Shown one piece after another: positions 1 to 38,697 of a stretch of 38,697 nt of DNA (the first letter of the stretch is position 1; each line of letters starts with the position of its first letter). The notes under the pieces were generated by a model. That model was given only the letters and a program-made list of their open reading frames with translations, had not been told where the DNA came from and ran no database searches. Source of the stretch: Alphaproteobacteria bacterium (GTDB taxonomy: Bacteria > Pseudomonadota > Alphaproteobacteria > Rhizobiales > Devosiaceae); assembly GCA_024279675.1 (NCBI GenBank), contig JAJRRG010000177.1:1-38697 (forward strand), read 5' to 3'. A program made the position numbers and the translations under genes.

Positions 1-542
1 CCTCGCTGGTTGATCGTAAAATTGCCGTTTATCACTAAGTTGTCTGAAGCGTTGGCCCCGTTTGTACCCGCCGCACCATCAGCGCCATCTGTTACGGCCA
101 AATACGTTTTCATAGCGGCGGCATCAGCCTTGCCAACAAAAGCCCTGCCAGCGGCAGTTAATGCAGCCACATCAGCAGTGCCAGTTCCCGTCCCATATAC
201 AAATTGGTTGATATCTGGGTTTGCCAACGCATAGGCAGAAAGCGCCCCGTTGCCCATCAGCTCTACCAGTTGCCGCACTTTTTCAGTTAACCGAACGCCA
301 GAAAATATTATCCCAATATTATAATTTACACTCACCTGCGTAGCGCCAGGATAAACGACTTCCAAGGTAAAAGTGATGTCGTCAACCACGTCGATTATCA
401 GAAATGACAAGCCTGTAGCGCTTAAATATAGACGATCCCCCGGTTCAATTGCGCCGTACCAAAGTGTCCCCAGACCTGTCACAGTTGCTGAGCCGTTTGT
501 GAGCGTAATAGTTCCGGCATTGTAGTGTGTGTTATCTGCCAT
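1..542 (-). CDS. Tail fibre protein, N-terminal part (C-terminus runs off the window start)
   Basis: Minus-strand ORF from ATG at 542 with no stop before position 1, so absent from the ORF track. Translation MADNTHYNAGTITLTNGSATVTGLGTLWYGAIEPGD... ends GADGAAGTNGANASDNLVINGNFTINQRG, a motif typical of phage tail fibres. Confidence 0.8.
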   Translation of the reverse strand, partial: MADNTHYNAGTITLTNGSATVTGLGTLWYGAIEPGDRLYLSATGLSFLIIDVVDDITFTLEVVYPGATQVSVNYNIGIIFSGVRLTEKVRQLVELMGNGALSAYALANPDINQFVYGTGTGTADVAALTAAGRAFVGKADAAAMKTYLAVTDGADGAAGTNGANASDNLVINGNFTINQR

Positions 543-552
543 ATTCCAGTCC

Positions 553-1341
553 TTAAGCGTGAATATATCCGGGCCGAACGGTTATGTTCCCCGTCCAAGT
601 TGATGCGTAATTTGAGGTATCCGCAGTTGAAGGTGCATCGCCAGACCCACGGGCTAGAACCCCCCCCTCGGCCGGTAGCTTTTCAATCTCATTCGATAGC
701 CATCCCGTGTGATCGCCACCGTGCGTCCATTTGTTATTCCAAGGCAAAGGAGAATCAAAAAGACCACCGGGCCAGACTTGAGTTGCTGCCTTCCCGGAAT
801 CTTTGAATGACGATTGGGGCAACACCCAATCGTTCGACCTAACTGATTGGTATCGCCGCAAAATAATATTAGTACCGACAAGAATAATACTAATTGTTCG
901 CTTATAAATATCGCCCACGCCTTCGAGTAACGCAGAACCGCCGGGTAAAAATGTTTCTTGTGCGACTGGTAATATTCGATAAATTGTACCGTATAGAAAC
1001 GGCGAAGGCGATGCCGACCTATTCATATTCACTCGAACATCAATATAATTTACACCTGCAGGAACAGTGCCAATTGTCACATCGCTTAACAAATAGATGC
1101 CCGATTTGCCTGGACCATATTCACCAGGTAAAATCGTGCCAAATGAAATTCCCGCGTTAATACTCGCGGTTTTACTCCAAAACATAACATTGTTTTTCTG
1201 AAAGTCAGGAAACGAGAACGTGCTTGTAATCGACACTGTGTTTGCTGGCGGCAATAAGTGGACAGGGGCCGCATCAGAAGCCCAACCCGTTCGCGAGCCA
1301 TGAACCAACTCAATCGCCGTACCCCGCCTCCTCAGAGGCAT
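553..1341 (-). CDS. Virion tail-tip or fibre-associated protein, unknown function
   Basis: 262-aa ORF in the late operon between fibre and tail-tip genes; start abuts the stop of the upstream gene. Confidence 0.6.
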   Translation of the reverse strand: MPLRRRGTAIELVHGSRTGWASDAAPVHLLPPANTVSITSTFSFPDFQKNNVMFWSKTASINAGISFGTILPGEYGPGKSGIYLLSDVTIGTVPAGVNYIDVRVNMNRSASPSPFLYGTIYRILPVAQETFLPGGSALLEGVGDIYKRTISIILVGTNIILRRYQSVRSNDWVLPQSSFKDSGKAATQVWPGGLFDSPLPWNNKWTHGGDHTGWLSNEIEKLPAEGGVLARGSGDAPSTADTSNYASTWTGNITVRPGYIHA

Positions 1342-2126
1342 TAGACAACACCCCCGACGGGAATGAATGCGGGGCCAACAAATGAGCCTGTGTAATGTGG
1401 TTCTGAATACACATTGCCTCCAGAAACCACCCGGATTGAACCGTTTGCAATATCCATTGTTGGCCCTCGATCAATATCAAATGAACTCTCAGCGGGCAGA
1501 ACGCGGCGCAGATAATTTTTATCCGACGACACGGCCCCTCGACCTATTTGAACCACCGAACCATCAAAGCTAAATAGAGGTTTTGATGGATCTTTTGTTG
1601 GATGCTTGAAAACCATAACTTCATATGTTTTGGACACGGCGGGAAGTGCTGTAGCTGTTGAACGAGCCAATTCGCGCAGGTAAATCTTATTGGCATCAGC
1701 GAAGGCTGAAATAATCCGTGTCCGCCCATCAGTTCCGACATCCTGAACGAGCGTTCCGTTTGTTAAAACCGCCCCACCAAAAGCAACCATGTAACGCGGG
1801 ACATATCCCAGCCCGTGCGTAAAAATCGGAATATCATTTAAACGCGTTTGGCCTGTTAGTTTGATAACTAACCCAGGGATCCCAATGTCCGGAGAAATAT
1901 ATACGGGCACCGAAGTATGACTAACTGTGATGGTTGCCTTGGGCCGCGCCAGTTCATAATAATCAAAATCAGAATGAAAATAGACATTGCTCAAATTGCT
2001 TCCGGGAACTCTAATCGGTGAGTTTCGGACAGACCACCAATTTGTTTGCACCCCGGACGCACTGGCTTCTTTAAAAAGTGCAACGGCATCGTGCGACGCG
2101 AACCCTGTAAATCTAGTTAAAGCCAT
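1341..2126 (-). CDS. Virion tail-tip associated protein, unknown function
   Basis: 261-aa ORF, overlaps neighbours by 1 nt at both ends (operonic). Confidence 0.65.
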   Translation of the reverse strand: MALTRFTGFASHDAVALFKEASASGVQTNWWSVRNSPIRVPGSNLSNVYFHSDFDYYELARPKATITVSHTSVPVYISPDIGIPGLVIKLTGQTRLNDIPIFTHGLGYVPRYMVAFGGAVLTNGTLVQDVGTDGRTRIISAFADANKIYLRELARSTATALPAVSKTYEVMVFKHPTKDPSKPLFSFDGSVVQIGRGAVSSDKNYLRRVLPAESSFDIDRGPTMDIANGSIRVVSGGNVYSEPHYTGSFVGPAFIPVGGVV

Positions 2127-4561
2127 TATGGATTACCAAACGAAAAATCGCCGGTGTTCAAATTAATCCAAGTCTCCATTCCAGGTGATTTCAGCATTCC
2201 GCTGGTAATTTTTTCTGCTACCAAATTCGGAATAATGGCCGCGTTGAAAACATCGCCATCAAAAAGTGCCAAAACTTCGTCCGCATTATTTAGTATTACA
2301 GTTTGCCCCGCTTTTAGGACAATCCGGCAAGGCTCATCAGGATCAACCGGCACATCAATCATGAAGGACGCTGAACGGTTTAACCCATCATCAACCCCGG
2401 CAGTTATTGCGTATCTAGCGGCATACCCATCAGTCGCTGCCAAAGCGATTGCTTGAACATTGATCAACGCCTCATTGCCGCCCCACGCCGCCCTGATAGT
2501 TTTTAACTCACCCGCAAGCGCGCCATCAGGGCCAGTGGCAACAACTATTTTTTCGTCCACGGCAGCCTCTGCGTCGCCGAATTGAGAAGTTAATTGGCGA
2601 AGTATTGCACCCTTGTCCTCGTAATTCGCCAAGTCCTGGTCAGCCGCAACGGCTGTAATCCGTTCAATATCTTCACGTAACTGCCTTTCGACCCGACGGC
2701 TTTCCACACTCGCGGTTTGAATGACTTCGGAAAAATCTTTCCAAGTCAGATATACTTTATTCATGCGAACGGTTATCCAGCTTGACCAATTTGCACGTTG
2801 TGTAGAATGCAGATTGTACAGAAGGCGGAACTCGTATTCCACATCTGCCATAAAAGCTGGCGAGCCAAGTAAAACCGGCGAACTCTTTGGGTCGTTATCG
2901 TTCTTTTCAAAAACCAATAATTGCGTGGACTTTACCCGCCCTTGAATAGATACCGCGCGAACATCGTCCATGTCAGCATCCCAAGTTGCGGCAACTCCGG
3001 GACGCCTTGGCCCTGTATCATCATCAATCGTCGCGGGGAGAAATGAGAACGAAACCACTTCGCGGACAGTAATTACGTTTTTTGTCAGCGGGACAAAATC
3101 ATAGTCCTGCTCGTCAACGCCTGAATCAAAGTCATGATCGCTGGCATCCGTTTCGCGCAAAACAACCGCCTGATGAGCATTAGGCAGGTCGTCAATCGCG
3201 ATGATTTCAAACGTCTTGGCGGTGTATTGTTCCCGCGCCGATGTCCATTCAATTGTGTCGTAAACTTGCAACCCCATAAATTCTGGTGGCAAGGTTCCCG
3301 CATGAATACGTATCCGGCGATTGTCCAACAAAGCCGCTTTTAGAACACGCTGGCCTTGCGTATTGGAAAACAGGTTTTTCAAATCCATATTGCCGGGACG
3401 CGAAAAACCGCCATCCTCGGCAAGCAAAGCGCCGGGGGCGATAGTTGGCAATTGCTTTGCCGTCCAGTTTTCTTCTGGCGACAAATATGAGCCGGTCATT
3501 GAATTGCGGGTTTTATTGATACTTAAAAGCAATTCCGCAGTCTGGTCACTTTCCACAACTTCAAAATCATCATCGGAAATTGATGCCGTTGCAGTTGGCG
3601 GCGGGCCTAGAACCAGATTGATCACGCCCCGACTATCCGCAATTCGGCCAGAGGCGCAGGTCAACAGAGATTGGATCAACGTCGCAGGTGCCGTGTTGCC
3701 GCGCACCTCTGCCCCGACCCTAAACCGCTTTTCGTTTGGCAACCCACCCTGTCGTGGCATTGATTGATTTGCTACGCCAATAGCTGTGTTAAAAGTGACA
3801 TACGGCAACTGCCATGCCTCATAGCCACCACCATAAACCAGATTACCATTTTCATCAGATATTCCGCGTAAAATATTGTAAATTATAACCGCTGGATTAT
3901 CTGAAAATTCATATGTGGCACGGGTTCCCCATCGATGCGCGCCAGAGCCGCCAGCGCTTGTATCTTTGGAGATGTCATAAAGGGGGATGCCCTCCATGAC
4001 CATTTTAAGACGGGGAAATTGAGTGAACAGTTCACGCTGGGTTCGCGCGGTATAAACAACCTTGGCGATCCCCTCCCCCACCATATCAGCCGAATAAGGC
4101 CGGATGGGATCGGAGCCGGATTTTGAAAGCAACAACGAGTCCGCGCTTATCTGATTGCCGGTGTAGGCCCGCGTCCAAAAATTATCCCGCGTTCCATCGT
4201 GATAATTGGCTTGCGGATAGCCCTTATCGGTTAGTGCCGTTGATTGGTTGAGCGTAAATTCCTGTTCATCAAGGATTGAGCCGATATACCCGGTAATCGG
4301 CAAATCAGAATAGCCGGTTTCCTTTGTGTAATATGCTGTTGGTGACCCGCCAGACACGCCCCAGGAACTATGATAATTGAAGTGGCCGGCACTTGCATAC
4401 GTTCCAACGATGAAGCTGAACGGCTCATCACCGCCCCGTGTTTCTTCACCCCGTAGATTTGGAGCCTTGGGAGCCTCTTGAGCGGTTTGGAATAGGCTTT
4501 GAACGCCAGCAATGACAAGTTGCAGAAGGATGCCGACGATAAGTTGTGTAATTGGATCCAT
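2126..4561 (-). CDS. Tail tip / host-specificity (gpJ-like) protein
   Basis: 811-aa ORF, starts MDPITQLIVGILLQLVIAGVQSLF..., position after the tape measure and two distal tail genes. Confidence 0.7.
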   Translation of the reverse strand: MDPITQLIVGILLQLVIAGVQSLFQTAQEAPKAPNLRGEETRGGDEPFSFIVGTYASAGHFNYHSSWGVSGGSPTAYYTKETGYSDLPITGYIGSILDEQEFTLNQSTALTDKGYPQANYHDGTRDNFWTRAYTGNQISADSLLLSKSGSDPIRPYSADMVGEGIAKVVYTARTQRELFTQFPRLKMVMEGIPLYDISKDTSAGGSGAHRWGTRATYEFSDNPAVIIYNILRGISDENGNLVYGGGYEAWQLPYVTFNTAIGVANQSMPRQGGLPNEKRFRVGAEVRGNTAPATLIQSLLTCASGRIADSRGVINLVLGPPPTATASISDDDFEVVESDQTAELLLSINKTRNSMTGSYLSPEENWTAKQLPTIAPGALLAEDGGFSRPGNMDLKNLFSNTQGQRVLKAALLDNRRIRIHAGTLPPEFMGLQVYDTIEWTSAREQYTAKTFEIIAIDDLPNAHQAVVLRETDASDHDFDSGVDEQDYDFVPLTKNVITVREVVSFSFLPATIDDDTGPRRPGVAATWDADMDDVRAVSIQGRVKSTQLLVFEKNDNDPKSSPVLLGSPAFMADVEYEFRLLYNLHSTQRANWSSWITVRMNKVYLTWKDFSEVIQTASVESRRVERQLREDIERITAVAADQDLANYEDKGAILRQLTSQFGDAEAAVDEKIVVATGPDGALAGELKTIRAAWGGNEALINVQAIALAATDGYAARYAITAGVDDGLNRSASFMIDVPVDPDEPCRIVLKAGQTVILNNADEVLALFDGDVFNAAIIPNLVAEKITSGMLKSPGMETWINLNTGDFSFGNP

Positions 4562-5253
4562 TAGCCGAATATCCCTGAAAAGAAATCGCCGACACCTTGA
4601 AAAAACTCAGATACTGGATTGGATGGCGCGGGCTGCGCTTCCTCAACAAACTCACCCCAATCCACAGGCGATTTCTTGCCTTCATATTTGCGCCAGTTAT
4701 CGGCGCGCATGGCCTTTTGTGTCGCATGGGATTTCTTGTTGGGGTTGGTTTTTGTCAATTCACGCAATGATGAGACAACGGTTGTTTCGATATAATCCTG
4801 CCCACCAACTTTAGAAATCGTCTGCTTAGCCGAGTCGATTTTCCCCGGTAAGCGAATTGTCGGAGGCGCGACAATCAAATGCGTGTCAGCATCAAAGACC
4901 CCACGATAAATATCGCATTGGGCATTACCTGCGTTGTTGGATAAAAACAGATTTTGAACCTGAGCGTGGGAGCGGTTCAATCGTATTTTGACGGATTGAA
5001 AACTCAGGCCCGCCGATTGAGGAATGGATGGGATTGCCAAAAGCGCACCACCGCCGACAAAACTGCGCGATAGTGTTGTTCCCGTGCGCACATCCAACAG
5101 CGAAATCGTCACGTCCTCAATCTCAGAGCAAAAGCCAAACGACACAGGCGACCCGCCATAGGTTTGTGCCGTGATCCACACAAAATCCCGGATGATAAGC
5201 GCACGCTCGCGCGCACCTTTCAGTGCGTTTAATGTATCAATATCAAGGGACAT
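4561..5253 (-). CDS. Distal tail / tail assembly protein
   Basis: 230-aa ORF in syntenic position between tape measure and tail tip. Confidence 0.6.
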   Translation of the reverse strand: MSLDIDTLNALKGARERALIIRDFVWITAQTYGGSPVSFGFCSEIEDVTISLLDVRTGTTLSRSFVGGGALLAIPSIPQSAGLSFQSVKIRLNRSHAQVQNLFLSNNAGNAQCDIYRGVFDADTHLIVAPPTIRLPGKIDSAKQTISKVGGQDYIETTVVSSLRELTKTNPNKKSHATQKAMRADNWRKYEGKKSPVDWGEFVEEAQPAPSNPVSEFFQGVGDFFSGIFG

Positions 5254-5254
5254 C

Positions 5255-5908
5255 TTAGTCCTTCGCCAAAGTCTGCTGGAAGGCGAATGAAACTATGCGC
5301 CGGTTGCCGCTGAATTTTTTTGGCAGGGGCAATGCGCCCAACAATTTTGCCTTAATCGCTGGCTTGATCAATGTCAGACTAACACCACCCAAAAAACCAG
5401 GATGCAAATGCGGACTGACACCAATTGAGGCAATCTGCCCCAAACCATTAGCTGTGACAGTTTCGCTAAACTCCCCATAAAAACGACGCGAGGTTGAATA
5501 TGTGGCGTGAAAACGATCCCCGGCACTCAAGACATACCCAACGGGCAAGCCAGTGATTGCAAATGACTTGTTATCAACCCCAAGCGTTGAAATTTGCGGC
5601 GTCGACGCGCCCAATAACGAACCATCGAGATCCGCCTTTGGTGAACAAAAGTCAGAATCATAAATGTAAAAAGGGTGCGTGCTCCCAACGAGCGAGCGCA
5701 ACGCCGCCATCAAAGCTTGAGTATCATCCATACTCATACTGATTGATGTAAATTGCCCAGTCCACAATTCAGCCATGCGGTTGACTGCAATTGGTTCCCC
5801 GGATGCCAACCCCGTGATATTCTGATTATTTTGCAGAACAAGAGGGTGCTCACCAACCGGAAAAAGGTCAACTAATTCGGAAATGGAAAGCGGGAAAGTT
5901 ATCGCCAT
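5255..5908 (-). CDS. Distal tail-like minor tail protein
   Basis: 217-aa ORF directly downstream of the tape measure. Confidence 0.6.
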   Translation of the reverse strand: MAITFPLSISELVDLFPVGEHPLVLQNNQNITGLASGEPIAVNRMAELWTGQFTSISMSMDDTQALMAALRSLVGSTHPFYIYDSDFCSPKADLDGSLLGASTPQISTLGVDNKSFAITGLPVGYVLSAGDRFHATYSTSRRFYGEFSETVTANGLGQIASIGVSPHLHPGFLGGVSLTLIKPAIKAKLLGALPLPKKFSGNRRIVSFAFQQTLAKD

Positions 5909-7773
5909 TACGCTGGACTCATATCATTTGGGTCATTTCTAATTCGCTTCACAAGGCGGGGCATTACAGCCCGCAATTCCATATCCAATTGCTCGACCAA
6001 TCGCGTGGCGTCCTGCGCGCCATCAACTGAAATATTCACCTCCACATAGGTATCTCCAGATTGCCCACCCCCCCCAGCGGCACGAACCCCCAATTCACCA
6101 TTTCTCCCCCGCGTTAGTGGCATAATGGCTTCCGGCCCCGCCTCTCCCATCAATCCCATGCCCTTGGCCATGGGAAAAAGGGTTGGGCTATTGACCACAC
6201 CGCCCCGCGCAAATGGAGTGACATTACCTTGATTAAAAACCCCGCCTTGGGAAAATAAATGGGCTAACAAGCCACCAATACCAGAGCCCATTCCACCACC
6301 GTCAAAAATCGCATTCAGGCCAATGTCAATGAGGCGATCCGCAACCTTGCTCAACGAATTAGCTAGGGAATCGGCAACACTAACCCCACTGGTCATGTCC
6401 GAAATAAAACCCCGCAACATGCCCTTTGAAAAGTCATTCCACTCCTGTGCCACAGCAACCGCTGATTGTTGTGATTTCGCCAAGGCCTGCGCTTCAGTGC
6501 TTGCCGCTGCGTATGCTGAGGCCAACTGGTCAATCGAAGCGGACAATTCCGGTGTGATTTCTTTGCCGGAGCGCTGGGCCGCCGTAAGCAGCTCTTGTGC
6601 ATATCGGGCTTTTTCCACTTGAAACCCATAATCATCGGCCAACGGATTGAGTTCTGCCAACGCAGCTGTTTCAGCCAGCGTCGCCGCTGTTTTTTCGCGC
6701 ATGGAAACTATTAGGCGGGTTAGCTCGTCAACTTGAGTTTTGGATGAGGTTGTTGCAGAGTCTTCACTTTCGACAGGGACAATGCTGGCAGTTTCAGGCT
6801 GTGGCAAGTTTCTATGGGTATCATACACCAGCCGTTCACGTAAAATTCCTATAATTCGCTCTTCTTCTTTTAAAGATCGTTCGAACGCTTCGGAGCCTTC
6901 AATCCCGTATGCTTCCCGTGATTCCCTATTTGCCTTGAGCAAATCATTCAGATTTTGTGTAGATTGATCACCAATTTGGTTGAACAGATTAAGAAAGTCC
7001 CCTAACGCCCACGCCGCGTTCACAATTGCTGTTTTAAGGCCAACCCCAATTTGCTCAATGATCAGCTCAAATTGCCGATCAATCTCAACCGCCTTGTCAG
7101 CTAATTCCTGATCCATAATCAAACCAAGGTCGCGGGCTTCCTCTCGCATGCGCGAAATTGAGCCCACCCCCTGGTCCAAAAGCCGCACAAATTGTTCGCC
7201 GCCTGTCCCGCCGAAAAGTTCATCCGAAACCCGAATTTGAGCCGCAGTATCCAGTTCTGCAATCCTATCGATCACATCCTCAAACAATTGCTCGGGTTTT
7301 TTTAGCGCTTCTTCGAGATCCTCAGCGGAGTACCCAATTCGCTCAAAGGCTTCAACAGCCGAGCCTGTGCCGGCAACAACGAACTCATCAGCCCGCAATT
7401 GCAATTCTTTGATACCGTCGGTGAGCGCTTCAATTGAAACATGGTTTTGATCCGCTGCATATTTGAGCTCTTGGAATGTTTCAAACGATAACCCCGCCGT
7501 GCGTGCTTCAGCTGCAAGATTCGTAACCTCACCACTTAAGGATTTAACGGAGGCAATAAACCCACCAATTCCAATGGCTCCAAATGAAAGCCCAAGCCCA
7601 CCCGCAATCCGGCTTACGGAGTTCAGGGTAAGCTTGGATATACGCGTCACCACACCCATTTCCCGTTTAAACCGTGACGAATTTGCACCAATCCGAAACT
7701 CAATGTCATCACTCCTAGACATGGCTACCCCCTTCCTTTGCTTTTTGTTTTGCGCGCATTCGCGCCAAGTCAT
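5908..7773 (-). CDS. Tail tape measure protein
   Basis: 621 aa; hydrophobic segment, coiled-coil segments, C-terminal GGVVNSPTLFPMAKGMGLMGEAGPEAIMPLTRG motif typical of tape measures. Likely start is MSRSDDIEFRIGANSSRFKREMG. Confidence 0.9.
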   Translation of the reverse strand: MTWRECAQNKKQRKGVAMSRSDDIEFRIGANSSRFKREMGVVTRISKLTLNSVSRIAGGLGLSFGAIGIGGFIASVKSLSGEVTNLAAEARTAGLSFETFQELKYAADQNHVSIEALTDGIKELQLRADEFVVAGTGSAVEAFERIGYSAEDLEEALKKPEQLFEDVIDRIAELDTAAQIRVSDELFGGTGGEQFVRLLDQGVGSISRMREEARDLGLIMDQELADKAVEIDRQFELIIEQIGVGLKTAIVNAAWALGDFLNLFNQIGDQSTQNLNDLLKANRESREAYGIEGSEAFERSLKEEERIIGILRERLVYDTHRNLPQPETASIVPVESEDSATTSSKTQVDELTRLIVSMREKTAATLAETAALAELNPLADDYGFQVEKARYAQELLTAAQRSGKEITPELSASIDQLASAYAAASTEAQALAKSQQSAVAVAQEWNDFSKGMLRGFISDMTSGVSVADSLANSLSKVADRLIDIGLNAIFDGGGMGSGIGGLLAHLFSQGGVFNQGNVTPFARGGVVNSPTLFPMAKGMGLMGEAGPEAIMPLTRGRNGELGVRAAGGGGQSGDTYVEVNISVDGAQDATRLVEQLDMELRAVMPRLVKRIRNDPNDMSPA

Positions 7774-7984
7774 CGCTGGTCATACTTAGTTCTGCGCAAT
7801 GTTCACGCTTAAAGTCGTCATAATCTTCCTGCGCCAACTCCGATTTTTTGTTGCCGTTTTTCTCGAGCCATCCGCGAAAACTAGCGGTGAAAAATTGCAT
7901 GCTGGAATCCCAAAATTGAGCCTCGCTCCACCCAAGAACGCCGCCAGCGATTTCCATCCACCGACCAAACGGCAAACGGTTCAA
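7715..7984 (-). CDS. Tail assembly chaperone-like small protein
   Basis: 89 aa; MNRLPFGRWMEIAGGVLGWSEAQFWDSS resembles the DUF2376/GTA-type gene next to the tape measure. Confidence 0.65.
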   Translation of the reverse strand: MNRLPFGRWMEIAGGVLGWSEAQFWDSSMQFFTASFRGWLEKNGNKKSELAQEDYDDFKREHCAELSMTSDDLARMRAKQKAKEGGSHV

Positions 7985-8382
7985 CTCAGTTTGAGTGCCG
8001 TCGCGATCATTTCGATTTCCGCTGGTGTCTTTTGACTGATGAGCATTTGGAGCTTTTTTCTGCGATCCTCATCCTCCGCAATTTCAGTGGGTGTTAACCC
8101 GGAAACCAGACGATAGAATTTTTCATGCAAAAGTTGTAAACCCTCCAAACCGTTGACGTAGGGCCAAAAGGCATCCGCCTCAGAGGGACTTTCCGCCAAA
8201 AGTCGCAACGTTGCACGCAACACTTCAGGGCTAAGTCCATCCCACTTTTTGGTCAGCGCCACAAAGGTTTCACAACCCAATTCTTCAAGCAGTTTTGCCA
8301 GAACATCCATACGGCACCGCAGCGTAATTTGCCGCCCCGACATTTCAACGATTAGCTCACCCCGCCAAGGATTTGATGTCAT
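7981..8382 (-). CDS. Tail assembly chaperone (GTA-gp10-like position)
   Basis: 133 aa; overlaps next gene by 4 nt, between tail tube and tape measure. Confidence 0.6.
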   Translation of the reverse strand: MTSNPWRGELIVEMSGRQITLRCRMDVLAKLLEELGCETFVALTKKWDGLSPEVLRATLRLLAESPSEADAFWPYVNGLEGLQLLHEKFYRLVSGLTPTEIAEDEDRRKKLQMLISQKTPAEIEMIATALKLS

Positions 8383-8439
8383 TTTGCATTTCCTTTAAAA
8401 TTGTTTTACGCTAAGCGCTGTCGCTGAAGGGGTTGAGCA

Positions 8440-8808
8440 ATGTGGATAATCGCTGGGATTTTTGCCTGTATTGGCATTTGGTTTGCTTATTTAGGCTTCA
8501 GCAGCACGGGAACGGATATCCAGCTGACCATCGGATTGGTCAGCATGTTTTCCGCCGTAATTTTATTGGTAGTCGGTGACAACTCAATGAAATTAGCTGA
8601 AATAAAAAATAATCAGCGGGAGGCAAAAGTTCATAGCACCCCCGCCAAAGACACGGTCAAAACATCCACCAGAAAGGTCGTCAAAAAAACATCATTTGCC
8701 GATGCCCTTGAAACCTACAAAAGCGACCAACAGTTAGAAATTACCCATGGCGATGCTATTCGTGACTTGGCGAGTGACCGCCTAAAAGAACTTGGGTATT
8801 TATCTTAA
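8440..8808 (+). CDS. Small membrane-anchored hypothetical protein, opposite orientation to late operon (moron candidate)
   Basis: 122 aa with two N-terminal hydrophobic helices; the only plus-strand gene in the structural module, tail-to-tail with 8805..9233. Confidence 0.6.
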   Translation: MWIIAGIFACIGIWFAYLGFSSTGTDIQLTIGLVSMFSAVILLVVGDNSMKLAEIKNNQREAKVHSTPAKDTVKTSTRKVVKKTSFADALETYKSDQQLEITHGDAIRDLASDRLKELGYLS

Positions 8809-9233
8809 ATCGCCGTGAAGGTTAGAGTACCAGAACTTTCAAATGTCCCAGAAAAGTTAAGGCTATTGGTTGGGCCACCCGTCAATGTAATTGTGGGAAT
8901 CAGCCATTCAGCATACTCAAAATAACCGTACTCAGGCACAAAGACACGCAGTTTCTTTTTGGTTTGAGTTCGCGCGGCTTCAAGTGCAACAACACCTTTT
9001 GCATCACTATCAAACAGGCCCGATACATCAAAGGTTACGCCCTGCTCCCCATAGGTTTTGATCGTTTCCACGACCTGGGATCGATCAGCACAAGGCACCC
9101 GAACCTCAGAAGATACAGCATTTGTGAGATTGAACGTGGTGTCGTTAATTCCACACAGATTTTCCCAAGTTCCCGGCGCACCGGAAATCTCTTGTTGAAT
9201 AATCATTAGTTTTCCGGCTGGGTTTGATGCCAT
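8805..9233 (-). CDS. Major tail (tube) protein
   Basis: 142 aa; SEVRVPCADRSQVVETIKTYGEQGVTFDVSGLFDSD pattern typical of tail tube proteins; position. Confidence 0.75.
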   Translation of the reverse strand: MASNPAGKLMIIQQEISGAPGTWENLCGINDTTFNLTNAVSSEVRVPCADRSQVVETIKTYGEQGVTFDVSGLFDSDAKGVVALEAARTQTKKKLRVFVPEYGYFEYAEWLIPTITLTGGPTNSLNFSGTFESSGTLTFTAI

Positions 9234-9270
9234 CGGTCAGTCTCCTTAGAGTTAAGTTTGATTTGAGTTT

Positions 9271-9723
9271 TTATAAATTCATTTCAGCGAGAGATTTCGC
9301 CACCAACACAGTCCAGCTTTGTGAAAAGCTGGCATTGGCATAGGCGGCGGCATCAAGCGCAAAGTCTGTTGATGTCAGCCAGATATCCAGCACCTTACCG
9401 CCCAACGTCTGGTCCGCATGGATGGCCGTTTCAAGTTTCAGCGCAAGTAAATCAGCGCCATTGGCGGCCAATTCATCATTAAGGCCTGCGTGATACCCAA
9501 CCAACAACACCTCAATTTCCCGCCGATATTCAGGATCATCCGCACAATGGGTCGCTTGCGCATTTGTGCGTTCTCGGGGGATCAAAATCTCTACCAATTC
9601 ACCGGGTTCGCTTAAGCCAATTGGCCGAGATCGGGCAGAAAAAACCGCCAAACCCGACACATGTGTCGCAATTTGCGCGGCGATTGCAGTGCGAACGGTT
9701 GTGCGAATATGCTCAGCCATCAA
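9271..9723 (-). CDS. Tail completion / minor tail protein
   Basis: 150 aa; gpU-like position between head-tail joining protein and tail tube. Confidence 0.55.
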   Translation of the reverse strand: MMAEHIRTTVRTAIAAQIATHVSGLAVFSARSRPIGLSEPGELVEILIPRERTNAQATHCADDPEYRREIEVLLVGYHAGLNDELAANGADLLALKLETAIHADQTLGGKVLDIWLTSTDFALDAAAYANASFSQSWTVLVAKSLAEMNL

Positions 9724-10043
9724 ACCACCCTTGCCAGGTCAAAACTGGTCATTCCACGCCCGTCATCACGACCCGGAAATTCAATTTTGAAAACGATAGA
9801 CTGGTGGATCAGTGTATCGCCTTGTGCCAAGTGAACCACATCGGCGGTTGACAGTTTTAGATACACGATATCACCAACCGTGCCTGACCCGCCAATACCC
9901 CCATTCAACTCGTCCGCTTCTTGCCGGACAATGGCCTGTAAAACCTTGTCTCCGCCCGCAAGAGTGAACGAGATCGGCTCACCAAATGTATCAACAAAGA
10001 CACTTGGCAGATTTGAAAAAAGGGAATGACGGGTCAAGGGCAT
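9720..10043 (-). CDS. Head-tail joining protein (gpFII-like)
   Basis: 107 aa; position after capsid genes and composition. Confidence 0.6.
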   Translation of the reverse strand: MPLTRHSLFSNLPSVFVDTFGEPISFTLAGGDKVLQAIVRQEADELNGGIGGSGTVGDIVYLKLSTADVVHLAQGDTLIHQSIVFKIEFPGRDDGRGMTSFDLARVV

Positions 10044-10051
10044 GGCGTGGA

Positions 10052-10264
10052 CTAAGTCTTATCAACCGGAACGGACTTAAGGCTCCACCGCGCCTCAAAC
10101 CGACGAGCCGTGGGGCGGGGTAATGTCACTTTGACACCCGCAGGTACCCGTTTGCCAGCCATATCAAAGACCGCTTCAGGGTAGGTCCGGGTCACGTTTT
10201 CCTGAGTTGGTGATATTGGCGCCCCCGCCTTTGTTTTGGATGTGGAATTGTTCACCTCAACCAC
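10052..10264 (-). CDS. Hypothetical phage protein
   Basis: 70-aa ORF in operon, overlaps upstream gene. Confidence 0.5.
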   Translation of the reverse strand: MVEVNNSTSKTKAGAPISPTQENVTRTYPEAVFDMAGKRVPAGVKVTLPRPTARRFEARWSLKSVPVDKT

Positions 10265-10685
10265 CCTTCCCCGGCTTAGTCAATTCAGCAATTTCAGCCT
10301 CTAGCTCGCTCACACGCGCTTCCAACTCTTTAACCAAAACGACGCCAGCGCTAACCTGCTCATCAAGATCAACAGTTTTGTCCTCTGCCGTTTCTGCACG
10401 AGCAGAAGCATCCGCAACCTGCTTTTCCAAGTCGAGGATATTATCTTCTGCCGTTTCTGCACGGGTCGTGGCGGTGCCAAGATCAGCCTCAAGTTTTGAC
10501 GTGTCAGCATCTGCCACCGGACTGGATGTGCCGACAAAAAGCCCATGAACCTTTTCAACATTCGCAGCGTCTTCCTCAGAAATTGAGCCTTTGGTCTTTC
10601 CGATCTTAATCGGGTCGCCTGGCGCGAAAATTTTGTCATCAACCGTCACTGAAACCGCAAATGCGATTGTGGTTTGTTTGGCCAT
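10257..10685 (-). CDS. Hypothetical phage protein with internal coiled-coil repeats
   Basis: 142 aa; repeated ARAETAED..DLE.QV units; near capsid gene. Confidence 0.55.
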   Translation of the reverse strand: MAKQTTIAFAVSVTVDDKIFAPGDPIKIGKTKGSISEEDAANVEKVHGLFVGTSSPVADADTSKLEADLGTATTRAETAEDNILDLEKQVADASARAETAEDKTVDLDEQVSAGVVLVKELEARVSELEAEIAELTKPGKGG

Positions 10686-10713
10686 TATAGCCTCCTATGA
10701 TTTTGAGAAATAA

Positions 10714-10735
10714 CCCCGCCAAATCATTGGCGGGG
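10714..10735 (-). terminator. GC hairpin between major capsid gene and downstream gene
   Basis: CCCCGCC-AATGATTT-GGCGGGG followed by TTATTT on the minus strand; attenuator-like, weak U-tract. Confidence 0.45.
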
Positions 10736-10750
10736 GTGTGTTGTGGCCGA

Positions 10751-11785
10751 CTAAACAACTGTTGCGAAGAAACTTGCATCAATGTTGCCTGGCACCATAA
10801 GCGGAGACGATTGGGTCATTGCTAGTGTTACCGCAGGATCTTGCTCATCCCAAACTTTGGCAAACCGTTTGAGTGGATTCAGGCTGGCTTTGGTATCCAA
10901 AATGGCTCCATAGCAACGTGTGCCCATAAATTCATCCGGATCAACCAGAAACATGCCATTGACCGGGAATAGGTGTTGGCGAACACCAGAGGCATCTTTG
11001 TAAGTTTGTACATACTTCCAAACTGACAAGTCGCCCCATTCCCCGACAAAACGCATCACGGAGTCGGCTTTGGTACCAACTGTTCCAAATTCGATCAGTC
11101 CAGCGCTTGCCCGGCGGTTGTCCATCGCCGCCGCGATTTTATCATCATTGACAAAGGCATTTTTGGCCGTTGATCCAAGGATCAAAATTTTGCCAATGGC
11201 CCCGCCAACTTCACCCATTTTGTCCGACTTAGCTTCGATATAATCACCGATCGAAACGCCAGATTGACCCCACCGAGCCGCGCCAATCAATGCATCAGAC
11301 AGATCCGCATGACGGTTAAAATTGACAATTCTTTTGGGGTAGTTTTTGCCTTCAATGGTCACTTTGCCTGTTTGTAGCAATTCGTTGGCCTGCTGGATTT
11401 CACGACGCGTGATGCGATTTTGGTGCATATTGAGGGTTTTCTCAATCGCATCATAAAATGCCGCATCAGCGGACCGACTCGCATCGCCACTCAGCGCTTC
11501 ACCAACTTGGCGAGTTAAGCCTTGGGCAGGTTTAATCGTATGGCGTTCCTTGATATAGGAAGGCTTAAATTCCTTTGCGCCAACTTGTGAGTGCGTTCCA
11601 TCCGGCGTTGCGATATCAGGGGAGACATAGGATGCCAAACCTTCATCATCTAGAATTTCATCAAAAACAATCTTTTCAGATTGAGATTGGTGTTCCCGCT
11701 GGAATAGCTTGTCGAGCAAATCGGTGCCCGGTGCAATCCGGCGGTCAAAGCTGGCCGCAAGGATTGCGGTGTCGAAATATGCCAT
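10751..11785 (-). CDS. Major capsid protein (lambda gpE family)
   Basis: 344 aa; MAYFDTAILAASFDRRIAPGTDLLDKLF..., typical E-type capsid pattern; next to decoration protein. Confidence 0.85.
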   Translation of the reverse strand: MAYFDTAILAASFDRRIAPGTDLLDKLFQREHQSQSEKIVFDEILDDEGLASYVSPDIATPDGTHSQVGAKEFKPSYIKERHTIKPAQGLTRQVGEALSGDASRSADAAFYDAIEKTLNMHQNRITRREIQQANELLQTGKVTIEGKNYPKRIVNFNRHADLSDALIGAARWGQSGVSIGDYIEAKSDKMGEVGGAIGKILILGSTAKNAFVNDDKIAAAMDNRRASAGLIEFGTVGTKADSVMRFVGEWGDLSVWKYVQTYKDASGVRQHLFPVNGMFLVDPDEFMGTRCYGAILDTKASLNPLKRFAKVWDEQDPAVTLAMTQSSPLMVPGNIDASFFATVV

Positions 11786-11868
11786 TTTGTTTTCTCCATA
11801 GCAAAAGCCCTGCGCCGATGATCGGCGGATTTTTCAGGGTGTGAGGTTTAAGAAGTTTTAGTCAGTCG

Positions 11869-12225
11869 CTACTTAACGAGCGAAACGATGAACAGGGGCG
11901 CAGCCACGACGCGCAGAGCGGCGCGAACAATGTCCCACGTTGCAAAACTGGCGTCTTTGGTACATTTTGCTTCATCCAATTTGCCGGACAGATAGGCTGG
12001 GGCAGTTACGTTGCCGCCCGATGCGTCCGCATCAACAGCCAAGACGCCAATAGGCTGAGCAAAAGCCCCTGGCGTCACAGCCTCTTGGAAGGTTGTACCA
12101 TCGGTGGCCAAAAGGGTGCCCGCGATTAGCGCCGCACCACCTGAAATGGTGACGGCCTCATTGTGAACCGGATAATCGCCAATAAGCAGCGAACTCGGCG
12201 TGTGGGTTTCAGTATCAAAAGCCAT
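11869..12225 (-). CDS. Head decoration protein (gpD-like)
   Basis: 118 aa; SLLIGDYPVHNEAVTISGGAALIAGTLLA pattern of head decoration proteins. Confidence 0.8.
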   Translation of the reverse strand: MAFDTETHTPSSLLIGDYPVHNEAVTISGGAALIAGTLLATDGTTFQEAVTPGAFAQPIGVLAVDADASGGNVTAPAYLSGKLDEAKCTKDASFATWDIVRAALRVVAAPLFIVSLVK

Positions 12226-12267
12226 AAGCTTTTCCTTTTTTTATGTTTGAGGAATTGGCAGGGCTGT

Positions 12268-12834
12268 TTAGCCCTGTTGGTTTTTCAATCTGTTTGCCGC
12301 GTTTTGATTTGCAGCAGCCATGCGGTCATTCATTGAATTTGACCCCTTGGACTTTTTGGTCGCCCCTTGATCTTGGCCCGGCTTTTTGTCCCCCTGCGAA
12401 GCCGCTACTCGTTCCGCTAGTGAGCCGCCCGATTTGGCGACGCCGCCGCCTGCCGCATTCAACAGCTTGGTTGCTCGAACTTTTGATGTGCCATCTTCCA
12501 ACAGGGCCATGGCCAAGTTTGGATGGGCATCGGCGTTCGCGTGGGTAAAGATGGTGATGCACCGCGCACGTTCGCGGTTTGTGGCGGCGCGAGCGGCAGG
12601 GCCTGTTTCGTCTTCTTCATCGTCTTCAGGCTCATTATCGGTTTCGCCTTCAGCAGATGTCTCCGCGTCATCAGCACCATCATCTTCAGGTGGATTTTCC
12701 TCACCTGCTTGATCTGCGGTTTCTTCGTCGTCTGCCACTAAGTCGATATCTTCTTCTGTTTCTGCCGAGCGAGCGCCGTTTTTGTTCCGCAAAGCATTGC
12801 GCATTGTTCCCATTAGGCCGGGTTTATTCGCCAT
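12268..12834 (-). CDS. Acidic scaffold-like / protease C-terminal-domain-like protein
   Basis: 188 aa; very acidic N-half, then NRERARCITIFTHANADAHPNLAMALLEDGTSKVRATKLLNAAG, resembling the C-terminal segment of phage S49 head proteases. Confidence 0.6.
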   Translation of the reverse strand: MANKPGLMGTMRNALRNKNGARSAETEEDIDLVADDEETADQAGEENPPEDDGADDAETSAEGETDNEPEDDEEDETGPAARAATNRERARCITIFTHANADAHPNLAMALLEDGTSKVRATKLLNAAGGGVAKSGGSLAERVAASQGDKKPGQDQGATKKSKGSNSMNDRMAAANQNAANRLKNQQG

Positions 12835-12867
12835 AATATTATCTCCATGTTGTTGAGGTAGGTTGGT

Positions 12868-13764
12868 CTAAAATAGTTCCACAAAGGCGGCAAACGCCTC
12901 TGAGGGGCGCGCCACCTGATCGGCAAGCCCCGCTTTCACCGCCGCATGGCCAAGGTAGGTTTTGGCCTCGCTCGCCAATGCAGCATTTTTGTCGAACCGC
13001 TCGCCGCGACCTGCGGCAACGGCATCAGCAAATTGGTTCCGTAAAATTTCAAATTCTTCCATCCACGTATCGCGAACCGCTTCCGGCAGTGCGTCATAGG
13101 GGTGGCCGTCTGCCTTGTGCTCGCCAGCGGCGACAACGGTGATTTCCATGCCTTCTTTTTTCAGCCAACCACGATAATTTACATGCAAGGATATGACACC
13201 GATGGAGCCAACGCCCCCAGCCTCTGGCAAAATAATTTGTCGGCATTGGCTGGCTAGCCAATAGGCGGCGGAATAAGCATGATCGGTGCAAATGGCGATA
13301 GTTGGTTTTTCCACTGAGAGGTCGGCAATTGCAGAACCACAATCAGCGCATCCCGCCACTTCTCCCCCATAGCTATCAATTTCAAAAACTACCGCTTTGA
13401 TGGATTCATCGTCGCGCGCCTCAGCGATTTGGCGCATCAAACCTTGATAGGATGTTTCTCCAGAATTTGAGCCAACCCAAGCGCCTTTGTTAATCAAAGT
13501 GCCCTCGACAGCGATCAGCCCAACACCATTGCTTGTGCGCGGCAAATCCTGTTCGCGCGTGGCATCGATACCCGGCCCCATCGACCGGCCAAGCATCCCC
13601 GCATGAATTTCCGGCACCGGCTCAACCGCCCCTTGATATTGGTTGACGGTCACCCCATCCCCCAAAATTTCGCTGGCTAGAAATGGCGCGATTATGTTGG
13701 CCTTGGCCGCATTGATCAACAAGGGGCGATTAAAAACCCGATCAGCTAAAAGCGATTTTTTCAT
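12868..13764 (-). CDS. S49-family head maturation protease
   Basis: 298 aa; AVVFEIDSYGGEVAGCADCGSAI...YSAAYWLASQCRQIILPEAGGVGSIGV, SppA/ClpP-like signature. Confidence 0.9.
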   Translation of the reverse strand: MKKSLLADRVFNRPLLINAAKANIIAPFLASEILGDGVTVNQYQGAVEPVPEIHAGMLGRSMGPGIDATREQDLPRTSNGVGLIAVEGTLINKGAWVGSNSGETSYQGLMRQIAEARDDESIKAVVFEIDSYGGEVAGCADCGSAIADLSVEKPTIAICTDHAYSAAYWLASQCRQIILPEAGGVGSIGVISLHVNYRGWLKKEGMEITVVAAGEHKADGHPYDALPEAVRDTWMEEFEILRNQFADAVAAGRGERFDKNAALASEAKTYLGHAAVKAGLADQVARPSEAFAAFVELF

Positions 13765-15395
13765 TTGCGGTTTCCTCTCCGCTGGATATTGGGGACACGA
13801 GCAGAGCTAGATTGTTCATTGCCGCGTGCGTCGATGTCGTCTTCTGGTTGTTCCGGGGTTTGTGTCTGTATCCGCGCTTCCGGACGACCAGCATCTGGGT
13901 CAATGCCGCGCGCGATTTTATACTTACGTTCACGAGCAATTTGATCGACCTTTTCCATCCAATCGCCGCCCTGATTTGCGACCTCATCTTCCATGGTTGA
14001 GACGCCAAATGCCATTCGCAAACCTGCGGCCTCAGCTTCTTTCTTTGGATCCACCCAGCCAGCGCCGGGGCCAATCCATTTGGCATGGCTCCACGCCACT
14101 GGCGCAGCTTGAAAACTTGGCACCCCAGCGGGGATGTCGATCAGGCCCTTGTCAAACACCTCTTCAAGCCAGGCGCGGTATATCTGTCCCTGCCATTGAC
14201 TGCCGATCATCGCGGCGCGGGCTGTAAAGCCTTTGCGGAATTCGACCATTGCGGCCCGAATGGATGAATAATTGGCCTGTGAGTAATCCGCTGTAAGCGC
14301 TTCATAAGTCAGCCCTGCCGCACTAGCGACATTGCGCAATGCATTGCGCTGAAATACTTCAAAATTGGCTGATGGATGTTCGGCTTTGATGGTGTCAATT
14401 TTTGAACCCGGGTGCAAAAATCCCATCTGGACACCATCTAACTCCAATGGATTGGCACCATAATAGGCCTGCTCAGACTCTGAGTAAGCCGATACATTTG
14501 TACTGGTATCATCTAATAGGTCTTGATCCATCGGCGTCGTAACAAACGCCGCCAACATCGAATTCAACGCAGCCGCCTGCAATTCATAATCATCCCCATC
14601 GGTCACCTGCTTTAGTTTGGTAACAATGGGGGCAAGGCACGAAACAGCACGGGACATTCCGGCCCACTGTTTTTCACGCAAATGCACAATCACCGGACGG
14701 CCCCATTCGGTTTCTCGCACAAAGGCCTTCCACTCAAAATTGGCCCCGCCCCGATGCATCAAGTCGCCGGGATGGGATTGGCGAATATGATATCTGCTGG
14801 CGGCTCCCCACCCATCAACCTCTACGCCGTCGCGCAGAATATCGGTGTCCATGCCCCCGTGGGGATTTGATAGACGCATCGGGTCAATTACTTGAACGCA
14901 CGTCGAAAAACCAGTGGGCGAACCTTCGCGCCAGCCGACCCAGCCCACGGCCTCACCGTCGGCGAATTGGTGGCGTGTGGCCAACCCCAGCATACCGGCC
15001 ATATTGGTTGCGCGTTCCACATCGCACCAAAAACCTGTGTCATTTACATAGTCAAACCAAAGTGCCTCGAGGCGCTCTGAAATTTCTGCCATCTGATCAA
15101 ATGTTAGGCCAAGCGTTGTCATGTTTGGCTTGGCGGACAAGCGCCAGCCCGCCCCCACCAACGTATCCACATATCGGCTCACAGCCGCCGAGGCCCAGCC
15201 ATCGTTACGCGCCAAATCGTGAACGCGGTCGCTCATGCTCTCGCGTGAAAAACGCAGGGCCGATTGGCCCGAATGGCGCCCCGGATTCCAATTGGTCAAT
15301 GAGGGGTGCCGCCCACCGGTCGCCCGAAACGCCGAGGATTTCGGCCCGCGCTTCATGGGCGCGCCTGTTGCGTCTAAAATTTCCACCGCGTTCAT
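13761..15395 (-). CDS. Portal protein (lambda gpB family)
   Basis: 544 aa; RDNGWASAAVSRYVDTLVGAGWRLS-like segment, ASAAGLTYEALTADYSQANYSSIRAAMVEFRKGF signature of lambda portals. Confidence 0.9.
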   Translation of the reverse strand: MNAVEILDATGAPMKRGPKSSAFRATGGRHPSLTNWNPGRHSGQSALRFSRESMSDRVHDLARNDGWASAAVSRYVDTLVGAGWRLSAKPNMTTLGLTFDQMAEISERLEALWFDYVNDTGFWCDVERATNMAGMLGLATRHQFADGEAVGWVGWREGSPTGFSTCVQVIDPMRLSNPHGGMDTDILRDGVEVDGWGAASRYHIRQSHPGDLMHRGGANFEWKAFVRETEWGRPVIVHLREKQWAGMSRAVSCLAPIVTKLKQVTDGDDYELQAAALNSMLAAFVTTPMDQDLLDDTSTNVSAYSESEQAYYGANPLELDGVQMGFLHPGSKIDTIKAEHPSANFEVFQRNALRNVASAAGLTYEALTADYSQANYSSIRAAMVEFRKGFTARAAMIGSQWQGQIYRAWLEEVFDKGLIDIPAGVPSFQAAPVAWSHAKWIGPGAGWVDPKKEAEAAGLRMAFGVSTMEDEVANQGGDWMEKVDQIARERKYKIARGIDPDAGRPEARIQTQTPEQPEDDIDARGNEQSSSARVPNIQRRGNRK

Positions 15396-15652
15396 GAGCG
15401 CCGCCCAAATACAGGATGGCGGAAACTAACCGGCTTGTTACTCAAACCAGATTTCCCCAACGCCTTACGAAGCGAGCCAATATAATTGAGCAACTGAGGT
15501 TTTGATGCTTGGGTGTAGGATACACTTTCACCGTTATAACTCGCACTTGCCGCCGATACACCGGTCATCAACTTATGATAGGCCGCCTCTGCCTCAACTA
15601 GCCAAGTTGAATATTGGGCTTTTTCTTCAGCGGTTGGATTTGATGAAATCAT
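15392..15652 (-). CDS. Head-tail joining protein gpW-like
   Basis: 86 aa; AEAAYHKLMTGVSAASASYNGESVSYTQASKPQLLNYIGSLRKALG fits the gpW family pattern. Confidence 0.75.
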   Translation of the reverse strand: MISSNPTAEEKAQYSTWLVEAEAAYHKLMTGVSAASASYNGESVSYTQASKPQLLNYIGSLRKALGKSGLSNKPVSFRHPVFGRRS

Positions 15653-15653
15653 T

Positions 15654-17768
15654 TTACCTTCGCTTTACAAAATTTGCGCGCGCCGCCGCCAAAGCAGCGC
15701 CGCCGGGTTTCGTGGCTGTTTTGGTTGTCCCCTTGCCCTGCGCGTCAATCACAGAGGCAAAGCTATTTTCTTGCGACCCAAGCGCCCACATTGGTGGCTT
15801 GTTCCAGTTGATTTTTTCGGCCCCGCGCACGATAATCGCGGCCTTACCCATAACGCCAAGGTCAAGGCTTTCATTACGAACATGCCCCGGTTTCTTTTCC
15901 CAGCCGTCCTCGGTTCTGCGCTCTGCACAAAACTCCTCAAAAATGTTCGAGGGCAAAGTCTCAGGCAAATGGAAAGTACCCGGCCCCGCTTCTTCTCGCA
16001 CCAAAGATGCAGCAATTTCGTCTTTCAGTTTGTTAGTTGAAGCAAAAACAATTTTTACGGAATCTCGGTTTAGATATTTTTTGCCCTGCTGATTTTCCGG
16101 TTGCCGATGCTTGGCGCGGTTCGCATTATTGCCCCCGACGCCCTTGTATAAATAGTAGATATGGCTCAGCCGTTTGCGATGCTTGGCGCGCCAAAACTTA
16201 TAAGCACGATCAGTTGTTCCCGGCGCGCCATTGGAATCAATGATCACCACCAGTGGGCGCAATCCATACCCGGTACCAGCAATCGGAAGTAGACGCTCAT
16301 GCAGGTTGTCCAGCACCGCCCAATCTTCAAAATATAGATTACTCTGCATACCGCGCCGCGCGGCACCCGGCGAACTCTTTGGGGGTGTGGCCAAATCAAA
16401 CCGATCAACCAACCAGCGCTCCAATTCTGGCCCCCATGCATCCACACTCACCACAAACCGCGACGGCTGAACATCCACAGAAATAGTGATGAAACACGTT
16501 TCCTTTGGCGCAACACCGAGCTCTCGAAATTCCGCGCGATCGCTCAGTGCTTTGCCCGATAGATCAAGATTGCTTTCGCGGTTTTTGCTGAGATAGGGCT
16601 CGCCGAGCTTCGTATTTACCACGCCCTTAAGTGTTGACTCCGCGCCCGTGGTTTCCAGTTTTTCCACACCAGACAAATAATTACTAACCATGTCGGCCCA
16701 GGGCTGATATGCCGCCACCGGCCCCTTTTGCCAATAGCTGGCATATTCAGCTTTCCGGATGTTCGCCGCGGTAATCTTGACCCGTTTTTTACCGGTCACA
16801 TCCTCATGCAGCCAACCGGCTCCATTTTCTTCAAGGTTCATCCAATGTTTTTCGTTCGCTTCGATCACGGTGCCGCATTTATCGTGCGGACAAACCATGT
16901 AGGCCGACTCTCCGCGCTCAAATGGGGATCCGTCATCATCATATTTTAGATGCTTAAACTCAGGTTCAAACCGCTTTTTGCATCCGGGGCACTTCCAATA
17001 ATACCGACCCCGTGTTCCTTGGTTGTAATCAGACAGGATGCCTTTTGTCGGTGGCGCTTGATGAATTGTTTCCTTTACCCACGTTTCATCAGTTATTTCT
17101 CTACCGGGCGAACTCTCCAATATCGACATGCCACGAGACCCAAACGAGGTGTTGCGCGCCAGCATCATTGGCAAAATATCACCTTCACCCCCGATATCAT
17201 CACCGATGCGATCGCGATCGGTTGTGATCACCAGCGGGATATCCCGCGACGCAAGTTGGGCCGGAACTGGCCAACCGATGGATAAGGTCGCGCCGCCATT
17301 GAAATCTTTGTTAAACACATTACCCAGTGTTTGCCCGCGGGCTCTTAGTCTCTCGCGCAGTGTCGGATTTTCCCTGAGCATTTTATCAATCTTGCCCTTT
17401 GAAAACCGCCCAGCGGATTCCTTATCCATCTGGGTAATGTGGATATCACACGGGTCACAGATCATCCGGTGCAGCACCACATTTTCAACCAACGCCGTTG
17501 CCTTTCCAGATTGGACTGTGCCCACATAAATTACAGCTTTGTAACGGCGCGATACAGTCATTTCCATTGGTTCGTTCATATAAGGGGTGGCATCGAGGTC
17601 GTACTTCATGCCCTTAATCACACGATATTCTTTGGCGCACTCGCTAGGTGTTAAGTCGATAGTTGGTGTCAGCACCTGCATGGCTTCGAGCAGGATATCT
17701 GAAACTTGAGCAAAGCCAGGGAGAACCCCATCATTGCGATAATAATCATGCGAGGGGTCAACCCTCAT
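15654..17768 (-). CDS. Terminase large subunit (GpA family)
   Basis: 704 aa; PYMNEPMEMTVSRRYKAVIYVGTVQSGKATAL, YYWKCPGCKKRFEPEF zinc motif. Confidence 0.92.
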   Translation of the reverse strand: MRVDPSHDYYRNDGVLPGFAQVSDILLEAMQVLTPTIDLTPSECAKEYRVIKGMKYDLDATPYMNEPMEMTVSRRYKAVIYVGTVQSGKATALVENVVLHRMICDPCDIHITQMDKESAGRFSKGKIDKMLRENPTLRERLRARGQTLGNVFNKDFNGGATLSIGWPVPAQLASRDIPLVITTDRDRIGDDIGGEGDILPMMLARNTSFGSRGMSILESSPGREITDETWVKETIHQAPPTKGILSDYNQGTRGRYYWKCPGCKKRFEPEFKHLKYDDDGSPFERGESAYMVCPHDKCGTVIEANEKHWMNLEENGAGWLHEDVTGKKRVKITAANIRKAEYASYWQKGPVAAYQPWADMVSNYLSGVEKLETTGAESTLKGVVNTKLGEPYLSKNRESNLDLSGKALSDRAEFRELGVAPKETCFITISVDVQPSRFVVSVDAWGPELERWLVDRFDLATPPKSSPGAARRGMQSNLYFEDWAVLDNLHERLLPIAGTGYGLRPLVVIIDSNGAPGTTDRAYKFWRAKHRKRLSHIYYLYKGVGGNNANRAKHRQPENQQGKKYLNRDSVKIVFASTNKLKDEIAASLVREEAGPGTFHLPETLPSNIFEEFCAERRTEDGWEKKPGHVRNESLDLGVMGKAAIIVRGAEKINWNKPPMWALGSQENSFASVIDAQGKGTTKTATKPGGAALAAARANFVKRR

Positions 17769-18406
17769 CCGGTTGCCTTTCGCTCACTGAGTTTAGCTTT
17801 GGCCGCAATGTTGATCACCAAATTTGAATCATTCAGTTTTGTTGCGATTGCACCCACGGTTTCCTTTGCGATCTTTTCCATGGCCTCAGATTGCTCAGGC
17901 GAAAGGCCAACTCGGCGCTCCATAACATCGGGCAAACCAACCAGCTGGTTGCGCACCACCGAAAAAACACCTTCCAGCAACAAAACCATTTCCGAACGAT
18001 AGGCCAGCTTGCCCTGAGCCATGGCGGTTTCTGAATAACGCCGCGCTGCCTCATATTCTGCCGACCTCTGTTTTGGTGTCAACTTCAGCATATCGTTGCT
18101 ACCATCTTCGCCAACCAAGGCCATCCGCAGTAACTCAAGCTGTGCAGTCCGATCATCAAGTAAAGCGGCCTCACCAGCTTTCATGCCATGATACCAGGCC
18201 CAACAATGCGCCAGTTGGAACTCATAGGCTTTACCAGCCCCGCCTTTAGTCAACACCGGCATACCGCCATCTCGATAGCGGGCAACCATCACCTCAGATT
18301 TATCTAGCCCACGAGCTAGCTCTGACAAATTGCACACTAAGTCTTGCACACCTTTGGGCAGAGGATGGGCCTTTAGCAAAGTGAGTAAGTCGTAATCTCT
18401 AAACAT
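17765..18406 (-). CDS. Terminase small subunit (Nu1-like)
   Basis: 213 aa; N-terminal winged-HTH-like LARGLDKSEVMVARYRDGGMPVLTKGG; immediately upstream of GpA-like terminase. Confidence 0.8.
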   Translation of the reverse strand: MFRDYDLLTLLKAHPLPKGVQDLVCNLSELARGLDKSEVMVARYRDGGMPVLTKGGAGKAYEFQLAHCWAWYHGMKAGEAALLDDRTAQLELLRMALVGEDGSNDMLKLTPKQRSAEYEAARRYSETAMAQGKLAYRSEMVLLLEGVFSVVRNQLVGLPDVMERRVGLSPEQSEAMEKIAKETVGAIATKLNDSNLVINIAAKAKLSERKATG

Positions 18407-18424
18407 AACCTCATTTTCTGGTAT

Positions 18425-19351
18425 CTAAACAACAACCCAAACCATAACCCTTGAGCCGCTCGAATTTTTTTTATTAAACGGGGTGCGAATTACTCGCGTT
18501 ATGGCATATCCCCAGCAAGGACCCATTCTACCTTTGAGCAGTCCTGCGCCGACGTCTATCGGCGACAATCCGTTCAAAGGCCCGATCAAATACTCGCGGA
18601 GCGGCCGCATGGCCGCCTCGTTTTCAATTTGTTTGAAGGGCAAGATAACTTTGTAATCAGGGCGATCTGTCACAAAAATAAACAACATCTTAACGGCCCC
18701 ACGGCCCGTGCGCTGATAAATACCACGGGGCAACTTCGAGCCAATGGATGGGATAAAATAACGTGCTCCACTTAGTCTACCAGTTTTGCCGCGTTTGCGG
18801 CTTCGTGTGGTTTCCCATTGATAGGGATCGCCGGACTTTAATTGCGACAAAACTTTGCGAACTAGACCTTGAGAAACATTTCCATATTGATTGAGGCGCA
18901 CACCCTTTGCCGGAATTGCATACTCGTCTGGCCTCATCAATCCCGAGCGAATAAGCGCCTTCTCGAACCCTTTGTGAGATCGCGCCTTGCCAACGATTGA
19001 GGGATGAAGATAGCGACCTGCAGGCACACCCTTGGGCGAATAGTCTTTGAAGTACACCCCTGCACTTTGCGTTGGGAAATCGGCTTTGCGTGCGGGCCAA
19101 GTAAATAATGATTTTTTTGTCCAGCGCGTTGGCCTATCGTAACGGGCCGCAATTTCCTTTTCGGCGACCCCCTGAAGTTCTTTCGCCATAGCCGATAACG
19201 CCATAGCCATAGCAAACGGCATCTCTGAGCCGATGATGAGTTTTTGTTCAGCCCTGAATTGCCGGGCATCTATCTTTACATCAACTGCGATGAAATCGGA
19301 GGTGCGTCCGCCATAATAGTTTCCCATACAAAAAGCCCCGCAAACTCTCAT
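18425..19351 (-). CDS. gpZ/tail-completion-like protein upstream of terminase
   Basis: 308 aa; MALSAMAKELQGVAEKEIAARYDRPTRWTKKSLFTWPARK resembles minor tail/tail completion family. The ORF-track ATG (19351) lies in a terminator hairpin; ATG at 19327 (MGNYYGG) is the more likely start. Confidence 0.6.
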   Translation of the reverse strand: MRVCGAFCMGNYYGGRTSDFIAVDVKIDARQFRAEQKLIIGSEMPFAMAMALSAMAKELQGVAEKEIAARYDRPTRWTKKSLFTWPARKADFPTQSAGVYFKDYSPKGVPAGRYLHPSIVGKARSHKGFEKALIRSGLMRPDEYAIPAKGVRLNQYGNVSQGLVRKVLSQLKSGDPYQWETTRSRKRGKTGRLSGARYFIPSIGSKLPRGIYQRTGRGAVKMLFIFVTDRPDYKVILPFKQIENEAAMRPLREYLIGPLNGLSPIDVGAGLLKGRMGPCWGYAITRVIRTPFNKKNSSGSRVMVWVVV

Positions 19352-19365
19352 GAAGAGCGCGGGGC
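19330..19365 (-). terminator. Intrinsic terminator in front of the late operon (tR'-like)
   Basis: Minus strand GCCCCGC-G-CTCT-TCATG-AGAG-TTT-GCGGGGC-TTTTT: 7-bp outer GC stem, 4-bp inner stem, U5 tract. Confidence 0.85.
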
Positions 19366-19573
19366 GTAATTTGATATAGGCATGGGAGAGTTACATAGTG
19401 TTTTCCTGACTTTAGAGACAAGCACATCGGCACCCATTTCAACTCCCATCTCGGCAATCAGCCGTATTGGGCACTGGGTCCGCATATGGTTCGCGCGTCT
19501 AGCCTTTGGGGTACTCCCACCCTGAAATTGTCAGGATTGCCTCGCATCGGATCAACCATTTGGGTCATCTGTA

Positions 19574-19602
19574 AGTATGCGGATGATTCGCAAAAGAGTC
19601 AA
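19574..19602 (-). promoter_or_regulatory. Predicted sigma70 late promoter (pR'-like) with two GANTC sites
   Basis: Minus strand TTGACT-17 bp-CATACT; GACTC overlaps the -35 (19596-19600) and GAATC lies in the spacer (19585-19589). Confidence 0.7.
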
Positions 19603-19631
19603 CACACCCAAAACATGAACGTTTAACCCGT

Positions 19632-20315
19632 TCAACTTGCTAACCTTTCTAGGCTTTCCTCTGCGATATCCACAGCCCGTGCGCCCTCGCCAAACACACC
19701 AGAAAGGCCAAGCATCACTTTGGCACGCCCCTCGCGAAGGGCTACAACTTTACCTTCAAACCCCTCAAATGGCCCTTCAATTATCTCGGCTATATCACCC
19801 CTTGCAAGGTTGGGCTTGCGGGTTTGTGCCTTCAGGCCAGACCGCTTGATGAGCCGTATTGCCGCCGCCACGGGAACCAATGAAGGGCGACCCTCAACCC
19901 CGATCACGCCGGTCACACGGCTAACATCCAACACCGTGAGCCATGGGACAGGCCCCAAATGGGCCAACAAAACCATGGAAGTGAGCATAGCCCGATTGCG
20001 AACAACGCGCCTGTAGCGAGTTTTGCGAGACGCTCTAATCTCGATTTCTTCAACCGGATTGATGGCATTAAATCCCCTCTCTCCCAGCAAATCGACCACC
20101 ATCTGCTCGCTTTGCGGGGCCGTCGTCAACGCATACCAGCTGCAGCTTTCAGCGTGGTCAGGAATATACACTTCCCGGTTTGGTTTCATCACTGGCTTGG
20201 GCCGTGCCGGGCGTTTGGAGGCGTTGGCCCGAACTTTAGCACGGGCCCTGTCACCAGAAGTTTCACGTGGTGGGGGTAGTTTAGATTTGTAACGAGAAAC
20301 CATGGGACACCTCAA
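19632..20315 (-). CDS. NusG-like transcription elongation/antitermination protein (NGN + KOW)
   Basis: 227 aa; SWYALTTAPQSEQMVVDLLGERGFNAINPVEEIEIRASRKTRYRRVVRNRAMLTSMVLLAH (NGN-like), then RGDIAEIIEGPFEGFEGKVVALREGRAKVMLGLSGVFGEGARAVDI (KOW-like). Confidence 0.85.
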   Translation of the reverse strand: MRCPMVSRYKSKLPPPRETSGDRARAKVRANASKRPARPKPVMKPNREVYIPDHAESCSWYALTTAPQSEQMVVDLLGERGFNAINPVEEIEIRASRKTRYRRVVRNRAMLTSMVLLAHLGPVPWLTVLDVSRVTGVIGVEGRPSLVPVAAAIRLIKRSGLKAQTRKPNLARGDIAEIIEGPFEGFEGKVVALREGRAKVMLGLSGVFGEGARAVDIAEESLERLAS

Positions 20316-20359
20316 ATCAAAAGGGAAAACTTGGAAGAAAACAAAACCATAATTCAGCC

Positions 20360-21409
20360 CTATGGCGGCCCAGCCCCGGTCTGCCCATGCAGCTCCAAAG
20401 CCAATTCTGCGCGCACCTCAACCACCATTTGCTTGGGGAAACTAGCAGATGAAAAACCACTCCAAAGCCGCAACTTTGTCGGGTCACCGGCATATTTGAG
20501 CTCAACACACCGACGGTAAAGCTCTGGTTCCTTGGAGGCCAAAACCGTCGAGTTATCACGGGCAAGGCGGAATTGTTCGCGATCCGTCTCAGGGATAACC
20601 ATGCCTTCCCAACTTCGTTTGGTAATCCATTTTGCCAAGCCCACCACATATTGCGACGAGGCTGATTGCCGTCTTTGCGCCATGGCGTAGAATGGCATGG
20701 CGTCCATTGCCGCCGCCCGATGTTCTGCATCCATCAAACCAAAGGCGACAAATGCATCCTGAGCGATATCTCCAGGGCGTTGACAACCAAAGTCCCAGAG
20801 TTTGCGAAATTGAATAATCAAATTGTGCTCAGTTGGTTTGGACATTCCAAACTGATCAAACAGCATTCTCAAATCTTTTCTAATTTGAAAATCTGTCTTC
20901 GCCTCCACTTGTGGAGGGGTATTGTTTATTGGATTGTTCTTTGGACTGTTAGTGTGAACCTCCTTCACCACCTTTATGTCATTAGGTTCACCACCTTTAT
21001 GCATTAGGTTCACCACCTTTTGTGCATTAGGTTCACCACCTGTCGTTAGGTTCACCACCTTTTCTTCGTCAGATTGGTCAATATTTTGCTCAAAATTGAC
21101 GTCATTTTGAGGCAATTCTGAGCGTCCGGGCCATGCCGCTCGGTATTCGTTTGAGCGCCATTTTTGGCCACGAAATCCGTGCTGGGACACAATAATCCAC
21201 CCCATTTCAGCTGCTTTTTGCAGGTGAGTTATAACCGACCGATTGCTCAACCCTGTCGCCTCAACCAACGTTTTTACACTAGGATAGCACCCTTCCCCCA
21301 GCTCGTTCATCCACAGGGATAAAGTGAGTAATACGTGGCGCGTGGTTGCGGGTAATCCGGACTCCGTAGCGACGGCTTTTCGCCACGTCCATGCACTTGA
21401 ATGGCTCAT
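20360..21409 (-). CDS. Replication initiator-like protein with N-terminal HTH (lambda O analog position)
   Basis: 349 aa; TRHVLLTLSLWMNELGEGCYPSVKTLVEATGLSNRSVITHLQKAAEMGWI (HTH_36-like); internal repeats VVNL..GGEPN. Confidence 0.75.
   Translation of the reverse strand: MSHSSAWTWRKAVATESGLPATTRHVLLTLSLWMNELGEGCYPSVKTLVEATGLSNRSVITHLQKAAEMGWIIVSQHGFRGQKWRSNEYRAAWPGRSELPQNDVNFEQNIDQSDEEKVVNLTTGGEPNAQKVVNLMHKGGEPNDIKVVKEVHTNSPKNNPINNTPPQVEAKTDFQIRKDLRMLFDQFGMSKPTEHNLIIQFRKLWDFGCQRPGDIAQDAFVAFGLMDAEHRAAAMDAMPFYAMAQRRQSASSQYVVGLAKWITKRSWEGMVIPETDREQFRLARDNSTVLASKEPELYRRCVELKYAGDPTKLRLWSGFSSASFPKQMVVEVRAELALELHGQTGAGPP
20902..20917. repeat. Inverted repeat CCTCCAC-TT-GTGGAGG next to AT-rich stretch near the iterons
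   Basis: 7-bp perfect arms; followed by GGGTATTGTTTATTGGATTGTTC. Confidence 0.6.
20964..21060. repeat. Iteron array, predicted prophage replication origin
   Basis: Five copies of TTCACCACCT (starts 20964, 20987, 21009, 21032, 21051), four within (CAT)TAGGTTCACCACCT; spacing 19-23 bp; inside the initiator ORF. Confidence 0.75.
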
Positions 21410-23067
21410 TCAGCCGCCTCCATATGTTGTGGGGTTAGCCCGTCAAACAGCCACCCTTGCGGCACTGAATATCGCTCTCGACGCTCTGGCCTATAATTTG
21501 CGAAGGCCAAAGCATCGGCCATATCGGGACAAACTGAATTGCCAATTTTATGCCGTTGGCTGGTCTCTGTAAGAGTTTTGTTTTTGTAAGGGGCGGCCAG
21601 AATATAATCATCGCCAAAGCCTTGGGCGCGGGCTAATTCGCGGGGCGTGAGCATCCGCATGCCAATATCGTAGATAATGAAGTCGCCAACCTGGACATAA
21701 TCCGGGCCATCCCAGCATCCATATTTTCGCAAGAAATTGGCAACTGCATGCGCGCCAAAAATACGGGCGGCGGTAAGTTGTGGCCCCGCGCCTTCACATT
21801 GAACCAGCCCAAACCGGTCACGGGTTGAAACCGTGCGCATGGGCTCGCTTATGGTTGCCCCATGTTTTTCAGAACCATAATAGGCGTTGAAAAGCGGCAT
21901 GGTCACCACCGCCGAATGCTGGCCACCGGCCAAAACCGTTGGATGTGGCGTTTCAACTGAACCGTCACGCCGGTTTGAACCTTTGAGCGAAAGCATGTGA
22001 GCAGCAACGACCGCTTGCGTCGTCCCCCCGCTCATAATGGTTGAGAATGGCTTACCTGAATTACGCATCGTCATAACGTGGGGCATTACCAGACCATGCG
22101 CATCCCGCGCTTTGGTCACCGTGGCAAATGGCTTATCCAGCCCTTGCCCGCGAAACCCTTGCCCGCGAAACCCTTGCCCAGAATGATTGCAGGTCACAAT
22201 AAACGGCTCAGCCGCATCAAGAACATAGCGCTTGATGCCCTTGGCTATTCGCGCCATCGTATTATGCGCCAACGGGCGAATGATCGTGGTGCCTGTCTCT
22301 TTTTTGTAAATCTTAGCCTGTGCCCTATCCATAAGAATTGAGGGACATGGCCGGTTAAAATCAATAATATCGGCGGCAATTGGCCAGGCTTTTTTCTGCC
22401 CATTCTTTACCGCTTCGCTTTTTGGATCCCCGTGGGTTGGCTCTGGCCACACAATAGGCTGGCCGTCACACCGCATAATCACATATAGGCGCTTGCGAAT
22501 TGTCGGAGTGCCAAATTCGCAGGCGCGCAACTCACGCCATTCAACCCGGTATCCCATGGCCTTAAACCGAGCCACCCAACGGTTAAATGTTTCACCACGT
22601 TTAGTTGGATCGGAAATTTTTCCACCCTTGCCATCGGGCATTGTTGGGCCCCACTTGCGAAATTCCTCGACGTTCTCAAGCATGATAATCCGGGGGCGAA
22701 CCTGCTCAGCCCAATGGGTGACCACCCATGCCAAATCCCGCACGCTATCGCTCACCGGCGCGCCACCCTTAGCCTTTGAGTGATGTCGGCAGTCGGGTGA
22801 TGCCCATAGCAAACCAACCGGATTACCATTGACAGCAGCTTGTGGGTCAACGCCCCAAATATCAACTGGCAAGTGCAATGTGTCGGGATGGTTTGCCGCA
22901 TGCATAGCCAGCGCGTCATCATCATGATTTATGGCAATGGACACCATCGGCTCAGCACCATTGAGCAAATCCCGTTCGCCCATTCGGCGCATGGCGCGTT
23001 CCATGCCCTCGGATGCACCGCCACCCCCGGCAAAACAGTCCACAACAATTTCGGGGATTTGGGTCAT
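21406..23067 (-). CDS. C5-cytosine DNA methyltransferase
   Basis: MTQIPEIVVDCFAGGGGASEGMERAMRR (motif I), GLLWASPDCRHHSKAKGG (PC-like motif), ENVEEFRKWG; start at 23067 chosen over 23094. Confidence 0.9.
   Translation of the reverse strand: MTQIPEIVVDCFAGGGGASEGMERAMRRMGERDLLNGAEPMVSIAINHDDDALAMHAANHPDTLHLPVDIWGVDPQAAVNGNPVGLLWASPDCRHHSKAKGGAPVSDSVRDLAWVVTHWAEQVRPRIIMLENVEEFRKWGPTMPDGKGGKISDPTKRGETFNRWVARFKAMGYRVEWRELRACEFGTPTIRKRLYVIMRCDGQPIVWPEPTHGDPKSEAVKNGQKKAWPIAADIIDFNRPCPSILMDRAQAKIYKKETGTTIIRPLAHNTMARIAKGIKRYVLDAAEPFIVTCNHSGQGFRGQGFRGQGLDKPFATVTKARDAHGLVMPHVMTMRNSGKPFSTIMSGGTTQAVVAAHMLSLKGSNRRDGSVETPHPTVLAGGQHSAVVTMPLFNAYYGSEKHGATISEPMRTVSTRDRFGLVQCEGAGPQLTAARIFGAHAVANFLRKYGCWDGPDYVQVGDFIIYDIGMRMLTPRELARAQGFGDDYILAAPYKNKTLTETSQRHKIGNSVCPDMADALAFANYRPERRERYSVPQGWLFDGLTPQHMEAAE
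22141..22180. repeat. In-frame 15-bp tandem repeat in the methyltransferase gene
   Basis: CCCTTGCCCGCGAAA x2 plus a partial third copy; encodes GQGFRGQGFRGQG. Confidence 0.85.
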
Positions 23068-23091
23068 ACCGCCCCCCCTAAAAAACCTTCG

Positions 23092-23115
23092 CAATGCGCA
23101 TTATTTTGCGCATTG
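23092..23115. promoter_or_regulatory. Inverted repeat upstream of hicAB, operator candidate
   Basis: CAATGCGCA-TTATTT-TGCGCATTG, perfect 9-bp arms; extra TGCGCAT at 23151. Confidence 0.7.
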
Positions 23116-23119
23116 TCAC

Positions 23120-23148
23120 TTGACGTGTTCGTGGAAAGTGTGTATATA
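23120..23148 (+). promoter_or_regulatory. Predicted hicAB promoter
   Basis: TTGACG-17 bp-TATATA upstream of hicA. Confidence 0.7.
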
Positions 23149-23172
23149 TATGCGCATAGGGAGACAATGACC

Positions 23173-23355
23173 ATGGAACGCAACAGCCGCAACATCATCA
23201 AGAAACTAAAGCAAAGTGGATTTGTGGAAGTTTCCGTTAAAGGCTCCCACCACAAATTTCGCAAAGGGACAAAAACAGTGATTGTTCCGCACCCAAAAAA
23301 GGATTTGCCGCTTGGAACGGCCAAATCCATCGCAAAACAAGCGGGTTGGATATAA
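23173..23355 (+). CDS. hicA: HicA-family mRNA interferase toxin
   Basis: MERNSRNIIKKLKQSGFVEVSVKGSHHKFRKGTKTVIVPHPKKDLPLGTAKSIAKQAGWI; GSHHKF motif. Confidence 0.92.
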   Translation: MERNSRNIIKKLKQSGFVEVSVKGSHHKFRKGTKTVIVPHPKKDLPLGTAKSIAKQAGWI

Positions 23356-23387
23356 TCCAGCCCACCATCAAAAACGGAGAAACCACT

Positions 23388-23786
23388 ATGAAAGCCTATT
23401 TTGCCATCGTTGAAAAAGACCAGGACAGCGCTTATGGAATTACTTTCCCCGATCTGCCCGGAGTGTTTTCCGCCGCAGATAATGAAGCGGACATCGTCAC
23501 CAATGCCCTTGAAGCCCTCGCGCTTTGGGCTGAGGATGAGGATATGCCTGAAGCATCCGGTCTGGATGAAATCCGCAAACAAGCTAACGTCATTGAGGCT
23601 CTGGCCGCAGGCGCATTTCTTGTGCGCATTCCCGTCATCGAGAACGACACGCGCGTTGTGCGGGCCAACGTCACATTTGAGGCCGGAACTCTGCGCGCCA
23701 TCGATAGCGAGGCCAAGCGACGGGGGTTGACCCGTGCCGCCTTTTTGGCCAGTGCGGCGCGCAAGGAAATCCAACAAGCAGGGTAA
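23388..23786 (+). CDS. hicB: HicB-family antitoxin
   Basis: MKAYFAIVEKDQDSAYGITFPDLPGVFSAADNEADIVTNALEAL..., C-terminal DNA-binding region; GGAGA ribosome site. Confidence 0.92.
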   Translation: MKAYFAIVEKDQDSAYGITFPDLPGVFSAADNEADIVTNALEALALWAEDEDMPEASGLDEIRKQANVIEALAAGAFLVRIPVIENDTRVVRANVTFEAGTLRAIDSEAKRRGLTRAAFLASAARKEIQQAG

Positions 23787-23788
23787 CA

Positions 23789-24157
23789 TCATAGCTCCGC
23801 CCCCCCATCATCATCCAGCACAGCGTCGATGAGGTTCTCGCGGGCCACGGTCTGCAATATTTTGCTGACCAACGCCCGCACAGTAATTCCGCGCTTGCTG
23901 GCGTAGGGCAAAAGCTTGGCGGACAAAAGATTGCTGAGGTTGAATTTTAATTCCGGTGCATCTTTGCTCCGCGCACGCAAGCCCTTTGACCTGATACCGT
24001 TGGCATACAATCCGCTCGCCGAGCTGGGGGAAATCCCCAACATTTTCGCAATCTCTGGGTAGGTTTTACCCTCCCCGCGCAAGGCAATTGCGGCGGCGGT
24101 TTTTGATGGATATCCCAAAATTGGTGCAGCGCGTGGCACAGTTTCCACCCCCCACAT
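23789..24157 (-). CDS. HTH regulatory protein
   Basis: 122 aa; YPSKTAAAIALRGEGKTYPEIAKMLGISPSSASGLYANG HTH. Confidence 0.65.
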   Translation of the reverse strand: MWGVETVPRAAPILGYPSKTAAAIALRGEGKTYPEIAKMLGISPSSASGLYANGIRSKGLRARSKDAPELKFNLSNLLSAKLLPYASKRGITVRALVSKILQTVARENLIDAVLDDDGGAEL

Positions 24158-24512
24158 AAAGCGGAACTTTCAGATAGGTTTTGCCCCCCGCTTTTTGGCG
24201 CGTAACGGGGCCAATCAATATGGCATGATGCAATGCCCGCAGGCACCAATTTATGCGCCGGGAGGAATACCCGGTTGCCGCCTTCAACGCGTCAAACTCA
24301 ACCACAACGACCCGCGCACCGGGCAAAAGTTCCCCGGCCAGCGCATAAAGAACCTGGCGACTTTCCGCGTTTAGTACCGGTTCCGTGCGATATGCCCCGG
24401 ACGTACTGGCCCGATATCGCTTGTTGCTTTGCACTTGGCGCGCCCATTTTTGTGGGCCGCTCAGTTCAATAAGCTTAGGGGGAGTGTCCCAAACATCAGC
24501 GCTCATTGCCAT
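24066..24512 (-). CDS. Hypothetical phage early protein (HTH-like)
   Basis: 148 aa; overlaps 23789..24157 by 92 nt across a G6 run; the true C-terminus may be a fusion. Confidence 0.5.
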   Translation of the reverse strand: MAMSADVWDTPPKLIELSGPQKWARQVQSNKRYRASTSGAYRTEPVLNAESRQVLYALAGELLPGARVVVVEFDALKAATGYSSRRINWCLRALHHAILIGPVTRQKAGGKTYLKVPLYVGGGNCATRCTNFGISIKNRRRNCLARGG

Positions 24513-24805
24513 TCTCCAAACAAATCAGCGCCATCCGCCATAAACGGATCGGCGCTGAACCCCTTTTCAACAGCCAACCATTCCGGGATTTGTAAAATAC
24601 AAACCACAGCTCTTTGCATTGCCGCCGTCGGGCTAGCGCCCTTCCCCGGCACCCCCGACAATTGACCTGCTACGGCTTCCCAATTGGAAATTTGACTAAT
24701 AGGAATCCATTTGGCCTGGGACTGTTCGCCGCAATCTGAAACGTGTACAGCCTCAAGGGTTTCCCGATGCACCATAAGTTCAACCTCAACGAGCTTTTTC
24801 ATCAC
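24503..24805 (-). CDS. Hypothetical phage protein carrying intragenic repeat copy A
   Basis: 100 aa, operonic overlaps on both sides. Confidence 0.6.
   Translation of the reverse strand: MMKKLVEVELMVHRETLEAVHVSDCGEQSQAKWIPISQISNWEAVAGQLSGVPGKGASPTAAMQRAVVCILQIPEWLAVEKGFSADPFMADGADLFGEWQ
24621..24659 (-). repeat. Intragenic element copy A (39 bp)
   Basis: GTCGGGGGTGCCGGGGAAGGGCGCTAGCCCGACGGCGGC on the coding strand. Confidence 0.8.
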
Positions 24806-25377
24806 ATGCCATTCCCTGTTTGCTTTTCAGCAAACGCGCGTTTGGCGTGGACGGCACACCAGCTAGCGCCGGTTGTTACAGGGCATCCACAAAACTTGAT
24901 TTGTGGTTTTTGCCCCGGAAATTCAGATTCAATTTCAAACGGCCAGCGGCACTGCCCCGTTCCAATTTCCATAAGGGTCAGCATCAAAGCGCCAGCTGGT
25001 GCATTGGTTGGGTCAAGAACCCGCGCAACAACCGCAGAATCTGCCTTGCCCGTTTGCGCGCTGTCCCGCCCCACTCTGTAGGTGCCAGAGGTTGAGTTAA
25101 TTCCATTTTGCACCTCGCGGTGATTTCTTTTGGCAACGGGCGTTTTGAAGCTTGGTTTGTTTTTTACACAGCGCGGCCTGCCCCCCAGCCTAATTTTCAG
25201 CCGATCACACCGCCCAATCACCGAATTTCTGGATTTGCCGATTGCCGCCGCTATTACACTTGCAGATTTATCGTCCATCGCCATCTTGCGCAGCAGAAAC
25301 ATCTGCTGTTCAGACCAACGATGAGAAACATTTACAATCGGGTCACTGCTTGTGATTGAAGTCTGCGCGGCGCTCAT
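24802..25377 (-). CDS. GcrA-like cell-cycle regulator (sigma70 cofactor family)
   Basis: RWSEQQMFLLRKMAMDDKSASVIAAAIGKSRNSVIGRCDRLKIRL and C-terminal CRWPFEIES...FCGCPVTTGASWCAVH; ATGA overlap with upstream gene at 25374-25377. Confidence 0.85.
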   Translation of the reverse strand: MSAAQTSITSSDPIVNVSHRWSEQQMFLLRKMAMDDKSASVIAAAIGKSRNSVIGRCDRLKIRLGGRPRCVKNKPSFKTPVAKRNHREVQNGINSTSGTYRVGRDSAQTGKADSAVVARVLDPTNAPAGALMLTLMEIGTGQCRWPFEIESEFPGQKPQIKFCGCPVTTGASWCAVHAKRAFAEKQTGNGM

Positions 25378-26870
25378 TTGGCACCGCCCTCGGCAGTACC
25401 ATCGCCCATGACGGGGATGGGCCCGGTACGGCCCGACTTGTAGATAGTGGTGGGAATGCGCCAAGTGGAAGCGCGCATCGACGCTGAGGCGTTGGCCACA
25501 AATTCACTCGACCAAATCCTGTTCGAAACCGCGCTGATATTGGCCGCAGTCACAATCTCAAAACAGTCCGCCGAAACGCACCCCAACTCACTGGGGAAAA
25601 GTGGGTGCTTTTGCATGGCGTAAAAGCTGATTTTTTTGTCCGCCACGCGAACCAGCAATTCTAAATCATCAATATTCACCCGCGCTACAATCGGCGCTGA
25701 CATATCCTCACTCTTCTTTGACGCTTTCGCCCGCGCCTTGGTGCCAACCGGCGGGGATGACTTTTTTGTCGCGCCGCCGTTGGCCCTAGTCGGGCCGTCC
25801 CCGGCACCCCCGCCATTTTCTTTACCTACGCAAGGTTTTCCGGGGTTGGGCAAAAGCGGCAAGTGGCTGGCATCGCTGACACCATCGACCAACGTAATCC
25901 CCCGCGCTTCGTCGGACTCGGTTTCATTCCCCCACGCACACCACCCATCCCGCGCCACGCCCCGCGCATTCAATTCAATTTTGGGCAGGGACGGGAAATA
26001 ATGCTCGATCAGATAGTAAAAGTTGTCTGGCTTTTGACTATGGCGCGCCAAATCAGCAGTTATCACACTGCCCCACTGCTCGCCCTGCGCCGGGCAAGGC
26101 ACCTTCCCGCGCGTCCCTATCAATAAAATGTCGTGACGATTTCTATTCCAATAACCAGTGCCCGCTTTGGGTTTGCGCCAAATAAACTGCGAACGATATT
26201 TGAAACCCCACTCATTTAAAACGTCGAGTGCATGCTCCAACATCGGCACAGTGGCCCACAGAAACAAAACACAATCATCCGCCGCTATATCACCGACTGG
26301 CCGCGCTTTGATCATTTCCACACTTGACGTAGCATAATGGTTATCTGCCGCCCTATCCATGCCAGTTTCGGCGCTATATGTTTCAAACTTCCATTCTGGA
26401 TCCGCATAAACCACCCCGAATTTTCGCGTTGGCAATGCGATTTGCTTATCCCCAAGCTCGCGCTCACGGGCCACACGTTTGGCTTTTTTTGCAACAGTTG
26501 TAATATCCTTGCGCATCATCTCGGGGCGAATGGTCTTGTCCTCCAACCGTGCCGCGAATGTCTCATAGTCAAGTTTGGTCAGTTCATAGAGCGTGCGTGG
26601 GCTAGGGGGCAAACACGACCCATGGGTCGCATTTGATAGCCGCTCATCAGCCGCAATGGCCATCAATCTTTGAGATTCGCGCACCCCAAACGGCAATTGA
26701 TTCTCAATCATTTGCTGAAATTCGCCGTGCGGCAATTGGGATTTTGCGGCCTTTAACAACCGACCTGTTTCAAGGATCGCCGCGATAGATTTTTGCCAAG
26801 TGCCAGAAATATCCCGCGCAAAAGCATCCGCATTTCGCGCCGTCTCATCCGGTAAAATGATCTCATTCAT
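25374..26870 (-). CDS. MT-A70 family adenine methyltransferase with N-terminal DUF3102-like region
   Basis: GVVYADPEWKFETYS (DPPW-like), FLWATVPMLEHALDVLNEWGFKYRSQFIWRK; N-terminus ETGRLLKAAKSQLPHGEFQQMIENQLPFGVRESQRLMAIA. Confidence 0.88.
   Translation of the reverse strand: MNEIILPDETARNADAFARDISGTWQKSIAAILETGRLLKAAKSQLPHGEFQQMIENQLPFGVRESQRLMAIAADERLSNATHGSCLPPSPRTLYELTKLDYETFAARLEDKTIRPEMMRKDITTVAKKAKRVARERELGDKQIALPTRKFGVVYADPEWKFETYSAETGMDRAADNHYATSSVEMIKARPVGDIAADDCVLFLWATVPMLEHALDVLNEWGFKYRSQFIWRKPKAGTGYWNRNRHDILLIGTRGKVPCPAQGEQWGSVITADLARHSQKPDNFYYLIEHYFPSLPKIELNARGVARDGWCAWGNETESDEARGITLVDGVSDASHLPLLPNPGKPCVGKENGGGAGDGPTRANGGATKKSSPPVGTKARAKASKKSEDMSAPIVARVNIDDLELLVRVADKKISFYAMQKHPLFPSELGCVSADCFEIVTAANISAVSNRIWSSEFVANASASMRASTWRIPTTIYKSGRTGPIPVMGDGTAEGGAK
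25773..25814 (-). repeat. Intragenic element copy B (42 bp)
   Basis: GGCGGGGGTGCCGGGGACGGCCCGACTAGGGCCAACGGCGGC on the coding strand. Confidence 0.85.
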
Positions 26871-26888
26871 GGGTTTTATCTTTCATTT

Positions 26889-27422
26889 TTAATCCGCCGT
26901 CGGCCCTAAGTGGGCCTTCCCCGGAACCCCCGCCGTTTTTGCGGTCGTCTTCATCTGGTCAATTTGTTGATCAAGCGATGCTAGCGCCTCTTGCGCCTCG
27001 CGAATTTGCCCATGCAAATGTTCGCACTCTGCCTCGGTGATGCAGTCATCCCTCAGCGCTTCGGCCACGCCACCTGACACATCTGCAACCTCATGAAGCA
27101 TGCCTGACACGCGCGCGATCAGCTCTACCGCATCATCCCCGCCCCGCGCCTTGGGGAGTGGCACAAGCACAAACCCTTCCATTTCGGCCAGTAATTTGGT
27201 GACCCGAGGTTGCCCACACTCCGCTTCCAGATCAGCGATGACATCAAGGGGCGGAAACTGGCGCGCATGCTCTGGGCTGGCGCTCATATAACGAGATATT
27301 TGCTGTTGGCTGACCCGAGCGATATTGCTGGCGGCGTTGGGCCCACCACATTGGCGAACCAACCCCCGGAAAGCACCGATTAACGCGGAATATTCATTTG
27401 CCGCCAGATACCCGCTCAGCAT
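26889..27422 (-). CDS. Phage CII-like regulatory protein
   Basis: ALIGAFRGLVRQCGGPNAASNIARVSQQQISRYMS...FPPLDVIADLEAECGQPRVTKLLAEM pattern of the phage regulatory CII family. Confidence 0.75.
   Translation of the reverse strand: MLSGYLAANEYSALIGAFRGLVRQCGGPNAASNIARVSQQQISRYMSASPEHARQFPPLDVIADLEAECGQPRVTKLLAEMEGFVLVPLPKARGGDDAVELIARVSGMLHEVADVSGGVAEALRDDCITEAECEHLHGQIREAQEALASLDQQIDQMKTTAKTAGVPGKAHLGPTAD
26893..26934 (-). repeat. Intragenic element copy C (42 bp)
   Basis: GGCGGGGGTTCCGGGGAAGGCCCACTTAGGGCCGACGGCGGA; forms the last codons of the CII-like gene. Confidence 0.85.
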
Positions 27423-27477
27423 GGTGTCACCTCACCTGGGGCCACACCAAGACGGAGCCTGTAGGAATGTGCGAGGT

Positions 27478-27498
27478 CTGAAATATGAGATATTTCAG
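27478..27498. promoter_or_regulatory. Palindrome CTGAAATAT-GAG-ATATTTCAG upstream of the CII-like gene
   Basis: Perfect 9-bp arms, operator-like. Confidence 0.5.
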
Positions 27499-27564
27499 GA
27501 ACAAAAATTCGCGCCAAACGGCATTCCTCAAAAAACAGCTGGAAGGCGGCGAGGCACCAACCGG

Positions 27565-27584
27565 CTTGATAAATAATTATCAAG
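27565..27584. promoter_or_regulatory. Palindrome CTTGATAA-ATAA-TTATCAAG
   Basis: Perfect 8-bp arms, operator-like. Confidence 0.5.
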
Positions 27585-27702
27585 GATGCCCCGCCACCCA
27601 ACATCCCGATTGCCCGCCTAGGGAGGGGGAGCGGGCGAAAAGCACCGATAAATTGAAAAGGGGGAAAGATTTGTGAAATTTTGCAACCGCTCCAAGAACC
27701 AC

Positions 27703-27957
27703 TCATTGTGCTGGCTCGAGCAAATTGGGTGTGGTTGGCCGATGTATGTCGATGGGCCAAATGGCACCCTCCGGCCAGTGCCCGGACAGCCAATTCATAG
27801 CTCGCGCATATGCACGGGTACCAACGTCCCCGCCACCTGCCAAACGCTTCAATCTCTTACCATCGTTAAATATAAGCGTCGAAACTCGCGATTGAGAAAG
27901 GCAAGTTGCAAAACAATAGGCCTCAGCAACACAAAGAAGTTTATCTATCTGGGTCAT
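27703..27957 (-). CDS. Small Cro-position regulator-like protein
   Basis: 84 aa MTQIDKLLCVAEAYCFATCLSQSRVSTLIFNDGKRLKRLAGGGDVGTRAYARAMNWLSGHWPEG; divergent from the CI-like repressor. Confidence 0.7.
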   Translation of the reverse strand: MTQIDKLLCVAEAYCFATCLSQSRVSTLIFNDGKRLKRLAGGGDVGTRAYARAMNWLSGHWPEGAIWPIDIHRPTTPNLLEPAQ

Positions 27958-27965
27958 GGTGCGTC

Positions 27966-27993
27966 AATATACGCGGGTTTAATCCCGCGTCAA
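27966..27993 (-). promoter_or_regulatory. Early leftward promoter with CI-type operator O1
   Basis: Minus strand TTGACG-CGGGATTAAACCCGCG-TATATT; the GCGGG-ATTAAA-CCCGC palindrome overlaps the last -35 base and fills the spacer. Confidence 0.75.
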
Positions 27994-28046
27994 GCGGTTT
28001 TTGTAACGGCTAGTAATATTCTTTGGCGCGGGTAGGATACCGCAAC

Positions 28047-28733
28047 ATGAGCAACGACCTGACAAAAAGAATTTCACAACGCCTTGGCGAACTCAATTTG
28101 AGCGCCCAAAAAGCGTCCCTTCGCGTATCAAATAACCGAGATTTTTTACGCAATGTGTTGCGGGCTGGCGAGGACGCAAACCCCAAGCGTGAAACGATCC
28201 TCCTAATCGCCGAGGCGCTGGAAAGCAGTGCAACGTGGCTTTTGACTGGTCATGATTCGGAAAATAATGTTGCCAACGAGGTAACCAGAGCAAATATTAC
28301 CCTACCCTATCGCGATTCAATGCCCCGCGATGTACCTGTGCGCGGCACCGCTGCCGGCGCAATGGGAACCACAGGCGCATTTGAGTTTACCTCTGATACT
28401 GTTGACTACGTTAGACGCCCGCCAGGCCTAGCAAACGCGAGTGACATTTATGCACTTTATGTCACAGGCGAAAGCATGGAGCCGCGATATCATCATGGGG
28501 ATTTGATTTTTGTATCACCGCACAAACCGATTTCCCCTAATGACATTATAGTTATCCAAGAGGCCAATACGGACAATGGGTGCCCGCAAGCTTTCATTAA
28601 ATTATTCTTGCGCCGCTCCGGCTCTAGAATCATGACGCGTCAATACAACCCCCTGAGCAACGTTACTTTTATGGTAAAATCTGGCACAGTGATGCACAAG
28701 GTATTATCCACTAACGAGATGCTTGGTATATAA
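28047..28733 (+). CDS. CI-like repressor (HTH + S24 peptidase)
   Basis: MSNDLTKRISQRLGELNLSAQKASLRV..., YALYVTGESMEPRYHHGDLIFVSPHKPISPNDIIVIQ (S24 active-site region). Confidence 0.9.
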   Translation: MSNDLTKRISQRLGELNLSAQKASLRVSNNRDFLRNVLRAGEDANPKRETILLIAEALESSATWLLTGHDSENNVANEVTRANITLPYRDSMPRDVPVRGTAAGAMGTTGAFEFTSDTVDYVRRPPGLANASDIYALYVTGESMEPRYHHGDLIFVSPHKPISPNDIIVIQEANTDNGCPQAFIKLFLRRSGSRIMTRQYNPLSNVTFMVKSGTVMHKVLSTNEMLGI

Positions 28734-28748
28734 ATTAGGGCCCAACCC

Positions 28749-29111
28749 ATGTCTGGTTTGATCATATTACTGTTATGGATCGGCGCGATTGTCGCTGGTT
28801 TCGAGGCCGTGGGTGCCTACACCAACGCACAAAGCGTCATGCACCAAGTGTATGCCGCCCTAGCATGCACCGCGTCTGGTCTCTTTCTTGGGCTCAGCAT
28901 GATCATTGTGCAGCTAGACAAACTGAATGATATCCACACCTCACTTCGTGAGATTGAAAGTTTTTCCCAACACTTGGAGCGGCTCAACCCAACCCTTCGA
29001 CAAGAACTTGATCAACAAGAAATCGACACACCTCCCATGAGCACAAAACGCCAAGCGAGAAGCTTTTGGGATAATTTCAAAATTGGCGGACGAAACAGCA
29101 AGCGGGACTAA
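28749..29111 (+). CDS. Small membrane protein in the repressor transcription unit
   Basis: 120 aa with two predicted TM helices; 15 bp after the repressor stop. Confidence 0.65.
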   Translation: MSGLIILLLWIGAIVAGFEAVGAYTNAQSVMHQVYAALACTASGLFLGLSMIIVQLDKLNDIHTSLREIESFSQHLERLNPTLRQELDQQEIDTPPMSTKRQARSFWDNFKIGGRNSKRD

Positions 29112-29122
29112 TCCCGCTTTTT
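29100..29122 (+). terminator. Hairpin plus U-tract ending the repressor unit; also operator-like (O2)
   Basis: AAGCGGG-ACTAAT-CCCGCTTTTT. Confidence 0.7.
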
Positions 29123-29124
29123 GC

Positions 29125-29153
29125 TTGACGCGGGATTAAACCCGCACTATAAC
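29125..29153 (+). promoter_or_regulatory. Second promoter with CI-type operator O3
   Basis: TTGACG-CGGGATTAAACCCGCAC-TATAAC; shares GCTTGACGCGGGATTAAACCCGC with O1 (opposite strand). Confidence 0.8.
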
Positions 29154-29183
29154 CTCTTCATCTTAAAACCGATGGAGAGAGTT

Positions 29184-29735
29184 ATGAACAATCCCAACCA
29201 ATGTGAATATTGCGGTAAGTATGCATCAAAAGATGATGGGTATTTCGCCCCGCCGATGGCTGCAGGCAAAAACGTTCGTCTATGTTGCGACGCGGTTTGT
29301 GCCGACGATCTTTTGGCCCGTGACAAGCAACAACTTGCCACCCCAGCCTTTACCCGCCTCGATGAGATGGTAGCTTTTATGCTCGATCGCCAGAGCGTAT
29401 CAATCGAGGATCTGATAATTGAAGGGTACTCGTTCGATGAAATCGGCGATCTTGTCGGTCAAGCGCAAAAGATTGCCAACCGCAAGCTGGTTCAACACCT
29501 GCATGTGGTTCCCACGCCCCCAAATGACCCTGCCCCGCTTTCCACGCGCAACGCCGCCCGCCTGATCGCCAACCTATTGCCCGATCAGAGAGAGGTTTTT
29601 GCCACGCTGGAAGCGCAAGGGATGAGCGAAGCGGAAATCTCGGCGTCCCTTCCTGAAATTATTGCCATCGCGGCGGACAATTTCGCCGTATCCCTGCCCA
29701 CACTTGGCCTGCCCGCTCATCGGGCGGTTGCATAA
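29184..29735 (+). CDS. Hypothetical protein with N-terminal Cys cluster
   Basis: MNNPNQCEYCGKYASKDDGYFAPPMAAGKNVRLCCDAVCADDLL; SD GGAGAGAG upstream. The track start (29121) overlaps the promoter. Confidence 0.65.
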   Translation: MNNPNQCEYCGKYASKDDGYFAPPMAAGKNVRLCCDAVCADDLLARDKQQLATPAFTRLDEMVAFMLDRQSVSIEDLIIEGYSFDEIGDLVGQAQKIANRKLVQHLHVVPTPPNDPAPLSTRNAARLIANLLPDQREVFATLEAQGMSEAEISASLPEIIAIAADNFAVSLPTLGLPAHRAVA

Positions 29736-29914
29736 TGGCAACTTTATTCACGCCGCCGTTGCAGGCTTCGCCTGCGTCCCAATTGTCGCGGTTATTTGCA
29801 CCCCCGCCATGGATAAAACATCTAAAACGCGCGGCAATCACAGGATTGCAGGCGGTGATATTCCTCACCGCCTTCGCCGCAGTCTTTGCGCCCCTGTGGT
29901 GGCTAACGCCATGA
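29735..29914 (+). CDS. Small membrane protein (59 aa)
   Basis: MATLFTPPLQASPASQLSRLFAPPPWIKHLKRAAITGLQAVIFLTAFAAVFAPLWWLTP; TAATG overlap with previous stop. Confidence 0.45.
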   Translation: MATLFTPPLQASPASQLSRLFAPPPWIKHLKRAAITGLQAVIFLTAFAAVFAPLWWLTP

Positions 29915-29964
29915 GTGAGTTGCGGTTCGCCCCGAACAATTCGCGCATAAGCGAATTGAGCAAG

Positions 29965-30000
29965 GAATGCCCTGAGCGAAGCCGCGAAGGGCCAGCCAAA
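29965..30000. repeat. CPERSREG-type intragenic REP-like sequence
   Basis: GAATGCCCTGAGCGAAGCCGCGAAGGGCCAGCC, read as ECPERSREGPA in a small ORF (29911..30030). Confidence 0.55.
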
Positions 30001-30026
30001 ATAAGCTCTGCGGCAGGATGGGCGAA

Positions 30027-30158
30027 ATGAGTGACCCGGTAATCTGGTTTTTTGCGGGTTTTGTAGTCGGATTCGCAATCAGCGTAATCGCGCTCATTGT
30101 CACGCTGGCATTTGCCGGCGACAGGGCCCAAGCCAAAATTGATGAGAGATTAGAATGA
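30027..30158 (+). CDS. Small single-TM protein (about 43 aa)
   Basis: MSDPVIWFFAGFVVGFAISVIALIVTLAFAGDRAQAKIDERLE; ATGA overlap. Confidence 0.45.
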   Translation: MSDPVIWFFAGFVVGFAISVIALIVTLAFAGDRAQAKIDERLE

Positions 30159-30166
30159 GCACTGCC

Positions 30167-30694
30167 TCAAACTTCGTTGACCTTCTTATACCGGACGCCT
30201 TCAAAGGGCAGTATCCAACCAGTAAGGCTATGGAAAAATGGTATGATCAAACGTTCAGTTTTTGGATCGTAAATGCCTTGTGCATCAAGCGCGTCGTTAT
30301 AGGCTTTTGCATCAATAGCTCGGAGAGTAGGCATTTCGTTGCCCGTTATGCGCACCATTTCAGCGTTGAAATCTGCCAACTGTACTTCGGTCGGCGACAC
30401 CAACTCCTCTATGCTGGCGAGCAGGTAATAATAGTCCCGTTGCAAAACTTGATGGTCGCGTGCGGCCCCACCCAAATCAAATACAAGCTGCAACGACCCA
30501 ACGACTGCAACCGCGCCACCGAGCCAGCGTTGATCAAGCCCAAGGCTACCTGCCACGTTAGCAATCACACTCGCCCCGAGCATCAACACTACAAAATTGA
30601 AAAACCGGTTTATACGCTCCAACGAGCGGAACCGTGCACTATGATAAAGCGCATTCCGCAACACATTAAATCGAAGATTATCCCGGTCAGTCAT
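30167..30694 (-). CDS. 2-TM protein, SLATT-like
   Basis: MTDRDNLRFNVLRNALYHSARFRSLERINRFFNFVVLMLGASVIANVAGSL..WLGGAVAVVGSLQLVFDLGGAARDHQVLQRDYYYLLASIEE; opposite strand to its neighbours. Confidence 0.55.
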   Translation of the reverse strand: MTDRDNLRFNVLRNALYHSARFRSLERINRFFNFVVLMLGASVIANVAGSLGLDQRWLGGAVAVVGSLQLVFDLGGAARDHQVLQRDYYYLLASIEELVSPTEVQLADFNAEMVRITGNEMPTLRAIDAKAYNDALDAQGIYDPKTERLIIPFFHSLTGWILPFEGVRYKKVNEV

Positions 30695-30699
30695 TCTTT

Positions 30700-30789
30700 T
30701 TATTCCTTTTTTGGTGGACGAGGCGCGGGTGACGGTTTGGACGGCTGTCGTGGGCCAACACTTGCACCTGAACCAGTTCCTTTTGACAT
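30700..30789 (-). CDS. Small Pro/Lys-rich peptide upstream of the 2-TM protein
   Basis: MSKGTGSGASVGPRQPSKPSPAPRPPKKE with AAGGAG ribosome site. Confidence 0.45.
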   Translation of the reverse strand: MSKGTGSGASVGPRQPSKPSPAPRPPKKE

Positions 30790-30933
30790 TTTTATTGTCT
30801 CCTTGTGGTTGTTTCACTGGGGGATAAAGAGTGACGCGGGGCGTAGCATCGCTTTGCGTCACTTGCACTCTAACATATTTTTACTGAATACGAAATCAAG
30901 CGGAGGCCTACTCTCACTCTACCTGCAAACTCA

Positions 30934-31116
30934 TCAGTCGGTTTTGGGTTTTGGGGGCTTGGGTTTGGCGGGCTGGCGAACACCTAATGAATACTTCACC
31001 GGCTTTTTACCTTCTTCATTCCGCCCCAAGCCGACACGCTCGCTCCCCGGTTTATCTGTCGGCCGTTTAGTGCGTGAATTCCCACCTTTTTGGTTGTCGT
31101 CTTTTCTATCAACCAT
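30934..31116 (-). CDS. Small basic Pro/Lys-rich protein
   Basis: [60 protein letters not shown]. Confidence 0.45.
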
Positions 31117-31206
31117 CGAAAATATTTCCCGTTTGGATTGGCACAAGCAACTTTTGCCACGCATCAGCCACAAATCAATATTCAACCTATAAAAGGATAC
31201 CCCACA

Positions 31207-31470
31207 ATGACACCCCAATCAAATTTTGACGGCACAGGCCGCGACCTGCTTCTTTCTCTGGTTGAGCGTATCGAGCGACTAGAGGAAGAGAAAACCGCAA
31301 TTGCAGACGATATCCGCGAGGTAAAAGCCGAAGCAAAAAGCCACGGCTTTGATGTCAAAGCCATCAACCAACTGGTCAAGTTGCGCAAAATCGACGCCAA
31401 CGACCGGATAGAGCAAGAAGCAATTCTCGACACCTATATGCACGCGCTCGGGATGATACCAGACACGTAG
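31207..31470 (+). CDS. GapR-like DUF2312 nucleoid-associated protein
   Basis: [54 protein letters not shown]2312 signature. Confidence 0.88.
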
Positions 31471-31478
31471 CCAAACCA

Positions 31479-32126
31479 ATGAGCCAGCCCCTCACGCAAT
31501 TTATGAAAATTACCAGCTCAGGCAAGTTCATCGACTATGAAAACCCGACGGTTGACGCCATCGACACAGGTACCATCGCCAACGAACTTTCCCTGATCAA
31601 TCGCTGGAATGGCAACCTGCATTTTCCCTATTCGGTTGTTCAACATTCCTTGCTGGTGGCACAGCTTATCCCTGTGCCCGAGTGGCGAATATATGGCCTT
31701 TTGCACGATGCGGCAGAGGCATATATTGGGGATATCAACACCCCACTGAAAAAGTTTATCCAGATGGGCGGGGGTGCCGGGGAAGGCTCGACCAGAGCCG
31801 ACGGCGGCAATACAAAAAACAACGGCACTGATATCATGGGTCTTGAACGCCAGATATTGAATTGCATCTGGGAACATTTTGACCTGCCCAAACCAACGGC
31901 TGAGATCGCCAAGGCCGTCCACCTTGCCGACCAGGTTGCTCTCGCAACCGAGTACCGCGATGTGGTCATGGGAACCTCTCCCCGATGGACACCAACGGCC
32001 AAGCCCCACAATCGAGCGCTGAAATTTATGCCACCAGCTGAGGCTCAATGTCAGTTTTTAGCGGCGATTGATGATTATCTACTGATTTTCCGTGCCTCAC
32101 AAAACCAAATTAAGGGAGTTGCGTGA
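31479..32126 (+). CDS. HD-domain phosphohydrolase (YfbR-like) with inserted element D
   Basis: FPYSVVQHSLLVAQLIP...GLLHDAAEAYIGDINTPLKKFI; HD motif LLHDAAEAY. Confidence 0.85.
   Translation: MSQPLTQFMKITSSGKFIDYENPTVDAIDTGTIANELSLINRWNGNLHFPYSVVQHSLLVAQLIPVPEWRIYGLLHDAAEAYIGDINTPLKKFIQMGGGAGEGSTRADGGNTKNNGTDIMGLERQILNCIWEHFDLPKPTAEIAKAVHLADQVALATEYRDVVMGTSPRWTPTAKPHNRALKFMPPAEAQCQFLAAIDDYLLIFRASQNQIKGVA
31767..31808 (+). repeat. Intragenic element copy D (42 bp)
   Basis: GGCGGGGGTGCCGGGGAAGGCTCGACCAGAGCCGACGGCGGC. Confidence 0.85.
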
Positions 32127-32419
32127 TGTCAAACCACGTTAAAGCCACCACCCTTTGGAAAGCTTTATCAACGGCTTTCCCTGACCACCCATTTGCATAC
32201 ATGTGGGCGATGGAACGACCCATATGGTTTTTCTTTAGGCGTGTCCGATTCTACAAAAAATGCAGAAAAATATTTGAGGCACATGGGGCAGTTTTGAACG
32301 ATGAAACTTTTCTAAAATGGCGCAGAACCGACCCCCAATCTGGCTATGAAGATGCTGGCGGCGCGCAAATCAGAAAAATACGGGAGGCTTTTTTCGATGG
32401 CTCAAAATTCAAAAATTGA
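32123..32419 (+). CDS. Hypothetical phage protein
   Basis: 98-aa ORF with 4-nt overlap to HD gene. Confidence 0.5.
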
Positions 32420-32588
32420 ATGGACAGACGCGACGTGGAACCCCATCACCGGATGTTCCATCGTCTCCCCCGGGTGCACCAACTGTTATGCCATGCGCCA
32501 CGCTGGCACGCGTCTGAAGAACCGCCCTTCCCGAATGGGCCTGACCAAGCTGATCGAAATTCAAACCATGCTGGGGATCAAGAAATGA
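32397..32588 (+). pseudogene. Truncated DUF5131 (phage Gp37/Gp68) family remnant
   Basis: [64 protein letters not shown]-terminal Cys motif then an early end. Confidence 0.7.
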
Positions 32589-32974
32589 GCCACCGCGTAA
32601 ACCTACCCAAACCCAGGCCAAACCCTGAGCTTGAAGAATTGCTGGCGCAGGCTAGAAAAATCACAAGTGACCCAGAACAGGAAAGCGAGTGGGAACGCAA
32701 AAGGACAAGGTTAAAAACAATCGCAATTTTATTGCGCGACAACCCGCACCTGTCGCGTGATTACGTGACAGGCATCGTTGACATGCTCGATCGCGAAAAT
32801 TCGATGGCAATTACAAACCATCAACCTGCGAACGTCCAAGCAAGCGATTATTCTTATTGCGGCTGGCTGATTAGTAGATTTGAAAAACGACGTGGTGGAA
32901 TCCGTTTTGTGGTAGAGGATAGCAATGGAAGGCTGTTTATCCACAATGCCAAGCAGTTGGGAATTGATGAATGA
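32585..32974 (+). CDS. Hypothetical phage protein
   Basis: 129 aa from [30 protein letters not shown] overlap with previous ORF. Confidence 0.55.
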
Positions 32975-33384
32975 ACGACGTGGATATTGATGCGCCAATG
33001 ACCTTAGAAAGAGCCTGTGAAGTTGTGTTCAAAAACTCCATCGGAGCCGACACCTTGCGCGCCCAGGCAAAACGCGGCAATCTGACCATTGAAAAAATTG
33101 GGCGAAGACAATTTGTAACGCACCGCGCAATCGCAGACATGAGGCAAAAATGCCAAATCAACACCGCTTCAAAGGCGCTAGGCTCTACCTTCAGCCAGAA
33201 CGGCGGAACAACGCCGATCAACTCATCGAACATAGTATCTGGGTCATCCGTGACGGACCGCGCAAGCGTAGCACTCGTTGCGGCCCAAATGACCGCGACC
33301 AAGCTGAAAGAAAGCTTGCAGAGTACATCGCCGAAAAACACCAACCGGAACAACAATCAAGCACTAACCCTGATCAAATCCTGA
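32971..33384 (+). CDS. Excisionase-like small DNA-binding protein
   Basis: MTLERACEVVFKNSIGADTLRAQAKRGNLTIEKIGRRQFVTHRAIADMRQKC (MerR/Xis-type HTH); overlaps integrase start. Confidence 0.7.
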   Translation: MNDVDIDAPMTLERACEVVFKNSIGADTLRAQAKRGNLTIEKIGRRQFVTHRAIADMRQKCQINTASKALGSTFSQNGGTTPINSSNIVSGSSVTDRASVALVAAQMTATKLKESLQSTSPKNTNRNNNQALTLIKS

Positions 33385-34343
33385 TTGCTGATATTCTAAA
33401 TCTCTATCTGAAAGATAAAGCACCCACAGGCTCCCGGCCAATGGAAACCGCAAGCCGCGTTTCGCGCCTTTTGAACTGGTGGGGCAACCCTGAACAGGCA
33501 CAAAAAGACCTTATCGCCGCCAACCAGAACACTAGTTTTTATGGCGTTGCGGGCGATGTTCGCGGCGCAACCTGTCGATGCTTTGCCACCACAATAAAGG
33601 CAAAATCCCAAGCGCGGCGACTCTTGGAAGACCTCCGAGCAGCCCTGAATTATGCATTTCAAGAGGGGATGATTGACCGGAAAATCCCAGTGACACTCCC
33701 ACAAAAACCACAACCGCGAGACAGATGGTTATCGCGGAACGAAGCCGCCAACATGGTTTGGCGTGCATGGCGATATCGGGATCCACTCACGGGGTTTGCA
33801 ACCCGAAAACACGTCGCTCGATACATTTTGACCGGGCTTTATACCGGAACCCGAAAAGCCGCTATACTTCACACTGCCTTTGATCGCCGTCCTGGGTGTG
33901 GTTTCATCGACCTAAAAAACGGGGTTTTCTATCGCTTGGCCCAGGGCAAAAGGCAAACCAAAAAACGCCAACCTCCCATCCGTGTTCCGGCACGGCTATT
34001 GGCACATATGCGCCGCTGGAAGCAAAATGATCAAAAATTCCTGATTGAGTATTTGAGCTCTCCAATTACCGATATTGGCAATGCGTTTGAATCTGTCGCG
34101 CATGAATGCGGGTATTTTGATGTGACCCCACACACCTTGCGCCACACAGCGGCGACATGGGCCATGCAAAATGGTGGCGACGCGTGGAAGATTGCCGGAT
34201 ATTTGGGCATGAGCCTTGAAACGCTGGTCAATAATTATGGACATCATAGCCCCGAACATCTGGATGGGGCCGGTGATGTAATTGCTCATCGAAACAAAGC
34301 GAAAATCACCCCGACTAACCCCGACAGGAAAACCGGAACATAA
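33150..34343 (+). CDS. int: Tyrosine-type phage integrase
   Basis: ILTGLYTGTRKAAILHTAF ... VTPHTLRHTAATWAMQNGGDAWKIAGYLGMSLETLVNNYGHH (R..HxxR..Y). Confidence 0.93.
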   Translation: MPNQHRFKGARLYLQPERRNNADQLIEHSIWVIRDGPRKRSTRCGPNDRDQAERKLAEYIAEKHQPEQQSSTNPDQILIADILNLYLKDKAPTGSRPMETASRVSRLLNWWGNPEQAQKDLIAANQNTSFYGVAGDVRGATCRCFATTIKAKSQARRLLEDLRAALNYAFQEGMIDRKIPVTLPQKPQPRDRWLSRNEAANMVWRAWRYRDPLTGFATRKHVARYILTGLYTGTRKAAILHTAFDRRPGCGFIDLKNGVFYRLAQGKRQTKKRQPPIRVPARLLAHMRRWKQNDQKFLIEYLSSPITDIGNAFESVAHECGYFDVTPHTLRHTAATWAMQNGGDAWKIAGYLGMSLETLVNNYGHHSPEHLDGAGDVIAHRNKAKITPTNPDRKTGT

Positions 34344-34412
34344 CGTGATTTTGTTGCTTTTGCTTCGACCCAAAGTCCAGCAAAACCGGGCGTTAGAGGC
34401 TTATCAACATTG

Positions 34413-34457
34413 TTCGGAACGTGGGGGTCGCAGGTTCAAATCCTGCTACTCCGACCA
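34413..34457 (+). other. Prophage attachment half-site: 3' fragment of tRNA-Pro(CGG) from anticodon loop to CCA
   Basis: TTCGGAACGTGGGGGTCGCAGGTTCAAATCCTGCTACTCCGACCA; no 5' half or matching anticodon 5' stem upstream. Confidence 0.8.
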
Positions 34458-34485
34458 AAATGTCCTTCACCCAATAAATTCACAT

Positions 34486-34514
34486 AAAAAAACGACCCTA
34501 AAAACTCAAGGTCG
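34486..34514 (-). terminator. Terminator for the minus-strand host gene
   Basis: CGACC...GGTCG hairpin followed by a T-run on the minus strand. Confidence 0.6.
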
Positions 34515-34586
34515 CAATTTGGAGGTCTATTTATTTTGTTCACCGCCCCGCCAACGTACAGCGGGACGGCGTACAGGGAATAGTTT

Positions 34587-35024
34587 TCACGCTGCGGCGT
34601 GGGACGTTGCGCCTTCGCCAGCGATTGCACCCAGCAAACCGCCATAGACCAGATGGCCTATGAGGGAAGCAACGAGTGCCATCATGCCACCAATGTTTGA
34701 CATCAAAAAGCCACCGCCAGCCATGGGCATAACCATTGTTGCGGCCAGAACCCATAACACGATGCCAAACAAAAGGCCTTTCACGAGGGGGGAACCGGGC
34801 AAAAACCCGTAGGCTACCAAGACATAGGCGAGTGGAAAGACGATCACACCCATCATGATGTGAGCGATCATGCCCATTGTGTATCCACCCAGCATATTGC
34901 CCATCATCGCGGCAATATCCATGGGCATGCCTGTCATCATCGGGGCCATAAACATCATCATCATGGTCATGAGCACGGTTCCGGCAGCGCCGCCAATAAC
35001 GGCCATTTTAATTTCTGGTTTCAT
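34587..35024 (-). CDS. Met-rich multi-TM membrane protein (DUF6789-like)
   Basis: MKPEIKMAVIGGAAGTVLMTMMMMFMAPMMTGMPMDIAAMMGNMLGG..., host DNA beyond att site. Confidence 0.7.
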   Translation of the reverse strand: MKPEIKMAVIGGAAGTVLMTMMMMFMAPMMTGMPMDIAAMMGNMLGGYTMGMIAHIMMGVIVFPLAYVLVAYGFLPGSPLVKGLLFGIVLWVLAATMVMPMAGGGFLMSNIGGMMALVASLIGHLVYGGLLGAIAGEGATSHAAA

Positions 35025-35145
35025 TATTATTACTCCTCAATAGTGTTTCGTTGGAGCAAGCATCTGCCTAGTTTGATGCCAGAACAATAACCTCGCGCAT
35101 TTCTCCCAATAATGTGAATACTTCGTGATTTGAGCGTCATAACTT

Positions 35146-35904
35146 TTAGGCAATGCGAATAATATCGCCCTGAGCAAAGATATTTGGCACTTTCAAATCC
35201 AAGGATTGTTGCGCATAAAGCGCCAGCGGAACTGAAATATCGCCGCAATAAAGTTCACCGATTAAAGACTGAACTGTCTTGCCAGTTAATCCAATTTTTG
35301 GCAGGGCGAGGGTTAATGTTGCCATCGCCTCAATGGTTGGGGTGTGGGGTTTGCCGCTGGTCGCATCCAGACCTGAGGGCACATCCAAAGCCAAAATTGG
35401 CGTATCGCTCCCATTCGCCATGCTAATAAGTTGTGCACTTAAACCACGGGGCGCGCCTTTTAGCGAATAGCCCAGAAGCCCGTCGAGGATCAAATCATAT
35501 GGGGCAACAATTGCTTCTTCATAGCTCACAATGGGCACGTGCATATGTTGCAAAATCGCAAGTTGATGCATTGGCACATTTGTGATGCGCTCAACCGGAT
35601 GGGAAAGCGTTATTGAAACATCAGCGCCCCAGCCCGCTAAACGACACGCCGCAACCATCGCCCCGCCGCCATTCCCCCCTGGCCCGGCCATAACTAAAAT
35701 TTTCTTGTCTTTAAGGTTGGGGCCAAGAAAACGATCGCGGGCTAGTATTGCAAAACACCGTCCAGCATTTTCCATCATCTGGATAAGCGTGATGCCATAT
35801 TCATGCATCATCAGCCGATCGACTTCGATCATTTGATCAGTTGTAATAAAAGGCGCATTTTTAATGATGGGAAAAGACATGGGCGTGCGATAGTCCTTAT
35901 CCAT
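35146..35904 (-). CDS. nnrE: NAD(P)H-hydrate epimerase (YjeF N-domain)
   Basis: FLGPNLKDKKILVMAGPGGNGGGAMVAACRLAGWGADVSI; LDVPSGLDATSG. Confidence 0.85.
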   Translation of the reverse strand: MDKDYRTPMSFPIIKNAPFITTDQMIEVDRLMMHEYGITLIQMMENAGRCFAILARDRFLGPNLKDKKILVMAGPGGNGGGAMVAACRLAGWGADVSITLSHPVERITNVPMHQLAILQHMHVPIVSYEEAIVAPYDLILDGLLGYSLKGAPRGLSAQLISMANGSDTPILALDVPSGLDATSGKPHTPTIEAMATLTLALPKIGLTGKTVQSLIGELYCGDISVPLALYAQQSLDLKVPNIFAQGDIIRIA

Positions 35905-35916
35905 TTGTAGCGAGAG

Positions 35917-36684
35917 TTATTTCTTTTCAGGGTTTTTACCCAGAATAATCATCGCGAGAATTTCATCATCGGTGACATCCTCAACATTTTCTGTACCCAC
36001 AAGTTTACCATTTTTCATCACGCTTATGCGGTCACACAATTCCATCACGTCATGGATATCATGGGAAATGAGGAAAATGCCAATACCGTCGGCCTTAAGT
36101 TGATTAATCAACTCAGCCACCATTTGCGTTTCCTGCGGCCCCAATGCGGCGGTTGGTTCATCCATGATCAAAATGCGTGCATTAAAATAAACCGCACGGG
36201 CAATAGCCACGGATTGGCGTTGCCCCCCTGATAGCGAGGAAACGGGGGAAGAAAACGCCGTGAAATTGGGGTTAAGACGTCCCATGATTTTGCGGGTTTC
36301 TGCCTCCATTGCATCATCGTCAACCATGCCCAGGGGAGTAAGAATTTCCCGCCCTAAAAACAGGTTTGACGCCGCATCCAGATTGTCGGCCAAAGCCAGC
36401 GTTTGATAAATTGTTTCGATATTATATTTGCGCGCATCGCGGGGGTTATTGATGGTGGCTTTTTCACCACTGATGAATATCTCGCCGCCATCGGCCTTAT
36501 AGGCACCGGACAACACTTTGATCAACGTAGATTTACCCGCCCCATTATGGCCCAGAATTCCGGCAACTTCGCCAGGAAACAGTTTTAGGCTCACGTGATC
36601 CACGGCCTTGATACCGCCAAAGGAAATCTGAATATCCTTGAGCTCTACCAGAGGCATTTTTTCAGTCGTTTGCTTGCTCATCAT
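35917..36684 (-). CDS. Sugar ABC transporter ATP-binding protein
   Basis: Walker [10 protein letters not shown], signature LSGGQRQ, Walker [13 protein letters not shown]; next to xylose-type permease. Confidence 0.92.
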
Positions 36685-37952
36685 CTATACCCCTGCCCGC
36701 TTGCGATAGACAATATCAATCCATACTGCCAGCACCAACACAGTTCCCACAACAATGGATTGCAAGGGCGCATCGACGCCGACCATCGCCATTCCCGATT
36801 GCAAGGACTGCATGATCAGAGCCCCAAGAATGGCCCCTTGAATGGTGCCAAAGCCTCCAGCCAATGCGGTACCGCCAATCACGGCGGCGGCAATGACCCG
36901 CAGCTCATCGATTGTGCCCAAATCATTGCCCACAGATTGCAATCGCGCTGAAGCGATAACAGCTGCGATTGCGGTAAGCGCGCCCATCAGGGCGAATACT
37001 TTACCGTCAACATCTTAGTGTTGATACCCGACAGGTCTGCGGCATCCGGGTTGCCACCGGTGGCAAAAACATAACGGCCAAACCGCGTGCGCTTGGCAAT
37101 AATTGTAATCACCAGCGCAACAATTAGACCCATCACCACGGGAATAGCTATGCCGTGGGACACGAACAGACCCTCGGCTGGAATTTCCAATCCATTGGCC
37201 TCGGCGTAGCGCTCAGCGGCGCGTTTTGGCAACGGATAGGCATTCATCAGATAGACAAATCCCATAATTAAAAATACCATAATCGCCCCAAGGGACATTT
37301 CGGCCCACACAGGTTTGACATCAAAGCCATGCTTTGATTTTTTGGCACGGCTGGCGAGCATCAACCCAACAGTTGCCAGAGTTGCAACAGCCCCCAATGT
37401 CCAACTCAGTGTCGCCCCCAGAGTTCCAGCAGACCCACCACCAAGCAGGTTAAATGTTGCATCGAGTGGAGACACGGTTTGTCCTGTCGTGACCCACCAG
37501 GCGGCCCCGCGCCAAACCAACAGACCCCCAAGGGTCACAATGAAGGCTGGCACCGTTAGATAGCCAATTATCCATCCCTGAAAGGCACCGATCATCGCAC
37601 CAGCTGATATGCCCACCATCACTGTGATAATCCAGATTGACCAATGGCCAGACCCCACCAAACCCGGCAAGTAATGCAATTGCAACGTGCCCATGATCAT
37701 GCCCAAAAAACCCAACAATGAGCCAACGGACAGGTCGATATTTCGAATAACAATCACAAACACCATGCCGGTGGCCATCACAGCAACCGAGGCGGTTTGG
37801 ACGGAAAGGTTAAACAGATTACGCGGGGTTAAGAACCGCCCCCCGGTAAAAAGATCGAACATCACCCACAGAACAACCAAAGCCCCAATCATGCCCAAAA
37901 GCCGAACATCCAGACCAAGGTGCGAGAAAAACTTGCCCACTTTGCTTTTCAT
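36685..37952 (-). pseudogene. xylH: Xylose-type sugar ABC permease split by a frameshift near 36990-37000
   Basis: ORFs 36987..37952 (ends GGNPDAADLSGINTKMLTVKYSP) and 36685..36987 (starts MGALTAIAAVIASARLQSVGNDLGTIDELRVIAAAVIGGTALAGG) together make one permease. Confidence 0.8.
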
Positions 37953-38033
37953 AATTTTGGCTCATCTTAGGTAGGACACGTTTAAGAAACGCGCCGGTTT
38001 ACAAAAATTCAACGTTTGTCGCGTCAAAAGAAC

Positions 38034-38069
38034 AAAAAAATCCCCCTCGTCAAATATCAACGAGGGGGG
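38034..38069 (-). terminator. Intrinsic terminator downstream of the sugar-binding protein gene
   Basis: CCCCCTCGTTGATATTTGACGAGGGGG-ATTTTTTT on the minus strand. Confidence 0.85.
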
Positions 38070-38082
38070 AAATTAGTCAGAC

Positions 38083-38697
38083 TTAGTTACAAGCGGCAAC
38101 GGAACCCGCTGCAACGCCAGCACAAAGTGCTTCTTTTGTGATCCAACCCGCATCAATAACAACGCTTAGGTCAGCTTGAGTAATTGGAACAGGTGCCAAG
38201 AACATGGCGTTCATTTCTGTTCCGGCTGGGGAAGTCCATTTCCCTGCACCCATCACATGGTCGCCCATTTCACCACCGGCAAGAGCAACAGCGATTTCGC
38301 CAGCAGCTTTACCCAATGCGCGTGCATCTTTCCAAACTGAAACAGTTTGGGTGCCCAATGCAACGCGGTTTAGAGCGCCGTGATCGCCATCTTGGCCTGA
38401 GACTGGAATACCTTCCATGCCCTGAGCCGTCAAAGCGGCAACAACACCACCAGCGGTGCCATCATTTGATGCCACAACAGCATCAACATTGTTGTCCTGT
38501 GCTGTTAGAATCTGCTCCATATTACGCTGAGCATTGGCTGGTAACCAACCGTCTGTGTAAGCTTCAGCAACGATGGTGATATCACCCGCGTCAATGGCAG
38601 CTTGCAAGATTTCCTGCTGACCACCACGTAGGAAGTCGGCGTTTGGATCGGTTGGCGAACCCTTGATCATGACGTAGTTACCATTTGGCTGTGCGGC
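38083..38697 (-). CDS. xylF: Xylose-type ABC transporter substrate-binding protein (5' end beyond window)
   Basis: NAQRNMEQILTAQDNNVDAVVASNDGTAGGVVAALTAQGMEGIPVSGQDGD; frame open to window end. Confidence 0.88.
   Translation of the reverse strand, partial: AAQPNGNYVMIKGSPTDPNADFLRGGQQEILQAAIDAGDITIVAEAYTDGWLPANAQRNMEQILTAQDNNVDAVVASNDGTAGGVVAALTAQGMEGIPVSGQDGDHGALNRVALGTQTVSVWKDARALGKAAGEIAVALAGGEMGDHVMGAGKWTSPAGTEMNAMFLAPVPITQADLSVVIDAGWITKEALCAGVAAGSVAACN

Follow-up and report, generated by a model that had tools for sequence, protein, structure and literature searches.

The late-gene junction of the prophage

The window, a stretch of 38,697 nucleotides from a bacterium of the Devosiaceae, carries a temperate, lambda-ordered (lambdoid) prophage in which a NusG paralog occupies the place that gene Q has in lambda. 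On the minus strand, the NusG-paralog gene is followed by a predicted promoter of the form TTGACT-N17-CATACT, a leader of about 237 nt, an intrinsic terminator, and the late operon (Table 1). Methyltransferase genes, a GcrA-like gene, and a replication-initiation gene precede the paralog in prophage order, and a replication-initiation-type gene also neighbors the NusG-like gene in the phages phi3LM21, LagS-V1, and Rivra. The right end of the window holds host ABC-transporter genes.

The late operon opens with a minor tail protein gene in the slot of lambda gpZ and includes both terminase subunits and genes for portal, protease, major head protein, tape measure, and tail fibre. These matches bear out the first-pass annotation, which had placed a gpZ-like, terminase, capsid, and tail operon after the terminator. 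The first late gene of phi3LM21 is the same, with 41.5% identity over 68% of the query. A terminator lying inside the first late gene was considered and rejected: the open reading frame start, ATG 19351, falls in the terminator loop, and the in-frame ATG 19327, just past the T tract, is the better start.

Two other genes of the prophage have regulatory matches. A phage-borne GcrA-like cell-cycle regulator (24802-25464, minus strand; PF07750, 9.5e-19) lies near genes for C5 and MT-A70 DNA methyltransferases. A gene near the repressor (29121-29735, plus strand) has a weak match to sigma-70 region 4 (4.3e-5, below the cut-off).

Table 1. Features of the window, with positions counted from its first letter.
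Feature	Position	Strand	Basis or detail
Terminase subunits, late operon	15654..18406	-	TerS 17765-18406; TerL 15654-17768
First late gene, minor tail protein (lambda gpZ-like slot)	18425..19327	-	PHROG 1924, 7.5e-51
Intrinsic terminator (tR'-like), GCCCCGC-[17]-GCGGGGC-TTTTT	19330..19365	-	-20.3 kcal/mol
Late-gene leader RNA, ~237 nt	19331..19567	-	Predicted start near 19567
P2 (GTGCCC/GGGTGC) around P3 (CGGC/GCCG), hairpin domain	19430..19474	-	Block common with G052 leader
P1 3' strand and conserved CCCAG, CGGA-CCCAG	19474..19482	-	
P1 5' strand, GG-TTGA-TCCG	19548..19557	-	P1 rule from relatives
pR'-like sigma70 promoter, TTGACT-N17-CATACT	19574..19602	-	Motif; TTGAC aligned in G052 leader
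NusG-paralog gene (NGN + KOW, 223 aa), predicted late antiterminator, lambda Q slot	19632..20303	-	Pfam, PHROG, PDB profile, Foldseek
HTH replication-initiation gene, directly upstream of NusG paralog	20360..21409	-	Profile match
CII-like gene	26889-27422	-	
S24 repressor	28023-28733	+	
Integrase	33150-34343	+	

The NusG paralog

The protein in the Q slot has the features of a specialised NusG paralog (NusG-SP): an NGN domain is followed by a KOW domain, and the gene is additional to host nusG. Its likely start is ATG 20303, with GAGG upstream, which gives 223 residues; TTG 20315 is merely the mechanical start of the open reading frame (19632-20315). The protein matches Pfam NusG (PF02357; 5.8e-7, above the cut-off), Pfam KOW (PF00467; 1.1e-4, at the cut-off), and PHROG 6386, named "transcription antiterminator" (3.5e-15). 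The best match in a PDB profile search is NusG (1.4e-22), and RfaH is matched at 3e-15. An AF2 model, made with six sequences in the alignment, has a mean pLDDT of 68, at which fine detail is unreliable, and its KOW domain is beta with low confidence; the best Foldseek matches of this model are NusG and RfaH. Pfam, PHROG 6386, PDB profiles, and fold thus uphold the earlier description of an NGN and KOW protein comparable to NusG and RfaH. Compared with the known lambda Q protein families, the paralog has no similarity, and its matches are to NusG and KOW in Pfam and to PHROG 6386.

Host housekeeping NusG is encoded elsewhere, on contig C18 (1.4e-29), and falls in a different clade from the window paralog in a tree of 43 proteins. 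In this tree, the phi3LM21 clade of phage paralogs adjoins host NusG, a second phage clade comprises LagS, G228, G294, and G341, and a third comprises the window together with G052, G033, G055, G096, G137, G172, and G232. Ten of the 11 sampled paralogs from outside phage loci group in another clade. In the paralog of G052 (locus L033, 13420-14187, minus strand), about 33 residues are inserted within the NGN domain.

Predicted promoter and terminator of the window

The predicted promoter (TTGACT 19602-19597, CATACT 19579-19574) lies 29 nt past the NusG-paralog stop, where the first-pass annotation had put it at about 30 bp. It has 9 of 12 consensus matches, a score that about 0.3% of mononucleotide shuffles of this stretch equal. 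The predicted start gives a leader close to the roughly 235 nt described before. The terminator is also predicted to be strong, as described before: 2 of 500 dinucleotide shuffles form a U-tailed hairpin that equals or exceeds the stability of a shorter variant of it. A loop longer than 8 nt kept this terminator off the list of the scan tool.

Related phages and the leader RNA element

Direct searches with the window protein among phages, IMG/VR, and GTDB contigs gave no matches, so relatives were gathered by whole-genome searches and then chained. Gene content and gene order recur in Sinorhizobium phage phi3LM21, where about 223 nt separate the NusG-like gene from the first late gene, and Labrenzia phage vB_LagS-V1 and Agrobacterium phage Rivra have a like arrangement. 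The same slot between replication-initiation and late genes also occurs in several prophages. In the phi3LM21/Rivra type, the NusG-like gene is followed after 11-14 nt by a structured RNA element, the terminator, and the first late gene, and the leaders of phi3LM21, vB_LagS-V1, and Rivra have a common sequence and fold. One phage recorded as cyanobacterial (L159; Nostoc phage Nsp-JY10, PP395642) yet carries a NusG-like gene and leader RNA of the Rhizobium-phage type, and its host assignment may be doubtful.

The element is 105-166 nt long and opens at or near the predicted 5' end of the transcript. Its long-range helix P1 pairs GGNNGA-[about 5 nt] with [about 5 nt]-CC across strands 35-100 nt apart; a hairpin domain made of P2 and P3 lies between P1 and a tail that resembles CAGTGCTACAGCTATGA. 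An 8-sequence alignment, made by MAFFT before the structure was named, has 97.6% standard pair cells and five pairs with double changes. In a 20-sequence alignment, which was fitted to the model so that its counts lean towards structure, 96.4% of pair cells are standard, 8 pairs (27 cells) carry double changes, and all five core P1 pairs are doubly changed with none broken. The aligned leaders are related by descent, and these counts are not numbers of independent events. None of 500 shuffles reached the covariation of P1, and slid controls were at most 54% paired. The held-out leader of G137 scored 12.7 bits (E 5e-4 in 3.7 kb). Rfam has no gathering-level match for the element in the window or its relatives, and no UNCG-tetraloop hairpin belongs to the conserved element. 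This conserved, covarying RNA is the most telling part of the arrangement and was absent from the first-pass annotation.

Two otherwise diverged leaders (L040 and L046, from G033 and G055) have in common a 40-nt block, GATCCGtaGTCAGCC-ATCGAGCCGAGACcCGGG, just past the NusG-like stop. This block may represent another form of the loading element.

Promoter register at the start of the leader

A simple one-by-one scan had left most leaders of the relatives without a promoter, a result reversed when the sequences were aligned at the NusG stop codon. The -35/-10 pair then gives one offset peak per group: -23 in 13 phi3LM21-type phages (cTTGcc-N18-TACAAA; z 5.3 against other offsets in the same sequences) and -26 in six other phages (mostly TTGACA-N17, with the -10 beginning at the stop codon; z 7.0), the sequences within these sets being related and not independent. 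All 12 phages with leucine under the -35 encode it there as CTT, compared with 0.20 elsewhere in these genes. The promoter should therefore overlap the NusG stop in the relatives at a fixed register, and the transcript should begin at the GG that opens the RNA element. Unlike that of the relatives, the window promoter does not overlap the stop and lies 29-58 nt beyond it.

The predicted start coincides in most leaders with GGACGAT or GGTCGAT. This motif would also suit recruitment of the protein through DNA, either by an ops-like non-template hairpin or by a promoter-proximal sigma pause at GGNNGAT, in the manner of RfaH or lambda Q; lambda pR' carries a -10-like pause motif within its first transcribed bases. 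Recruitment of this kind is nevertheless unlikely, as neither a pause motif nor a local DNA hairpin explains the covariation of P1 with a partner strand 35-100 nt further downstream.

The window leader as a probable diverged member

The window leader aligns over about 200 nt with that of G052, its nearest relative (score 56 against a null mean of 29, p ~0.0005). TTGAC is conserved at the aligned position, and the P3 pairs are changed on both sides between the two leaders. The window leader also satisfies the P1 rule, as do 4 of 5000 shuffles of it, and the rule is satisfied at three sites over both strands of the whole window; having been worded after the window was seen, the rule is supportive and not decisive. 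Covariance models place P1 at the same site with scores of 0.9-4.3 bits, which are not significant, and under the RNA model the window leader comes third, outranked by two other sites of the window that are probably matched by chance. A match of the R2 model at 2474-2552 on the plus strand (12.5 bits, above the leader) is antisense within the tail fibre gene and was set aside as probably due to chance.

The minimum free energy fold of the window leader pairs CGGACCC with GGGTGCCG, and this pairing and P1 are mutually exclusive, which could be a switch or meaningless. The pairing may also compete with the P2-P3 hairpin domain. Taken together, the comparison suggests that the window leader is a diverged member of the phi3LM21-type leader RNA.

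Conservation of the terminator and use of the slot

The first-pass annotation had raised the question of conservation in related prophages, and promoter, leader, and terminator do recur with NusG paralogs of different clades. The terminator stands 5-17 nt past the element in 18 of 18 loci. In G052 and four other loci (L116, L131, L115, and L036), by contrast, the 480 nt after the NusG stop hold no clear U-tailed terminator, and not every member of the window's own clade therefore has one.

Where phages of Paracoccus, Rhodobacter, and Dinoroseobacter carry a related terminase module, the proteins at this position are unrelated; this would suit, but does not prove, a late-regulator slot whose occupant can be exchanged. 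In L202-L205 (Paracoccus Psul1 and Pben1, Rhodobacter RcRhea, and Dinoroseobacter R4C), the slot protein belongs to PHROG 9306, to PHROG 27826, or to neither, with no NusG or KOW match; these proteins are candidates for other late regulators.

Pben1 has a terminator at the same junction despite its unrelated slot protein. Such a case, like the relatives with no clear terminator, would accord with a terminator that insulates early from late genes, a different activator for the late genes, and a NusG paralog that serves as a general anti-pausing or anti-Rho factor. A fixed-register promoter before a structured leader and terminator would then have no obvious use, and this explanation is considered highly improbable.

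Association of the RNA element with the protein gene

Searched in IMG/VR regardless of genes, a 17-mer from the element finds 18 contigs, 13 of which match the full RNA model at 78-171 bits. Two of these 13 lie too near a sequence edge to show the upstream gene, and in all 11 contigs with enough upstream sequence a NusG-like gene ends 11-14 nt before the element. The same 11 contigs have a terminator within 17 nt of the element, and most have a terminase or HNH late-module gene beyond it. Across 398 genomes of the host's order, the RNA model gives one match, again such a phage, under strict filters by which diverged members would be missed. A search of this order with PHROG 6386 returned mostly host NusG. 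A pattern drawn from the window and G052 leaders matches three IMG/VR contigs, with a NusG-like gene solely in the G052 phage itself, and the first late protein in IMG/VR gave no pattern match.

The constant pairing of gene and element (11 of 11) bears on whether the leader could act alone, contacting RNA polymerase as HK022 put RNA does, while the NusG-like protein does something else. RNA antiterminators of the put type are known, and the element does covary as an RNA. An RNA that acted constitutively, however, would leave the terminator without regulatory purpose, and action by the RNA alone is judged very unlikely.

A proposed late-gene switch

The arrangement is probably a Q-like late-gene switch with the phage NusG paralog as its antiterminator. 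The first-pass annotation had proposed this role, and the recurring slot, promoter, leader, and terminator support it, the activity itself being read by analogy. The paralog is by gene order the last gene before the late genes and downstream of the replication genes, and a promoter at or just past its 3' end would start the leader transcript, as the fixed-register motifs indicate. Judging from the phi3LM21 group, the leader would fold into the conserved RNA that ends 5-17 nt before the terminator, with the window's version diverged. Most polymerases would halt at the terminator when the paralog is absent. With enough protein, by analogy with LoaP and Q, the NGN domain would bind polymerase, specificity would come from the leader RNA, and polymerase modified in this way would read through into the terminase, head, and tail genes. 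That the protein loads on RNA polymerase at the leader and carries it past the terminator like LoaP is the most likely mode of action: the same three parts as in LoaP, found in the lambda position, make the same action the most economical reading.

The evidence tips slightly in favor of a class of phage late antitermination based on a NusG paralog that recognises a new, covarying RNA in the leader, opening at or near the transcript 5' end. Paralogs from two or more separate clades, probably three, would occupy its slot, each clade keeping a variant of one leader architecture. No report of a NusG-family phage late regulator was found in the open full-text literature, and the first-pass annotation likewise knew of no well-described phage late switch of this type. 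The main text of the phi3LM21 paper has no mention of NusG or antitermination, and a paper on RfaH evolution mentions rfaH-like genes on prophages only in passing. If true, the proposal would identify the early-to-late regulator that is missing in a set of phages from Rhizobium-type and related bacteria, add an RNA-guided system to the few that act by processive antitermination in Proteobacteria, and provide small protein-RNA pairs for studying how NusG paralogs find their operons.

Comparison with known systems

The lambda Q-pR'-tR' circuit is alike in lying at the early-late boundary, with a regulator just before a promoter, a short leader, a terminator, and an operon of gpZ-like, terminase, capsid, and tail genes. 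As far as sequence can tell, the window follows this order, which the first-pass annotation had recognised. The regulator here, however, is a NusG paralog and not a Q-family protein. Lambda Q relies on a DNA site together with a sigma pause, whereas the leader of the relatives is a conserved structured RNA that begins at the predicted transcript end. Antitermination in phage HK022 likewise involves a structured leader RNA, put; unlike the proposed switch, put needs no phage protein.

RfaH resembles the window paralog as a specialised NusG paralog for chosen operons and in its NGN fold. It may differ in its autoinhibited helical hairpin, where the AF2 model of the paralog has a beta KOW domain at low confidence. 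RfaH is described as inefficient against intrinsic terminators (PMC7819879). PHROG 6386 is the sequence family of these phage proteins, but it supplies a name with no target or mechanism and also matches host NusG.

LoaP, which acts on the dfn and mln operons of Bacillus velezensis, combines a NusG paralog, a leader RNA element, and an intrinsic terminator in an operon-specific system (PMC12691694). In vitro, its leader hairpin, terminator, and NusG paralog suffice (PMC12691694). LoaP-dependent read-through works through antagonism of NusA. Phages of the phi3LM21 type have both the leader RNA structure and the intrinsic terminator, and the window has the terminator and a suggestive match to the RNA element. 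In LoaP the element is a small hairpin with a UNCG tetraloop that precedes polyketide operons, whereas that of the phages is 105-166 nt long, is built on a long-range helix, and stands before the late genes.
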